Shown here: in pieces, positions 1 through 64,000 of the stretch
Position numbering within the stretch: the first letter of the stretch is position 1
Layout: the number at the start of each line of letters is the position of its first letter
Source: Brachyspira suanatina
GTDB lineage: Bacteria; Spirochaetota; Brachyspiria; Brachyspirales; Brachyspiraceae
Reading direction: 5' to 3'
Length of the DNA stretch: 64,000 nt
Assembly: GCF_001049755.1 (NCBI RefSeq)
Contig: NZ_CVLB01000001.1
Coordinates: forward strand, 1 to 64,000
The notes under the pieces: generated by a model
Databases searched by the model: none
What the model was told of the DNA's origin: nothing
Seen by the model: the letters and a program-made list of their open reading frames with translations, nothing else
Made by a program: the position numbers and the translations under genes

Positions 1-694
1 TACCAACTTCACTTGGTACATTATGCATTACAAGCAAAGTATCTTTATTGAATACCCATAGTCTTATCCAATGAGTTAGAACTGCTCCAGCAGTAATTGA
101 TATTTCATCTATTACTTTCTGCCAATCTACTATGATTAATAAACCTCCTAGATAGCGATTATCTATTTTTGAATTTATAGGAGAAATGATAGCAGTGATC
201 CATTTACCATTAGGGTCTTTATATATAGAATCTGCTAAAGTAGGTTTTTTAGCAGCATCGTATATTCTCCATAAATCTGGATATAGATCATTTACTTTTT
301 TACCTACATCAGTATTATTTCCTTCTGAATTATTTAATATAGTCCCATTTGGTTCTATTAAAGATATACTTTTAGCATAAGGATTTTTCCCTGCAACTAA
401 TTTCATTGAATTTATAAGTTCAGCTTCATCATCAGGATTTCTATACTCCATATAATTTATTACAGAAGAAAAAGAAGCATAAGTATCTGATAAAATTAGC
501 TGGTTTTCAATTAGAGAATCGAAAAATGTAGAATATCCTTTTATTGTAGTTCCAAATCCATCATAAGAAGATTTATCTATAGCTTTTTTTGACATATATA
601 CTAATGTGGATATGGAAATAATTAAAAGCAATGCGATAAAAACATTAACTACAATAGGTATTTGAACATTTAAACTATTAAATCTCTTTTTCAT
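1..694 (-). CDS. Methyl-accepting chemotaxis protein, N-terminal part (runs off left edge)
   Basis: Open reverse-strand frame from an ATG at 694-692 with no stop before the window edge (231 codons seen). The start MKKRFNSLNV is followed by a membrane segment (about residues 11-34) and then an extracytoplasmic region typical of a dCache sensor, including a 'GTILNNSEGNN' loop and a 'PNGKWITAIISPI' strand. This is the usual sensor half of a chemoreceptor; the HAMP and signalling domains would lie left of the window. A GGGG stretch 8-11 nt upstream of the ATG serves as the ribosome site. The ligand cannot be told. It is divergent from the oxidoreductase operon that begins at 1111. A periplasmic-sensor kinase or cyclase with the same N-terminus is the alternative. 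Confidence 0.75.
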   Translation of the reverse strand, partial: MKKRFNSLNVQIPIVVNVFIALLLIISISTLVYMSKKAIDKSSYDGFGTTIKGYSTFFDSLIENQLILSDTYASFSSVINYMEYRNPDDEAELINSMKLVAGKNPYAKSISLIEPNGTILNNSEGNNTDVGKKVNDLYPDLWRIYDAAKKPTLADSIYKDPNGKWITAIISPINSKIDNRYLGGLLIIVDWQKVIDEISITAGAVLTHWIRLWVFNKDTLLVMHNVPSEVG

Positions 695-924
695 AATACA
701 GACCCCAATAAAGTTATATAAATAAAAATTTAAAATACTAGCTATCTAGAATATAAAAAATTGTAAAGATATATCGATTATAGTTGATATATTCTTTATG
801 AATAACAATTTTCATTATATTGATGAAATCTAGTAACTCTTAACACCACTATATAGTATAATAGTTAAAATACTATATGTCAAATGTTTTATTATTCATA
901 CATTTTTTTGTAAAACTTGTGTAA

Positions 925-961
925 CTATGTATATATTTTTTTAATAAAAATATATACATAG
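925..961. other. Perfect 16-bp inverted repeat between divergent genes
   Basis: CTATGTATATATTTTT at 925-940 is exactly complementary to 946-961, with a 5-nt loop TTAAT. It lies 25 nt upstream of the -35 box of the oxidoreductase promoter in the divergent gap. It could be an operator, or a terminator-like hairpin shielding the two divergent units. The rest of 695-985 shows no gene. Confidence 0.6.
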
Positions 962-985
962 TACATTAAAATAATGATAATTAAT

Positions 986-1013
986 TTGACTTTTATCTTA
1001 TTTATAGTACAAT
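986..1013 (+). promoter_or_regulatory. Sigma-70 type promoter of the fused oxidoreductase operon
   Basis: TTGACT (986-991), 16-nt spacer, TACAAT (1008-1013). Transcription would start near 1020, leaving a ~90-nt leader before the GTG at 1111. Confidence 0.65.
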
Positions 1014-1110
1014 ATATAAGCATTGATAGTATATTAATTTTATGAATTTAATATACTCTTAATGTTTATTCCCAAAATCTCATTTTAATTAAATAAAGGA
1101 GAAAAAAATC

Positions 1111-2148
1111 GTGAAACTCCCAAAAGTCAATGATTTAGGCTTTTTCGAGATTCGTCTCGAAAGTATAGGCGGAATGGGTGCTAATAGTGCTGGTAAAATG
1201 CTTGCAGAAGTAGGTGTTTTGACTCAAGGTTTCTATGGCGCTGCATTCTCAAGTTATGGTTCAGAAAAGAAAGGTTCTCCAGTTAAATCTTTCGTAAGAT
1301 TTTCTGATACAGAAGTTAGAGTAAACTCTACAGTAGAAGAGCCTCATGTTGTGGCTGTATTCCATATGAATCTTCTTAAAAACCCTATGACATTAGCTGG
1401 TGTTAAAGAAGATGCTATCGTTATTTTTAACACTAATAAAACACCTGATGAAGCAAGAGATTTTGCTAAATTACATGGTGGTAAAGTAGTTTGTGTTGAT
1501 GCTATTAAAATCGCTAATGATTTAAAACTTCCTTCACAAGCAGCTAACACTATCATTATGGGTGCTATGGTTAATCAGCTTGACTTTATAGATTCTGCTA
1601 AATTTGAAGAGCAAATCAGAAAGCAATTCTCAGGTAAGAAACCTGAATTAGTAGAACCTAACGTTGAAGCTTTCAGAAGAGGCGGAAGCGACTCTGTAGT
1701 AAAAGATTTCCCTGCAGACGGTAAATATCCATATATACCTTACAAAAAACCAGAACCTGTTTATGGTAAAAACAACCAATTAACAGGCGGTTATATCAAT
1801 GCTGCTGGTAACTCTACTTTAAAAGATTTACAAGTTACTCGTACAGGTAATATACCAGTATTCAATCCTAAAAACTGTATAGACTGTGCTAACTGTGAAG
1901 TTGTTTGTCCGGACCTTTGTATCGTTTGGGAAAGAGGTGTTGATAGAAAAGATGCTTCTAAAACAAATGTTATGAATATGATGGGTATTGATTATCAATA
2001 TTGTAAAGGCTGCTTAAAATGCGTTAGAGCTTGTCCTAAAGGACCTTATGCTCCTAAACAGCTTCCTAAAGAAGAACAAGCTTTAAGAATAGAAGTAGAA
2101 GCAGAATGTAATGTTGATGAACTTACATACAGACGTTATAAAAAATAA
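1111..2148 (+). CDS. 2-oxoacid:ferredoxin oxidoreductase, fused gamma/delta subunit
   Basis: 345 residues. Residues ~10-190 match the gamma (POR_C) domain with the family opening 'ESIGGMGANSAGKML' near residue 17. The C-terminus carries two 4Fe-4S ferredoxin motifs, CIDCANCEVVCP (~256-267) and CKGCLKCVRACP (~298-309), that is, the delta subunit fused on. It passes electrons from oxidative decarboxylation of a 2-oxoacid (most likely pyruvate) to ferredoxin in the cytoplasm. The start is a GTG preceded by AAAGGAG with 9-nt spacing; no better ATG lies upstream. It is followed 14 nt later by the fused alpha/beta gene, so the two genes form the whole enzyme. The substrate is inferred, not read from the sequence. 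Confidence 0.85.
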   Translation: MKLPKVNDLGFFEIRLESIGGMGANSAGKMLAEVGVLTQGFYGAAFSSYGSEKKGSPVKSFVRFSDTEVRVNSTVEEPHVVAVFHMNLLKNPMTLAGVKEDAIVIFNTNKTPDEARDFAKLHGGKVVCVDAIKIANDLKLPSQAANTIIMGAMVNQLDFIDSAKFEEQIRKQFSGKKPELVEPNVEAFRRGGSDSVVKDFPADGKYPYIPYKKPEPVYGKNNQLTGGYINAAGNSTLKDLQVTRTGNIPVFNPKNCIDCANCEVVCPDLCIVWERGVDRKDASKTNVMNMMGIDYQYCKGCLKCVRACPKGPYAPKQLPKEEQALRIEVEAECNVDELTYRRYKK

Positions 2149-2162
2149 TAAGGAGCGAATAA

Positions 2163-4427
2163 ATGGCTAACAAATATAATCTTGCTGAACAAGAAAACAT
2201 ACTTGAAAGTGGTAATGAATTAGCAGCCATTGCAGCCGCTCAAATCAATTATCACGTAATGGGTTATTACCCAATCACTCCATCTACTCAAATTGCTGAG
2301 TACTTAGATGAAATGAAAGCTAATGGAAGACACACTGTTTGTATGATCCCTGGTGATGGTGAACATGGTGCTGCTGGTATCTGTTATGGTGCTACTACTG
2401 CTGGCGGTAGAGTTTTCAATGCTACTTCTGCTAACGGTCTTCTTTTTGCTATGGAACAATTACCTGTTCAAGCTGGTACTAGATTCCCTATGGTATTAAA
2501 CGTTGTAAACAGAACTGTTTCTGGTCCATTAGATATTAAATGTGACCAATCTGATATTATGATGGCTCTTAACACTGGTTGGATCATCATTATGGCTCAT
2601 ACTACTCAGATGGTTTACGACTTCAATATCTTTGCTTTAAAAATTGCTGAAAGAGCTAAACTTCCTATCATAGTTTCTTCTGACGGATTCTTCACTTCTC
2701 ACCAGAAGAAAAAAATACACCTTTTCAAAAATGATAAGGATGTACAAGACTTCTTAGGTACTTATACTCCTGAAGTTACTTCAGTTGAACCAGGAAAAAA
2801 TCCTGTTACAATTGGACCTTACATGAACGAAGATGAGTTAACTGGAAGTAAATTACAGCTTTCTCAAGCTTTAGAAGATTCTAGAGCTATTATCTTAGAT
2901 GTATTTGAAGAGTTTGCTTCTCTTTCTGGAAGAAAATACTCTCCTATAGAAACTTATAACATGGAAGGAGCTGAAGTTGCTTTAATGCTTTGTGGTTCTG
3001 CTTATGAAACTGGCACTTTAGCTGTTGACGAAATGAAAAAAGCTAATCCTAACCTTAAAATAGGTGCATTTGCTATCACTCAAATTCGTCCTTTCCCTGA
3101 AAAAGAATTACAAAAATTATTAGCTAATGTTAAAGTTGTAGTAGTAGGTGACAGACAAGATTCATACTCTGGTATGGGCGGTAATATGTCTACTGAAATC
3201 AGAGCTGCTTTGAAAAACGATGTAAACAATAAATCTTCTATTGTAAGCAGAGTTTATGGTCTTGGCGGTACTGAATTTACTCTTGAAAAAGCTAAAGAAT
3301 TATTTGAATTAGGTTTAAAAGAATTAGCTAACCCTGGTTCTGTTGAAAAACATTCTTACTTAGAGCAATATATGGGTCATGCTGGTGTTGAAATGAAACC
3401 TATACATGAACATCTTACTTTAGAGAGCCAAAAATCTGGTATAACTGTTACTATGAACGAACAAACTCATAAACTTGAAGTTAAAGTTCCACCTCTTAGA
3501 GAATTAACTGGTAAAGCTTATCGTTATGCTCAAGGTCATGGTGCTTGTAACGGTTGTGGTATCTTCTCTGGTATCAATACTTTCATGAAAGGTATCGAAG
3601 GTGAGGTTGTTCTTTTAGTACATACTGGTTGTTCTATGGTTGTTACTACTGGTTATCCTTACAGCTCTTATAGAACTACTTATGTTCACAACTTATTCCA
3701 AAACGGTGCTGCTACTCTTTCTGGTGTTGTTGAAATGTATCATGAAAGAAAAAGAAGAGGAGAAATTCAAGGACCTGAAGATCCTACTTTCATAATGGTT
3801 ACTGGTGACGGTGGTCATGATATAGGTATGGGACCTTCTATTGGTGCTGCTATTAGAAATCACAAAATGATTATATTAGAATATGATAATGAAGGATACA
3901 TGAACACTGGTAACCAATTATCATTCTCTACTCCTATAGGACATAGAACTTCTACTTCTAACGTTGGTAAAGCTGAAGTTGGTAAACAGTTTAACCACAA
4001 AGATGTTGCTCAGATTTTTGCTGGTTGTCATATACCTTATGTTGCTACTGGCTGTGAATCTTATCCTTTAGATTTGATTAAGAAAGCTGCTAAAGCTCAG
4101 TGGTATGCTAATCATCATGGTACTGCTTTTGTTAAACTTCTTATCGCTTGTCCATTGAACTGGAAATCTCCTGATGATATGGGTAAAGATGTTATTAAAG
4201 CTGCTGTTGATTGCTGCTTCTTCCCATTATATGAAGTTGAACATGGTATTACTACTATTACTACTATGATAGCTGATGATAAAAAATTACCTGTTACTGA
4301 ATGGTTGAAAATGATGGGTAAAACTAAACACCTTCTTAAACATCAAGACTTACTTGACTCTTTCCAAAAAGAAGTTGACAGAAGATGGACTAGAATCAAA
4401 GCTATGCATGAAAGTCCTGTTCTATAA
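2163..4427 (+). CDS. 2-oxoacid (probably pyruvate):ferredoxin oxidoreductase, fused alpha/beta subunit
   Basis: 754 residues, longer than either single subunit because alpha and beta are joined. The alpha part opens with the pyrimidine-binding motif YPITPSTQ (~residue 37). The beta part starts near residue 440 with CNGCG (~462), a cluster-binding Cys pair, and holds the thiamine pyrophosphate/Mg site GDGGHDIGMG (~548) with NEGYMNTG downstream. This gives the complete catalytic core for CoA-dependent decarboxylation of a 2-oxoacid to an acyl-CoA plus reduced ferredoxin. AAGGAG lies upstream of the ATG. The codon choice is markedly restricted (many GCT, GGT, ACT codons), which suggests high expression and fits a central role in anaerobic pyruvate metabolism. 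It ends just before a strong terminator. Confidence 0.88.
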   Translation: MANKYNLAEQENILESGNELAAIAAAQINYHVMGYYPITPSTQIAEYLDEMKANGRHTVCMIPGDGEHGAAGICYGATTAGGRVFNATSANGLLFAMEQLPVQAGTRFPMVLNVVNRTVSGPLDIKCDQSDIMMALNTGWIIIMAHTTQMVYDFNIFALKIAERAKLPIIVSSDGFFTSHQKKKIHLFKNDKDVQDFLGTYTPEVTSVEPGKNPVTIGPYMNEDELTGSKLQLSQALEDSRAIILDVFEEFASLSGRKYSPIETYNMEGAEVALMLCGSAYETGTLAVDEMKKANPNLKIGAFAITQIRPFPEKELQKLLANVKVVVVGDRQDSYSGMGGNMSTEIRAALKNDVNNKSSIVSRVYGLGGTEFTLEKAKELFELGLKELANPGSVEKHSYLEQYMGHAGVEMKPIHEHLTLESQKSGITVTMNEQTHKLEVKVPPLRELTGKAYRYAQGHGACNGCGIFSGINTFMKGIEGEVVLLVHTGCSMVVTTGYPYSSYRTTYVHNLFQNGAATLSGVVEMYHERKRRGEIQGPEDPTFIMVTGDGGHDIGMGPSIGAAIRNHKMIILEYDNEGYMNTGNQLSFSTPIGHRTSTSNVGKAEVGKQFNHKDVAQIFAGCHIPYVATGCESYPLDLIKKAAKAQWYANHHGTAFVKLLIACPLNWKSPDDMGKDVIKAAVDCCFFPLYEVEHGITTITTMIADDKKLPVTEWLKMMGKTKHLLKHQDLLDSFQKEVDRRWTRIKAMHESPVL

Positions 4428-4453
4428 TAAGTTAATAGCTTAAAATAAAGATG

Positions 4454-4498
4454 ACGGTTGTTTATCTGATAGGGTAGGCAGCCGTTATTTTTGTTTTT
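4454..4498 (+). terminator. Rho-independent terminator of the fused oxidoreductase operon
   Basis: 11-bp stem (4454-4464 with 4475-4485, several G-U pairs), 10-nt loop, then a T-rich tail broken by one G. It sits 27 nt after the stop codon. Confidence 0.8.
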
Positions 4499-4626
4499 AA
4501 GCTTTATTATGAATCCATCCCATTACTATTTTCAATGTAAATAAAAATTTGAACTTCATTTTTCTTAATTACTTAATCTGAAAATATAGCTCCTACTAGA
4601 TTTATTTAAATTTGCTGTATACTAAG

Positions 4627-4835
4627 CCGCACGCAGAACAAAATTATAAATATTGATTGATTAAAAATAAAATTTTGATTATAAAAAATAGCCAATTAAC
4701 CGTGCGTTAAATAGGTTTTCAAATTTAAATAACACTTGGGCGGGTGCTAACATTTCTAATAAAACAATAAAGTTAATTTAAGTTAAAATGTGTAGATTAA
4801 GCAGAAAATTTTAAAGGGCGGGGTATTTAAATAAA
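4627..4835. repeat. Type A unit followed by left half of type B palindrome
   Basis: This is all that is seen in the 4499-4905 gap. CCGCACGC at 4627 and ACCGTGCG near 4700 are the inverted ends of a ~80-nt AT-rich type A unit. CTTGGGCGGGTGCT (from 4734) to AAAGGGCGGGG (~4814) is the left half of the type B element found complete at 8340, 35133 and 42882. No open frame is supported. Confidence 0.7.
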
Positions 4836-4905
4836 TTCAAAAATTATGTATTGAATTATTAAATAATTTTGGTAACATATAGGTATTATTTTTAAGGACT
4901 ATTAT

Positions 4906-6132
4906 ATGAAAACTTATGAGAGATTTATAAAATATACATCTTTTAATACTACTTCAAACAGCAGAAATGAGAATCAAACACCAAGTACAGAAGGACAAAG
5001 AGTATTCGCTGAATATTTAGTAAATGAATTAAAAACAATGGGTATTGATAATGCTTATATAGATGATAAATCTTTTGTATATGCTTCGATACCTGCATCT
5101 AAAGGAAAAGAGGATAAGCCTAAATTAGGATTCATTGCACATTTAGATACCAATGAAGATGCACCGGGAGAAAATATAAAAACTAATATTATTAAAAATT
5201 ATGACGGTAAAGATATTGTTTTAAATAAGGAAAAAAATATAGTTTTAAGCAGTAAAAAGTTTGATAATTTAAATAAATACATAGGCAATGATTTAATAGT
5301 AACAGACGGAACTACTCTTTTGGGTGCTGATGATAAGGCTGGTATTGCAGAAATTATGACTATGGCTGAAATTCTAATGAATGATAAAACAATAGAGCAT
5401 GGAGAAATAAAAATAGCTTTCACTCCTGATGAGGAAATAGGAGAAGGTATTGAATACTTTGATATTGAAAAGTTTAATGCAGATTTTGCTTATACTATAG
5501 ACGGCGGAGAGATTGGAGAAATAGAGTATGAGAATTTTAATGCCGCTTCTTGTAAAATAAAAGTTAATGGAGTGAATGTGCATCCGGGCTATTCTAAAAA
5601 TAAAATGAAGAATGCTATTTTATTTGCAATGGAATTTAACTCTATGCTTCCAGCAGAACAAAAGCCTCAGTATACAGAAAAGTATGAAGGTTTTTATCAT
5701 CTATCATATATAGAAGGTACAGAAGAAAAAGCAGAGCTTGAATATATTATAAGAGATCATGATTTAGAGAAGTTCAATAATAAAAAAGAATTCATAAAAG
5801 ATATTTGCAGTTTTTTAAATAAAAAATACGGCGAAAATACATTTATATGTGATATTAAAGATAGCTACTATAATATGAAAGAAAAAATACTTCCTCATAT
5901 GCATTTAATTGATAATGCTAAAAAGGCTTTTAATGAATGCGGAATAAAAGAAAAAATAGTACCTATTAGAGGCGGTACTGATGGGGCTAGATTATCTTTT
6001 AGAGGATTGCCTTGTCCTAATTTATCAGCTGGAGGAGAAAATTTTCACAGCAGATTTGAATACATTCCTGTTCAGTCTTTAGAAAAAATGACAGAGGTTA
6101 TATTAAAAATAGTAAGCATATATTCTAATTAA
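4906..6132 (+). CDS. pepT: Peptidase T (tripeptide aminopeptidase)
   Basis: 408 residues, the usual PepT length. It is a cytoplasmic di-zinc M20 peptidase that removes the N-terminal residue of tripeptides, finishing degradation of imported peptides. Zinc and catalytic residues are visible: H79 and D81 in AHLDTNED, D142 in LGADDKAG, the catalytic pair E176/E177 in TPDEEIGEG, the Asp of TIDGGEIGE, and a C-terminal His in GGENFHSRFE. The dimer-domain motif VNVHPGYSKN is also present. AAGGAC precedes the ATG. It stands alone between repeat-filled gaps, so it is probably monocistronic. Identity is firm from the motif series. Confidence 0.93.
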   Translation: MKTYERFIKYTSFNTTSNSRNENQTPSTEGQRVFAEYLVNELKTMGIDNAYIDDKSFVYASIPASKGKEDKPKLGFIAHLDTNEDAPGENIKTNIIKNYDGKDIVLNKEKNIVLSSKKFDNLNKYIGNDLIVTDGTTLLGADDKAGIAEIMTMAEILMNDKTIEHGEIKIAFTPDEEIGEGIEYFDIEKFNADFAYTIDGGEIGEIEYENFNAASCKIKVNGVNVHPGYSKNKMKNAILFAMEFNSMLPAEQKPQYTEKYEGFYHLSYIEGTEEKAELEYIIRDHDLEKFNNKKEFIKDICSFLNKKYGENTFICDIKDSYYNMKEKILPHMHLIDNAKKAFNECGIKEKIVPIRGGTDGARLSFRGLPCPNLSAGGENFHSRFEYIPVQSLEKMTEVILKIVSIYSN

Positions 6133-6149
6133 ATTAAAAAATAATAAAG

Positions 6150-6662
6150 TGAGCGGGTATGTATTAAGTTTTTAAATTTACTTACATTTGCCTGCCCAAG
6201 ATTTGTTTAATTTTTTGAGTATATACCTAAACAAATATACTTTGTCAAAAATAAATTTATATTTTCTTTTTTATATCTGGGGCTTTGCTGCGAAGCACAC
6301 AGTCGTGCCAGCCCCCACTTCTTTTGCGACCGAGAAGTACTGTTAAGTATTGCCACAGGCGAAGCCCGCCTACGGCGAGAAGCTATATCTTCGACAAGCT
6401 TGGATACGCTTCGCGAAAGGCTACATATAGGATTTTATTTAAGAGGTTATCTTACATATAAGACAATTTTAGTATGATTTTGTACTAATTTTATACTTGC
6501 ACTTTTTGGTTCTTTTTGCGGCGGGAAAAAGAACAACAAAAAATTGACAAACTCTAAAATTTTTAGTATACACCGCACGCAGAACTAAATTTAAAATATA
6601 TATTTATTCATAAATACAAATTTTATTATATTATAAAATTTCACTTACCGTGCGTTAAATAG
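6150..6662. repeat. Repeat cluster: type B fragment, GC-rich type G element, type A unit
   Basis: This fills the 609-nt gap before the symporter gene. 6150-6215 carries a piece of a type B element (GAGCGGGTATG, then GCCTGCCCAAG). About 6220-6565 is a type G element: its ends resemble AAAATTTTTAGTATATAC, and its middle is much richer in G+C than anything nearby (short GGGGCTTTGC, GCGAAGC and GGCGAGAAGC blocks). CCGCACGC (6572) to ACCGTGCG (6649) is a type A unit. No coding frame is supported. Confidence 0.65.
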
Positions 6663-6741
6663 TACTGATTATAATACTATCAATTTTTTCAAAACTATAT
6701 TATATTAGAATGCATTAAAAATATTAAAAGGAAGTATTTAT

Positions 6742-8145
6742 ATGGGACTTTATATTGTAATTAATATTATAATATTGTTGGCTCTAATTGGATTACTCTA
6801 TTTTATGCAAAAGAAGCATATGAATTTCACAATTAGAGTATTATCAGCTTTAGTTTTAGGCTTGGCTTTAGGGTTCGTACTTAGAACAGTTTATGCCTCA
6901 AATATGGAAATAGTAAATCAAAGTATCGTTTGGTACAATGTAGTAGGTAACGGTTATGTGAGATTATTACAGATGTTAGTTATGCCTTTAATTTTTGTTT
7001 CTATAACTATGGCTCTTCTTAACATAAAAGGTAATAGTAACAATCTAGGCAAAATGACTATGATAATTATTGGCGTACTAATGATAACAACAGCAATATC
7101 TGCTTTAGTTGGATTTTTAACAGCTAAAGGATTTGGTTTAGATGCTTCAAAACTTCAGTCATTGGTAGGCGATATATCAAAAGGTGCTTCAAATTATGAG
7201 GGTAGATTGGAAGAATTTTCATCAAGACCAGTTCCTCAGCAATTATTAGATATCATACCTACAAATCCATTTGCAGCATTAGCCGGTATGGGAGGATCGC
7301 CTACACTTTCAGTTGTATTTTTTGCAGCTTTAGTGGGTTCTTCTGCATTGGGACTTAGAAAGAAAAAGCCTGAAGTTTTTGAATTTTTCCAAAAGATTAT
7401 GCAGTCTTTGCATGATGTTGTTATGAAGATAGTAGCTTTCGTTATGAGATTAACTCCATTCGGTGTATTAGCTCTTATGGCAAAATTCATGGCTACAAGC
7501 GATTTGAATGCATTCGCTCAATTAGGTCAATTCCTTCTAGCCTCTTATATATCTATAATAATTATGCTTATAGTTCATAGTATAATACTTATGATATTTG
7601 GATATAATCCTATCAAATATTATACTAAAGCATTTACAGTTTTAACATTTGCTTTCTCATCAAGAACAAGTGCAGGTACTTTGCCTTTAACTGTTTCAGC
7701 TTTAAAAGATAAAATGGGGATATCTGAAGGAGTTTCAAATTTATCAGCTTCTCTTGCTGTAACAATAGGACAGAATGGATGTGCTGGTATTTATCCTGCT
7801 ATGGTAGTTGCTATGATTGCACCTACTTTAGGAATTAATCCTCTTGAACCTGCATTCTTAATAAAGGCTGTTATAATAATTGCTATTGGAAGTTTCGGAA
7901 TTGCCGGAGTTGGAGGAGGAGCTACAAATGCCGCTTTGATTACGCTTTCAGCTTTAGGTTTTCCTGTAGGTTTAGTAGCTATACTTTTAGGAATAGAGCC
8001 TCTTATTGATATGGGAAGAACCATGCTTAATGTTAATGATGGTATGGTTACTGCTGCTGTTACAGGAAAAATCTGCAAGGAAGTGGATATGGATAAATTC
8101 AATTCCAATGATAATACCAGTTCTAATGAAGCAGAAGCTATGTAA
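6742..8145 (+). CDS. tcyP: L-cystine/dicarboxylate:cation symporter (TcyP type)
   Basis: 467 residues, close to the ~463 of E. coli YdjN/TcyP. It is a multi-pass inner-membrane protein of the DAACS (glutamate transporter) fold. The N-terminus is hydrophobic (MGLYIVINIIILLALIGLL). The re-entrant loop SRTSAGTLPLTVSAL and the run IGQNGCAGIYPAMVVAM are characteristic of the cystine branch rather than of GltP or DctA; GGGATNAALITLS is the second hairpin. It probably imports cystine with Na+ or H+. AAAAGGAAG precedes the ATG. A terminator follows at once, so it is a single-gene unit. Substrate preference is by family resemblance only. Confidence 0.82.
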   Translation: MGLYIVINIIILLALIGLLYFMQKKHMNFTIRVLSALVLGLALGFVLRTVYASNMEIVNQSIVWYNVVGNGYVRLLQMLVMPLIFVSITMALLNIKGNSNNLGKMTMIIIGVLMITTAISALVGFLTAKGFGLDASKLQSLVGDISKGASNYEGRLEEFSSRPVPQQLLDIIPTNPFAALAGMGGSPTLSVVFFAALVGSSALGLRKKKPEVFEFFQKIMQSLHDVVMKIVAFVMRLTPFGVLALMAKFMATSDLNAFAQLGQFLLASYISIIIMLIVHSIILMIFGYNPIKYYTKAFTVLTFAFSSRTSAGTLPLTVSALKDKMGISEGVSNLSASLAVTIGQNGCAGIYPAMVVAMIAPTLGINPLEPAFLIKAVIIIAIGSFGIAGVGGGATNAALITLSALGFPVGLVAILLGIEPLIDMGRTMLNVNDGMVTAAVTGKICKEVDMDKFNSNDNTSSNEAEAM

Positions 8146-8172
8146 TTAATTAAAATATTATAATAAAAGTTT

Positions 8173-8206
8173 TAGGTATTCCAAATAAATTGGGATACCT
8201 ATTTTT
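8173..8206 (+). terminator. Rho-independent terminator after the symporter gene
   Basis: TAGGTATTCC (8173-8182) pairs with GGGATACCTA (8192-8201) around a 9-nt loop and is followed by ATTTTTAT. Confidence 0.75.
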
Positions 8207-8229
8207 ATATTAGATAAAATTTATATATC

Positions 8230-8660
8230 TGATAACCGCACGGTGAACAAAGTTGAAAAACATAATGAAATTTGAATTATAATATAAATTTTTAGTTTTG
8301 CTAAAATGTGGGGGTATATTCGCAATAAATTTAAAAAAACTTGGGTGGGCAGCTAAAATAACATGTAATATTGAAAAAGAAAAATAATTTAAAAACTACA
8401 GAATAAATTAAAAAAACTAAAGGGTGGGCGAGTGTAATTAAGTTTTAAAACTTTATTTACATACCCCCCCTTTATTCTTTATCACTACAATCTGCAATTT
8501 TCAATTTATTTATACTTAAAGCTAATGAAGAAATTATAGCACCCACCCAAGTGCAGATTAGATTTTTAATTTAATACTACGCACGCTTTATCTATTTTTA
8601 TATATAGCAAAATTTGAATACTAAATTAATTTATATTTTTTATTTAGTTTACCGTGCGTA
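8230..8660. repeat. Complete type B palindrome flanked by type A units
   Basis: CTTGGGTGGGC at 8340 and its inverted partner AGCACCCACCCAAGTG ending at 8552 bound a ~213-nt imperfect palindrome. The dyad centre contains AAGTTTTAAAACTT, and the inner arms are AAAGGGTGGGC and CCCCCCTTTATTC. A type A end (CCGCACGGTG) lies at 8234, and another type A unit runs from CGCACGC (8581) to ACCGTGCG (8651). No gene is visible in this gap. Confidence 0.7.
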
Positions 8661-8662
8661 AA

Positions 8663-11065
8663 TTAAAACTCTATATTGTTATTAGCACAAAACTCTTCAG
8701 CAGTTTTTATATTTTCTTTTGCAAGTGAAGTAATACATTTTACTATTAATTTTTTATCATCTTTTTTAGCAAAGCTGTATGCATCAGAAAAATATTTGTA
8801 AGCCTCTTCATTAAAAATATTTTTCTTATTGTTCATTTTATCTAATTGTATATAAATGTACGCTATGCTGTTATTAGCTAGAGCATGTTTACTATTTAGT
8901 TTTAAAGCATATCTAAAACATAATAAAGCATTGTTATAATATTTATTTGCATTGTCATTATCTTTCATTGATAAATAAATATTAGCTAATTTTGTAGTAG
9001 TATAACCCATACTGTCATAAATTGAAGCATTGTTTAAATTGTCATTTATTTTTAAAGCTAAACCCTTTTCATAATATAATAAAGCATCATTAAGTAAATC
9101 TATAGCCCTTTGAGTGTTGCCATATTTAAATTCATTGTTGGAATATTTTGTCTTTGAAAATCCTATTCCATTATAAGCATTAGCATATTTAGGATCAATT
9201 TCTAAAGCCCTTATATAATCTTCAAAAGCTTCATTGTAAAGTTTTAATTCTACTTTGCTGAGCCCTCTGTTATAATAAGCATCAATAGAAGACTTATCAG
9301 CTTCAATAACTTTAGTGTAGCAGTCTATAGCTTTTTGATGCTCTTTCAAAGAATCATAACATATACCTATATTAAAATAAGCATCCATTATGGTATTATC
9401 AATCTCTATTACTTTATAAAAATCTTTTATAGCCTCATTGTATAATTCCATTTCAATTTCAGCTAAAGCCCTGTTATAATATGGATCAGGAGTATTCGGA
9501 TTAAGTTCAATAACTCTAGCATAATATTTCAAAGCTGTTTCATATTCCTCTAAAGCATCATAAGATAAAGCTAAATGATAATTAGCATATACACTTTCAT
9601 TATCAAGCTCTATAACTTTTTTGAAATCTTTAATAGCTAATTCATAATTAGAACTTCTATAATGTACAAGCCCTCTTTCATTATAGGCATTAATATATTG
9701 CGGGTCTAATTCTATGGCTTTGTTTATATATTTTAAAGCTTCATCTAATTCATTTAAATATGAATTAGTAAGCCCTCTATAATAATAAAATTCAGCATCT
9801 TCACTGTATAATGAAATAGCCTTATCAAAATCTTCTATAGCTTCTTTATATAAATGCATCCTGCCTTTTAGTAACGCTCTATTATTATATAAATATGCAT
9901 CATTTTGTTCTAGTTCTATAGCTTTATTATAATCCTCTAATGCCTCATCATACATCTGCATTTCATTTTTTATAAGACCTCTATTATTGTATGAATAAGT
10001 ATCTTCAGGATTTAATTCTATAGCTTTATTATAATCTGCTAAAGCATCTTCATATAGTTCTAAAGATTCTTCAGCTAATGCTCTGTTATAATATGAATAG
10101 TATATATCATCATTTATTTCTATTATTTTTGTATAATAATTAATAGATTCTTTATAATTTCCTAACTTGTATTCAAGAAGTCCCATATCATTATATATGC
10201 TGATAATATTATCTTCATCGGCGTATTCTAATGCTTTTTTATAATCGTCCATAGCCTCTTTATATAACTCTAAGCTGTTTTTAGTAAGCCCCCTGAAATA
10301 ATAGGCATTAGAATAATTGCCGTCTAATTCAATGGCTTTATCAAAGTCATTAATGGCATCTTCATATAGACCTAAGAAAAATTCTGTTAAACCCTTAGAA
10401 TAATATGAATCGCTGTCATCATCTCTTAATTGTATAACTTTATTAAAGTCGGATAATGCCTCTTCATACATATTAAGATATCTTTTAGAATGTCCTCTGT
10501 AATAGTATGCATCATCAATTTCATCATCTAATAATAAAGATATATCAAAGTTTTTTATAGCTTCCTCATATCTTCCCAAATAAAAATATCCTAATCCTAT
10601 ATAGTATATAGCTTCAGCATCATCTTCATTAAACTCTAAAACTTTTTTGAAATCTTTTATTCCTTCTTCATATTGTCCTAAATATGATTTTGAATGTCCT
10701 CTGTTGTAGTAGGCATTAGATTTATCTGGAGACAACTCTATTACTTTGTCAAAATTTTTAATAGCTTCCTCGTAGTTTTTTAAATTAAAATATGATAGTC
10801 CTCTATTATAGTAAGTATCCACTAAAATATTATGAGTAGTATTTATATCTTCATCTTTTATATTTTTTCCTTCTTCATCATCTTCATTATCATAAGAATC
10901 GCTGTATATAATAAATTCGCTGTCTGAATATGCAATAATATCTCTATTATATATATATATAACTTCATCTAAATATTCTATTGCTTTTTTATAATCTTTT
11001 CCTATAAAAGCTTCATTTCCTAAATCAAATAATCTTTCTATCTTCTTTTTATCATCCATATTCAT
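8663..11065 (-). CDS. Large tetratricopeptide-repeat protein
   Basis: 800 residues made almost wholly of 34-residue TPR units (about 18-20). The recurring core is like 'YYNRGLSKxxLxLYxEAIxDFxKAIELD' with Gly/Tyr/Ala/Pro at the usual TPR positions. There is no signal peptide or membrane segment, so it is probably a cytoplasmic scaffold for protein-protein contacts. The partner and role cannot be read. The first ATG is chosen because GGAG lies 9 nt upstream; a second ATG two codons later is less well spaced. It is divergent from the four-gene oxidoreductase operon at 11302. Near-identical codons between units suggest growth by internal duplication. Brachyspira genomes carry many such TPR genes. 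Confidence 0.85.
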   Translation of the reverse strand: MNMDDKKKIERLFDLGNEAFIGKDYKKAIEYLDEVIYIYNRDIIAYSDSEFIIYSDSYDNEDDEEGKNIKDEDINTTHNILVDTYYNRGLSYFNLKNYEEAIKNFDKVIELSPDKSNAYYNRGHSKSYLGQYEEGIKDFKKVLEFNEDDAEAIYYIGLGYFYLGRYEEAIKNFDISLLLDDEIDDAYYYRGHSKRYLNMYEEALSDFNKVIQLRDDDSDSYYSKGLTEFFLGLYEDAINDFDKAIELDGNYSNAYYFRGLTKNSLELYKEAMDDYKKALEYADEDNIISIYNDMGLLEYKLGNYKESINYYTKIIEINDDIYYSYYNRALAEESLELYEDALADYNKAIELNPEDTYSYNNRGLIKNEMQMYDEALEDYNKAIELEQNDAYLYNNRALLKGRMHLYKEAIEDFDKAISLYSEDAEFYYYRGLTNSYLNELDEALKYINKAIELDPQYINAYNERGLVHYRSSNYELAIKDFKKVIELDNESVYANYHLALSYDALEEYETALKYYARVIELNPNTPDPYYNRALAEIEMELYNEAIKDFYKVIEIDNTIMDAYFNIGICYDSLKEHQKAIDCYTKVIEADKSSIDAYYNRGLSKVELKLYNEAFEDYIRALEIDPKYANAYNGIGFSKTKYSNNEFKYGNTQRAIDLLNDALLYYEKGLALKINDNLNNASIYDSMGYTTTKLANIYLSMKDNDNANKYYNNALLCFRYALKLNSKHALANNSIAYIYIQLDKMNNKKNIFNEEAYKYFSDAYSFAKKDDKKLIVKCITSLAKENIKTAEEFCANNNIEF

Positions 11066-11131
11066 TTATCATTACTCCAATAATAGACTATTCTTATAAT
11101 TATATACAAAAATATAATAATTACTATATAT

Positions 11132-11172
11132 AATAGTTAATATTATTCATATGAATAGTTAGTATTATTCAT
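11132..11172. promoter_or_regulatory. Pair of 19-nt direct repeats upstream of the vor promoter
   Basis: 11132-11150 and 11154-11172 are AATAGTTARTATTATTCAT, identical but for one base, with a 22-nt period (two helical turns). They end 28 nt upstream of the -35 box at 11201 in the divergent gap. This looks like a tandem binding site for a dimeric regulator acting on one or both genes. Confidence 0.5.
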
Positions 11173-11200
11173 TGATTTATTTTTATTTTTATAATAAATT

Positions 11201-11228
11201 TTGACAAACGTATATTTTTAAATATAAT
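11201..11228 (+). promoter_or_regulatory. Sigma-70 type promoter of the branched-chain oxidoreductase operon
   Basis: Consensus TTGACA (11201-11206), 16-nt spacer, consensus TATAAT (11223-11228). The leader is about 65 nt. Confidence 0.7.
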
Positions 11229-11301
11229 ATAATATTGTTCTAATATTTACTAATATATTTTTTTAAAATTAAAAAAGTTTAATATCAATGAAGGAGGGTA
11301 T

Positions 11302-11535
11302 ATGGCTAAAGGTAGAGTTACTATTGATAGAGAACAATGTAAAGGATGTTCTAACTGCATATCTGTTTGTCCAACTAAGATACTGTATTTAGATAAAGAA
11401 AATATGAATTCTTGGGGGTATTATCCTGCAGCTATTACTGATATGGAAAAATGTATAGGCTGTGCTAATTGTGCTATGATGTGTCCGGATATATGTATAA
11501 CAGTTGAAAGGTTAGATAAGGAGGAGGGTAAATAA
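11302..11535 (+). CDS. 2-oxoacid:ferredoxin oxidoreductase, ferredoxin (delta) subunit
   Basis: 77 residues with two complete 4Fe-4S motifs: CKGCSNCISVCP near residue 13 and CIGCANCAMMCP near residue 54. It is the electron-transfer subunit of a four-subunit oxidoreductase and takes electrons from the alpha/beta core to free ferredoxin. AAGGAGGG lies 5-12 nt before the ATG. Its TAA overlaps the next ATG by one base (TAATG), so translation of the two is probably coupled. First gene of the operon. Confidence 0.88.
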   Translation: MAKGRVTIDREQCKGCSNCISVCPTKILYLDKENMNSWGYYPAAITDMEKCIGCANCAMMCPDICITVERLDKEEGK

Positions 11536-12593
11536 TGGCTAGAACATTAATGAAAGGAAATGAAGCTATGGCTAGTGCGGCTATTGCTGCAGGATGTAAA
11601 TGTTTTTTTGGGTATCCTATTACTCCGCAGAATGAGATACCTGAATTTATGTCAAAAGCTATGTATGAATCAGGCGGATCATTTGTGCAGGCAGAAAGTG
11701 AGGTTGCTGCTATTAATATGGTTTATGGTGCGGGAGGAGCTGGGGTAAGAGCTATGACTTCTTCTTCTTCTCCAGGTATAGCTTTAAAACAGGAAGGTGT
11801 ATCATATCTTGCCGGTGCGGAAGTTCCTGCTGTTATACTTAATGTTATGAGAGGAGGTCCTGGACTTGGAAGTATACAGCCTTCACAAAGCGATTATAAT
11901 ATGATGACTAAAGGCGGCGGAGATGGGGATTATAATTGTCCTGTTTTAGCACCTGCGAATTTACAGGAAGCTGCTGATATGATAATGGAGGCTTTTGATA
12001 TAGCCGATCATTACAGAACTCCTGTTTATGTTGCTGCTGACGGTTTTATAGGGCAGATGATGGAGCCTGTAGATATAGTATATAAGCCAAAGTATGAGAT
12101 AAAAGAAAAGACTTGGGCTGCATGCGGAAAAAGAGGAAAAAGAGAAAAAAATAATATAATTAACTCTCTTTATTTAGAGCCTGAATTATTATATGAACAT
12201 AATCTTCATTTGCAGAAAAAATACGATGAAATAAAAGAAAAAGAAGCAAGAGCAGAGAAATACCATACAGATGATGCTGAATTAATATTTGTTTCTTATG
12301 GTACTATGTCAAGAATAGTAAGAGGTGTTGTTGATAAATTTAGAGAAGAAGGCAAGAAGGTTGGTATGATTAGACCTCAAACTTTATGGCCTTTTCCTGT
12401 TAAAGCATTTGATAATCCTAATTGCAAAATGTATATAAGTATTGAACTGAGCATGGGACAAATGGTTGATGATGTAAAACTCGCAGTGGAATGTAAAGTT
12501 CCTGTTAAATTCTATGGAAAGGCTGGCGGTTTGGTACCTACTTCTTATGAAATAATAGATAATGTGAGAGTTTTAGCAGGAGGTTTATTATGA
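11535..12593 (+). CDS. vorB: 2-oxoacid:ferredoxin oxidoreductase alpha subunit, VorB type
   Basis: 352 residues, the VorB/KorA length. The opening MKGNEAMASAAIAAGC, then YPITPQNEIPE (~residue 29), then EVPAVILNVMRGGPGLG are typical of the 3-methyl-2-oxobutanoate (2-ketoisovalerate) dehydrogenase subunit VorB. With the next gene it forms the thiamine-dependent core that decarboxylates branched-chain 2-oxoacids to acyl-CoAs. The spacer SQSDYNMMTKGGGDGDY is likewise typical of this clade. AGGAGGG upstream lies inside the preceding gene. The end overlaps the next start by 4 nt (ATGA). A 2-oxoglutarate enzyme (KorA) is the main alternative because the two are hard to separate by sequence. Confidence 0.85.
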   Translation: MARTLMKGNEAMASAAIAAGCKCFFGYPITPQNEIPEFMSKAMYESGGSFVQAESEVAAINMVYGAGGAGVRAMTSSSSPGIALKQEGVSYLAGAEVPAVILNVMRGGPGLGSIQPSQSDYNMMTKGGGDGDYNCPVLAPANLQEAADMIMEAFDIADHYRTPVYVAADGFIGQMMEPVDIVYKPKYEIKEKTWAACGKRGKREKNNIINSLYLEPELLYEHNLHLQKKYDEIKEKEARAEKYHTDDAELIFVSYGTMSRIVRGVVDKFREEGKKVGMIRPQTLWPFPVKAFDNPNCKMYISIELSMGQMVDDVKLAVECKVPVKFYGKAGGLVPTSYEIIDNVRVLAGGLL

Positions 12594-13324
12594 CAGTATT
12601 TGAAAAATCAAAAGGATTAACAGATGCCAGGACACATTATTGTCCTGGATGTATGCATGGTACTTCTCAAAGAATAATAGCTGAATGTTTAGAAGAACTT
12701 AATGTACTTGACAGAACCGTAGGAATAGCTTCAGTAGGTTGTTCAGTACTAGCTTATAAATATTTTAATTGCGATATGCAGCAGGCAGCGCATGGAAGAG
12801 CTCCGGCTGTTGCTACAGGTATAAAAAGAGCCATTCATGACAGCGTTGTATTTACACTTCAAGGTGATGGAGATTTAGCTGCAATAGGTACTGCCGAGAT
12901 AGTACATGCCGCTGCAAGAGGAGAAAATATTACAGTAATATTTTTGAATAATGCAATTTACGGTATGACAGGCGGACAGATGGCTCCTACAACTTTGGAA
13001 GGACAAAGAACAACTACTACACAAGCCGGAAGAGATTTCCACAGAGCAGGCAAACCTATAAGAGTATGCGAAATGCTTGCTACTTTGGAAGGAGCTACTT
13101 TTGTTGAGAGAGTTGCTTTAGACAGTCCTGCAAATATTAGAAAGGCTAAAGTTGCTGTTAAAAAGGCTTTTGAAAATCAGATTGCAGGAAAAGGATTTTC
13201 TATAGTAGAAATGCTTACAAGCTGTACTACTAACTGGGGAATAGCACCAACTGAATCTCATAAATGGATAAGAGAATATATGATACCTCATTATCCTCTT
13301 GGTAATTTTAGAAATGACGGTTAA
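12590..13324 (+). CDS. 2-oxoacid:ferredoxin oxidoreductase beta (thiamine-binding) subunit
   Basis: 244 residues. CPGCMHGTSQR (~residue 18) and the thiamine diphosphate/Mg motif GDGDLAAIGTAE (~residue 88) with NNAIYGMTGGQ mark the beta subunit. The substrate-side segment GQMAPTTLEGQRTTTT fits VorA/KorB proteins. The start is the ATG of an ATGA overlap with vorB, with AGGAGG just inside the vorB end. The gamma gene follows after 15 nt. Confidence 0.87.
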   Translation: MTVFEKSKGLTDARTHYCPGCMHGTSQRIIAECLEELNVLDRTVGIASVGCSVLAYKYFNCDMQQAAHGRAPAVATGIKRAIHDSVVFTLQGDGDLAAIGTAEIVHAAARGENITVIFLNNAIYGMTGGQMAPTTLEGQRTTTTQAGRDFHRAGKPIRVCEMLATLEGATFVERVALDSPANIRKAKVAVKKAFENQIAGKGFSIVEMLTSCTTNWGIAPTESHKWIREYMIPHYPLGNFRNDG

Positions 13325-13339
13325 AAAAGGAGGGAATAT

Positions 13340-13894
13340 ATGAGTACAGAAAGAATTATTTTTGCAGGCTTCGGCGGACAGGGTGTTATGTCTATGGGAC
13401 AGATGATAGCCTATGCCGGAATGATAGAAAATAAGCATGTTACTTGGTGTCCTTCTTATGGCCCTGAGATGAGAGGAGGTACTGCTAATTGTTCAGTAGT
13501 TGTAAGTGATGAACTTGTAGGCTCTCCTATGATTTCTCATGATGCCAGTGCGGCAGTTATTATGAATCTTCCTTCTCTTACCAAATTTGAAAAAGATGTT
13601 CTTCCTAATGGAATACTTTTAATAAATTCATCTTTGATAGATAAAAAGGCTTCAAGAGATGATATAAAAGTTGCTTATGTTGAAGCAAATAAAATTGCAG
13701 GCGATATAGGCAATCCTAAATCTGCTAATATGGTTATGCTTGGTGCTTTGCTTACACTTCATAATATAGTATCATTTGACAGTGTGCAGCAGGCATTTTT
13801 GAAGGTATTCGGAGAGCGTAAGAAAGATTTTCTTCCGTCCAATGAAAAGGCTCTTAATGCTGGACGCGATGCAGTTAAAGATTTAGTATCTTAA
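13340..13894 (+). CDS. 2-oxoacid:ferredoxin oxidoreductase gamma subunit
   Basis: 184 residues. The POR_C opening FAGFGGQGVMSMGQMIAYAG and the later GPEMRGGTANCSVVVS are diagnostic of the gamma subunit. It completes a four-subunit enzyme (delta-alpha-beta-gamma, genes 11302-13894). AAAGGAGGG precedes the ATG. Oddity: the last ~16 codons together with the downstream hairpin recur twice more just beyond the stop (see 13845-14350). The intact copy has TGGACGCGATGCAG where the two vestiges have CGGACGCGATGCCG. Confidence 0.87.
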   Translation: MSTERIIFAGFGGQGVMSMGQMIAYAGMIENKHVTWCPSYGPEMRGGTANCSVVVSDELVGSPMISHDASAAVIMNLPSLTKFEKDVLPNGILLINSSLIDKKASRDDIKVAYVEANKIAGDIGNPKSANMVMLGALLTLHNIVSFDSVQQAFLKVFGERKKDFLPSNEKALNAGRDAVKDLVS

Positions 13895-13930
13895 TGTAAT
13901 ATAGTTATTTAATAAATAAAAAAGCTTGAG

Positions 13931-13994
13931 ATAAAAAATTACGAGTGCCTGCTATTTGAAAAATGGCAGGCTCTTTTTACGAGTAATTTTTTAT
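13931..13994 (+). terminator. Terminator hairpin, copy 1
   Basis: Outer arms ATAAAAAATTAC / GTAATTTTTTAT and inner arms GAGtGCCTGC / GCAGGCTC enclose a 13-nt loop; CTTTTT follows the inner stem. It acts 37 nt after the gamma stop and could also work in reverse. Confidence 0.85.
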
Positions 13995-14090
13995 ATATAA
14001 ATAAAAAAGGCTCTTAATGCCGGACGCGATGCCGTTAAAGATTTAGTATCTTAATGAATATAGTTATTTAATAAATAAAAAAAGCTTGAG

Positions 14091-14154
14091 ATAAAAAATT
14101 ACGAGTGCCTGCTATTTGAAAAATGGCAGGCTCTTTTTACGAGTAATTTTTTAT
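14091..14154 (+). terminator. Terminator hairpin, copy 2
   Basis: Same nested stem as copy 1 (GCCTGC/GCAGGC inner, ATAAAAAATTAC outer). Confidence 0.8.
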
Positions 14155-14284
14155 TTATAAATAAAGTTTTTAGCGAAAATTTTTTTATATATAAATAAAA
14201 AAGGCATTAAATGCCGGACGCGATGCCGTTAAAGATTTAGTATCTTAATGTAATATAGTTATTTAATAAATAAAAAAGCTTGAG

Positions 14285-14348
14285 ATAAAAAATTACGAGT
14301 GCCTGCTATTTGAAAAATGGCAGGCTCTTTTTACGAGTAATTTTTTAT
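14285..14348 (+). terminator. Terminator hairpin, copy 3
   Basis: Same nested stem as copies 1 and 2. Confidence 0.8.
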
Positions 14349-14593
14349 TTATAAATAAAAGGTTCTTTTAATGGGTAGTTTTTTATTTATTTTTTATATC
14401 AACTTTTTTGGCTTTGCCAAAGTTGCAAAAAAGACATATAAATATTTTAACATAAACTAATGTTATTATAAATTTATTTGATTCTACTTAATGACATTTT
14501 ATTTTTTATAAAAGTCTTATATTTTCAAAAATGGCACTAGTAATGAATATTTTCTTAATTTACTTTTATATATTTATTTGTTATAATTTGTTT

Positions 14594-15465
14594 ATGAGAA
14601 ATATTAACAGAATGAACGATTACTTTGTGCGTTACCTTCTAGGCTCTCTTGGAAATGAAGATATATTAGAAAATATAGTAAATTGTGTACTTAGAGATTC
14701 AAAATTTGATTAAGTACATGATTTAGAAATTATAAATCCTCATAATTTGCCTGAAAATATTAATCTCAAAGAATCTGTTCTTGATGTGAAAGCTAAAACA
14801 AAAGACAATAAAAAATAATTATAGAGATACAATTATCTGGAAATATTGATTTTGTAAAAAGGATATTTTATTATATATCAAAAAATGTGGTAAGTGAAAT
14901 TAATGAAAACGAACCTTATGATATTATTAGTCAGATTATAAGTATTAATTTTGTGAACTTTAATATGGATTTTTATGATGAAGGTAAAGCCCATAGATGT
15001 TTTAAATTAATAGATACTGAGAATCATAGTGTGTCATTAGATATGATGCAGATGCATATAATAGAAGTACCAAGATTTATAAAAATATTAAATAATGCCA
15101 ATACGGATGATATTAAGAAAAATAAAATATTATCTTGGATAGAGTTTTTTACAGTTAAAGATTTAGATAAAGTAAAAGATAAATTAAAGGAGGTTAATGA
15201 TATTATGCCTAAAGTAATAGATAAATATGAGAGATTTATATCAAGTAAAGAAGAAATGGAAGTTTATAACGCCAGAGATGCTTTTTTATATGGTCAAACT
15301 ATAATGTTAAAAAGAGAGAGAGATGAAGGTATAAGAGAAGGTATAGAACAAGGTAAAAAAGAACAGCAAATATCCATAGCTAAAAAATTAAAAGAATCAG
15401 GAATAGATATAAAAATAATAAGTGAAAATACAGATTTGAGCATAGAAGAAATAAAAAAATTATGA
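14594..15465 (+). pseudogene. Rpn/PD-(D/E)XK nuclease family transposase-like protein, disrupted
   Basis: The reading starts MRNINRMNDYFVRYLLGS, stops at TAA 14711-14713, continues in the same frame as VHDLEIINPHNLPENINLKE and ESVLDVKAKTKDNKK to a second stop, then shifts frame at an A-run near 14805 and continues IEIQLSGNIDFVKRIFYYIS. The last part (14887-15465) is open to the end. ESVLDVKA and IEIQL carry the D..E-x-Q core of the nuclease fold. The tail KKLKESGIDIKIISENT is typical of the family. One K-to-TAA change plus loss of one A would explain the damage. Brachyspira carries many intact relatives, by recall. A separate functional protein from 14887 is possible but would lack the active site. 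Confidence 0.75.
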
Positions 15466-15590
15466 GCGTCTAGTAAATTTATTTACTAGACACTGTGGGC
15501 GAATAATTTTTTATGTGTAAATATAGAAATAAAAAAATTATGAGCGTCTAGTAAATTCGCATAATGCTTACAGAGTCATTTACTAAACTC
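15448..15590 (+). repeat. Duplicated 3' end and hairpin of the Rpn-type pseudogene
   Basis: A 31-nt block (15448-15478), coding EIKKL-stop and starting the hairpin, recurs exactly at 15526-15556 (period 78). The first hairpin is perfect: GTCTAGTAAA (15468-15477) with TTTACTAGAC (15482-15491). The second has its loop enlarged by ~22 nt and a decayed right arm near 15579-15588. Both are followed by GCGAATAA(T/G)TTTTTTAT. Confidence 0.85.
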
Positions 15591-15722
15591 CAGAAGCGAA
15601 TAAGTTTTTTATAAAGTATATAATAAATAGAAAAACTATAATAAAATATATTAGTTGAAAAAATATATAATATTATTATATTATAAAAAGAGTTAATTTT
15701 ATATAAAGAGGTGAGCAATATT

Positions 15723-16364
15723 ATGAAGAAAATTTTATTAATAACTTCAATGTTAATAATAACTATCAGTACAAATCTTATGGCTAAAAGCGGTTTCGGA
15801 GTTGATTTGAGTGTACCTTTAGGAGCTGGTATTGGTTTTTTTTATGAAGATGGAAAAGAAAATAAAACATTGAAGCCGGATGGAGGATTTGAATTCGGAG
15901 TATATTTAAAACCTAATTATTATTTTGATTTAAGTATTTTATCTTTAGGTATAGCATTGGATATTGGATATCAAAGAGATGTATTCGCTTATAAATCAGA
16001 TATTAATAAAGGTAATTTGACATTTGATAGCTTGAGTGTAGGTTTAATGCCTAAAATTGATATATTATTCTTATCTATTGGTGTAGGTGCTGGAGTAAAA
16101 TTTCCTCTTGGTGGAAGCAGTTATTCTAAAGAAAATAGCGGAGGAGAGCATGTTGAAAAATATGATTTAAAACAGCTTCAAAATAATTTTAAGAATTTAT
16201 ACATACCATATCTTAAAGCAAGTTTAGATTTTCTTTTATTATATAATTTTACTTTGGGTATTTATATGTCTTATGATTTTCCTGTTATGGAATATAAAGA
16301 AGTTTCTCCAAAAGTAACATTCGGAGGATTTGATATAGGCGGACAAATAGGTATAAGATTCTAA
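15723..16364 (+). CDS. Small outer-membrane beta-barrel type protein
   Basis: 213 residues with a signal peptide MKKILLITSMLIITISTNLMA, cleavage before KSGFG. The mature part alternates polar and hydrophobic residues in short strands separated by Gly-rich turns (LGAGIGFFYEDG, SIGVGAGVKFPLGGSS) and ends in ...GGQIGIRF, with the terminal Phe common in outer-membrane barrels. The ATG at 15723 is chosen over the in-frame GTG at 15711 because AGAGGTGA (15707-15714) is its ribosome site and overlaps that GTG. Function unknown. A related but ruined gene lies at 37597-38134. Confidence 0.7.
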   Translation: MKKILLITSMLIITISTNLMAKSGFGVDLSVPLGAGIGFFYEDGKENKTLKPDGGFEFGVYLKPNYYFDLSILSLGIALDIGYQRDVFAYKSDINKGNLTFDSLSVGLMPKIDILFLSIGVGAGVKFPLGGSSYSKENSGGEHVEKYDLKQLQNNFKNLYIPYLKASLDFLLLYNFTLGIYMSYDFPVMEYKEVSPKVTFGGFDIGGQIGIRF

Positions 16365-16380
16365 TAATTTTATTAAATAT

Positions 16381-16412
16381 AAAAACCATGCAGAATTTCT
16401 GACATGGTTTTT
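16381..16412. terminator. Bidirectional terminator between convergent genes
   Basis: AAAACCATG and CAGA pair with TCTG and CATGGTTTT, with one bulged A. There are A's before and T's after, so it can serve both the barrel gene and the reverse operon ending at 16443. Confidence 0.8.
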
Positions 16413-16442
16413 ATATTATTTATTACTTTTTTATCATTATTA

Positions 16443-17063
16443 TTAATCTATAATAGCATAGGCTCTAACTGGAGAACCTTCGCTTCCTATGATTTTTAAA
16501 GGTGCGGCACTGAAAAAGAATTTTTTATGAGATACCTTTTCTAAATTTATCAGATTTTCTACAATACATATATCATTAGAAAATAAAATATCATGTATAA
16601 AGTTATTATTTGAAATTGAATCAACTGAAGGAGTATCTATTCCTATAGTTTTTATTTTTAAATCTATAAGCTTATATGCAAAACTTTCACTCAAATATGG
16701 AAAATTTTTATAATGTTTTTCTGTATTAATATTCTTATGCCAATATGTATTAATAAGAAGTATACTGCATTCTTTTATTATGTCAAAATTGAAATTATCA
16801 TCAAAATTTATTTTATTATCATTATCAGGCATTATATCAATACAATAAGCATTTCCAACAAAATAATTTAAATCTATACTTGCAGCAGAATCTTTACCTT
16901 TTATGCAATGAAGAGGAGTGTCAATATGGGTTGCAGTATGCACGCACATAGATATATTTGTGATATTAAAATATTCATAGTTTTCAGCTGAAACTTTTAC
17001 ATCAATATCATCAGGATAATGAGGCATATTATTATATATTTCAGCTGAAAGATCTATTATCAT
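16443..17063 (-). CDS. Cyclase family protein (kynurenine formamidase-like metal hydrolase)
   Basis: 206 residues. The opening MIIDLS and the motif HTATHIDTPLH (H42, H46, D48, H52) are the metal-binding signature of the cyclase/formamidase fold (HxGTHxDxPxH). It is probably a cytoplasmic metal-dependent amide hydrolase. There is no tryptophan pathway nearby, so the substrate is unknown. It lies 6 nt downstream of the PIN/TRAM gene and is probably co-transcribed with it, though no clear ribosome site precedes the ATG. Slightly shorter than KynB. Confidence 0.8.
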   Translation of the reverse strand: MIIDLSAEIYNNMPHYPDDIDVKVSAENYEYFNITNISMCVHTATHIDTPLHCIKGKDSAASIDLNYFVGNAYCIDIMPDNDNKINFDDNFNFDIIKECSILLINTYWHKNINTEKHYKNFPYLSESFAYKLIDLKIKTIGIDTPSVDSISNNNFIHDILFSNDICIVENLINLEKVSHKKFFFSAAPLKIIGSEGSPVRAYAIID

Positions 17064-17069
17064 ATTTTT

Positions 17070-18068
17070 TTAATTCTGTTTATTATCATGTCTTTTTTTA
17101 TTATTAGGTTTAGAAGAAGCTAAAGAAGCAAATATTACTCTGCCGGCCTCTTTAGGAAGAACATTGTCTATTTCTATTTCAACATTTTTTCCTATTAAAT
17201 GTTTTGCATTATCAACTACTATCATTGTGCCATCTTCCAAATAACCTAAAGCCTGTTTATCTTTTCCTTCTCTTATCAAATCTATATTGATAGTTTCGCC
17301 CGGTAAAACAACTACATGAAGCGAATTAGCTAAATCATTTATGTTTAAAATATCTACTTCATGTATGGAAGCTACTTTCATTAAATTAAAGTCATTTGTT
17401 ATTACTTTAGCATCCATTTTTTTAGCAAGCTCAATAAGTTTCAAATCAACTTCTTTGATATTAGGAAAATCTATATCTGTGATTGAAAGAAGTATGTTTT
17501 TAGAAGATTTCATTTTATTTAATATTTCTAAAGCTCTTCTTCCCCTTATTCTTTTTTGAGGATCTCTTGCATCGCTTAAAAACTGCACTTCTTTTATAAC
17601 AAATTCAGGAAGTATAAGAAGCCCGTCAAAAAATTTCTTTTCTGCAATATCATATATTCTTCCGTCTACTATTACAGATGTATCTAATATTTTTGCGGTT
17701 TTAGTTTTATCCTGCTTTGTAAGTTTAAACATATTTGATATGCTTGGTATGAAAGCTATAATAATACCAAAAATCAAATATCCTTCTACGAATAGAATAA
17801 TTAATTTTTCATTTAATGATAAAGTTATTCCTACAGTATTAATTGTACTTATAGTTAAAAGTACAGTAATTAATGTCAAAAAGAATGCTATAAAAAAACC
17901 TAATATGATTTTAGAAGTTTTCTTTCTAATAAATAAAAACTCAAATAAAAACACCAATATTGCACTAATTATAAATACTGTTAATGTTTGATAATTAAAA
18001 TGTTTCAGTATAAAATAATCCACAGCTAGTACTATACAAGATAGTACAAAATACACAACTCTCCACAT
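17070..18068 (-). CDS. PIN/TRAM domain membrane protein (YacL-like)
   Basis: 332 residues. The N-terminal ~110 hold four membrane segments. A PIN nuclease domain follows with LDTSVIVDGRI (D129), PEFVIKEVQ, and ITNDFNL as acidic-site blocks. A TRAM RNA-binding domain (GETINIDLIREGKD..., ~245-305) and a basic tail complete it. This is the architecture of Bacillus YacL. Its neighbour upstream is carD, the arrangement known in Firmicutes and Thermus relatives, which supports the call. A membrane-anchored ribonuclease role is inferred. Confidence 0.85.
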   Translation of the reverse strand: MWRVVYFVLSCIVLAVDYFILKHFNYQTLTVFIISAILVFLFEFLFIRKKTSKIILGFFIAFFLTLITVLLTISTINTVGITLSLNEKLIILFVEGYLIFGIIIAFIPSISNMFKLTKQDKTKTAKILDTSVIVDGRIYDIAEKKFFDGLLILPEFVIKEVQFLSDARDPQKRIRGRRALEILNKMKSSKNILLSITDIDFPNIKEVDLKLIELAKKMDAKVITNDFNLMKVASIHEVDILNINDLANSLHVVVLPGETINIDLIREGKDKQALGYLEDGTMIVVDNAKHLIGKNVEIEIDNVLPKEAGRVIFASLASSKPNNKKRHDNKQN

Positions 18069-18141
18069 AATTTCCCCTTAATTTTATATTATATGCATAT
18101 TATTTTTTTAAGGAATAAACTAATATAAACAGGATAAGGTA

Positions 18142-18729
18142 TTATTCTTTATCAGCATCTTTTTTCTTTTTTTTGCCGTTTTTAGCCGTTTCTTCTTTTT
18201 CTTTAACTACTTTTTCTTTTTCTAACGGCTTAGTCTTGAATTTTTTAGCTGACTTCTCCAAAGCATTTGATACTATATCTTCGATTTCATCTCTATCTTT
18301 TTTTAATGCTATACTAATTTCATTAACTATAAACATATAAGCTTTTTCATATAAACGCTTTTCGCTTGCAGAAAGTTCTTTTAATTTGTTTCTTGTGAAT
18401 AAGCTTCTTGCAACCTCTATCGTATCTTTAATATCTCCGCTTCTGAGCTTTTCTTCATTTTCTTGATATCTTATTTTCCAATTATTTTCTATATCATGAG
18501 GTTTTGTCTGTAATATATTTAAAAGATTATCAGCTTCTGCTTTAGATATAATCTTTCTTATACGATATTCTTTAACTCTATTTATAGGCACTTTTAATGT
18601 AATATTTTCACTTTCACATTCTAGAACATAACATTCTACTAGATTAGAATTAACTTTATTATCTGATATTCCCACAACTTTGCATATACCGTACATAGGA
18701 TATACAACATAAGTATTCAATTTGTACAT
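18142..18729 (-). CDS. CarD family transcription regulator
   Basis: 195 residues. The N-terminal RNA-polymerase-interaction domain begins MYKLNTYVVYPMYGICKV, matching CarD/CdnL. The C-terminal helical region binds promoter DNA in the family. The tail after ~165 is Lys/Glu-rich (KTKPLEKEKVVKEKEE). CarD proteins stabilise open complexes, often at rRNA promoters. GAAAGG lies before the ATG. It is the first gene of the carD, PIN/TRAM, cyclase unit. Confidence 0.85.
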   Translation of the reverse strand: MYKLNTYVVYPMYGICKVVGISDNKVNSNLVECYVLECESENITLKVPINRVKEYRIRKIISKAEADNLLNILQTKPHDIENNWKIRYQENEEKLRSGDIKDTIEVARSLFTRNKLKELSASEKRLYEKAYMFIVNEISIALKKDRDEIEDIVSNALEKSAKKFKTKPLEKEKVVKEKEETAKNGKKKKKDADKE

Positions 18730-18793
18730 ATTAGCCTTTCTTGTTAATAGTTAATGGTTTATTCTAATAAAATATAATAATATACCTCGGTCT

Positions 18794-18821
18794 ATTATAT
18801 GTTAAAATTATAAAAAATCAA
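18794..18821 (-). promoter_or_regulatory. Promoter of the carD operon
   Basis: On the reverse strand, TTGATT (18821-18816), 16-nt spacer, TATAAT (18799-18794). The start would be near 18787, giving a ~57-nt leader. Confidence 0.6.
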
Positions 18822-18982
18822 GTATTTTATTACAGTATTCAAGTTGTATTTGTATTATTAATTATAAATTTAATTACGAATTTTATTAATAAATTTAGAA
18901 AATTTATAACTAGATAGCTTGCTATATTTAAATATATAGTATACTATATATATTGACAATAATAAAAAGGAGGTACAAACGT

Positions 18983-20380
18983 ATGACAGATAAAAAAATA
19001 GAATTATTTGAAAATTATCCAGTACATAAAGCTCTAATTACGCTAGCACTTCCAACAATATTAGGAATGTTAGTAAATGTTTTTTATAATATGGTAGATA
19101 CTTTTTTCGTAGGACAGACAGGCGATCCTAATCAGGTTGCTGCTGTATCATTATGTATGCCTATATATTTGCTTCTTATGGCTTTCGGTAATATATTTGG
19201 TATAGGAGGCGGATCATATATATCAAGAAAATTAGGGGCCAGAGATTATGAATCTGTAAAAAAGATATCAGCATTTGCTTTTTATGCAAGTATTATAGTA
19301 GGATTTATTTCTATGGCTGTATATCTAATATTTATGAAGGATATATTAAAAATTTCGGGAGCAAGTCAGAATACTTATCAATTTTCTAAAGATTATTTGG
19401 TAATAGTGGCATTTGGGGCTCCTTTTGTAGTTAATCAAATGGCTATGGGACAGATTGTACGAGCTGAAGGTTCTTCAAAAGAGGCTATGATAGGTATGAT
19501 GATAGGTACTATAGTGAATATTGTATTAGACCCTATTATGATACTTTATATGAATATGGGTGTTGCCGGTGCTGCTCTTGCTACAATAATAGGTAATGCT
19601 TGTTCTACTGTTTATTATATATACCATATATTAAGAAAAAAATCTTTCCTATCTATACATTTTAGGGAATTTACTTTGCATAAAGATATACTTATCAATG
19701 TATTTTCTATAGGAATACCTGTTTCAATCAACAATATACTTATGAGTGCTTCTAACATATTAATAAATAATTTAGCAGCAGGATACAGTGATAATGTAGT
19801 AGCTGGTCTTGGAGTATCTCAAAGAATATTTACTCTTGTTGTATTAGTATTCATAGGACTTTCTCAAGGGCTTCAGCCTTTTGTAGGTTATAATTTCGCT
19901 TCTAAAAATTATAAGAGAATGAATGCAGCTATTAAAATATCTTGTGCTGTAAGCGTTGTAATAGGATTTTTACTTTTAGGATTATCTTTAATATTTGGAA
20001 GATTAGCAGTAGCTGTATTTATCAACAATGAAGAAGTAATCGATTATGGTGTAAAATTCTTAGTTGCTAGTTATTCTATAGCTCCTATAATAGGTTTTCA
20101 ATTTGTATTTATGTCTACATTCCAAGCGTTAGGAAAGTCAATTCCTTCTTTGGTGCTTTCTATAAGCAGACAAGGTATAGCATTTGTTCCTACAATACTT
20201 ATAGGTACAAAATTATTCGGCATAAAAGGTATTATATGGGCTCAGCCTATAGCGGATGTAGTTACAGTTATAATGGCTAGTATTATGTACATATATATTT
20301 ATAAGAAAATGAAAAAGAAATTATCTGAAGAAGAAAATAATAGTGAAAATAATTCTGAACCAGCTTATGCAAATGTATGA
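18983..20380 (+). CDS. MATE family multidrug/Na+ exporter
   Basis: 465 residues with about 12 membrane segments in two homologous halves. The opening ELFENYPVHKALITLALPTI, MVDTFFVGQTGD, and in the second half IGIPVSINNILMSASNI and GLSQGLQPFVGYN are MATE (DinF/NorM type) signatures. It probably exports cationic drugs or metabolites using Na+ or H+. The ATG at 18983 is preferred to an in-frame TTG 30 nt earlier because AAGGAGGT (18968-18975) sits 7 nt before it. It has its own terminator. Confidence 0.87.
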   Translation: MTDKKIELFENYPVHKALITLALPTILGMLVNVFYNMVDTFFVGQTGDPNQVAAVSLCMPIYLLLMAFGNIFGIGGGSYISRKLGARDYESVKKISAFAFYASIIVGFISMAVYLIFMKDILKISGASQNTYQFSKDYLVIVAFGAPFVVNQMAMGQIVRAEGSSKEAMIGMMIGTIVNIVLDPIMILYMNMGVAGAALATIIGNACSTVYYIYHILRKKSFLSIHFREFTLHKDILINVFSIGIPVSINNILMSASNILINNLAAGYSDNVVAGLGVSQRIFTLVVLVFIGLSQGLQPFVGYNFASKNYKRMNAAIKISCAVSVVIGFLLLGLSLIFGRLAVAVFINNEEVIDYGVKFLVASYSIAPIIGFQFVFMSTFQALGKSIPSLVLSISRQGIAFVPTILIGTKLFGIKGIIWAQPIADVVTVIMASIMYIYIYKKMKKKLSEEENNSENNSEPAYANV

Positions 20381-20407
20381 CATTTCGTAAACTTTTCATA
20401 GACCTTA

Positions 20408-20444
20408 GCCTGCACTTTTATTTTTATAAGTGCGGGCGTTTTTT
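20408..20444 (+). terminator. Terminator of the MATE gene
   Basis: GCCTGCACTT (20408-20417) pairs with AAGTGCGGGC (20428-20437) over a 10-nt loop and is followed by GTTTTTT. Confidence 0.85.
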
Positions 20445-20517
20445 ATTATTAATACATCAGATTTTTTAGTACTTTTGCAAAGTTTTAGAAAGATATATGT
20501 ATTTTATCTTATTTTAA

Positions 20518-21050
20518 CCTCCCGCCCTTTCAAATTTATAGCTTCAATTTTAATTAAAAATTTTATTTATATTTAAAAATTAATCAGAAAAATTAAAGCC
20601 CGCCCAAGATTTTTTTAAAATTTTAAGTATATACTGAAAATTTTTAAGTTTGTCAATTTTTTTATTGTTCTTTTTCCCTCCGCAAAAAGAACCATACGAA
20701 GTACGCCTGCGGCGAAAGTGCAAGTATAAAATTAGTATTAAATCATACTAATTATGTTTTATATGTGAGATAAATTACTAAATTTAAGTAAAAATGTAGC
20801 CTTTCGCCGAAGGCGGGCTGTGCCTGCTTCTCGCCTGCCAAAGGCACGCACAGTGAGGCGGGCTTCGCCAGTGGCAATACCACAGGCACTTCCTTCGGTC
20901 GCAAAAGAAGTAGGGTTCCGTAGGCACGCACAGCGGGGGCAAAGCCCCAAATATCAAAAGAAAAATATAACTTTAATTTTTCTTGTTACAAAACTAGATT
21001 TTTTAGCTACCCACCCAAGATTTTTTTTTAAATTTTAAGTATATACACCC
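20518..21050. repeat. Type B half element and a full GC-rich type G element
   Basis: 20518-20615 is the right half of type B (CCCGCCCTTT then AAGCCCGCCCAAG). About 20620-20980 is a type G element in the orientation opposite to the one at ~6220: it opens TATATACTGAAAATTTTTAA then GTTTGTCAATTTTT, and its core is rich in GCGGGCTT, GGCACGCACAG and GGGGCAAAGCCCC. 21000-21050 adds TACCCACCCAAG and another TAAGTATATAC end. Short frames inside overlap on both strands and look like chance. Confidence 0.65.
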
Positions 21051-21054
21051 AAAA

Positions 21055-21792
21055 TTATTCATCATTAGAGTCTTCATCTTCTTCATCGTTTAAATCTATG
21101 AATATAGTATATAAAGCACATATATTGTCATTTTCATCATAAGCAAAATAGGAAGGATAATAACCATCCCCATAACCACTTGTAAATAATACTATATTAG
21201 AATCGCTTTCAGGCACATTCCAATTAAGCCAATCACCATATTCAGATTGATATTTAGGATTCTTTTTGGCATTATCTTCTAATAAGTCGGAAAATAAATC
21301 ATCGTATCTGTTATCGAAATCTCCGCCGCTTTCTTCTTCAAGTTTGTTTTCATATTCAAAATATTTTTTAGCCGCATCATAATCGCAAAAACAACCCATA
21401 CCAGCATCAACAGGATATCCGAAAAACTCTCCTTCTTCTACTTCAGATAAATCTTCTTCTCCTGTAACGGCAAGTTCATATCTTTTAGGTTCTTTATCAG
21501 AGAAAGAAATTTTAGCTATGGAAATTCTCTCCTCATCTTTTATTATAAGAAGTGAAACTTTATATTTATTAGGCTTTACAGTTTGAATGAATGGAGATAC
21601 TTGATCATCATACATATATGCTAAAGGATCGCAGGCAATTATTTTTCCTGATGATAAATTAACTTCTCCTATATCTAATATATCAAGTTCTGTATCATTA
21701 AATTTCTTATCTTTAAAAGGCTTATCCAAATCAAAACCAGGCAAAAGCAGATGTTTTACTTTGTCGAATTGTTGTTTGAAATCTTTGTCCAT
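21055..21792 (-). CDS. DUF4241 domain protein
   Basis: 245 residues, acidic, no signal peptide. The run FTSGYGDGYYPSYFAYD (~residue 205) and DAGMGCFCDYDAAKKY in the middle are characteristic of DUF4241. The C-terminus is nearly all Asp/Glu. From memory, this domain has been listed among candidate immunity proteins of bacterial toxin systems, but no toxin gene is adjacent. The start follows a weak GGGAG. It lies alone between a repeat block and a receptor pseudogene. Confidence 0.7.
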   Translation of the reverse strand: MDKDFKQQFDKVKHLLLPGFDLDKPFKDKKFNDTELDILDIGEVNLSSGKIIACDPLAYMYDDQVSPFIQTVKPNKYKVSLLIIKDEERISIAKISFSDKEPKRYELAVTGEEDLSEVEEGEFFGYPVDAGMGCFCDYDAAKKYFEYENKLEEESGGDFDNRYDDLFSDLLEDNAKKNPKYQSEYGDWLNWNVPESDSNIVLFTSGYGDGYYPSYFAYDENDNICALYTIFIDLNDEEDEDSNDE

Positions 21793-21861
21793 ATACTACT
21801 CCCAATAGTTATTATTATGATGATAATATACTATAAAAGATAAAGAAATACAAATAAAAGT

Positions 21862-23667
21862 TTATTCCAACTTAAAATAAACAAGTTCTTGCTGCAAATT
21901 ATTAGTGCTGTTAGCAATATCTCTTCCCAAATCTGAACTCTGACTAGCCAAACTTGAGTTTTCCTGTGTGATATTGTTAAGCTCATTCATAGAACTTCCT
22001 ATTTGTTTTACGCTGTCTTCCTCTTCATTAACTGAAGAAGCAATATTGACTAATATTTCAAGTACATCATTAGTTGCTTTCTCTATTTCTGATAGAATAT
22101 TTAAAGAGTTTTTTGCTGAATCATTACCTACATCTATTTTAGCTACAGTAGTATCTATAATATTAGTAATATTTACAGCTGCTTCATTAACATTTTGTGC
22201 CAAAGACCTAATCTCAGAAGCAACAACAGCAAAACCTCTTCCCTGATCACCTGCACGTGCAGCTTCAACAGCAGCATTTAAAGCCAATATATTAGTTTGA
22301 AAAGCAATATTCTGTATTACTTTACTAATATTGGATATTTCTTTACTGGATTCATATATTTCTCCCATATTATTTGTGATTTCACTTACAGATTGAAAAC
22401 CTTTATTAGCTTATTGTGTTACTTCATAACTCATATCTCTAGCTAATTGACAATTTTTAGCAGTGGAAGATATAGCAGAAAATAAACTCTCTACAGATGC
22501 AGAAATCTCCTCTACAACAGCAGCTTCTGAAGAAGTTCTATTGGATAGATTATCTATTCCCGAAGATATTTCATTTGAGGCATTATTTATAGCTTGTATA
22601 TTAAGTTTTAACTGAGAAACTAAATTATTGATAGCAGATTGCATATCATTGATTGAATTATTAAGTTTTCCTGCAACACCTGATTTATTTAACTCTTTTT
22701 CTTCAAATTTATTATTGAAATTACCGTCTTTCATTAAAAATATAGTATTAATAGCATTATTCAAGTTTCTAGATAATGGTATTGCTATTTTAGATACAAG
22801 TAAAAACTCTAAGAATATTAATATAATCATAATTATCAAAAAAGATATCATAATTTTATTAAAACTATTATAAAAATCTTCAGCACTATTCTTAAATACT
22901 AAAAAGAAAGGAGTCCCCTGTATTCTTTTTATAAAAAACCATTCATCTTTTACTAAATCTATTTTGTTATCAATAGATGAAAAAGAATCTTTAAATTCAT
23001 CAAATATAGGATCATTAAATAGAGTAATGTCTTTATTTAAAATATAATCTTTATTATTATGTGTTATATATGTACCATCTAAATAAACTAAATAAAAATT
23101 ATAGTCACAATATTTTTTAGCCTTTAATATTAGATCTTCCATATTATCAAAATCTATTCCCAAAACTCCCATAAGCTGAGAATTAGTATATACGGCTCTG
23201 CTAAAAGTAATGGCTATTTTTCCTGATGCAGCATCTAAATAAGGTGCGCTTATTACTGTATCATTAGTTTTTAATGCATCCTGATACCAACCTCTGCTCA
23301 CATGATCATAAGTTCTTGGATGTACAACTAAAGTATTAATAAACATACCACCTTTTGAATAAGAAATGGTTTCTCCAAAATAAATGCTTAAATAATTTTT
23401 ATAAGTATTTTGTATATTTGTTATAAATTTTCCAAAATAATAATAATCAGAAGAAATTTCTAAATTTTTAGAAAGTAATGATATATCATCTTTTATATCA
23501 TTTAAATAATTTTCAGCTATTATATCTATATTCATAGCCTGTGACATATGGCTATTTAAATATTGATTTCTGTATATTGGTTTATAAATAAAATATACCG
23601 CTATTAGTACCATAGTTAAAAAAATTATAAATGGTGCTAGGAACTTAATGATTAAATCGTTTTTCAT
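21862..23667 (-). pseudogene. Methyl-accepting chemotaxis protein interrupted by one in-frame stop
   Basis: Read through, this is a complete ~600-residue receptor: membrane segment ~8-28, a dCache sensor (YLDAASGKIAITFSRAV, MGVLGIDFDNME), second membrane segment ~275-298, HAMP, and a signalling domain with the conserved tip [24 protein letters not shown] at 22413-22411 breaks the frame between ..YEVTQ and ANKGFQSV; no frameshift is present. The first part alone has the sensor and HAMP but no signalling tip; the second could start at an internal ATG but lacks the sensor. One base change (for example AAA or CAA to TAA) explains it. GGAG precedes the start. Sequencing error or strain variation is possible. 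Confidence 0.8.
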
Positions 23668-23773
23668 ATAAATTACTACTCCTTTATTTAAAAGATAGTA
23701 ATTTATAGTTCATAATTCAAGTAATAATTAAATTTTATTATGATTTTAACTATAAAAATATTGTATTTATTGA

Positions 23774-24133
23774 TTAAATTGCATCTATATTTCTAGTAGC
23801 TATTATATCAGAGCCTATAACATTATGAAGTATGGTATCTCCTATATGAATAGGAGCATTAACTTCTACATTTTTTAAAGCCTCAAGACATTCATTAATT
23901 CTTGATTTGTCTATAGGATCTTTAGTTTTCACAGGAAGCATTTTTAATTTGCCGTTTTTTACTTTTACTATAGAAGTAACCATTCTTACAGGATGGATAA
24001 CCTCATCTCTGGCATAAGTATCTCCTCTTTTGCAAATGTTTCCGGTTACATTTAAAACATTACTGCCATCCAACTCTACATATAAATCGCATCCCATAGG
24101 ACAGCATATACAAGTTAATTCTTTTTTTTCCAT
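23774..24133 (-). CDS. DUF1667 protein, partner of GlpA-like dehydrogenases
   Basis: 119 residues. CICCPMGCDL at the N-terminus and a later VTGNICKRGDTYA give four cysteines that look metal- or cluster-binding. The body (HPVRMVTSIVKVKNGKL) is typical of DUF1667. The family usually lies with a GlpA-like dehydrogenase and an FAD-dependent reductase, exactly as here, and is thought to act in the same redox complex. It is the last gene of the glycerol operon, 45 nt after the arginase-family gene. Confidence 0.85.
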   Translation of the reverse strand: MEKKELTCICCPMGCDLYVELDGSNVLNVTGNICKRGDTYARDEVIHPVRMVTSIVKVKNGKLKMLPVKTKDPIDKSRINECLEALKNVEVNAPIHIGDTILHNVIGSDIIATRNIDAI

Positions 24134-24178
24134 TTTAATTACTTCCTTATATATTTTTATTGTTTTTTAGTTATTGAG

Positions 24179-25045
24179 TTAATTAAATAAACTCAAATCT
24201 GCCATCATATTTTTAAGCATTATTTCAATTCTTGGCATATGTTCTGCTATAGTAAAGCCAACAATTTCCTTTTCTTTGGCAATATCATTTATTATTCTTA
24301 CTGTTTCGTTTATCTTCATTCCGTTTGGAGAAACACCGACAGCAGCTATTATCTCATTAGGATCAAGCACATCCAAATCAAAATGTATTAAAACCTTAGA
24401 AGCATTAGATTTTTTAAGCCAATTTATTATATTTTCACTTGAAGCTTCTTCAGGAGCAAAATGGGTTATGCCGTATTCCTCTTGACGTTTTTTTATCTCA
24501 TCTCTTTCCCAATCTCTAAGCCCTACAAATAATATTCTATCAGATGAAATTTTGCTTGGAAGTATAGAGCTGATATTTTTATCAACATTACCCATACAAG
24601 AACTTATAGCCATAGCATGATATCCAGCATAAGTATTATCTTCAGGCAAAGTAATATCAGGATGAGCGTCTATCCAAATTAAAGCAACATCATTGTCATA
24701 TTTTTTATTTAAATATGTGAAAGGTACTACACTAACAGAACATTCTCCTCCGAAAGTAATTATTTTATCAGGATTATTTTTATTTAAAATATCTAAAGCA
24801 TTTTTAGTTTGAGATACTATAAAATCATAATCAATAATACCATTTTTTATTTCTCTGTTTTTTATATCTAAAGATACAGGAACTTCTAAAGTTTCATGAT
24901 CATCATTTTGAGGTGCAAGTATGCTTAATAATTTTGCCCCAAGATAATAACCTCTTGAAGAATCTTCAGGCTTTAATTCCTTTATCCAATCAGATATAAT
25001 TCCGCCCTGCCACTGAGGATAAATTAATCTTATAGTTTTACTCAT
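24179..25045 (-). CDS. Arginase/agmatinase family protein with an altered metal site
   Basis: 288 residues in the ureohydrolase fold. Motif blocks: GGECS (99-103), DAHPD (126-130), and HFDLDVLDP with D223, D225 and D228. In arginases the first block is GGDHS, whose His binds one manganese; here it is Cys102. The other metal ligands (D126, H128, D130, D223, D225) are kept. It may hydrolyse a guanidino or related compound, or bind metal differently. It sits between the FAD reductase (16 nt) and DUF1667 in the glycerol operon, an unexpected place for a ureohydrolase. GGAG precedes the ATG. Confidence 0.8.
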   Translation of the reverse strand: MSKTIRLIYPQWQGGIISDWIKELKPEDSSRGYYLGAKLLSILAPQNDDHETLEVPVSLDIKNREIKNGIIDYDFIVSQTKNALDILNKNNPDKIITFGGECSVSVVPFTYLNKKYDNDVALIWIDAHPDITLPEDNTYAGYHAMAISSCMGNVDKNISSILPSKISSDRILFVGLRDWERDEIKKRQEEYGITHFAPEEASSENIINWLKKSNASKVLIHFDLDVLDPNEIIAAVGVSPNGMKINETVRIINDIAKEKEIVGFTIAEHMPRIEIMLKNMMADLSLFN

Positions 25046-25061
25046 TAATTAACTCCGATAA

Positions 25062-26336
25062 TCAATTATCTTCTATCTTAAACTCAATATTTTTTAAGCC
25101 TTCTTTTGAAAGCAGAGATTTATCAAGTTTTACAGTTTCCATTTCACCAGGAGCAAATATCAAATTCTTTTTATGTATTACTCTCTCACCGTCAAAATAA
25201 ACATTTAAGAATTTGTTTTTAAATATATTTGCTACTCTAAATCTTACAATAACATGATCATCTACATTATCAACATTAATCATAGAAGGAACAGTATATC
25301 TTACTCCATTAGAGCCTTTTAAATAAATAGAGTTGCTGTCATCTCTTCTTTTATTTTTAATAACATAAGAAGCGGAACTCTTTCCTGCAGTTTCAGCCTC
25401 TTCAGATACAAAGTCTACTAAGTCATGAACATGAAGTACATTACCGCAAGAGAATACTCCGTCAATATTAGTTTCTAAACTTTCATTAACGAAAGCTCCA
25501 GAAGTTATAGGATTAATCTCAACGCCAATCTCCTTTGAAAGCTCATTTTCAGGAATAAGCCCAACAGATAAAAGCAAAGTATCGCAAGAATAATATTCTT
25601 CAGTACCTTTAATAGGCTTCATATTATCATCAACTTTAGCTATAGTAACTCCTTCAAGTCTTTCTTTTCCCTTAATATCTATAACTGTATGACTAAGTTT
25701 AAGAGGAATTCCGAAATCATCCAAACATTGAACAATATTTCTTTTAAGTCCTCCAGAGAAAGGAAGTATTTCAGCTACTACCTTAACTTTAGCACCTTCA
25801 AAAGTCATTCTCCTAGCCATAATAAGTCCTATATCACCAGAACCAAGTATTACAACTTCTTTACCAGGCATATATCCTTCAATATTAACTAAATGCTGAG
25901 CAGCACCTGCAGAAAATATTCCGGCAGGTCTAAATCCTGGTATATTCAAAGCTCCTCTTGAACGTTCACGGCATCCCATCGCAAGTATTACAGCTTTTGC
26001 ATTAATCTCAATTAAGCCTTCTTCTTTGTTTATGTAAGTAATTTTTTTAGTTTTGTCATTATTAAGTACAATATCCAAAACCATAGTATTAAGCTTATAA
26101 TTTATATTTAGATTTATAACTTTTTCTATGAATCTATAAGCATATTCAGGCCCTGTAAGCTCTTCTCCAAATCTATGAAGTCCGAAACCATTATGTATGC
26201 ATTGATTGAGTATGCCTCCAAGCACCTCATCTCTTTCTAATATAAGTAAATTATCTATACCATTTTCTTTAGCAGAAATGGAAGCGGCAAGTCCGGCAGG
26301 CCCGCCTCCTATAACAACAACATCATAAGATTTCAT
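25062..26336 (-). CDS. FAD/NAD(P)-dependent oxidoreductase of the glycerol operon
   Basis: 424 residues. An FAD-binding Rossmann motif VVIGGGPAGLAA lies at the N-terminus, a second nucleotide motif VVILGSGDIGLIMARRM (~residue 166) is the NAD(P) site, and SCGNVLHVHDLVD is the C-terminal FAD contact. It is a pyridine-nucleotide-disulphide-type flavoprotein. Next to a GlpA-like enzyme and DUF1667 it probably takes electrons from glycerol-3-phosphate oxidation. It lacks a C-terminal redox-Cys domain. GGTAAAAAATG gives a weak ribosome site. The 146-nt gap before it contains a piece of type G repeat. Confidence 0.83.
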   Translation of the reverse strand: MKSYDVVVIGGGPAGLAASISAKENGIDNLLILERDEVLGGILNQCIHNGFGLHRFGEELTGPEYAYRFIEKVINLNINYKLNTMVLDIVLNNDKTKKITYINKEEGLIEINAKAVILAMGCRERSRGALNIPGFRPAGIFSAGAAQHLVNIEGYMPGKEVVILGSGDIGLIMARRMTFEGAKVKVVAEILPFSGGLKRNIVQCLDDFGIPLKLSHTVIDIKGKERLEGVTIAKVDDNMKPIKGTEEYYSCDTLLLSVGLIPENELSKEIGVEINPITSGAFVNESLETNIDGVFSCGNVLHVHDLVDFVSEEAETAGKSSASYVIKNKRRDDSNSIYLKGSNGVRYTVPSMINVDNVDDHVIVRFRVANIFKNKFLNVYFDGERVIHKKNLIFAPGEMETVKLDKSLLSKEGLKNIEFKIEDN

Positions 26337-26358
26337 TTTTTACCTCGTTTATTTTTTA

Positions 26359-26442
26359 TATACTAAAAAATTTTAAGTTTGTCAATTTTTTGCTATTCTT
26401 TATTGTATCAGCAAGTATAAAATTAGTCACAAACCACACTAA
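26359..26442. repeat. Short type G repeat fragment inside the glycerol operon
   Basis: TATACTAAAAAATTTTAAGT, then TTGTCAATTTTT, then AAGTATAAAATTAGT match the end of the larger type G elements without their GC-rich core. It lies in the gap between the two flavoprotein genes. Confidence 0.55.
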
Positions 26443-26482
26443 TTTTTTTATATATAAAAATATATTATACAAAATACTAATT

Positions 26483-27922
26483 TTAAAAAGTTTCCTTGTC
26501 ATAACCAATAACTATTTCAGAGCCTTTTCCGCATTTTGTAATAGTTAAAGGAGAAACATCAAGTTCTCTGGCTAAAATTTCTATTATTTTAGGAGAGCAA
26601 AATCCTCCCTGGCATCTTCCAAGCCCAGCTCTTATCCTTCTTTTTACTCCGTCAAGAGATTTAGCTCCTATTGGTCTTTGTATAGCTTCTATTATTTCAC
26701 CTTCTGTAACCTTTTCACATCTGCAAATTATATGGCCGTATAAAGGATTTTCTTTTATAAGATCATTTTTCTCTTCATTAGAAAGGGCATAGAAATGAGT
26801 AATTCCTTTTCTTGTTTCTATAAAGTTTTCTTTTTTCTCAAAATTTCCTTTTTTACTTACAATATCAGCAACCATTAATCCTATAGCAGGAGAAGAAACA
26901 AGTCCGGGAGATTCTATACCGGCACAATCAAAGAATCCTTCGCAGTCTTCAAGTTCTTTTATAATAAATTCATGATTATCTTCATGAGGGCGAAGTCCGC
27001 AGAATGAAGTAATAACTTTATTATAAGGTATGTTTTTTACTGTCATTTTAGATTTTTCTATAATCTGAGCAAGTCCGTCAGCAGTGGTATTCAATCCCTC
27101 TTTATCTTCTATATCAATGGCAGTAGGGCCAAGCATTATATTACCATGAGCTGTAGGAGTAACTAAAATACCTTTTCCTAATTTTGTAGGAAGAGCAAAT
27201 ATTGTTGAAGTTACTAGATTATCAACTTCCTTATCAAGTAAAATATAATCCCCCCTTCTAGGAGTTATATGTATTTTGTTGGCACTCATCATATTATGGA
27301 ATTTATCTGCATAAACTCCAGCAGCATTTACAATATATTTTGCCTTTATAATTCCATTATTGGTTTCTGCCTCAAAAGTTCCGTCATCAAGTTTTTTAAT
27401 ATTAATTACTTCAGTATTAAATTTAAATTCTGCTCCATTAGCATAAGCATTTTCAGCATAAGCAATATTTAATATAAATGGATCAACTATACCGCCGGTA
27501 GGGGCATACAAGGCTGCACATACATTATCATTTAAATTAGGCTCTCTTTTATGAACCTCTTCTCTGTTTAATATTTGAAGTCCTTCAACTCCGTTTTTTA
27601 TTCCTCTCTCATATATGGCCTGTAAATTAGGCATATCTTCCTCATTAGTGCATACCACCAAAGAACCATTCTGTTTGAAAGGCACATCAAGGTCTTCTGC
27701 TATTTTTTGCATCATCTTATTTCCTAAAACATTCAATTTAGCCATAAGAGAACCATTAGCAGCATCAAAACCGGCATGCACTATACCGCTATTGGATTTG
27801 GAAGTTCCGGAACAAACATCTTCGTTTCTTTCAACAACGCATATATTAGCTTTATATCTTGATAATTCTCTAGCTGAGGAAGTACCTGAAACTCCAGCAC
27901 CTATAATCAATATATCATACAT
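26483..27922 (-). CDS. FAD-dependent glycerol-3-phosphate dehydrogenase, GlpA-like with BFD-type 2Fe-2S domain
   Basis: 479 residues. MYDILIIGAGVSGTSSAREL is the FAD motif; RRGDYILLDKE and GCSGTSKSN-like segments are DAO/GlpA family features. The C-terminus has a BFD-type [2Fe-2S] domain, CRCEKVTEGE ... GLGRCQGGFCSP. It oxidises glycerol-3-phosphate to dihydroxyacetone phosphate at the membrane or through its partner flavoprotein. The ATG at 27922 is chosen over one 10 codons upstream because AAAGGA lies 10 nt before it and the FAD motif then begins at residue 2. The operon order glpF-glpK-glpA supports the role. Confidence 0.83.
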   Translation of the reverse strand: MYDILIIGAGVSGTSSARELSRYKANICVVERNEDVCSGTSKSNSGIVHAGFDAANGSLMAKLNVLGNKMMQKIAEDLDVPFKQNGSLVVCTNEEDMPNLQAIYERGIKNGVEGLQILNREEVHKREPNLNDNVCAALYAPTGGIVDPFILNIAYAENAYANGAEFKFNTEVINIKKLDDGTFEAETNNGIIKAKYIVNAAGVYADKFHNMMSANKIHITPRRGDYILLDKEVDNLVTSTIFALPTKLGKGILVTPTAHGNIMLGPTAIDIEDKEGLNTTADGLAQIIEKSKMTVKNIPYNKVITSFCGLRPHEDNHEFIIKELEDCEGFFDCAGIESPGLVSSPAIGLMVADIVSKKGNFEKKENFIETRKGITHFYALSNEEKNDLIKENPLYGHIICRCEKVTEGEIIEAIQRPIGAKSLDGVKRRIRAGLGRCQGGFCSPKIIEILARELDVSPLTITKCGKGSEIVIGYDKETF

Positions 27923-28033
27923 AATATATATTTCCTTTGAATTTTTATACAATTTATTTCAAAAATAAGAATATATATGCATATTAATATCTTATAAAAA
28001 TAAAATATTAATATGCATAAATTTAATGACAAA

Positions 28034-30306
<2,273 letters not shown>

Positions 30307-30357
30307 ATCGAACCTCCATAATAATAGTTTTTAATATATGTGTTTTATCATTTCTTA

Positions 30358-30855
30358 TTAATTAACTCCGCCAACTCTATATTGTTCGCATACAGGACAT
30401 CTTTTTGGAGGAGTAGCTTCACTATGCACATAACCGCATTTGCCACATTGCCATTTATCTATGCTTTCAACATTTCCTCCTAAATATTTTTCAAACATTT
30501 TTTTATGTTCTTCTTCTATTTTAGCTACATGCTCAAAAAGTATTGCTATATCATTAAAACCTTCCTCTTTGGCAATTTTGGCAAAGTTTAAATACATTTC
30601 TGTAGCTTCATAATTTTCGCCTGTAATAGCATCTTTTAAATTTTCATCTTTTGAAAAAATTCCATGATATCTTTCAAACCATAATTTTCCATGTTCCTGC
30701 TCATTTCTTGAAGCCTTTTCAAAAGCTAATGCCAAATTTTCCATTCCATCCTCTCTAGCTTTCTCAGCATAGTACATATATTTGCACCTAGCTATAGCCT
30801 CTCCAATAAATGCTGCTTTTAAATTCTCATTTGTTTTTGAATTTTTTAGATCCAT
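30358..30855 (-). CDS. Rubrerythrin
   Basis: 165 residues. An N-terminal ferritin-like di-iron domain (GEAIARCKYMYYAEKA, NEQEHGKLW, EEEHKKMFEKYL provide the Glu/His ligands) is followed by a rubredoxin domain with CGKCGYVH and CPVCEQ. It reduces hydrogen peroxide in anaerobes. It is a little shorter than the ~190-residue clostridial form. AAGGAG precedes the ATG. It is on the same strand and 51 nt upstream of glpF, so it could be co-transcribed, though it may also be independent. The gap 30856-31022 holds only AT-rich leader. Confidence 0.9.
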   Translation of the reverse strand: MDLKNSKTNENLKAAFIGEAIARCKYMYYAEKAREDGMENLALAFEKASRNEQEHGKLWFERYHGIFSKDENLKDAITGENYEATEMYLNFAKIAKEEGFNDIAILFEHVAKIEEEHKKMFEKYLGGNVESIDKWQCGKCGYVHSEATPPKRCPVCEQYRVGGVN

Positions 30856-31022
30856 GTATTCTCCTTATAATTTTCTTTTCCTATTAATTAGTATAGATAT
30901 TTTACTATTTAAAATATATAAAAACATAAAAAAAGAAATTTTTATATTTTATGTATCGGTTATTTAATATTTTAAAATGATAAAGTATCAATATCGTAAA
31001 AAATAAAACTTTATATAATTTA

Positions 31023-32237
31023 TTATATATTATCGTTTTTATTATTTATTTTATAAAGGCAAACAATAGAAAGAAAAGCTAAAACAGAAAGTACAGCTCC
31101 ACCAAAACCTACCCATCTTATACCGAAATTATCGAATATGCTGCTTCCTACAAATGATCCTAAAGCTATACCGAAATTGAATGAAAAAGAATTGTTTGAT
31201 GAAGCCAAAGTAATGCATGAAGGATACTCTCTTTCCGTAAAATCTAAAATATTTAACTGTACAGGGGAGTTCATTAAGTACATTAAGAAACCTATGATTA
31301 ATATGACAATAGAAGAACTTACAGCATTAAGAAGTGCAAAAGGTAAAATTATCATACATAGAAACTGCATCATAAATACATATCTTAGTCTATATACTCC
31401 ATTATTTTCTGCCAATTTTCCGGAAAGCAGATTACTGAAAAGAACTGTTACTCCAAACACTAGTAATGCGGCACTTATATATTTATTAGGTATATGAATA
31501 TAATCAAGGAAAATAGGCTTTAAATAGGTATAAAGTACATAGGAAGATGCGGCACCGAAAAGTATTGTAAAAGTACTTAATATGAATCTGGTATCTTTGA
31601 ATAAGATGAATTGTCCTAATAATTTTACTTTATGAGTAGGAGTATTTTTAGGAAGTGTAGCAAACATCAAAATTGTCATAACAGCACTGAATACGGATAT
31701 AAATATAAAAGAAGCACGCCATCCGAAATAATAACTTATGCTTGTACCTATAGGTACTCCAAATATTGAAGCTATGCTGAAACCAGAATATATCCAAGCT
31801 ACAACCATAGGTCTTTTATCTTTTGTTGATATATATGGACTAAACGATATTGATACAGATATTAATGCCCCTGAAATTATAGCTATAAACATTCTAACAA
31901 TAAGAAGGAAAGTATAATTTGAAGCTAATGAACATAAGAAATTACCTGCTATAAATAATATGCTTGCAAATATTATAAAATGAAATCTATTGAATTTTCC
32001 GGCAATAGCTGCTGAAAAAGGAGTGCATACTGAATAGGCTAGGGCAAACATAGATACAAGTCCGCCTGCTTTAACTTCTGTAATATTAAATCCTTCAGCT
32101 ATTTCTGTTAAAACTCCTATAACTATAAACTCACTTGTACCTAAAGCAAAACTAAGAAGCACTAAAGAAATTATAGCTAATAATTTATTTTCTGAAGTGC
32201 TGCTTGAAATAACATTTTCATCATTGTTATTAGACAT
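31023..32237 (-). CDS. MFS transporter, drug/sugar efflux (AraJ/DHA1 type)
   Basis: 404 residues with about 12 membrane segments. SFALGTSEFIVIGVLTEIAE in the first helix is the family signature of the AraJ-like and purine/chloramphenicol-efflux group. SLVSMFALAYS-type and RASFIFISVFSAVMT helices follow. It is probably a proton-driven exporter; the substrate is unknown. The ATG at 32237 is preferred to one 19 codons earlier because GAGAG lies 8 nt before it and it gives the usual short hydrophilic N-terminus. Confidence 0.82.
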   Translation of the reverse strand: MSNNNDENVISSSTSENKLLAIISLVLLSFALGTSEFIVIGVLTEIAEGFNITEVKAGGLVSMFALAYSVCTPFSAAIAGKFNRFHFIIFASILFIAGNFLCSLASNYTFLLIVRMFIAIISGALISVSISFSPYISTKDKRPMVVAWIYSGFSIASIFGVPIGTSISYYFGWRASFIFISVFSAVMTILMFATLPKNTPTHKVKLLGQFILFKDTRFILSTFTILFGAASSYVLYTYLKPIFLDYIHIPNKYISAALLVFGVTVLFSNLLSGKLAENNGVYRLRYVFMMQFLCMIILPFALLNAVSSSIVILIIGFLMYLMNSPVQLNILDFTEREYPSCITLASSNNSFSFNFGIALGSFVGSSIFDNFGIRWVGFGGAVLSVLAFLSIVCLYKINNKNDNI

Positions 32238-32348
32238 AAATAAACTCTCAAAAATAATTGCATTAGTTCTATACCTTTTTTGAAAAAAATTCAATTATAA
32301 TATATAATTTATTCAGCAAATTTTTAACAAAAAATAGGTTATATTGTT

Positions 32349-32615
32349 ATGAAAAAATCAAACAATAATAATTCATTAAAATTTTTGGAATTAGCAAAAG
32401 AAAAACAAGAACTTGGAGAATATAAAGAGGCATTGGAATATTATAAAAAATCTATAGAAGAAGATCCAGATAATTTAGAATCTTATTTCGGACTCAATTT
32501 AATTAATTCTTATATTGAAATGGAAAAAGAATTAAAAAATGATGATAATGATTGCAAAACAAATAAGCATATAGAACTTTTTAATGTATTTAATGAGTTT
32601 TTAGATAAAAAATGA
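32349..32615 (+). CDS. Small TPR-containing protein
   Basis: 88 residues. Residues ~13-50 make one good TPR helix pair (LAKEKQELGEYKEALEYYKK, then SIEEDPDNLESYFGL). The rest is charged and helical. A short adaptor-like protein; function not readable. The ribosome site is weak (TAGG 13 nt before the ATG). It converges with the SGNH hydrolase with a gap of only 3 nt. Confidence 0.65.
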   Translation: MKKSNNNNSLKFLELAKEKQELGEYKEALEYYKKSIEEDPDNLESYFGLNLINSYIEMEKELKNDDNDCKTNKHIELFNVFNEFLDKK

Positions 32616-32618
32616 AAA

Positions 32619-33212
32619 TCATAAATATTTTTTTAATTCTTTATAAATCTCTGAAGCAAATACACTATGTCCATTCTCATTTAAATGAACTCCGTCAAAG
32701 AATATATCATAATAATTATTTTCTTTTAAAATCTTATTTACGAATATATTATAAACATCTATGCTTTTTATATTATTTTTAGCAGTATAATCATTTATAA
32801 AATTTACATACTCTTTTAAAATACTTTCAAATTCTTCTATATTATTAGATTCAAAAAAACTGAAAGCCTCTTTTACAAAAGCAATAGGGGTAAAAACAAT
32901 TATATCAATATTATTTTCTAAAGACTTATTTATTATATTTATAAAATTATTTTCTATTTTTTCTAAAGGTTTACATGTAAATATATCATTAACCCCGCCC
33001 ATTAAAATGACAGTGTCAGCATTTTCTCTTACACAATCCATATCAAAACGTACAAGCATGCCTGAAATCATGTCTCCATTAATACCTTTATTTATAAATT
33101 TAATATCTTTATTTTCTTCAGCAAATTTATCATTTAAAATTTTAGTCCAAACTTTATTCCTTCCAACCATATATCCATAAGTGGTGCTGTCGCCTAAACA
33201 AACTATGTTCAT
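32619..33212 (-). CDS. SGNH/GDSL-type esterase
   Basis: 197 residues. Block I CLGDSTTYG carries the nucleophile Ser9; block III GGVNDIF carries the oxyanion Asn; block V DGVHLNENGH gives the Asp-His pair. There is no signal peptide, so it is a cytoplasmic hydrolase acting on an ester such as a lysophospholipid or acetylated sugar; the substrate is unknown. AAGGAA precedes the ATG. Single gene. Confidence 0.83.
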   Translation of the reverse strand: MNIVCLGDSTTYGYMVGRNKVWTKILNDKFAEENKDIKFINKGINGDMISGMLVRFDMDCVRENADTVILMGGVNDIFTCKPLEKIENNFINIINKSLENNIDIIVFTPIAFVKEAFSFFESNNIEEFESILKEYVNFINDYTAKNNIKSIDVYNIFVNKILKENNYYDIFFDGVHLNENGHSVFASEIYKELKKYL

Positions 33213-33338
33213 AAATTATTCCTTAACTTAATATTATTATTAATTATACACAATAAAAATATTTAAATAAATCCATTTTTAATATATTATTATTCAATAC
33301 AATATTAATCAATAAAAAATTACTTGGGGGCAAAATGT

Positions 33339-34190
33339 ATGTTTAATAGTTTGAAAGATACATTCACATTAAATAATGGTTATAAAATTCCATGTATAGG
33401 ATTTGGTACCTGGCAGACTCCTGATGGTGAGACTGCTGTAAACTCTGTAATAGAAGCTATAAAGTCAGGGTACAAACATATTGATACTGCTGCTGTATAT
33501 GGTAATGAAAAGAGCATAGGAAAGGCTATTAAAGAAAGCGGCATAAATAGAGATGAACTTTTTGTAACAAGTAAGGTTTGGAATAAAGACAGAGGATATA
33601 AAACAACATTAGCTGCTTTTGAAAAAACTCTTAATGATTTACAGCTTGATTATTTAGACTTATATCTTATACATTGGCCTGCATCAGTAAATAAATTTAA
33701 TGATTGGGATAATATAAATTTAGAAACTTGGAAAGCTATGACTGAGCTTTATAAGACAGGTAAAATAAAATCAATAGGAGTATCAAATTTCATGCCTCAT
33801 CATTTGAAATCATTGATGGAAACAGAAGTTAAGCCTATGGTTGATCAAATAGAATTTCATCCTGGTTTTATGCAGGAAGAAACATTAAAATATTGTAATG
33901 ATAATAATATATTGGTAGAGGCATGGAGTCCTTTAGGTACAGGCAAGATGATTAATAATGAAACATTAAAAAGTATTGCTTCTAAATATAATAAATCTGC
34001 AGCTCAGCTTTGTATAAGATGGTGCTTACAAAATAATACTTTACCTTTACCTAAGTCAGTAACAGCTTCACGTATAAAGGAAAATACTGAAATTTTCGAT
34101 TTTGTTATAAGTGACGAAGATATGAAAACAATTAATGCTATGGAATATTTCGGAGGTTCAGGACATCATCCGGATAAAGTGAATTTCTAA
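33339..34190 (+). CDS. Aldo/keto reductase
   Basis: 283 residues. NADPH-dependent reductase of aldehydes or ketones, cytoplasmic TIM barrel. Catalytic tetrad in place: Asp and Tyr in HIDTAAVYGNE, Lys in TSKVWN, His in LIHWP. PLPKSVTASRIKENTEIFDF is the cofactor phosphate site. The ATG at 33339 (GGGGG 8-12 nt upstream) is chosen over a TTG five codons earlier that overlaps that ribosome site. Close to 2,5-diketogluconate reductase-type enzymes; the true substrate is unknown. Confidence 0.88.
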   Translation: MFNSLKDTFTLNNGYKIPCIGFGTWQTPDGETAVNSVIEAIKSGYKHIDTAAVYGNEKSIGKAIKESGINRDELFVTSKVWNKDRGYKTTLAAFEKTLNDLQLDYLDLYLIHWPASVNKFNDWDNINLETWKAMTELYKTGKIKSIGVSNFMPHHLKSLMETEVKPMVDQIEFHPGFMQEETLKYCNDNNILVEAWSPLGTGKMINNETLKSIASKYNKSAAQLCIRWCLQNNTLPLPKSVTASRIKENTEIFDFVISDEDMKTINAMEYFGGSGHHPDKVNF

Positions 34191-34295
34191 TAAAAAATAA
34201 TTTAACCTTATTTTTACTATGTAATTTATTTATGTTGATAAAATATGTTTTAAGATATATAATAATAAAAAATATTTATTAAGGGGATTTTTTCA

Positions 34296-34949
34296 ATGAA
34301 ATTTTTTATAGATACAGCAAATGTTGATGAAATTAGAAAAGCTAATGATATGGGGGTAATTTGCGGAGTTACTACAAACCCATCTTTAATAGCTAAAGAA
34401 GGAAGAGATTTCAAAAAAACTATAGAAGAAATCACTACTATAGTTGATGGTCCTATATCAGGAGAGGTAAAAGCTACTACTGTTAAAGCAGAAGACATGA
34501 TAGCTGAGGCAAGAGAAATAGCTAAAATACATAAAAATATGGTAGTGAAAATTCCTATGACAGTAGAAGGTTTAAAAGCTGTAAAAGTTTTATCTAAAGA
34601 AGGAATTAAAACTAATGTTACTTTAATATTTTCAGCAAATCAGGCACTTTTGGCAGCAAGAGCTGGTGCTACTTATGTTTCTCCATTCATAGGAAGACTT
34701 GATGACATATCATTTGACGGTCTTGAACTTATTAGAACAATATCAGAAATATTCGCTACACATGCAATAGAAGCAGAAATAATTTCAGCAAGCGTAAGAC
34801 ACCCTATACATGTTATGGAATGTGCATTAGCAGGTGCTGATATAGCTACAGTACCTTATAATGTTATAGAGCAGATGACTAAACATCCATTAACAGATCA
34901 AGGTATAGAAAAATTCAAAAAAGACTATGAAGCAGTTTTTGGTAAATAA
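34296..34949 (+). CDS. Fructose-6-phosphate aldolase / small transaldolase
   Basis: 217 residues, the length of the short (FSA/TalC) transaldolases. [25 protein letters not shown], the Schiff-base lysine K85 in [15 protein letters not shown] and [11 protein letters not shown] are all present. It transfers or releases a dihydroxyacetone unit in the pentose-phosphate or fructose-6-phosphate reaction. AAGGGG precedes the ATG. A terminator follows. Aldolase against transaldolase activity cannot be decided by eye. Confidence 0.9.
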
Positions 34950-34984
34950 TTGACTATAATTTTAATAATTGACTTTTATTTGTT

Positions 34985-35015
34985 GGGAAGTATTTTAATT
35001 AATGCTTCCCTTTTT
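34985..35015 (+). terminator. Terminator of the transaldolase gene
   Basis: GGGAAGTATT (34985-34994) pairs with AATGCTTCCC (35001-35010) and is followed by TTTTTAT. Confidence 0.85.
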
Positions 35016-35024
35016 ATTTGTTTA

Positions 35025-35580
35025 CCGCACGCAGAATGAATTTTTAAACTTATAATTATTTTGAATTCTAATCTAAATATTAAATAAAAATGAGTTAACC
35101 GTGCGGTGTATATATTCTAAATTTAAAAAACGCTTGGGTGGGTGCTAAAATTTCTAATTAAACTATAAAAATAATTAATATTAAAATTATAAATTTAGTA
35201 ATAAAGCATAAGGGGCGGGGAATGAAAATAAGTTTTAAAAAATTATTCTCACTTCCCACCCTTTAGGCTTTTAATTATAACTGTTATTTTTGTATAATCT
35301 TTTCTTTTAGTTTTCACTGTAATTACAGCAACCCACCCAAGATTTTTTTAAATTTGCTGCTTACATAAACGCACGCAGGATGAAGTTATAAATAATAATA
35401 TATTCGTTTAAAATTTATATTTTATTATATACTTGAATTTTACTCACCGTGCGTTAAATAAATTAAAATTTTTAAATAAAGCTTGGGCGGGTGCTAAAAT
35501 TTCTAATTCAGTTTTAAAGATTATTAATATTGAAATTTATAATACAGCAATATGGTATAAAGGGCAGGGATTAAATGAAA
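35025..35580. repeat. Repeat array A-B-A-B(half) in the gap before the terminase gene
   Basis: In order: type A unit (CCGCACGC 35026 to ACCGTGCG 35099); complete type B palindrome (CTTGGGTGGGTGCT 35133 to ACCCACCCAAG 35341, centre with AAGTTTTAAAA); second type A (CGCACGC ~35373 to ACCGTGCG ~35446); left half of a second type B (CTTGGGCGGGTGCT ~35482 to AAAGGGCAGGG ~35560). This is the clearest place to see that the types alternate in a fixed order. Nothing coding. Confidence 0.75.
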
Positions 35581-35607
35581 TTTTTAAAATTTAATTTAGA
35601 TAAAGTA

Positions 35608-36978
35608 CTATTCTCCAAAAATTGCATTAACTAAATTTACTTTATCATCATTTTCTTCATTAATAATATCATCTGTACCAAACTGTATTAAACTAGATAA
35701 AGCATCAGGAAAATCTAAATAGCTAAATACATTTCCTTTTATATTGCTTCCTTCAAGTGAATCATCAAAATTTAATAATTGATTAAGTGCTATATATCCT
35801 CGTCCATCATTTGTCTTAAGCCATTTATCGGTATCAGATTCTTTAGGAACTTTCTGCCAGCTTTTTGGAAAATACACTTTATCATATATCAAATAACTTG
35901 CATTTACTATTCTCTCTGCCTTATTTTTATGCACATAAAACGGAGTAACTTCAAAATGTTTTTCTAATCTTTTTACTAATTCTTTTTGAGCAAAATTACT
36001 TTCGCATAATATTTTTTTTATATTTTTGTTTGATAGAAACTTTATTATGCTTTCATCTGTGGTAGAGTTAGAATCATTTCTTATAAGACCTGAATCTATT
36101 AAATAAATATCTTCTCCTATCTGCGTATATATTATAGCTGAAGTGAAACAATTATATTCTCCAAATGCCGGATCTACTACAGCTTTATGTTCTGATGAAT
36201 TAATTTTTTCTTTTATATCGTTTAAGTTATTATCATAGAATTTTAATTTTGAATATAGGAAAATTTTGCCTTGTTTATTTTTTATTTTTCCAAGCCAAAT
36301 ATGATCATACATTTTTGGCATAAGTTTTAAAGTAGAAAGTCTTGATTTATTTAATATATCACTGAAATAATAATTGCCGTCATAATTGATAAATGTAATT
36401 AATATATTATTATCTTCATATTCATGATATGGATACTCTTTATTATTTTTATCGGTGTAGAATTTTTTTATTAATTTAAATTGCGATACAGTTTTATATA
36501 TAAAGTCTGTTTCAAATCTAGGGTTAAATGCAATCCATATTTCACTTTTATTTGCTCTTATAGAAGGTTCCAATATTTCGTAGCTTCTTTGTGTGAGAGT
36601 TTGAGCTTCTTCTATAAAACATATTCTTACATTATAAATGGATTTAATTTCTTCAATAGAACATTCTCTAATACCTAAAAATATAAATTTACAATTTGTA
36701 ATTTTATTAATGATTTCATTTCTTTTTATATTAAAAAACTTTTCTAATTTTAATTCTTTTATAATACTTATTAAAAGTGGGTAGGTTGAATAGCTAATTG
36801 ATTTTTGTATTTCTCTTGAGCATAGTATTACACCGTTATTTTCAAAACTTTTAGCTATCAATATTCTTGCTATTGATTCGCTTTTTCCGCCTCCTCGTCC
36901 TCCGAATGATATTTTTAATCTCTTTTCAGTATTTGCCCATTTCTCAAAAGGCTTCAAAATATTAAACTTGATATTCAT
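35608..36978 (-). CDS. Phage terminase large subunit (PBSX type), orphan
   Basis: 456 residues, full-length for the family. The N-terminal ATPase has Walker A GGRGGGKSES (K32) and Walker B RICFIEEAQ; the C-terminal nuclease has VDPAFGEYNCFTSAI and a closing FPDALSSLIQFGTDD. It would cut and pump DNA into a prophage or gene-transfer particle. The frame is intact, but there are no portal, capsid or tail genes nearby, so it is isolated. A small-subunit-like HTH gene lies 26 kb away at 62921. The ribosome site is poor (TGAGAAAAAATT before the ATG). It may belong to a scattered gene-transfer or satellite system, or be a relic not yet mutated. Confidence 0.82.
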   Translation of the reverse strand: MNIKFNILKPFEKWANTEKRLKISFGGRGGGKSESIARILIAKSFENNGVILCSREIQKSISYSTYPLLISIIKELKLEKFFNIKRNEIINKITNCKFIFLGIRECSIEEIKSIYNVRICFIEEAQTLTQRSYEILEPSIRANKSEIWIAFNPRFETDFIYKTVSQFKLIKKFYTDKNNKEYPYHEYEDNNILITFINYDGNYYFSDILNKSRLSTLKLMPKMYDHIWLGKIKNKQGKIFLYSKLKFYDNNLNDIKEKINSSEHKAVVDPAFGEYNCFTSAIIYTQIGEDIYLIDSGLIRNDSNSTTDESIIKFLSNKNIKKILCESNFAQKELVKRLEKHFEVTPFYVHKNKAERIVNASYLIYDKVYFPKSWQKVPKESDTDKWLKTNDGRGYIALNQLLNFDDSLEGSNIKGNVFSYLDFPDALSSLIQFGTDDIINEENDDKVNLVNAIFGE

Positions 36979-37080
36979 AATTTTTTCTCATAATTTAATT
37001 GATATTAAAAAAATAATATCTTCATATAAAAAGCAAAAATTATAAGTAATTATAAGTGAAGTTTATTTTTGAATTAATTT

Positions 37081-37525
37081 CACGCACGCTAAACTAAATA
37101 AAAAATATAAATAAGTTAATAATACAATTTTAATTATAAAGAATGATTTTTTATTGTTGCTAGCGATAAACTTATTATTATATATAAAAAATCTCGCTTT
37201 AAAATCTCTATCAGCTTTTAGCTGATAGACGCTCAATTTTTTATTTTTAATGTAGCTGACAACTAAAGTTATCAGCTGCTCGTTTATCGCTTCAAAAATT
37301 AATAACATAATTTATAAACTTATATTAGTAATATTAACAATAATAAAAAATAATAATTTATTAACCGTGCGTTGAATAGATTTTAAATCTAATAACAACT
37401 TGGGTGGGAAGCTATATTTTCTGTATTAAGCAGTAAGATAAATTATATTTTAAATTCAAAATAAAACAGAAAATCTATAGGGTGGGGTATGTAAATAAGG
37501 TTTTTAAAATCTAATTACAATTGCC
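37081..37525. repeat. Type A unit split by a hairpin element, followed by a type B element
   Basis: The type A ends CACGCACGC (37081) and ACCGTGCG (37363) are ~280 nt apart instead of the usual ~80 because a 130-nt structured element (37162-37291) lies between them. A type B left arm (CTTGGGTGGGAAGCT ~37399) and inner arm (AGGGTGGGG ~37480) follow, with GCCCGCCC near 37525. No supported gene in 36979-37590. Confidence 0.7.
37162..37291. mobile_element. 130-nt MITE-like element with 10-bp terminal inverted repeats
   Basis: AGCGATAAAC (37162-37171) and GTTTATCGCT (37282-37291) are perfect inverted ends. Inside are two hairpins: CTATCAGCT TTT AGCTGATAG, and AGCTGACAACT A AAGTTATCAGCT-like. A shorter relative with ends AGTAATAAAC / GTTTATTGCT is at ~62861-62920. 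It interrupts a type A repeat, so it behaves like an insertion. It has no coding capacity. Confidence 0.5.
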
Positions 37526-37596
37526 CGCCCATTATATTTATTACTTAATTAGTTATTTTTGTTTTTATATTCTTATGATTTTTAATTAGTTAATAT

Positions 37597-38134
37597 GGTA
37601 AATACATTGAATTTACAAATTATATTGATGAATTCAGTCTAATGATAAAAATTGCTTAAGAACATAAATACGTTGATGATATTTCAGTAAACTCTAATAA
37701 AGAAGTAATTGACTTTTTGAAAAAGTTTCTGGGGGTAAAATTAGGTAATGCTTCATTCTATACTCATAATATTAAAATAGGCATACTTACAAAATTCAAT
37801 ATAAAAGCATTTTCTATAGGAATTGGAGTTGGTGTTATAATACCTACGGCTTTAGAAAGTAATTGGAAAGATGAAGAGTAAAAGTATCATTTAAAGATGC
37901 TTCTACAAAATTTATGAGTCCTGTAGGTTTTTATGGTAAATTAACTTTTGATTATTCAATATTCTTCACATAAAAAATAGCTATAATATAGGATTATACA
38001 CAGGAGTTGATGCCATTAATTCTATAAATACAACTATTGATAGTTTATCAGGAGTTCATAGTTAGGCACCATTATTAAGTTATGATATAGGTTTGAAATT
38101 AGGATTTAGATTCGGACCTAAAGCTTTTAATTAA
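37597..38134 (+). pseudogene. Decayed outer-membrane beta-barrel gene
   Basis: A broken frame reads YGKYIEFTNYIDEFSLMIKI, stop, then FLGVKLGNASFYTHNIKIGI and FSIGIGVGVIIPTALESN. It shifts frame near 37879 (KVSFKDASTKFMSPVGFYGK), shifts again near 37970 (NSYNIGLYTGVDAINSI), passes a TAG, and ends SYDIGLKLGFRFGPKAFN. The Gly-rich alternating strands and the Phe-containing C-terminus resemble the barrel protein at 15723. At least two stops and two frameshifts; no start codon or signal peptide is preserved. Confidence 0.7.
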
Positions 38135-38161
38135 TTTTGATTATTGATTTTAAGTATATAA

Positions 38162-38195
38162 AAATCTCATGCTTTTTAAGTATGGGATTTTTTAT
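38162..38195 (+). terminator. Terminator of the decayed barrel gene
   Basis: AATCTCATGCTT pairs with AAGTATGGGATT around a TTT loop; T's follow. Its core is similar to that of the next terminator at 38698, suggesting a common origin. Confidence 0.75.
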
Positions 38196-38372
38196 GCATT
38201 TTATTGAAGTATTTAAAAAATTATATACTTCAAATGCATTTTTTTTATTCTTTAGTATACTTAAGCACATTCTTAAGTAAGTATTAAAAAAATTTAGAAA
38301 GGAGGTAATAATATTAATATTTTAATGCTTGCTTTGATATATTATTTTAATTAAGTAAAATGGAGAAATAAA

Positions 38373-38675
38373 ATGAAAAAAATGATTTGTGTTATTGTGA
38401 TATTGGTGTTTGCGATGATAGGCTGTTCAACTGTAGCAACTGTTGAGAGAATACCTCAAAGTTTGCAGCTTACAGGAGATGATATTGAGGTAGGTGAAGT
38501 TTTAACAGCAGAACTTCCTTATAATTCAAAAGATGATACTTTAAAAGAACAGTTAATAGCAGAGGCTTTAAAAGATACAAATTATGATTTTATTATTATG
38601 CCTAGATATGAAATAGTAAAAACAGGTTTCTCTACAAAAATGAAAATAAGAGGAAAAGGTGCTAGAGTAAAATAA
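38373..38675 (+). CDS. Small lipoprotein, function unknown
   Basis: 100 residues. The signal sequence MKKMICVIVILVFAMIGC ends in a lipobox (AMIGC), so the mature protein is lipid-anchored at Cys18. The remainder is a small alpha/beta domain (GDDIEVGEVLTAELPYN ... YDFIIMPRYEI) with a basic C-terminus. GGAG lies before the ATG. An unused strong ribosome site AAAGGAGGT lies 67 nt upstream. No recognised family. Confidence 0.72.
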   Translation: MKKMICVIVILVFAMIGCSTVATVERIPQSLQLTGDDIEVGEVLTAELPYNSKDDTLKEQLIAEALKDTNYDFIIMPRYEIVKTGFSTKMKIRGKGARVK

Positions 38676-38697
38676 TATTCAAAAACTATTATAAATA

Positions 38698-38732
38698 AAA
38701 ACCTCATGCTTTTTCAAGTATGAGGTTTTTTT
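38698..38732 (+). terminator. Terminator of the small lipoprotein gene
   Basis: ACCTCATGCTT (38701-38711) pairs with AAGTATGAGGT (38716-38726) over a 4-nt loop, with A's before and T7 after. Confidence 0.85.
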
Positions 38733-38799
38733 ATATATTTTTTATCTTATTTCAAAAACCGCTTGATAAATAAAAACATTATCAATATTTATTAGTTTA

Positions 38800-39205
38800 G
38801 ATATACCTAAACAATTTCATTTTTTATACTTGCACTTTCGCCGCAGGTGTACTTCGTATGGTTCTTTGACTCTGTCCGCCTGCGCCCGAAGGAAGTACTT
38901 TTAGGTAGGCGTACGACGGGAAAAGAACAATATAAAAATTGACAAACTTAAAAATTTTTAGTATATATCTAAACAACTATATTTTGTCAATTTCTATATT
39001 TTATAAATGTAAATTATAATTTTTTATGATATCAAATATTATCTAATATTAGCCAAATATATTTTATCTGTAAGATAAATTATTCATTTTTGTACAATAA
39101 TAAGTAATCAACCGCACGTATAGTGGGTGTTTGATAAGATGAAACAGTGACGTGCGGGAAGGTGCCGCAGCTCGCGGTTGACAAACTTAAAAAATTTCAG
39201 TATAT
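38800..39205. repeat. Type G element and related pieces
   Basis: About 38810-38995 is a shortened type G element: ATACCTAAACAA end, TTGCACTTTCGCCGC, GGTTCTTTGAC, GGAAGTACTT, then TTGACAAACTTAAAAATTTT and AGTATATA. Near 39112 CCGCACG, and near 39150 GACGTGCGGG, resemble type A ends. 39180-39203 repeats the type G end once more. No gene in 38733-39206. Confidence 0.6.
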
Positions 39206-39206
39206 A

Positions 39207-39707
39207 TTATTTTAATTTCTTTATTATCTCTTTAGCGAAATACGGCAAATCATCAGGACATCTTGAAGTGATAATATTTCCGCATACCACAACTTTTTCA
39301 TCTTTATAATTAGCTTTGGCATTCATTAAATCATCTCTTATGCCTATATAGCAAGTAGCGTCTTTTCCTTCTAATACTTTTGCTGATATTAAAGTTTGCT
39401 GTCCATGGCAAATAGCTCCTATAGTAAGATTATTATCAACAAAGTATTTAATTATTTTCTTTACATTCTCATTTCCTCTTATGGCTTCAGGTGCTCTTCC
39501 GCCTGGTATTATTAATGCTTTATAATTTGAAGGATCTACTTCTGAGAAATCTAATTTTGCTTCAACTTTGAAAAAATATTCACCTTTAATCTCACCTTTG
39601 TTTAAAGCTGCTATATCAACTTCGATGCCTTCTTCTACAAGTCTGAAGTATGGATAAAATAATTCTGAATCCTCAAAAAAATTATCTGTTATAATTAATG
39701 CTTTCAT
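39207..39707 (-). CDS. DJ-1/PfpI family protein
   Basis: 166 residues. The nucleophile elbow GAICHGQQ (Cys100, His101) and an acidic residue in FFEDSE (residues 11-16) are the DJ-1/PfpI set; LIIPGGRAPE is the conserved strand. Members are protease- or glyoxalase-like stress proteins; which activity this one has is not decidable here. AAGGAAA precedes the ATG. Single gene. Length is typical (165-170). Confidence 0.88.
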   Translation of the reverse strand: MKALIITDNFFEDSELFYPYFRLVEEGIEVDIAALNKGEIKGEYFFKVEAKLDFSEVDPSNYKALIIPGGRAPEAIRGNENVKKIIKYFVDNNLTIGAICHGQQTLISAKVLEGKDATCYIGIRDDLMNAKANYKDEKVVVCGNIITSRCPDDLPYFAKEIIKKLK

Positions 39708-39820
39708 TTATATATTTCCTTTGTATTATAATTCTTAGTATCATATAATAATATAACATTTTTTCAATATCATATATTTTTTATTATATTTATAAATATT
39801 AAATAATAAAAGGATAAAAA

Positions 39821-40237
39821 ATGAAAACTTTCTTAAAAACAATTTCTTTAACTTTGATGATAATAATTTTTGTATCTTGTTCTAATGATATTACAAAAAT
39901 AGGAGGCGGAATAGACTCAAAATATGAAGGAAAATATTCTGGGGCAATAAATAGAAAAGATAAAAACAGCATTATAGAAGATGGGAGAGCTACATTCACA
40001 ATTAATAATGATGGTTCTGTAAAAGGTTCTGTAACATATTTTGGAGGTTCTAATCCGGAAGATGTAGAATTATCTAAAGAAATGATTATTAAAAAATCTG
40101 ATAATAGCTATAGTGCTGAAATAAATTTTACAGGATTAAAAAAATATACTTTTACATTCAATAATAATATGCTTGATCTTAATATAGTAAATGAAGATAG
40201 TTCTGTAACATCTGGTCAATTAATACAATCTAAATAG
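39821..40237 (+). CDS. Small lipoprotein, function unknown
   Basis: 138 residues. Signal sequence with lipobox IFVSC (Cys20). The mature part is beta-rich: GKYSGAINRKDKNS, ATFTINNDGSVKGSVTYFGG, KKYTFTFNNN. This resembles lipocalin/META-like small periplasmic domains, and in layout the lipoprotein at 63526. AAAGGA lies before the ATG. Single gene. Confidence 0.7.
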   Translation: MKTFLKTISLTLMIIIFVSCSNDITKIGGGIDSKYEGKYSGAINRKDKNSIIEDGRATFTINNDGSVKGSVTYFGGSNPEDVELSKEMIIKKSDNSYSAEINFTGLKKYTFTFNNNMLDLNIVNEDSSVTSGQLIQSK

Positions 40238-40279
40238 ATTTAAAAATGTAAATTTATTTGAAAATTTTTGTAAAAAAAA

Positions 40280-40308
40280 TTGACATCTAACCATAAATGT
40301 ATTATAAT
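40280..40308 (+). promoter_or_regulatory. Fully consensus promoter of the Asn/Tyr-rich protein gene
   Basis: TTGACA (40280-40285), 17-nt spacer, TATAAT (40303-40308), a perfect match to the sigma-70 consensus. The leader is ~40 nt and contains repeated TTTAC/GTAAA words. Confidence 0.75.
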
Positions 40309-40358
40309 GTAAATACAGTAAACAATAAATTTACAATATATTTACAAAGGATATGTTT

Positions 40359-41522
40359 ATGAGAAAAATAATTTTTAAAGCAATACCTGCCTTGATAATA
40401 TCTTCAGGTATGTTGTTTGCTCAATATTATGATCCATATAATTATCAGAATGGTTATAACTATCAAAATAATCAGAATAATTATAATGCATATCAGAATA
40501 ATAATGTCCCTGCAAATAACTACTATAATAATTATTATCAGGAATTTATGAGAACTTTATCCGAGGAAGCAAATAACCCTAACAGTATTTATTATAGTCC
40601 TGGATTTTATGAACAATATAATGATTATAATGCTATGCAGGGAAATCCATATCAGGATACTATGAATGCTATGAATTGGGCTTCTCAAAATTATAATGCT
40701 CAGCCTAATTATAATAATACCGCACAAAATCAATATCAGAATAATTATTATAGTGGCTATGATAATACTTATCAAGATCCATATCAAAATAATTATTATG
40801 GCGGTTATGATAATACTGCACAAAATACATATCAAAGCGGTTATGACAATTATAATAATCAAGCATATAATAATACAGCAGGTTATGTAAATCCTTATGA
40901 AGAATTAATGAAAATGTTGGAAAGAGAATCCAAAAATCCTAATAGTCCGTACTATAGCCCTAATCAAAATGGATATAATAATAGTTATGATAATGCTGCA
41001 CAAAATAATTATTATAATCCTTATGACTATAATGCTTATGATAATACTTATCAAGATCCATATCAAAATAATTATTATGGCGGTTATGACAATACTGCAC
41101 AAGATCAAAATGGATATTATACTGGATACGATTATAATGCTTATACTCAAACAAATAATAATATGTCAGATAATCCTTACAAGTTAGCTGCTGAAGCCTT
41201 AATAAAGGCAGCAGAAGAATTAACTAGAAAAGCAAATGGTATGCCAGAGCAAAATAATATTCCTACTGACAATCAGAATTTAAACAATAATAATCAGACT
41301 ACAGGAAATACTCAGAATGCACCATTATATGTTCAGGATTTTTATACTCCTTTCAAAGTTCCTCAAGTAGTTTTAGATACAGCTGCTACAAAATATCCTA
41401 ATGTTCAGATATTAGATGTAGAAGTAAAAGAGATAGGTACTTATGAAGTTAGAATGGCAAATAATATGAGACTTTATATTGATAGAAATGGAAACTTCCT
41501 TCGAGAAATGGTAGATTATTAA
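40359..41522 (+). CDS. Secreted Asn/Tyr/Gln-rich repetitive protein with C-terminal PepSY-like domain
   Basis: 387 residues. Signal peptide MRKIIFKAIPALIISSGMLFA, cleaved before QYYDPY. Residues ~22-270 are dominated by Asn, Tyr, Gln and Gly in units like DPYQNNYYGGYDNTAQ, with two longer repeats of the form EELMxxLxxExxNPNSxYYSP. The C-terminal ~65 residues (YTPFKVPQVVLDTAATKYPN ... YEVRMANNMRLYIDRNGNF) look like a PepSY-like (BLIP-like) domain. The start at 40359 is chosen because AAAGG is 8 nt before it, whereas the upstream ATG at 40353 is only 2 nt from it. The ideal promoter suggests strong expression. A periplasmic or surface role is inferred. The composition is that of prion-like domains. 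Confidence 0.75.
   Translation: MRKIIFKAIPALIISSGMLFAQYYDPYNYQNGYNYQNNQNNYNAYQNNNVPANNYYNNYYQEFMRTLSEEANNPNSIYYSPGFYEQYNDYNAMQGNPYQDTMNAMNWASQNYNAQPNYNNTAQNQYQNNYYSGYDNTYQDPYQNNYYGGYDNTAQNTYQSGYDNYNNQAYNNTAGYVNPYEELMKMLERESKNPNSPYYSPNQNGYNNSYDNAAQNNYYNPYDYNAYDNTYQDPYQNNYYGGYDNTAQDQNGYYTGYDYNAYTQTNNNMSDNPYKLAAEALIKAAEELTRKANGMPEQNNIPTDNQNLNNNNQTTGNTQNAPLYVQDFYTPFKVPQVVLDTAATKYPNVQILDVEVKEIGTYEVRMANNMRLYIDRNGNFLREMVDY
40765..41100 (+). repeat. Near-identical ~60-nt direct repeats inside the Asn/Tyr-rich gene
   Basis: About 40759-40822 and 41038-41101 differ by a base or two; both code DNTYQDPYQNNYYGGYDNTA. They allow unequal recombination that would change the repeat number. Confidence 0.8.
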
Positions 41523-41544
41523 ACATATTTTTGTTTTTGCAAAG

Positions 41545-41573
41545 AGAGTCCCTACTATTTGGGGCTCTTTTTT
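41545..41573 (+). terminator. Terminator of the Asn/Tyr-rich protein gene
   Basis: AGAGTCCC (41545-41552) pairs with GGGGCTCT (41561-41568) over an 8-nt loop and is followed by TTTTTT. Confidence 0.85.
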
Positions 41574-41664
41574 ATTTAGTTTATATAAAAATAATATAAA
41601 AAAATAATTTACTTTAAATAAAAATTTTATATACTATTTTTAAAGCACTAAATTAGGATTCGTT

Positions 41665-42576
41665 ATGTCAGTTAAAATACCGTATGAAAAAATAATAAAT
41701 GAGGATTTTATAGGAAAGGAAGTTAATCCTATTAATCAGCAGGATATTTATAAAATGGCTTTAGAATACAGCAATGAAGTTATTAAAGAGTTTGAAGATG
41801 AAAGCATTAATCTTCTTATAGTAGATCCTCAAAGAGATTTTATAGATATGGAGAAAGGTGCTTTGCCTGTGAAAGGTGCTGTTAATGATATGAAAAATAT
41901 AATAAGATTCATATATGACAATATGGAAAGGCTTTCAAGCATATATGTTACTTTGGATACTCACAGATATGATTCTATATTTCATTCTATTATGTGGAAT
42001 GATTTTAATGATAAGCCTGTTGCTCCGTTTACAGAAATAACTTTAGAAAAAATTTTGAATGATGAGATAATACCTGTTTATGATGAGGAGATACAAATTA
42101 ATTATGTGAAGTCCTTAAAAGAAAAGAATGCTCAAAATTTGATGATATGGCCTTATCATTGTATATATGCCACAGACGGCTGGCTTATAGATAAACAGCT
42201 TGATAATATTCTTCTATTCTTTGAAGCTTCAAGAAGAGTTTATATAAACAAAATACTAAAAGGTCAAGACTCATTCAGTGAGATGTATGGTGTAATAAGA
42301 CCTGAAGTACCTACAGAGTATACAAAAAACTATGATACTTCTTGGGTTTATGATATAGCCAATGCTGATAAGATATATATATGCGGAGAGGCTAAAGATT
42401 ATTGTGTTTACGAGAGTGTTAAGCAGTTTTGTGAAATATACAATAACGATAAAAGTGTAACAGAAACCATTAATATAATGATGAATTGCAGCAGTGCTAT
42501 AGGTGATAATAAGGTATGTGAACAAAAATATGAAGAGCTTTCCAGTAAATATGGCATAAAATTACTCAATATTTAA
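41665..42576 (+). CDS. Nicotinamidase/isochorismatase-like hydrolase
   Basis: 303 residues, longer than PncA (~210), with an N-terminal extension of ~48 residues. LLIVDPQRDFID gives the catalytic Asp54; IWPYHCIYATDG contains the typical WPxHC segment with family metal-site residues; and GEAKDYCVYESVKQF carries the nucleophile Cys. KGQDSFSEMYG matches the substrate-side loop. The best guess is nicotinamide deamidation in NAD salvage. Plain ATG with a weak GGAT upstream. It lies just before tRNA-Gly. Confidence 0.75.
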   Translation: MSVKIPYEKIINEDFIGKEVNPINQQDIYKMALEYSNEVIKEFEDESINLLIVDPQRDFIDMEKGALPVKGAVNDMKNIIRFIYDNMERLSSIYVTLDTHRYDSIFHSIMWNDFNDKPVAPFTEITLEKILNDEIIPVYDEEIQINYVKSLKEKNAQNLMIWPYHCIYATDGWLIDKQLDNILLFFEASRRVYINKILKGQDSFSEMYGVIRPEVPTEYTKNYDTSWVYDIANADKIYICGEAKDYCVYESVKQFCEIYNNDKSVTETINIMMNCSSAIGDNKVCEQKYEELSSKYGIKLLNI

Positions 42577-42599
42577 TAGATAAAAAAATAATTTAGCTC

Positions 42600-42628
42600 T
42601 TGATTTTTTTATTTTATTATGTTATACT
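42600..42628 (+). promoter_or_regulatory. Promoter of tRNA-Gly
   Basis: TTGATT (42600-42605), 17-nt spacer, TATACT (42623-42628), 32 nt before the tRNA. Confidence 0.55.
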
Positions 42629-42660
42629 TTATAAAACTTAAAAGTAAGTTCTTTTTTATT

Positions 42661-42735
42661 GCGGGCGTCGTATAATGGTTATTACCTTAGACTTCCAATC
42701 TAAAGATGACGGTTCGATTCCGTTCGCCCGCTCCA
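42661..42735 (+). tRNA. tRNA-Gly, anticodon UCC
   Basis: 75 nt including an encoded CCA. Acceptor arm GCGGGCG pairs with CGCCCGC (42725-42731); the anticodon loop CTTCCAA carries TCC; the T arm has GGTTCGATTCC. It decodes GGA/GGG. No integrase or duplicated 3' end lies beside it, so there is no sign of an attachment site. Confidence 0.95.
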
Positions 42736-42771
42736 TTTATTTAATTTCCTATTTCACAGCAATTTTCATTA

Positions 42772-43200
42772 ATGCACGGTAAGCAAATTTTAAAATATAA
42801 CCTAATTCTTATTTCAAATTAATTTATAATATTTATACGTCGTTAAGCGTGTGGTTAGGATATAATAAATTTAAAAAAAATCCTGGGTGGTCAGCTATAA
42901 TACCAGAACAAATTAATAAGAAAAATAAAATTTAAATACCATAAAAGACTATAAGCCTAAAGGGTGGGCAAGTGTAAATAAAGTTTTAAAACTTTTATTA
43001 CATTCCCCACCCTTTATTCTATATAACTATATTTTAAATTTTAGTATTCATTATCTTTACAACTTATTTAGAAATTATAGCACCCGCCCAAGTGTTGAGT
43101 GGATTTAGAATTTCTTTAACGCACGGTGAGTAAAAATTATAATATGATAAAAATTTGAATCATAGATAAACTTATATCTTAAGATTTATTTAAGTTGCTG
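42772..43200. repeat. Complete A-B-A repeat set downstream of tRNA-Gly
   Basis: A degenerate type A unit (GCACGGTAAG ~42774 to GCGTGTGG ~42847), a complete type B palindrome (CCTGGGTGGTCAGCT 42882 to AGCACCCGCCCAAGTG 43094, centre AAAGTTTTAAAACTTT), then a type A unit from CGCACGGTG ~43122 to a decayed right end near 43195. No gene here. Confidence 0.75.
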
Positions 43201-43216
43201 TAAGAAATATGCAAAT

Positions 43217-43990
43217 TTAAAAAAACATTAGTTCAGTAATCGGTTTAAAATTAAAATCCCAATCACTATTTACTAGTATTGTATGTCCGTCAATATTATC
43301 AAAATAAAATGTTATGCAGTTTTTGGAATATATACTTATAGATTCTAAACTTATTAATTTTATGAATTCTTCTCTTTCCATATTATGAGGTTTAAATATA
43401 CTTTCTGCAGCACACTCTTTTAATTTACTGTCAATATCTTTTTTATTAGAGAATATTTTTTTGATTATATCAACGCTTTGTTTATTAAACTCTTCATCAA
43501 TATTATCAAAGAAAATTGAAATATTACTGTCAGTCCAAGTCATCTCTTTCTTAAAACTGTTTATATCCTTATTAAGCACAAAATCACCTAATTCTTCATC
43601 TTTATAATAAATAATCTCTGAATATTTTTCCAATATGATATTTAAATCATCATCTTTATAATTACTATCAACTATATCTTCAAGTAAAAAATTAATATAG
43701 AAATCATCAGGATATTTTTCTTTTCTTACCTTTAATTTTACTATGCTCTCATCTTTAAGAATTTTTAAATATTCTTCAGGTTCTTTAACTTTTTTATGAA
43801 TGATAATATGAGTGTTTTCTATAATGACATTAGCGGCAATATTTTTTAAAGCTATAGCTGAAACGAATAAAGTATAATATTTGTCCCAAGGTATTTTATT
43901 ATATTTGCAGCATGACATTTTTAGTACGAATGCCATGTCAAAAATTTCATCATCAAAATCTTTATTAAAATCTTTAATTTCTTTATCCAT
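43217..43990 (-). CDS. DUF2262-like protein, paralogue A
   Basis: 257 residues, cytoplasmic, acidic. It opens MDKEIKDFNKDFDDEIFDMA. Its N-terminal ~130 residues are nearly the same as paralogue C (47909). The C-terminal DUF2262-like region is shortened and diverged: where the other copies have FDDGDIFxGHxIxVxSDYDF, this one has FDNIDGHTILVNSDWDF. AGGATATATAA before the ATG gives a ribosome site. The family call is from the pattern EEFxKLIxLxSIxI...FDDGD and is moderate. Role unknown; related small domains are often found with toxin-immunity loci. Confidence 0.6.
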   Translation of the reverse strand: MDKEIKDFNKDFDDEIFDMAFVLKMSCCKYNKIPWDKYYTLFVSAIALKNIAANVIIENTHIIIHKKVKEPEEYLKILKDESIVKLKVRKEKYPDDFYINFLLEDIVDSNYKDDDLNIILEKYSEIIYYKDEELGDFVLNKDINSFKKEMTWTDSNISIFFDNIDEEFNKQSVDIIKKIFSNKKDIDSKLKECAAESIFKPHNMEREEFIKLISLESISIYSKNCITFYFDNIDGHTILVNSDWDFNFKPITELMFF

Positions 43991-44054
43991 TTATATATCC
44001 TGTTAATATTGTAATATGCTAATATAAAATATCAATAATAAATTTTAAAACTTT

Positions 44055-44260
44055 TATTAATACCCCGCCCTTTATTCTTTATAACTAACTTTTAAATTTT
44101 AATATTTACTATCTTTATAACTTATTTAGAAATTATAGCACCCGCCCAAGTGTTAATTAAGTTTATAATTTATCTAACGCACGGTAAGTAAAATTTAATA
44201 TATAATAAAATTTGAATTATATATAAATTTATATTTTAAGCTTTATTTAGCGTGCGTAAG
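44055..44260. repeat. Right half of type B plus type A unit between paralogues A and B
   Basis: CCCCGCCCTTTATTC (~44062), AGCACCCGCCCAAGTG (~44137), then type A from CGCACGGTAAG (~44176) to AGCGTGCGTAAG (~44249). This occupies nearly the whole gap 43991-44275. Confidence 0.7.
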
Positions 44261-44275
44261 TAAATTAAAAATTAA

Positions 44276-45079
44276 TTATCCTATTATATAAGGCTCTGCA
44301 AAATTAAAATCATAGTCGCTGTCTACTGCTATTACATGTCCAGAGAAAATATCGCCGTCATCAAAATAAAATGTTATATTATCTTCGTATATAATATTTA
44401 TAGATGTTAAGGTTATTAATTTTACAAAATCTTCTTTGTTTATATTAGGTTTGTCATCATCATCGTTCCAGCTGTTGGCATCTTCAAGCATGTTTTCTGA
44501 TATATAGTCTTTTAGTTTTTTGTCAATATCTTTTTTATTAGTAAATATTTTTCTGATTATAGCAACACTTTTTTTATTGACTTCTTCATCAATATTTTTA
44601 AAGAGAACCGAAATATTATCATCATTCCATTCTATATCTTTACTAAACATGTCTATAGACTTATCAAGCTCGAAATTTCCTAATTCTTCATCTTTATAAT
44701 AAACAGGCTTAGAATATTCTTCTAATATAATATTTAAATCATTATCTTTATAGTTGGTATCAATAATATCTTCAAGCAGGAATCTCATATATAAACCAGA
44801 TGAATCTTTTTCTTTTCTTACTTTTAATCTTACTATTGTTTTGTTTCTGAATATTTGAAAATAATGTTTGGTATCTTCAATTTCTTTTACTATAAGTAAA
44901 TTTTCATTTTCTATAATTTCATTGGTGATAATATTTTTATATGCAATTGCAGATACCAATAGAGTATAATATTTTCCTTTTGACTTACCAGCTGATAAAT
45001 TTTGCTTTTTTAAAACGAATGCTATATCAAAAATTTCTTCATCAAAATTTTTATTAAAATATTCAATTTCTTTGTCCAT
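44276..45079 (-). CDS. DUF2262-like protein, paralogue B
   Basis: 267 residues. MDKEIEYFNKNFDEEIFDIA at the N-terminus, NEDFVKLITLTS-like block and FYFDDGDIFSGHVIAVDSDY at the C-terminus. Its N-terminal half is the most divergent of the three copies, while the block DIDKKLKDYISENMLEDANS is almost the same at DNA level as in paralogue C. AGGATATAAAA precedes the ATG. It starts 26 nt after the end of the truncated DUF4132 gene and is probably co-transcribed. Function unknown. Confidence 0.65.
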   Translation of the reverse strand: MDKEIEYFNKNFDEEIFDIAFVLKKQNLSAGKSKGKYYTLLVSAIAYKNIITNEIIENENLLIVKEIEDTKHYFQIFRNKTIVRLKVRKEKDSSGLYMRFLLEDIIDTNYKDNDLNIILEEYSKPVYYKDEELGNFELDKSIDMFSKDIEWNDDNISVLFKNIDEEVNKKSVAIIRKIFTNKKDIDKKLKDYISENMLEDANSWNDDDDKPNINKEDFVKLITLTSINIIYEDNITFYFDDGDIFSGHVIAVDSDYDFNFAEPYIIG

Positions 45080-45105
45080 TTTTATATCCTATTATTTAGT
45101 ATTTA

Positions 45106-47589
45106 TTATAGTATATCTAATACTTTGCCAGCCTTTTTTAATACATTTTTAGCGGCTTTTTTGACTTTCTTATTTTTAACTTGTAAATATATTTTATTTA
45201 TTAATGATAATGCAAAGCTGCTTCCATTCAAAGCCATAGCATATACTGCATAAGCTGCTAATTCTTCACTATCATTCATATCATTTGATGCCCAATCTTC
45301 AATTTGTGTTTTTAATTGTAAGAGTTTATCTTCAGTTTGGAAAATACAATATGGAATAAGTATGTTTTTTAATAATATATCATATGTTGTATAAGATATA
45401 TTATTAGTATCATACGGTAATTGTAAGAGTTTATCTTTAGTTAAATTATTATACTGAACAAAGATATTTTTGATTTCTGTATTTGATTTATTTTTAATCC
45501 AATTATAATATATAGCGTCAAGTGCATTTCTAAATGAATCAATATCAAAAAACTCTGCTATTTTATTACAGTCTTTTAATATAGAAGGTTCTTTTAATGC
45601 AGCATATTCCATAAATACATACTTAACTATTTTTAATGGAGATACAGTTTTCTTGTCTTTTAATAGTATATTAGAAAGTATATTTTCATCTATATCTTTT
45701 ATTAAAATTTCATGTTCTTTATTATACTGTTTATTTATATATTCTTCTATTTCATCAATATTTTTGAATTTGAAATCAGCATCAATTTTTTGTAAGTCCC
45801 AATATTTAATTATTTCTTGATAAATTTTTATTGATGATTTTTTTCCTTCAACTGCTAATTTTTCTACTTCGCTTCTTATAGAAATTCCGTAATTCTTTAT
45901 TATTAATATGCAGTGATTTTTTATTCTTTGATCTATTTCTATATTAAGAACTTTGAAAACAAAATCAAATTTATTATCTATTAAACTTCTTAATTCATCA
46001 CTGAAAATGGCATTAATAAATGATATAGTACATTTAGTATTTTCTGTTATGACATTGATGAACGCTTCTTCTTTTATAATATTTTTTGTTTCTTCCAAAT
46101 TGTTTTTTATAAGAGTTATAATATCATCTTCCGACTTTATAAATAAATATATATCTTTTAATTCTACTTCTTTTTCATTAACCAATTTTTCTTTAATTTC
46201 TAAAATATTTTTATTATAGAATATTTTCTGAATATAAATATAAATTTTGATGTATATTATATAATACTTTAATAATATATCAGTAATTTTTGATGCTTCT
46301 TCATTTATTTCATCAAATAACATTATAGCTGATAAATAAGCACTATAACTGCCATTAGGCTTTTCTTTTATATATTTAATACTTTTGGAAATTATATCAT
46401 CGAAACTTTTAATAGATTCTATTTTTTTCAAGAACTCTGCAGAAATTTCTTTTAACTTTGATAAAATAGAATTGGTATCTATATTATATTTATTATCATT
46501 CACTGCAAGCATAATTGCTGAAAGCACAACATAATCAAGATATAGACATTCTAATTTTGATTTTTCTATTATCTCATAAAGTTTATAAAATGTTGTTTTG
46601 TCTTCATCATATAGTCTTTTTAATTCCACTGTTAAAGATGAAGTACAATGTGTATTTCTATCACAATATATTTTGTTTAAGAAAATATATTCTTTAGGAA
46701 AATGGCATGTTTCTAAATATTCATCTGCAACTTCTCTTGCTTCAAAATAATGATATGTTGTATCTTCTGAATATTTTTTAAATAATCTTTTACATAATTC
46801 TATATTAGTTATCATTACAGAATCTAAATTTACAATAAAATATATTATATTATTATCTTTATTTAAAACATTCATTAACCTTTTAAAAACTTCTTCATCT
46901 TTATCAACTATAGTAAAAAGTAATGATATAGTTTCTTCATCATTGATTTTTAGTAAGTCTATATAATTTAATAATTGTTTAATGAGTTTTTTATCATCAT
47001 ATCTATTTATGATATATACTAAAATAGTTAATAATAAATGAGGCTCTTTTTCTAATAATACTTTACTATCATTTTTTACTTTTTCTAAATATTGATTAAA
47101 CTTTTTACCTATATAACTTTCTAATTTTAAAAAATTATTAAAATTCTTATTTTGTATTTTTATGTATACATATCCATTATTATTTTTTAACTGAGATTTA
47201 GAATATTTTTTATTATCTATATATATTTCTTCAATACCAATATTATAACTTTCTATTAAAACTTTTTCTAAATCTTCCCCAGAGCATAATCTTACAATCA
47301 TATAAGTAGTAATTATTATATAATTAGGATTAGGCTTACCTTTGTATATATCTTTAATCATTACTTTGGCATACCTAGACAGTACTTCTTTATATTCTTT
47401 TGAAGTATTTTCATCAAAATAAAATTTGAAAATTTCTTCAGCATAATAAAGATAATTTCTACTCAATGTAGGACAGCTATTTGATATTCCGTAAAAATAA
47501 TCAAGGAATGCATCCTTATTATTTTCATGAGAAAACATTTCTTCAAACTTATTTCTTATTTTTTCTTCATTACTAATACTATTTTTCAT
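45106..47589 (-). CDS. DUF4132-family protein lacking the C-terminal domain
   Basis: 827 residues, all helical, no signal peptide. It aligns along its length with the N-terminal ~800 residues of the 1116-residue protein at 51204 (SNEEKIRNKFE, IGKKFNQYLEKVKNDSKVLL and KEPHLLLTILVYIINR are shared blocks). It stops at KKAAKNVLKKAGKVLDIL, where the longer one goes on into the DUF4132 domain. It also has a ~33-residue internal duplication: KNIFVQYNNLTKDKLLQL followed by KNILIPYCIFQTEDKLLQL. The ATG at 47589 is preferred to a TTG three codons earlier. Function unknown. Confidence 0.65.
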   Translation of the reverse strand: MKNSISNEEKIRNKFEEMFSHENNKDAFLDYFYGISNSCPTLSRNYLYYAEEIFKFYFDENTSKEYKEVLSRYAKVMIKDIYKGKPNPNYIIITTYMIVRLCSGEDLEKVLIESYNIGIEEIYIDNKKYSKSQLKNNNGYVYIKIQNKNFNNFLKLESYIGKKFNQYLEKVKNDSKVLLEKEPHLLLTILVYIINRYDDKKLIKQLLNYIDLLKINDEETISLLFTIVDKDEEVFKRLMNVLNKDNNIIYFIVNLDSVMITNIELCKRLFKKYSEDTTYHYFEAREVADEYLETCHFPKEYIFLNKIYCDRNTHCTSSLTVELKRLYDEDKTTFYKLYEIIEKSKLECLYLDYVVLSAIMLAVNDNKYNIDTNSILSKLKEISAEFLKKIESIKSFDDIISKSIKYIKEKPNGSYSAYLSAIMLFDEINEEASKITDILLKYYIIYIKIYIYIQKIFYNKNILEIKEKLVNEKEVELKDIYLFIKSEDDIITLIKNNLEETKNIIKEEAFINVITENTKCTISFINAIFSDELRSLIDNKFDFVFKVLNIEIDQRIKNHCILIIKNYGISIRSEVEKLAVEGKKSSIKIYQEIIKYWDLQKIDADFKFKNIDEIEEYINKQYNKEHEILIKDIDENILSNILLKDKKTVSPLKIVKYVFMEYAALKEPSILKDCNKIAEFFDIDSFRNALDAIYYNWIKNKSNTEIKNIFVQYNNLTKDKLLQLPYDTNNISYTTYDILLKNILIPYCIFQTEDKLLQLKTQIEDWASNDMNDSEELAAYAVYAMALNGSSFALSLINKIYLQVKNKKVKKAAKNVLKKAGKVLDIL

Positions 47590-47797
47590 AAAAACCAACC
47601 TATTAACAATATTTTTTATGTAGTATAATTATTTTTTTTATTCTGTCAAATTTTATTATTATGTTTGTTTACTGTAATTATTAAACAATTGATACAAATT
47701 GTTTTTAAGATATGCATAATATCTTTATAATATGATTTTTATTGTATTTATATATTTTATCACAAGTTAAAGTGTTCTTATATTAAAAATTTATTTA

Positions 47798-47885
47798 ACG
47801 CACGGTGAGTAAAATTTATAATATAATAGAAGTTGAATTATAGATAAACTTATATTTTAAACTTTATTTAGGTTGCGGTAAGTAA
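47798..47885. repeat. Type A unit upstream of the truncated DUF4132 gene
   Basis: CGCACGGTGAGTAAAA (~47800) to a decayed right end GGTTGCGGTAAG (~47869); interior nearly the same as the copies at 43122 and 44176. Confidence 0.65.
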
Positions 47886-47908
47886 ATTTAAAATTAATTA
47901 TCTTTTAA

Positions 47909-48715
47909 TTATCCTTCTATATGAGCATCTTCAAAATTAAAATCATAGTCGCTTTCTACTACTATAGAGTGTCCCCAGAAAATATCACCGTCATCAAACC
48001 AAAATGTTATAATATCTTCACTTATAGTTATAGATGTTAAGGCTATTAATTTTACGAAATCTTCTTTGCTTATATGATGCTTTTCCGCATCATCGTTCCA
48101 GTTGTTGGCATCTTCAAGCATGTTTTCTGATATATAGTCTTTTAGTTTTTTGTCAATATCTTTTTTATTAGCGAATATTTTCTTTATTATATCAACACTT
48201 TTTTTATTTAGTTCTTCATCAATATCATCAAATAAAACTGATATATCATTATTATAAGTCCAAGACATATTTTTTTCAAAACAGTTAATAGATTTATCAA
48301 GCTCAAAATCTCCTAATTCTTCATCTTTATAATAAATAGGCTTAGAATATTTTTCTAATATAATATTTAAATCATCATCTTTATAATCATTATCAACTAT
48401 ATCTTCAAGCAAAAATCTCATATACAAATCATTATTATTTTTTTCTTTTCTCACCTTTAATCTTACTATGGTTTCATCTTTGAGAATTTTTAAATATTCT
48501 TCAGGTTCTTTAACTTTTTTATGAATGATAATATGACTGTTTTCTATAATGACATTAGCGGCAATATTTTTTAAAGCTATAGCTGAAACGAATAAAGTAT
48601 AATATTTATCCCAAGGTATTTTATTGTATTTGCAGCATGACCTTTTTAGTACGAATGCTATGTCTAAAATTTCATCATCAAAATCTTTATTAAAATCTTC
48701 AATTTCTTTGTCCAT
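47909..48715 (-). CDS. DUF2262-like protein, paralogue C (mosaic)
   Basis: 268 residues. N-terminal ~130 residues track paralogue A (KMSCCKYNKIPWDKYYTLFV-type block, here KRSCCKYNKIPWDKYYT), while the C-terminal half tracks paralogue B (DIDKKLKDYISENMLEDANN, FWFDDGDIFWGHSIVVESDY). It looks like a recombinant of the two. The leader is also changed: compared with paralogue A, a ~13-nt piece holding the AGGA ribosome site is missing, so translation may be weak. The DUF2262-like motif DGDIFWGHSI is best preserved here. Confidence 0.65.
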   Translation of the reverse strand: MDKEIEDFNKDFDDEILDIAFVLKRSCCKYNKIPWDKYYTLFVSAIALKNIAANVIIENSHIIIHKKVKEPEEYLKILKDETIVRLKVRKEKNNNDLYMRFLLEDIVDNDYKDDDLNIILEKYSKPIYYKDEELGDFELDKSINCFEKNMSWTYNNDISVLFDDIDEELNKKSVDIIKKIFANKKDIDKKLKDYISENMLEDANNWNDDAEKHHISKEDFVKLIALTSITISEDIITFWFDDGDIFWGHSIVVESDYDFNFEDAHIEG

Positions 48716-48936
48716 TTTTATATTGTAATATGCTATGGAAAAATATCAATAATAAATTTTTACCATATATTATATATATAAATTTAGTAGTAAGTTTACT
48801 TTATAAATATGTGCTGGAAAAGCTGATATAAAAATAGAATTTAGATATCAATACTTTATTTTTATATTATATATTTTATCACAAGGTAAATTGTGATTAC
48901 ATTAAAAATTATTTAACGCACGGTAAGTAAATTTAA

Positions 48937-49030
48937 TTATCCTATTATATAAGGTTCTGCAAAATTAAAATCATAGTCGCTGTCCACTGCTATTACATGT
49001 CCAGAGAAAATATCGCCATCATCAAAATAA
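48937..49030 (-). pseudogene. Fragment of a fourth DUF2262-like gene (3' end only)
   Basis: Reverse strand reads FYFDDGDIFSGHVIAVDSDY, then DFNFAEPYIIG-stop, the same as the end of paralogue B with only a few base changes, then similarity stops abruptly near 49030. A type A end (CGCACGGTAAG, ~48916) lies just beyond the stop, as it does for the complete paralogues. A leftover of deletion or recombination. Confidence 0.75.
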
Positions 49031-49223
49031 AATTGTATATTTTAAATTATCTATTTATTTGTTCATTTTTATATACTATTATATTAATAATGTATACTAT
49101 AGTTCATATTATATACAAAAAATCTGCAATACATTTTTTTAATATATGTAAATTTATAGCTTTTTTTATATATCCTTATATAATATAACTATTAATTCAA
49201 AATAAATAAGTTAGGATTATCAA

Positions 49224-50564
49224 ATGAGATTTAGAAAAAGTATAAAAATATGTAAAGGATTAAAAATTAATCTATCTAAATCAGGATTAAGTGCTACAGT
49301 AGGTGGAAAAGGATTATCTTTTAATTATGGTAAAAAAGGTGGCTATGTAAATGCTTCAATTCCAGGTACGGGATTACATACTAGAAATAAAATAATAGGA
49401 AGTTCAAAAAATACATATAAATCATATTCTTCTAAAAATAAAAGTTATTCTTCTTATAATAGTTATGATGATTATGATAGTAGTACATTATTTTATTTAA
49501 GTATTAAAGAAGATAGCGGAGAAATTGTTATTCTAAATGAAGATAGGATTGAAATCACAGATGAAACTATTATAAAAAAAATTAAAAGGTCTGAAACTTA
49601 TAAAGAAAAAAAAGAAGAATTATATGCTAAATTAAAAGATAAGATAGATAAAGAAGAAACATCTTTTATTGATATATATAAATTAACGCCTAAAGTTGTA
49701 ACAGAAGATGATATTAAAAATAATTTAAATAATTTAGTAAAAGAGGAATATACCATTGAACCTTTTATTAAAGAAGAATTAAATGAAGATGAATTATATA
49801 ATGAAGCCATTAATTTATCAAAAGGTAAAATAAAATTATGGCCATTTTGGACTTTTTCTAAAAGAAAAAAAGAATTTATAGATAATGAATTTAATAATTT
49901 AAAAATCTCAAAAATAGAAGAGGAATTAACAAAAGAAAAATTACATTATGAAGAAGAAAAAAATAAGAAATTATTATTAGATAAAGAATTTGAGGAAGAA
50001 TTTAATAATACAAAAAAACATTTAAATGATATATTATTTGGTGATGATATTTTTGTAAATGATACAATAACAAAAATAATTGATGATATGGAATTACCTA
50101 TTGAATTCAATATCAATTTTGACTACAACTATGAAGAAAAATCTGTATATTTAGATTTAGATTTACCTGAAATAGAAGATATTCCAACAAAAAAAGCAAA
50201 CTATTTATCTTCTGGCAAATTAAAAATAAAAGAAAAATCTCAAAAAGAATTAAAAGAAGATTATTTAAAATGTGTATGTGGATTAGCATTTTTCTTTAGT
50301 GCATATATATTTAATGTTTCAACAAGAATAGAAAATACATTAGTATCTGGTTACACTCAGAGAGTTAACAAAAAAAATGGTAATGTTGAAGATGAATATA
50401 TATATTCTATTTTAATAGAAAGAAATAAAATGAACAATATTAATTTTAATAATATTGACACAATATTAGCTTTTGATAATTTTAAAAATATAAAGAACTT
50501 CACTAAAACTTTTGAAGCCAAAACTATAATACCAGCAAATAATATTGAAGATATTATGAAGTAG
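49224..50564 (+). CDS. DUF4236 domain protein with long acidic helical tail
   Basis: 446 residues. The first ~55 match DUF4236 (MRFRKSIKICKGLKINLSKS, GLSATVGGKGLSFNYG, IPGTGLHTR). A Ser/Tyr linker (YKSYSSKNKSYSSYNSYDD) and a Lys/Glu-rich region with coiled-coil character follow (about 120-290), then a C-terminal region of unknown fold. No signal peptide. DUF4236 usually begins small or repeat-bearing proteins; function unknown. TTAGGA before the ATG. It is inserted on the forward strand between reverse-strand DUF4132 and DUF2262 genes. Confidence 0.75.
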   Translation: MRFRKSIKICKGLKINLSKSGLSATVGGKGLSFNYGKKGGYVNASIPGTGLHTRNKIIGSSKNTYKSYSSKNKSYSSYNSYDDYDSSTLFYLSIKEDSGEIVILNEDRIEITDETIIKKIKRSETYKEKKEELYAKLKDKIDKEETSFIDIYKLTPKVVTEDDIKNNLNNLVKEEYTIEPFIKEELNEDELYNEAINLSKGKIKLWPFWTFSKRKKEFIDNEFNNLKISKIEEELTKEKLHYEEEKNKKLLLDKEFEEEFNNTKKHLNDILFGDDIFVNDTITKIIDDMELPIEFNINFDYNYEEKSVYLDLDLPEIEDIPTKKANYLSSGKLKIKEKSQKELKEDYLKCVCGLAFFFSAYIFNVSTRIENTLVSGYTQRVNKKNGNVEDEYIYSILIERNKMNNINFNNIDTILAFDNFKNIKNFTKTFEAKTIIPANNIEDIMK

Positions 50565-50646
50565 TTATGCTATTTATGCTATATAATAGTTTTTATTTTT
50601 ATAATTATGAAATCTAATAATATAAATCAACATGAGGAATATCTTT

Positions 50647-51066
50647 ATGAAAAAAATTATATTTATTATTTTATTATTATCTAATTTTTTAAATGCTGAT
50701 ATTTACACAGATTGGAATATACAAAATTTAGGTTCTATGATTGTATTAGTAAAATATAGTACAGATAAATTAGGAATGTTTACAATTGGATTATCTGATA
50801 TTATGGGTGATAATGTACAAATAATACACTATAATTTACATAATGCTGATACAGCTATAAAAATAGTATATGATGATAATAATAGTAAATTATATGGTTT
50901 AGATGAATATACATCAGGAAGTTCTATTATTATATCAGGAGATATAGCTAGTTTTTTAATAGATAATTTATATAATGTAAATGAAGTATTTATATATTGT
51001 GATAATAGTTTAATTTGCCAATTTGAATTAAAAGATTTAACTGATTTATTAAATAAGTATAGATAA
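50647..51066 (+). CDS. Secreted small protein, function unknown
   Basis: 139 residues with signal peptide MKKIIFIILLLSNFLNA, cleaved before DIYTD. Mature part ~120 residues, mixed strands (GMFTIGLSDIMGDN, GSSIIISGDIASFLIDN). No cysteine at the cleavage point, so not a lipoprotein. The ATG at 50647 is chosen because TGAGGAAT lies 8 nt before it and overlaps an upstream ATG at 50632. It probably forms a unit with the DUF4236 gene 82 nt upstream. Confidence 0.6.
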   Translation: MKKIIFIILLLSNFLNADIYTDWNIQNLGSMIVLVKYSTDKLGMFTIGLSDIMGDNVQIIHYNLHNADTAIKIVYDDNNSKLYGLDEYTSGSSIIISGDIASFLIDNLYNVNEVFIYCDNSLICQFELKDLTDLLNKYR

Positions 51067-51158
51067 ATCAATATTATCTAGTAAATACTTATAAATTAAA
51101 TAAAACTAGTTTTTAATAATAAAAAATATGTTTTATATAATAACTAATCAAACACACC

Positions 51159-51186
51159 TATTAAGTACTATATAAAATACTTAATA
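51159..51186. terminator. Hairpin between convergent genes
   Basis: TATTAAGTA (51159-51167) and TACTTAATA (51178-51186) are perfect inverted arms. There is no T-run, so it is only a possible terminator for the genes that meet here. Confidence 0.4.
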
Positions 51187-51203
51187 AGTGAGTGAATAAG
51201 TTT

Positions 51204-54200
51204 TTACTTCATAAAATAAGATTTTACTGTTCCATATATTGATGAAGTAAATCTTTTGTTAATCTCTAAAGGATTTATATATTCTTCTGCATTGCAGTTT
51301 CCGTTTTCATCTAGTCTGTGGAAAGCAATATTTTTAAATGTTACTTTTTCGTTAGCCTCTATTCCAAACCACATATATTCAAAATCTATACGGCATGCAA
51401 TATTTAATATAGAGTCTTTTAATTCATAATAAGTATAGCTTCCGCCGTCTTCAATATCTCTGCTTCTTTCAAATGACATTTTATTTGCCATTGACATTAT
51501 TTCGCCTGCTGTTATTTCCTGATCTTCAAAAGAAATGATTTTATTGTTTTTTATGTGTTCTTCTTTTACTTCTTCAAATAATAAGTCAAGCTGATTTATA
51601 GGCTGTGATATTTCGTAGTCGCTTAATTGAGTTTTCCATTTTGATAATTTTTCATCGTCTAATTCTATTGGATGAACTAAAGTAATATTCTTTTTATTTT
51701 TGAGGCTGTCTTCAAATATATATTCTTCTTCATCGAAGGTATTAAAAGAACCGTCTTCCATGTATCTGAAACTTTCTATTAAATTATTATTTTCATCATA
51801 AACGCCCCATATAAGTTTTAAAGCAAATATATTCATTATTGGGTTTTCTACAAAAAGCTCAGTAAAAGTTTTATAAGACCATTTTCTTCCGTTTAATAAA
51901 ACTTTATTTAATCTTGTTATTTGATTGGAAGTTATCATTTTTATATTTTTCTTTATCAAAGTTAATTCTTTTTTGGATGCATCTGCTGTTTCTTTATCAT
52001 CTTTGCTGTTTGGTGCAGGAAGTGATTTTAAAACTTTATTATTTGAATCTGTTACTTCGATAGTGAAATCATTTTTTATTTGAAGTTTAAATACTCTGTC
52101 AGCTTCTCCTCCATAATGAAGTTCTCTCATTCCTTTTTTATCAAAGTCTAAATCTGGAATTATTTTGTCTATTAGCTCATCTTCTGAAATCTCTAATGCT
52201 TTGGCTGTCTTTTTTAATGCATCTTTAGCAGCATTTTTTACTTGATTATTTTTAATTTTTACAGACATTGTATCAACTAACACCAATGCAAATTTGCTTG
52301 CATTTAATGCTATAGCATATACTGCATGTGCTGCTAATGCTCCTCTTGAATTTAATGCCCATTCTTCAATTTGTGTCTTTAATTTCAATAGTTTATCTTC
52401 AGGCTGGAAAATACAATATGGAATAAGTATATTTTTTAATTTTGTATCCGCTTTGTTGTTAAGCCAATTTGTATATATAGCGTCAAGTGCATTTCTAAAT
52501 GAATCAATATCAAAGAACTCTGCTATCTTGTTGCAGTCTTTTAATATTGAAGGTTCTTTTAATGCGACATATTCCATAAACACATACTGAACTATTTTTA
52601 AAGGTGATGCAGTTTGTTTGTCTTTTAATAAAATATTAGAAAGTATATTTTTGTCTATATCTTTTATTAAACTTTCATGTCCTTCATTATAGTATTTATT
52701 TAAATGTGATTCTATTTCTTCAACGCTTGTAAATTGGAAATCATCATCAAACTTTTGTAAGTCCCAATATTTAATTATTTCTTTATAAACTGTTCTTGAT
52801 GCGTCTTTTCCTTCATTTGCTAATTTTTCTACTTCGCTTCTTACAATGCTTTCATTATTATTAATTACTGATACACAATACTTTTTTATTTCTTTTGATT
52901 TTGCTGTATCAATAACTTTGAAAATAAAATCAAATTTATTATCAATAAGTTCTTTTAATTCATCATTGAAAATACAATTAATAAATGATATAGTACCGCT
53001 AATATTTGCTGTTATAGAAGTGATAAATGATTTTTCTTCCATAATAGTTTTTGTTTCTTCCACATTGTTTTTTATAAGTGTGATAATATTATCTTTTGAA
53101 TCTAATAATGATAAATAAATATCTTTTAATGGTACTTTTTTATCATTAACTAATTTTTCTTTAGCTTCTAAAATATTTCTATTATAGAATATTTCCTGAA
53201 TAGAAACATAAATAGAAATTTTACCGTATATTCCGTAATGCTTTAATAATTTAGTAGTGATTTCTGATGCTTCATCATTTATACCGTCAAAGGACATTAT
53301 AGCTGACAAATAATGACTATGATTACCATAAGGTTCTTCTTTTACATATTTAAGGCTTTTAGAAATTATATTATCAAAATTTTTAATAGGGTCCATCATT
53401 TTTAATAATACAGGCTCTCTAATTTTTAATAACTCTACGCACATTGTTTTGAGAGTTTCTACAATGGAATTAGTATCTATATTATATTTATTATCACCGT
53501 TTGCAAGCATAATTGATGAAAGCATAGCATAATCAAGATATAAATTTTCTAATTTTGACTTTTCTATTATCTCATAAAGTTTATAAAATGTTTCTTTGTC
53601 TTCATCATATAATTTTTTTGCTTCTACTGTTAAATATGAAATAAAAATAGTGTTATTATTAACTATTGTGTTTAACAAAATACATTCTTTAGGGAAAGAG
53701 CATGTTTCTAAATATTCAGGTATAAGTTTTTGAGTGTAGTAATAATAGCCTTTATCCTCTGAATAGCTTTTAAATAATCTTTTATATAATTTTATAGTTC
53801 TTGTCATATCTTTGTATATATTCACAAGAAAATAAATCATATTATTATCTTTATTTAAAATATTCATTAATCTTTTATAAACTTCTTCATCTTTATCAAC
53901 TATACTAAAAAGTAATGATATAGTTTCTTCATCATTGATTTTTAGAGAATCTATATAATTTAATAATTGTTTGATGAGGCTTTTATCATCATCTCTATTT
54001 ATCATGTATACCAAAATAGTTAATAATAAATGAGGCTCTTTATTTAATAATATTTTATTGTCATTTTTTACTTTTTCTAAGTATTGATTAAAGTTTTTAG
54101 GCATATAGGCTTCTAATTCTGAAAACTTATAAAAATTATTGACTTGTATTTGTATATATTTAGATGCTTCATTGTTAACCAAAGTTGCTTTAGAATATTT

Positions 54201-54554
54201 TGTATCATATATAGTTCTTTCATACGTATTATTATAACTTTCTATTAATGCTTTTTCTAAATCTTCGCCAGTGCATAATCTCAAAATTATATGAACATTT
54301 TGATTTTTGTATATATCTTTTATTATAGCTTCAGCGTATCTTGACAGAGCTTTTTTATCTTCTTCTTTAGTATTTTCATCAAAATAAAACTTAAAAATAT
54401 CTTCAGCTTCATAACCGTAATAATTTCTTAAAATAGGGCAGCTGTTTGATCTTCCGTAAAAATAATCAATAAATGCGTTCTTATTATTTTCATATTGGAA
54501 TATAATTTCAAACTTATTTCTTATTTGTTCTTCATTACTGATATTATTCTCCAT
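51204..54554 (-). CDS. DUF4132 domain protein (YehI/MolR-like), full length
   Basis: 1116 residues. N-terminal ~800 are helical repeats shared with the gene at 45106. Residues ~800-1050 form the DUF4132 domain (LDFDKKGMRELHYGG, FALKLIWGVYDENNNLIESF, SFNTFDEEEYIFEDS, VTLVHP-like VHPIELDDEKLSKWK). The architecture resembles E. coli YehI/MolR, whose role is poorly known. GAGGTGATAT precedes the ATG. Its reverse-strand neighbours are the DUF2262-like genes, separated by two forward genes. Confidence 0.8.
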   Translation of the reverse strand: MENNISNEEQIRNKFEIIFQYENNKNAFIDYFYGRSNSCPILRNYYGYEAEDIFKFYFDENTKEEDKKALSRYAEAIIKDIYKNQNVHIILRLCTGEDLEKALIESYNNTYERTIYDTKYSKATLVNNEASKYIQIQVNNFYKFSELEAYMPKNFNQYLEKVKNDNKILLNKEPHLLLTILVYMINRDDDKSLIKQLLNYIDSLKINDEETISLLFSIVDKDEEVYKRLMNILNKDNNMIYFLVNIYKDMTRTIKLYKRLFKSYSEDKGYYYYTQKLIPEYLETCSFPKECILLNTIVNNNTIFISYLTVEAKKLYDEDKETFYKLYEIIEKSKLENLYLDYAMLSSIMLANGDNKYNIDTNSIVETLKTMCVELLKIREPVLLKMMDPIKNFDNIISKSLKYVKEEPYGNHSHYLSAIMSFDGINDEASEITTKLLKHYGIYGKISIYVSIQEIFYNRNILEAKEKLVNDKKVPLKDIYLSLLDSKDNIITLIKNNVEETKTIMEEKSFITSITANISGTISFINCIFNDELKELIDNKFDFIFKVIDTAKSKEIKKYCVSVINNNESIVRSEVEKLANEGKDASRTVYKEIIKYWDLQKFDDDFQFTSVEEIESHLNKYYNEGHESLIKDIDKNILSNILLKDKQTASPLKIVQYVFMEYVALKEPSILKDCNKIAEFFDIDSFRNALDAIYTNWLNNKADTKLKNILIPYCIFQPEDKLLKLKTQIEEWALNSRGALAAHAVYAIALNASKFALVLVDTMSVKIKNNQVKNAAKDALKKTAKALEISEDELIDKIIPDLDFDKKGMRELHYGGEADRVFKLQIKNDFTIEVTDSNNKVLKSLPAPNSKDDKETADASKKELTLIKKNIKMITSNQITRLNKVLLNGRKWSYKTFTELFVENPIMNIFALKLIWGVYDENNNLIESFRYMEDGSFNTFDEEEYIFEDSLKNKKNITLVHPIELDDEKLSKWKTQLSDYEISQPINQLDLLFEEVKEEHIKNNKIISFEDQEITAGEIMSMANKMSFERSRDIEDGGSYTYYELKDSILNIACRIDFEYMWFGIEANEKVTFKNIAFHRLDENGNCNAEEYINPLEINKRFTSSIYGTVKSYFMK

Positions 54555-54609
54555 ATATCACCTCACAAATAGTATTTTTATATAGTATAATTAATTTTCT
54601 TTATTCTGT

Positions 54610-55090
54610 CAACTGCGAGCTGCTACCACAGGTATGCTTCGCAGCAAAGCCCTGCAAATATTTTAAATTAAAAAAATTATTTTGACAAAATATAATTGTT
54701 TAGGTATATACTGAAAATTTTTGACTTTGTCAATTTTTATGTTGTTCTTTTCCCGCCGCACGCCACAGGCGGACAGCGTCAAAGAACCAAAAAGTGCATA
54801 TATATAAATTTTATCTACTTTTTTACCACACACGACAGGCGTACTTCGTCAAAGTTGCAAAAAGTGCAAATATAAAACTAGTACTAAATCATACTAAAAT
54901 AGTATTACATGTAATATAGATTATTAATTTAAGCACACCTAAAGGTGGACTTCGTCAAATATAGCCCTTTTGCTTTTTTGGGCACCATCGAGTAGGTGCC
55001 TAATCGGCAGAAGAAGTAGGGTTTGGGGCAAAGCCCCAGGTATAAAATTATGGCTAAAAATCATACTAAAATTGTCTTATATCTAGGATA
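54610..55090. repeat. Long type G element (two overlapping copies)
   Basis: Between 54610 and 55090: TATATACTGAAAATTTTTGA, TTGTTCTTTTCCCGCCGC, GGCGTACTTCGTCAAAG, AAGTGCAAATATAAAACTAG, GGGGCAAAGCCCC and repeats of the AATCATACTAAAAT word. The GCAAAGCCC / TTGTCAATTTTT / AGTGCA blocks occur more than once, so it looks like one element partly inserted in or next to another. No gene in 54555-55130. Confidence 0.6.
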
Positions 55091-55131
55091 AATTTATTAA
55101 ATATTATTATAAAAAACTTTTATATATTATC

Positions 55132-55367
55132 TTACACTATTGATAATATCTTTTAATTCGTTAAAATCAATAATTACATTAGGATAATTACTATCTAAAA
55201 CAAAATAAACCAATTCAATATTTTCTTTCTCAAAATTAAAATATAGCTTAACTTGATTTAAAACCATTTCTTTTTCTGTTTTTGACTTTATATTTTAATA
55301 GAATTTTTTCTCTAAGTTTTAAAGAGCCATGTATATCGTCTTTAAATGCCTCAATAGTTTTATTCAT
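55132..55367 (-). pseudogene. Small frameshifted gene, family unknown
   Basis: Reverse strand from ATG 55367: MNKTIEAFKDDIHGSLKLRE, then KILLKYK, frame lost near 55295, recovered as SKTEKEMVLNQVKLYFNFEK and ENIELVYFVLDSN ... LKDIINSVR-stop at 55132. Repairing one base would give a ~78-residue acidic protein. Not recognised. Confidence 0.5.
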
Positions 55368-55443
55368 TTTTTCCTATATTAATTTTTGTATTAGAGATAT
55401 TTTTTATTTTTTTCTTAATACTTGAAGTAGTTTTTACTACCAT
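55360..55443 (-). CDS. 27-residue basic peptide overlapping the frameshifted gene
   Basis: MVVKTTSSIKKKIKNISNTK, ending INIGKNE. AGGAAG lies 5 nt before the ATG, and its stop codon overlaps the next ATG (AATGAATAA), so the pair looks translationally coupled. A small basic peptide followed by a small acidic protein. Equally possible: the two were one gene. Confidence 0.35.
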   Translation of the reverse strand: MVVKTTSSIKKKIKNISNTKINIGKNE

Positions 55444-55466
55444 ATTTACTTCCTAAGATTTAAGTA

Positions 55467-55494
55467 TTGAATTCAAAACAATTTATATTATAAT
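55467..55494 (+). promoter_or_regulatory. Promoter upstream of the 67-residue protein and ligA
   Basis: TTGAAT (55467-55472), 16-nt spacer, TATAAT (55489-55494), 29 nt before the ATG at 55524. Confidence 0.55.
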
Positions 55495-55523
55495 GAGATT
55501 ACTATAAAGTTCAAGAGGTTAAT

Positions 55524-55727
55524 ATGTTAGATGATTATAAATTTAAAGTAGATGAGTTATTAGAAAAAGGTCAAGCTAAATTAGTGGAAGTTACAAAATC
55601 AGATGAGGGTAAAACACAAGAAAAAAGAGAAATAAATTTGAATGAGCTTAACGGAGAAGGATATAAAATTGTAAAGTTAATGCTTGAAGATTTAATAATC
55701 AGATACGGTAAATCAAAAGATCAATAA
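55524..55727 (+). CDS. Small conserved-looking acidic protein
   Basis: 67 residues, MLDDYKFKVDELLEKGQAKL ... LMLEDLIIRYGKS. Helical, highly charged, no signal. AAGAGG before the ATG and a good promoter support expression. 202 nt upstream of ligA. Family not recognised. Confidence 0.6.
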   Translation: MLDDYKFKVDELLEKGQAKLVEVTKSDEGKTQEKREINLNELNGEGYKIVKLMLEDLIIRYGKSKDQ

Positions 55728-55920
55728 TTAATCTATTATTTTAGTACTTTATAATTTCATATAAAAATATGTTTTATATGTATTGTATTTTTACGGATTT
55801 TATGAAGTTTGTAAAAAAATATGATATAAAAAATATTTTGTTAATAAAATCTAAATATATTTAGATAATTAACACTATACTATATTCAAATTAATACCAA
55901 TAAATTAAATCTTTTATTAA

Positions 55921-57921
<2,001 letters not shown>

Positions 57922-57950
57922 TACTTAAAATAAAAATAATAAATTGATTA

Positions 57951-57978
57951 TTGACTTTTTTATCAATAGTGTTATAAT
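57951..57978 (+). promoter_or_regulatory. Promoter upstream of the Abi RNA hairpin
   Basis: TTGACT (57951-57956), 16-nt spacer, TATAAT (57973-57978). Transcription would begin near 57985, just before the structured segment. Confidence 0.65.
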
Positions 57979-57984
57979 TTACAG

Positions 57985-58030
57985 TAACTATGTGCAGGGC
58001 TTCAGTTGCAAGACAGCTTACTCTGCACTT
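57985..58030 (+). ncRNA. Structured 5' RNA of the AbiF-type locus (candidate)
   Basis: Two-tier hairpin: outer GTGCAGGG (57992-57999) with CTCTGCAC (58021-58028), inner AGTTG (58004-58008) with CAGCT (58014-58018), 5-nt loop CAAGA. It lies between a good promoter and the first codon of the Abi gene (58034), with no ribosome site. AbiF-type proteins are known from the literature to be accompanied by an upstream non-coding RNA; whether this is that RNA or a leader hairpin is not settled. Confidence 0.45.
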
Positions 58031-58033
58031 ATT

Positions 58034-58804
58034 ATAAAACCATATAATAAACCTCCATTATCAATAGATGAACAATTATCCTTGCTCAAAAAAAGATGAT
58101 TAATAATAGATAATTATGAATTTGCTAAAAATGTATTATCAAATTTAAATTATTATAGTTTGAGTGGATATTTATATGTATTCGAAAAACACTCTAATAA
58201 TAGAACCCATATCTTTGAAAATGTTACATTTGAAGAAGTTATAAGATTTTTTAATACAGATGTAAAAATAATACAACTTATCCTGTCATGTGTTTCTTAT
58301 GTAGAAGTATATATGAAAAATATTATAGCTAGAACTTTTGTTGAAACTTACAATGATCCATTTTATAATTACAAAACTAATATTTATGATAATATTAACC
58401 CAGAAATAAATTCTCTAGCTGAAAATTCTAAAGAAATTTTCATAAAGCATTATAAAAATGAATATTCAAATTTTCCATAACTTCCTATATGGATAAGTGT
58501 AGAAATTATGAGTTTAGGAACTTTATCTAAGTTTTATTCTTATTCTGAAAATATTTACAAGGAAAATATTGTAAGTAAAATGAATTTAAATCATCATGAG
58601 TATCTAAAAAAATTTATGCATTTTTTAATTCTTATAAGAAATAAATCTGCTCATCATTCAAGAATTTTATGCATAAATTTAGATAATAAGATTAAACTTC
58701 CAAAACAATTACTTTTAAATAGTAATTATGATATACGATTATTAAATTCCAATACACTTTTTAATTTTATAGTAAATTTGGAATATATAGTAAAAGTATC
58801 ATAA
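58034..58804 (+). pseudogene. Abi_2 (AbiD/AbiF-type) abortive-infection protein, inactivated
   Basis: One continuous frame of ~257 codons: KPYNKPPLSIDEQLSLLKK-R, TGA (58097-58099), LIIDNYEFAKNVLSNLNYYS and LSGYLYVF, ..., EYSNFP, TAA (58478-58480), LPIWISVEIMSLGTLSKFYS, ..., RNKSAHHSRI. The KPxNKPPLSI opening, YYSLSGYL, GTLSKFY and the HEPN motif R-x4-H (RNKSAH) identify the family. The place of the start codon is ATA. So three single-base changes (start, two nonsense) and no frameshift killed it. The family are phage-triggered ribonucleases; this copy cannot make the whole protein. Confidence 0.82.
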
Positions 58805-58994
58805 ATATTTCCATCTTCAACATTATATTTTATATGCAAAATATACGAGCAGTTATATAAACTAATAAATAATAAATCTATAAAAGTAAAATATTTATAC
58901 ATGAAAATATAGTAATTATTGATAATTGGAAAGGGACAATTTTTTTAATTATTAATTATAATTAAAAAAATATTTACAGTTTCTTTGTTTTATT

Positions 58995-59245
58995 ATAATT
59001 CCCGCCCTTTATGCTTTATAATAAATTTAAAATTTTTTTATTCTAATTTTCTTTATAGTAAAAAATATAAAAAGCATACCCGCCCAAGTTGTTGTTAGAT
59101 TTAGAATTTCTTTAACGCACGGTTAATGTATTTTTATTTATCATGAGAATTGTATTATTGATTGATTTATATTTTTTATTTTATTCAGCGTGCGGATAAG
59201 AATATAAATCGGGAGGAATTTTTAAAAAAAACCTCCCGCACGGTG
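58995..59245. repeat. Type B right half and type A unit
   Basis: CCCGCCCTTTATGC (~59001), ATACCCGCCCAAG (~59079), type A from CGCACGG (~59117) to AGCGTGCGG (~59188), and another CCGCACGGTG at ~59236. This last unit runs to within 10 nt of the following gene's stop codon. 58805-58990 shows no feature. Confidence 0.65.
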
Positions 59246-59821
59246 TTAATAAAACTCTACTGAATTAATAGAATTAGCTATATTTTCCATTGAGGTGTAT
59301 TCATTATGGGTAGGGAAAGTATAGCTAAGTACTAGATAATTTGAATCTTTTGTATCGAATATAGTATAAAATAAAATTGTATTTTCTAATTGTATTTTAT
59401 ACTGTATATTCTTTCTACCATTAATATAGAAATAGTTTTTTAATATATTGTTATCTCTTTCCATCTTGTTTATATAGTTTATAAGTTTTTCTAAAGAATT
59501 ATTATTTTTTTTCATATAACCTACTAAACAAGTAGTCTGCGTTTTTTCTTCCCAAAATATACTTTCTATATGATATAGATCTTTAACATAACCTGTATTT
59601 TTTAATATGTGATTTTTATCTTCATCAGTTAGTCTTACAGAATTATTTAAAGGCATAAGTTTTACTTTAATATCTGATATATCGTATTTGTTTTGATATG
59701 ATATATCATTATCTAAACTTAGCTTTTTAAAATTTATATCTCTATTAGAAAATATATCTTTGTACGAATTAGTTGTGCATGATATTAAAAATAGTGTTAT
59801 TATAAAATATAGTGTTTTCAT
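59246..59821 (-). CDS. Lipoprotein, function unknown
   Basis: 191 residues. MKTLYFIITLFLISC gives a lipobox ending at Cys15. Mature part is a mixed alpha/beta domain (SIFWEEKTQTTCLVGYMKK, NTILFYTIFDTKDSNYLVLS). It is 17 nt after the Bor-like gene and so probably in the same unit. No recognised family. Confidence 0.7.
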   Translation of the reverse strand: MKTLYFIITLFLISCTTNSYKDIFSNRDINFKKLSLDNDISYQNKYDISDIKVKLMPLNNSVRLTDEDKNHILKNTGYVKDLYHIESIFWEEKTQTTCLVGYMKKNNNSLEKLINYINKMERDNNILKNYFYINGRKNIQYKIQLENTILFYTIFDTKDSNYLVLSYTFPTHNEYTSMENIANSINSVEFY

Positions 59822-59838
59822 TTTTATTTTTTATTTTA

Positions 59839-60129
59839 TTATTTTCTTACAGTTACAGTTCTGCTTGTAAAACCAATTATTCCTGTAAATAGATTAATGA
59901 AGAAATCTCCAGCATTGCTTCTAGTATATATTTCATAATTTTCACTTCCACCTGCTAGTCTTTCAACATCAACATCGTTTACAGGCACTAATCCCCATAA
60001 AGCATACCATTGCTTTCTTGTCAAAGTAACTCCGGTTTGAGGACCATCTCCAACCAAATGCCTATGCTGATAAGAGCATGAAAGGGCAAATATAGAAATG
60101 ATTGAGAGTAAAATTATCACTTTTACCAT
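59839..60129 (-). CDS. Bor-family lipoprotein
   Basis: 96 residues. Signal MVKVIILLSIISIFALSC with lipobox. The mature part matches phage lambda Bor: QHRHLVGDGPQTG, KQWYALWGLVPVNDVD, LAGGSENYEIYT, FINLFTGIIGFTSRTVTV. Bor is a surface lipoprotein linked to serum resistance in E. coli; here the role is unknown. AAGGAG lies before the ATG. First gene of a two-gene unit under a promoter with an operator-like palindrome. Confidence 0.82.
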   Translation of the reverse strand: MVKVIILLSIISIFALSCSYQHRHLVGDGPQTGVTLTRKQWYALWGLVPVNDVDVERLAGGSENYEIYTRSNAGDFFINLFTGIIGFTSRTVTVRK

Positions 60130-60167
60130 AAAAACTCCTTAAAATTTGTTGAATTTTTCACATATAG

Positions 60168-60207
60168 TGAACAATGTTCAGTTTAACATAATAAAGCTGT
60201 TTGTCAA
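60168..60207 (-). promoter_or_regulatory. Promoter with palindromic operator for the Bor-like unit
   Basis: Reverse strand: TTGACA (60207-60202), 16-nt spacer, TAAACT (60186-60181). Immediately downstream, over the expected start point, is the perfect dyad TGAACA-A-TGTTCA (60168-60180). This is a layout expected for repression. Confidence 0.55.
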
Positions 60208-60355
60208 TGAAAAAAGCTAAAATAAAAACATGAATACTAAATTGTTCATTTTGCTTATAAGAAATAGTTTTCAATAGCAAAACAATATCTTTAAATTATA
60301 ATATTATATAGTGTATTTATATATTTTTGATTTAACTTAAATGAATAATTTTTGT

Positions 60356-60361
60356 TATAAT
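60356..60361 (+). promoter_or_regulatory. -10 box placed for a leaderless transcript
   Basis: TATAAT ends 7 nt before the ATG at 60369 and no ribosome site is present. A weak -35 (TTTAAC, 60331-60336) is 19 nt upstream. The start point would fall at or beside the ATG. Confidence 0.4.
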
Positions 60362-60368
60362 ATTAAAA

Positions 60369-62780
60369 ATGAAACAAAATAAAAAAATATTCTTATTATC
60401 GTATTTAGTATTTATATCAGCAATAATTCTATTTATTGTAATTTTTTCTATTCTTGGAAGTATAGAGAGAGTAGGATATTTATCAAATTTCAATCATATA
60501 TTGGAGAATAAATATTATTTCACATTAAAATTCAATAGCAGTATTTTCAAGAATAATAAAATATATAGAGTATATCCAAACACAAATGAAATGCCTGATA
60601 ATGTTACAAATATAAGATGGAGCGGAAGCTATTATGGAAATTTAGTTTTAGGCGATTCAAGCATACAATTAAAAGAAAATGATAAAATAGAAAATATTAA
60701 ATATACAGTTAAAATACAAAAAAATGTATTTTTATTTTTATTGTTTATTATAATAGTTTTTCCAGCAATTTATTTTTATGTAATACCTAATATATATTAT
60801 CATCATAAACCATATATTTTCTTTTTTGTTCTTAATTCTTTTTTTTATTTGATAACATCAAATTTATTAATGCCTTTATTCTCTATGATGAAGCTTGATT
60901 TTAATATATATGATTTTTTATATACTTATCTATTTGTAATGACAGCTTATAATTTGCTTGTATACTATCCTTTTAATTTAGGCAATATAAAAAATATTAG
61001 GATAATATTAACGTCTTTATTTTGTGTAGTTTCAATATTCTCATTTTTTGCTATAGAGTCAATAAGTTTAACAGTACTTAATATGGTGATATTATTTTCA
61101 GATATGCCTAATCTTTATTCATCGCTTATTACAGTTCTTCCAATGCATTTAAAAATTATTACTATAACAGTGAGCATAATATACTTTACTTCTTTAGTAG
61201 CTTTTGTAATATTATTTATTTTTAATATATATAAAATATTTATAGAGAGAAGTAAAATAGCATCTTTAGTGATGACAGCTTTTATAATATTTAGCGTATT
61301 TTATTTATTTTTTAAGCCTAAGAATATAGATATATGGAGTATAGATTTTGTAAGAAATGCTAAAAGAAATGGTATAATAAATACACTTAATTATAGAATA
61401 AATTATGACAGATTAAATAATATAAAGCCAAGTAAAGAATTAGTATCAGATTCAATAAAATTATTAAAAGAATATGAATCAAAAAGAGATGTATCAAAAC
61501 TTTATTTAAAATCCACAAAGAATATTTTAGATAATATAAAAAAATTAGAAGATGATATGCATTCTATATTGATTGAGGCTTCATCTAAAAACAGTAATTT
61601 TGTTTATAATAATGAAAATATAAATTATGAATATATAGAACAATTAAAAAACAATTATTATGATATATATACTAATATAGAAGCATCGATTACAAATGAT
61701 TTATCAAAAATAGAGGAATTAAAAAAAGGTTTAAAAAGAGATGTATATTTAATATTCTTAGAATCTTTTTATGATTATTCACATTTTAGAAAATTATTTA
61801 ATAAAGATCCTTTCCCTAAAGAGTACAGGAAATGGGCTGACTTATCAAGAAAAATAGCCCCTAATGTTAATAACGGAAGTTTTTATGCAAGGCTTTCAGG
61901 ACTTACAGGATCATCTCCTCTTTATCCAAAAACTCAGTCAGAAAAGATAGAAAATACTTTACCGTATATTCTTTCGAAAAACGGATATAATACAATAGCC
62001 TTGGAAGAAGCATTGAATACTTATAATTTAAAAACTTTCTATCCTTCAATAGGTTTTAAATCTCAGGTGTTCGGATTAGGAACTACAAATATTAATACAT
62101 ATTTAGGCACAAATATTGATAATTTGGGAAGTCCTGTATTTGCTGCAGGCTTTACTATTTTAGGACATACTGATTCGCATTTATCTAATGATTTAAACTT
62201 TGCCGAAAACAATAAAAAGTTTTTAGATAATTTTGAAGGTAATGATAAACTTCATATAATAGAAACCATTGATAATTCTGCAATGACAGCAATAAATATT
62301 CTAGAGATAAGAGATACCATTTTAAAACATTCACCTAATGCAATTATAATATTTAAACATGATCATCTTTATCCTTATTTGAAAGCTATAATAGAACGTT
62401 CCAGCATAGATGAAAAAATAAAAACTAATTTTCTAAATGATTATAAGCCTTCTCCTATACTCATTTGGGACGGTACTAACGGAGCATATAAAGCAAATGA
62501 AAATTTCGCTCCTGAAAATATACCTTTATTTATAGCTGCTAATTTGAATGTTGATTATACAAATAGTGTTATATCTCTTTTATACAAAGAAGAAATTGAT
62601 GATACTATCAGCACTTATAATAAATTTTATCATACAACAAATGATTCCATTATAGATAATAGCGAAGTTTCAAATATGATGATATTTAAATATGAGAATG
62701 CTCAAAGAACATTATCGCAGGATATTTTTCAGGGTAAAAAACATTATTATAATTTGATAAAAGAATTAACTAATAATTAG
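60369..62780 (+). CDS. LTA-synthase-like membrane phosphotransferase (sulfatase fold)
   Basis: 803 residues. N-terminal membrane segment (~10-32), extracytoplasmic loop, then about six more segments to ~320, then a helical linker and a large alkaline-phosphatase/sulfatase-type domain from ~455. That domain has YLIFLESFYD (metal Glu), NNGSFYARLSGLTG where the LtaS nucleophile Thr is replaced by Ser, GHTDSHL, and FKHDHLYP (metal Asp-His). It probably moves a phosphoglycerol or phosphoethanolamine group onto an envelope glycan; spirochaetes lack classic LTA, so the acceptor is open. It has no ribosome site and may be leaderless. Confidence 0.7.
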   Translation: MKQNKKIFLLSYLVFISAIILFIVIFSILGSIERVGYLSNFNHILENKYYFTLKFNSSIFKNNKIYRVYPNTNEMPDNVTNIRWSGSYYGNLVLGDSSIQLKENDKIENIKYTVKIQKNVFLFLLFIIIVFPAIYFYVIPNIYYHHKPYIFFFVLNSFFYLITSNLLMPLFSMMKLDFNIYDFLYTYLFVMTAYNLLVYYPFNLGNIKNIRIILTSLFCVVSIFSFFAIESISLTVLNMVILFSDMPNLYSSLITVLPMHLKIITITVSIIYFTSLVAFVILFIFNIYKIFIERSKIASLVMTAFIIFSVFYLFFKPKNIDIWSIDFVRNAKRNGIINTLNYRINYDRLNNIKPSKELVSDSIKLLKEYESKRDVSKLYLKSTKNILDNIKKLEDDMHSILIEASSKNSNFVYNNENINYEYIEQLKNNYYDIYTNIEASITNDLSKIEELKKGLKRDVYLIFLESFYDYSHFRKLFNKDPFPKEYRKWADLSRKIAPNVNNGSFYARLSGLTGSSPLYPKTQSEKIENTLPYILSKNGYNTIALEEALNTYNLKTFYPSIGFKSQVFGLGTTNINTYLGTNIDNLGSPVFAAGFTILGHTDSHLSNDLNFAENNKKFLDNFEGNDKLHIIETIDNSAMTAINILEIRDTILKHSPNAIIIFKHDHLYPYLKAIIERSSIDEKIKTNFLNDYKPSPILIWDGTNGAYKANENFAPENIPLFIAANLNVDYTNSVISLLYKEEIDDTISTYNKFYHTTNDSIIDNSEVSNMMIFKYENAQRTLSQDIFQGKKHYYNLIKELTNN

Positions 62781-62801
62781 AATTATTTAAATTGTATTAT
62801 T

Positions 62802-62961
62802 ATTGCTTTAATTATCGAATCTAACTTTTATATTAATTCTACTATCTTTTATTATTGTTAAGTAATAAACTTGCTAAAATATAGCTTACAACTAAAGTTA
62901 TCAGCTGCTCGTTTATTGCTTTAATTATCAAATCCAACTTTTATGTTAATTCTACTATCTT
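62802..62961. repeat. Duplicated 3' end of the HTH gene flanking a small hairpin element
   Basis: 62802-62848 repeats 62915-62961 with 3 differences in 47; on the reverse strand both code DSRINIKVxFDN-stop. Between them is a ~59-nt segment with ends AGTAATAAAC and GTTTATTGCT, the shorter relative of the element at 37162. So the gene tail occurs twice with the element in between. Confidence 0.75.
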
Positions 62962-63394
62962 CTTCTTGAATATTTCTTTTTAATTCTGCTTTCTCCAATC
63001 TTTTATTGTTTCTATTTTTTAAAATTTCAAAAAATACTATGATAGCTCTTTCGCTTGGAGGATTATATTTATTTATTATTTTTCTAGTTTTTGATTCTTT
63101 ACCATCTTTATCAGTTTTTATTTCTCTTATTATTTCTTTACTATAATATCCTAATGCTTTTTTTATCAATGCATTTTCTATTTTTATTTTAACGTCTTTC
63201 AAATATTCTTCTTTTGCCTTTCTTATTTTTTTTATCAAACTCTTTTTATATTTTTTGCTTGATTTATTTATATATTCTTTTAAATCATCATAGTTTATAT
63301 TTAGTTTTTTGCTTATTTCTTCAAATGTAGGATTATATTTTTTTATGATTTCGTATATTTGTTTTTCTGTTTCTTTATTATATTTTGTATTCAT
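62921..63394 (-). CDS. Terminase-small-subunit-like HTH protein
   Basis: 157 residues, very basic. N-terminal helix-turn-helix (NPTFEEISKKLNINYDDLKEY), a middle region like phage terminase small subunits (IENALIKKALGYYSKEIIRE, KIINKYNPPSERAIIVFFEI) and a charged tail. That it has the K..YNPPSERAI segment typical of terminase-small/phBC6A51-type proteins supports the call. It may pair with the orphan large subunit at 35608, though they are 26 kb apart. The ribosome site is AAGGATATTGTT. Confidence 0.65.
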   Translation of the reverse strand: MNTKYNKETEKQIYEIIKKYNPTFEEISKKLNINYDDLKEYINKSSKKYKKSLIKKIRKAKEEYLKDVKIKIENALIKKALGYYSKEIIREIKTDKDGKESKTRKIINKYNPPSERAIIVFFEILKNRNNKRLEKAELKRNIQEEDSRINIKVGFDN

Positions 63395-63525
63395 AACAAT
63401 ATCCTTAAAAAAATTTATGCTATAAAATAATCAAAAAATATAAGTGATTATAATTTTAAAAAAGATGTTGCTATAAATAATAATTATTATATAATAATAC
63501 ATATTAATAGATTGGAGCTTATATT

Positions 63526-63900
63526 ATGGTTAAGAAAATAGCATTATTCCATTTATTTTTATTAGTTTTGGTATCCTGCAATGCTAATAGTGACGGCACC
63601 ACATCTGCTTCAGCTGCAGCAAAAGAACCTCCAAGAGAAAGTAAGGGCTTAACTAATTTTACAGGTATTTGGCAGGCAAAATTTCCAAATAATGAATCAA
63701 GCATTGTAATAGAGAACAGAGAAAACATACTATATAATGATTTTAAAGCTTCATCTATAGAAGATTTAGGAAATGATAGATATAAAATGAGTATATCGGG
63801 AGATAAAACTTTTTCTATTACATTGAAATTTAAATCAGATACTGAAGGAACAGTAGAAGATGATAATTTAGGAATAGGTACTTTAACAAAATCAAAATGA
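63526..63900 (+). CDS. Small lipoprotein, function unknown
   Basis: 124 residues. MVKKIALFHLFLLVLVSC lipobox (Cys18). After a Ser/Thr/Ala linker the mature domain is beta-rich (TGIWQAKFPNNESSIVIENR, YKMSISGDKTFSITLKFKSD) and resembles the lipoprotein at 39821. TTGGAG before the ATG. Followed by its own terminator. Confidence 0.72.
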   Translation: MVKKIALFHLFLLVLVSCNANSDGTTSASAAAKEPPRESKGLTNFTGIWQAKFPNNESSIVIENRENILYNDFKASSIEDLGNDRYKMSISGDKTFSITLKFKSDTEGTVEDDNLGIGTLTKSK

Positions 63901-63926
63901 TAAATATTCAAATGTCATAATGTCTC

Positions 63927-63958
63927 TAAAAAGCCCCATTTTAATATGGGGTTTTTTT
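63927..63958 (+). terminator. Terminator of the last lipoprotein gene
   Basis: CCCCAT (63934-63939) with ATGGGG (63946-63951), A's before and T7 after; symmetrical enough to work both ways. Confidence 0.85.
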
Positions 63959-63967
63959 ATTATTAAA

Positions 63968-64000
63968 TTATTCCTCTGTATTATTTTCATCGTTTTCTTC
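63968..64000 (-). CDS. 3' end of a reverse-strand gene entering from the right
   Basis: Only ten codons and a stop are in the window: EENDENNTEE-stop. The acidic tail and the shared bidirectional terminator suggest a real convergent gene, but nothing more can be said. Confidence 0.35.
   Translation of the reverse strand, partial: EENDENNTEE

Follow-up and report, generated by a model that had tools for sequence, protein, structure and literature searches.

What kind of product is made by a gene that joins a signal peptide, a long asparagine- and tyrosine-rich region and a PepSY-like domain behind a perfect consensus promoter, and is this product a prion-like scaffold, as an earlier note made from the sequence had proposed? 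The gene lies in Brachyspira suanatina (genome total 3,258,009 bases) in the window, i.e. the stretch of 64,000 nucleotides on contig 1 that was analysed, where it forms an open reading frame of 387 residues; the nearest related loci are all from Brachyspira. An alternative start at 40353, six bases upstream of 40359, is open too, and 40359 was preferred because the AAAGGA in front of it fits this position. The signal peptide that had been claimed is discernible by inspection (MRKIIFKAIPALIISSGMLFA/Q), as it is in all orthologues. The best reading, made from the sequence, is a monocistronic gene with a product that is probably exported, either to the periplasm or to the surface. The features of the locus are collected in Table 1.

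Table 1. Features of the Asn/Tyr-rich gene and its control region (coordinates of the window).
Feature	Coordinates	Strand	Basis and remarks
Upstream array in 11-bp register: TGTAAA 40247-40252, degenerate TTGAAA 40258-40263, TGTAAA 40269-40274, -35 TTGACA 40280-40285	40247..40285	+	Sequence; register in orthologues and paralogues
Core promoter TTGACA-17-TATAAT	40280..40308	+	Exact; 15 of 16 orthologues exact, the remaining one TTGACT (one base off)
Downstream boxes TGTAAA 40308-40313, TTTACA 40330-40335, TTTACA 40341-40346, 22 and 11 bp apart	40308..40346	+	Positions kept in orthologues
Shine-Dalgarno-like AAAGGA	40345..40350	+	Sequence; aligned in orthologues
Gene, putatively secreted Asn/Tyr-rich PepSY-like protein, 387 aa	40359..41522	+	ORF and orthologue comparison
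Signal peptide, ca. residues 1-21, MRKIIFKAIPALIISSGMLFA/Q, without lipobox	40359..40424	+	Inspection of own and orthologue sequences
Island A, residues 55-92, YYQEFMRTLSEEANNPNSIYYSP...	40521..40634	+	80% mean identity to own protein vs 49% in linkers; predicted helix 59-71
Island B, residues 96-113, NPYQDTMNAMNWASQNYN	40644..40697	+	Orthologue alignment; predicted helix 97-114
66-nt repeat, copy 1	40758..40823	+	Repeat comparison
Island C, residues 177-202, NPYEELMKMLERESKNPNSPYYSP, homologous to island A	40887..40964	+	Orthologue alignment; A/C alignment
66-nt repeat, copy 2, 65/66 identical to copy 1	41037..41102	+	Repeat comparison
Island D, residues 271-293, NPYKLAAEALIKAAEELTRKA	41169..41237	+	Orthologue alignment; predicted helix 273-292
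PF11396 PepSY_like half-repeat, residues 328-387, alpha + four beta strands	41340..41519	+	Profile, AlphaFold, fold search
Intrinsic terminator-like hairpin and T-run	41541..41572	+	Sequence; comparable hairpins 3' of orthologues

The Asn/Tyr-rich domain, put at about 250 residues in the earlier note, takes up ca. 302 residues between the signal peptide and the C-terminal domain (N 24.5%, Y 18.2%, Q 9.9%, G 5%, K 1.7%, I 1.0%), with Asn, Tyr and Gln together amounting to ca. 52%; its linkers hold ca. 7% Asp and 4% Pro and are nearly devoid of Lys and Arg. Among all proteins of the window it has both the best 60-residue N/Q/Y stretch (67%, the runner-up protein reaching 35%) and the highest PAPA-type score (0.16, on a yeast-trained scale). 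The PAPA training set consists of yeast cytosolic prions. Prion-like domains of the yeast and FUS types share with this region the richness in N, Q, Y and G, the low number of charges and the predicted disorder; the Brachyspira protein differs from them in being bacterial and probably exported and in carrying embedded conserved helical motifs, and the likeness is one of composition. Random codons at equal base composition would give N 8.7, Y 6.2, Q 3.7, K 10.9 and I 12.1%; Lys and Ile thus lie ca. six- to twelve-fold below this AT-rich null. Because Asn, Tyr and Gln stand above the null, and Lys and Ile below it, and because the N+Y+Q fraction stays at 0.50-0.56 in all 15 aligned orthologues (306-387 aa), the composition is prion-like beyond base-composition bias, and AT drift is ruled out as its origin. 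The same data bear on the view that slippage in AT-rich DNA yielded Asn/Tyr codon repeats that are tolerated without having any role: the genome is AT-rich (27% GC; PMC4603578) and the repeat units do grow and shrink between species, yet the residues that AT drift favours most are the depleted ones, N+Y+Q remains constant across 15 species, and protein and control region are both conserved, making such a by-product very improbable.

The near-identical DNA repeats, described earlier as 60-nt repeats, are 66-nt units whose two copies are spaced 279 nt apart; weaker 48-nt tandem units also occur in the gene. Repeat number differs between species (one genome compared per species), and the predicted repeat-driven variation in length holds at this level, the orthologues varying in linker length over the range given above. 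Elsewhere in the window, tandem repeats with periods of 160 and 194 nt (96-97% matches) lie at 13845-14359, and two adjacent, similar ORFs (MDKEI-YFNKNFD/E-EIFD...) lie at 43217-45079 on the minus strand, and the window has more ORFs of this type at other places; together with an adjoining long ORF (45106-47598) the pair reads as a repeated paralogous cassette.

Low complexity does not extend over the whole central region, as four short, amphipathic islands (A to D) interrupt it. Identity of the orthologues to the B. suanatina protein is 80-91% in the almost gap-free islands, 74% in the PepSY-like domain and 49% in the linkers, which have 30% gaps. Islands A and C align with 61% identity (E 6e-10 in a two-sequence comparison) along the stretches YQEFMRTLSE-EANNPNSIYYSP and YEELMKML-ERESKNPNSPYYSP. 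The full-length AlphaFold model is mostly of low confidence (mean pLDDT 37.7), and its helices coincide with islands A, B, C and D at low to moderate confidence (pLDDT about 55). The conserved islands, and the helices found at them, argue for a spacer-plus-motif architecture and against a single amyloid domain; the conservation pattern therefore suggests an uncharged, flexible spacer, free in length and fixed in composition, combined with four docking-type helices and one folded domain. The term prion-like, which the composition bears out, is consequently an incomplete description of this protein. It might still be a functional amyloid, with the exported N/Y/Q spacers polymerising into surface or periplasmic fibres and the PepSY-like domain acting as cap, anchor or solubility brake. 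This would suit the N/Q/Y composition and its maintenance across species, the near absence of Lys and Arg from the spacers, and the PAPA-type score, albeit one obtained with a yeast-trained tool. Against it stand the lack of regular, curli-like beta-arcade repeats, the helical islands that break up the sequence, the Asp and Pro content of the linkers, and the fact that no dedicated secretion or nucleator genes were seen beside the gene, and we consider fibres of this kind unlikely. Self-association of the tyrosine-rich spacers, as condensate or amyloid, is plausible from their make-up; owing to the conserved islands it is not the best-supported single reading.

The C-terminal domain, rightly called PepSY-like in the earlier note, matches PF11396 (PepSY_like) with E 4.6e-6; in protein mode its 27.3 bits fall just short of the cut-off of 28.3, and a six-frame search of the genome places it above the cut-off. 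A true PepSY domain (PF03413) was considered and rejected, as it found no match in the B. suanatina genome. A profile of the domain searched against the PDB gave 3due (E 3.1e-8) and 3db7 (E 8e-8) as best matches. The low-confidence full-length model was excluded from the fold search, and the C-terminal domain was used instead (pLDDT 87.7; H-E-E-E-E, that is, a helix and four strands, a BLIP-like half-repeat); the same two structures were the top Foldseek matches with weak E-values (0.006 and 0.011, respectively; TMq 0.69 and rmsd 1.8 for 3due). PF11396 proteins usually have two half-repeats, single copies being known as well (PMC2954215). The tandem pair is absent here, profile positions 36-82 alone being matched. 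The protein thus resembles the periplasmic PF11396 (DUF2874) proteins of Bacteroides, BVU2987 (3due) and BT0923 (3db7), in its C-terminal alpha-beta4 half-repeat and in its predicted export, and differs from the PDB members listed for the family in that its single half-repeat ends a ca. 300-residue N/Y/Q-rich region with four helical islands, a region found in none of them. BT0922-0923 of B. thetaiotaomicron, annotated as PepSY-like (3db7 is the structure of BT0923), are responsive to iron limitation (PMC10434189), and by analogy envelope or metal stress would be a reasonable candidate signal.

The family is expanded in B. suanatina to about 20 genes, some of which consist of the single domain alone (83 aa). 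This expansion, and the resemblance of the PF11396 fold to BLIP, PepSY and SmpA_OmlA, from which an inhibitory function was proposed (PMC2954215), would fit a periplasmic inhibitor or chaperone-like protein in which activity resides in the PepSY/BLIP-like domain, directed at a peptidase or lytic enzyme, and the N-terminal region is a passive tether. However, islands A to D are at least as conserved as the PepSY-like domain, which argues against a passive N-terminal half, and only one half-repeat is present instead of the usual two (PMC2954215); we therefore hold this explanation to be rather unlikely.

Orthologues occupy the equivalent locus in 16 of the 26 Brachyspira species genomes, including, besides B. 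suanatina, B. hampsonii, B. innocens and B. alvinipulli. A set of species with smaller genomes among the 26 searched yielded no such gene. Some of the genomes lacking it are 98-99% complete, so that the absence is real there, two others being only 85-88% complete. The downstream neighbour is kept wherever the flank reaches, except in the flank of locus L014, and the upstream lipoprotein gene is kept in most cases. At loci L037 and L038, from B. alvinipulli and from a related metagenome genome, a pst-like operon (phosphate-type solute-binding protein and ABC components) stands in place of the lipoprotein gene, and our gene is divergent from it. A phage origin was considered and dismissed, as tblastn found no match in phage records. 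Separately, an ORF at 35608-36978 (minus strand) reads like a phage large terminase and suggests prophage or transfer-agent genes near by.

The promoter described as ideal is indeed exact. Perfect TTGACA-17-TATAAT promoters number 31 in the genome versus 3 for the reversed pattern, so that it looks real and yet is not unique, and these 31 copies rule out its rarity as a sign of something special. What had escaped the earlier note is a regulatory array specific to the family, which recurs at other PepSY-like genes. The control region is common to our gene and about nine other PF11396 genes of B. suanatina, and many genes of the family are preceded by a common layout with boxes at -33, -22 and -11, followed by TTGACA-N16/17-TATAAT or TATACT and then by TGTAAA-N5-TTTACA. 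Searched genome-wide, the exact composite GTAAA-N6-GTAAA-N5-TTGACA has 7 matches, all 7 directly upstream of PF11396 genes; exact TGTAAA-N5-TTTACA palindromes lie upstream of such genes in 9 of 11 cases, and exact TTTACA-N5-TTTACA sites in 6 of 11, our gene included. Since some array promoters are recent duplicates, the independent promoter events are fewer than these counts. Across the genus-wide loci the mean number of boxes per 200 bp upstream is 2.68 for 75 PF11396 genes against 0.46 for 180 others (Mann-Whitney p 3e-13, indicative only because the genes are related); the contrast is if anything understated, as part of the 180 control genes belong to loci that had been chosen on account of their boxes. 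About half of the PF11396 genes are without the array, and it is present too in species that lack the gene under study.

Within this set our gene is by its pattern a weaker member, because its middle box is degenerate and it matches the composite only at 2 mismatches, a level at which the search returns 24 matches versus 18 for the reversed control. Its membership rests on the conservation of boxes and phase in the orthologues, on two exact upstream boxes and on the downstream boxes. The upstream regions of the orthologues align with strong conservation, the hexamer TGTAAA/TTTACA occurring five times; before the -35, TGTAAA is exact at 33 and 11 bases and degenerate at 22. In three orthologues the first box is one base off register, and the G009 alignment has the usual layout. 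Invariant columns number 72 of 130, versus 7 of 188 upstream of the next gene, a contrast that we do not rely on as several of the control windows look misregistered.

A second low-complexity PF11396 protein has the same promoter grammar (L049:1480-2097, minus strand; C3:70849 region of the B. suanatina genome). Like the 387-residue protein it has a signal peptide (ending in LFAQY), low-complexity repeats of variable length and the PF11396 domain; it differs in its size (205 aa), in being Q/G- rather than N-rich (GGYQDPYGQQGG-type Gln/Gly/Tyr repeats), in having two half-repeats, and in showing none of the motifs A to D on inspection. The number of its repeats differs from species to species, with lengths of about 182-206 aa, and directly 3' of it lies a single-domain PF11396 gene of 83 aa.

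As to the regulator, direct hexamer repeats of 11 bases beside the -35 are in the style of the OmpR/PhoB family, and all 26 Brachyspira genomes searched contain one, and no more than one, response regulator with an OmpR-type DNA-binding domain. On these two grounds it is the leading candidate. In B. suanatina it is encoded at C1:1917202-1917420 of genome G000 (L121:1486-2172, minus strand), next to a gene for a regulator that by eye is MntR/DtxR-like. Its best PDB matches are MtrA and RegX3 for the full length, and CovR and RegX3 for the DNA-binding domain. Neither a kinase gene in its flanks (3.2 kb in all) nor a box array at its own gene was found. Direct TGTWAH repeats at 11-bp pitch near the -35 are found in the paralogues with the exact composite and in part at our gene, and the TGTAAA hexamers at this pitch fit the WalR/VicR (YycF) consensus TGTWAH-N5-TGTWAH (PMC4168254). 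The Brachyspira sites differ from those of WalR, however, in having up to three slots abutting the -35 and inverted boxes downstream, their targets being PF11396 genes, and the regulator's DNA-binding domain is by sequence nearer to CovR- and RegX3-type chains. A WalR orthologue with an adjacent WalK-type kinase is not supported, given 3.2 kb of kinase-free flanks and the MtrA, RegX3 and CovR matches. Another regulator, or a pair of them, may act, since inverted and downstream boxes are untypical of OmpR-family sites; a second factor may be the one that uses the palindromes downstream. A Pho regulon, prompted by the pst-like operon of B. alvinipulli, was also discarded: the best pstS match of the B. 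suanatina genome has no TGTAAA/TTTACA boxes upstream.

On balance we lean towards an envelope-regulon protein of the PF11396 (PepSY_like/BLIP-like) family, whose disordered, sticky spacer would present helical binding motifs together with a BLIP-like domain, with OmpR-type co-regulation as a candidate. The sole OmpR/PhoB-type response regulator would bind the 11-bp direct repeats and switch the PF11396 envelope genes together; flexible, uncharged N/Y/Q spacers would separate the helical docking motifs (the duplicated pair A and C, then B and D), and the C-terminal BLIP-like domain would bind an envelope partner. The protein could thus be an extended, multivalent binder or scaffold of the periplasm or the surface, with its reach tuned by the repeat-driven length of the spacers. 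A bolder scenario, in which a single orphan OmpR-type regulator drives the PepSY/BLIP-like set through a rigid three-slot grammar and the tyrosine-rich, prion-like domains of two members assemble an extracytoplasmic matrix through condensation or as amyloid, seems to us quite unlikely.

In the open-access literature we found no paper holding both Brachyspira and PepSY, and none of the papers combining Brachyspira with prion-like deals with this protein, judged by title and abstract. The 387-residue protein is a new form of a known domain family. As far as we checked the open-access literature, the promoter grammar and regulon of PF11396 are undescribed, and they are the more consequential result. 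PF11396 is widespread in gut bacteria as a family of "function unknown"; a promoter grammar that recurs across the genus in front of a large part of its genes, together with one OmpR-type regulator per genome, turns it into a testable regulon, and its Asn/Tyr-rich member offers, in compact natural form, an example of a probably secreted bacterial prion-like region in which composition is conserved while length drifts.
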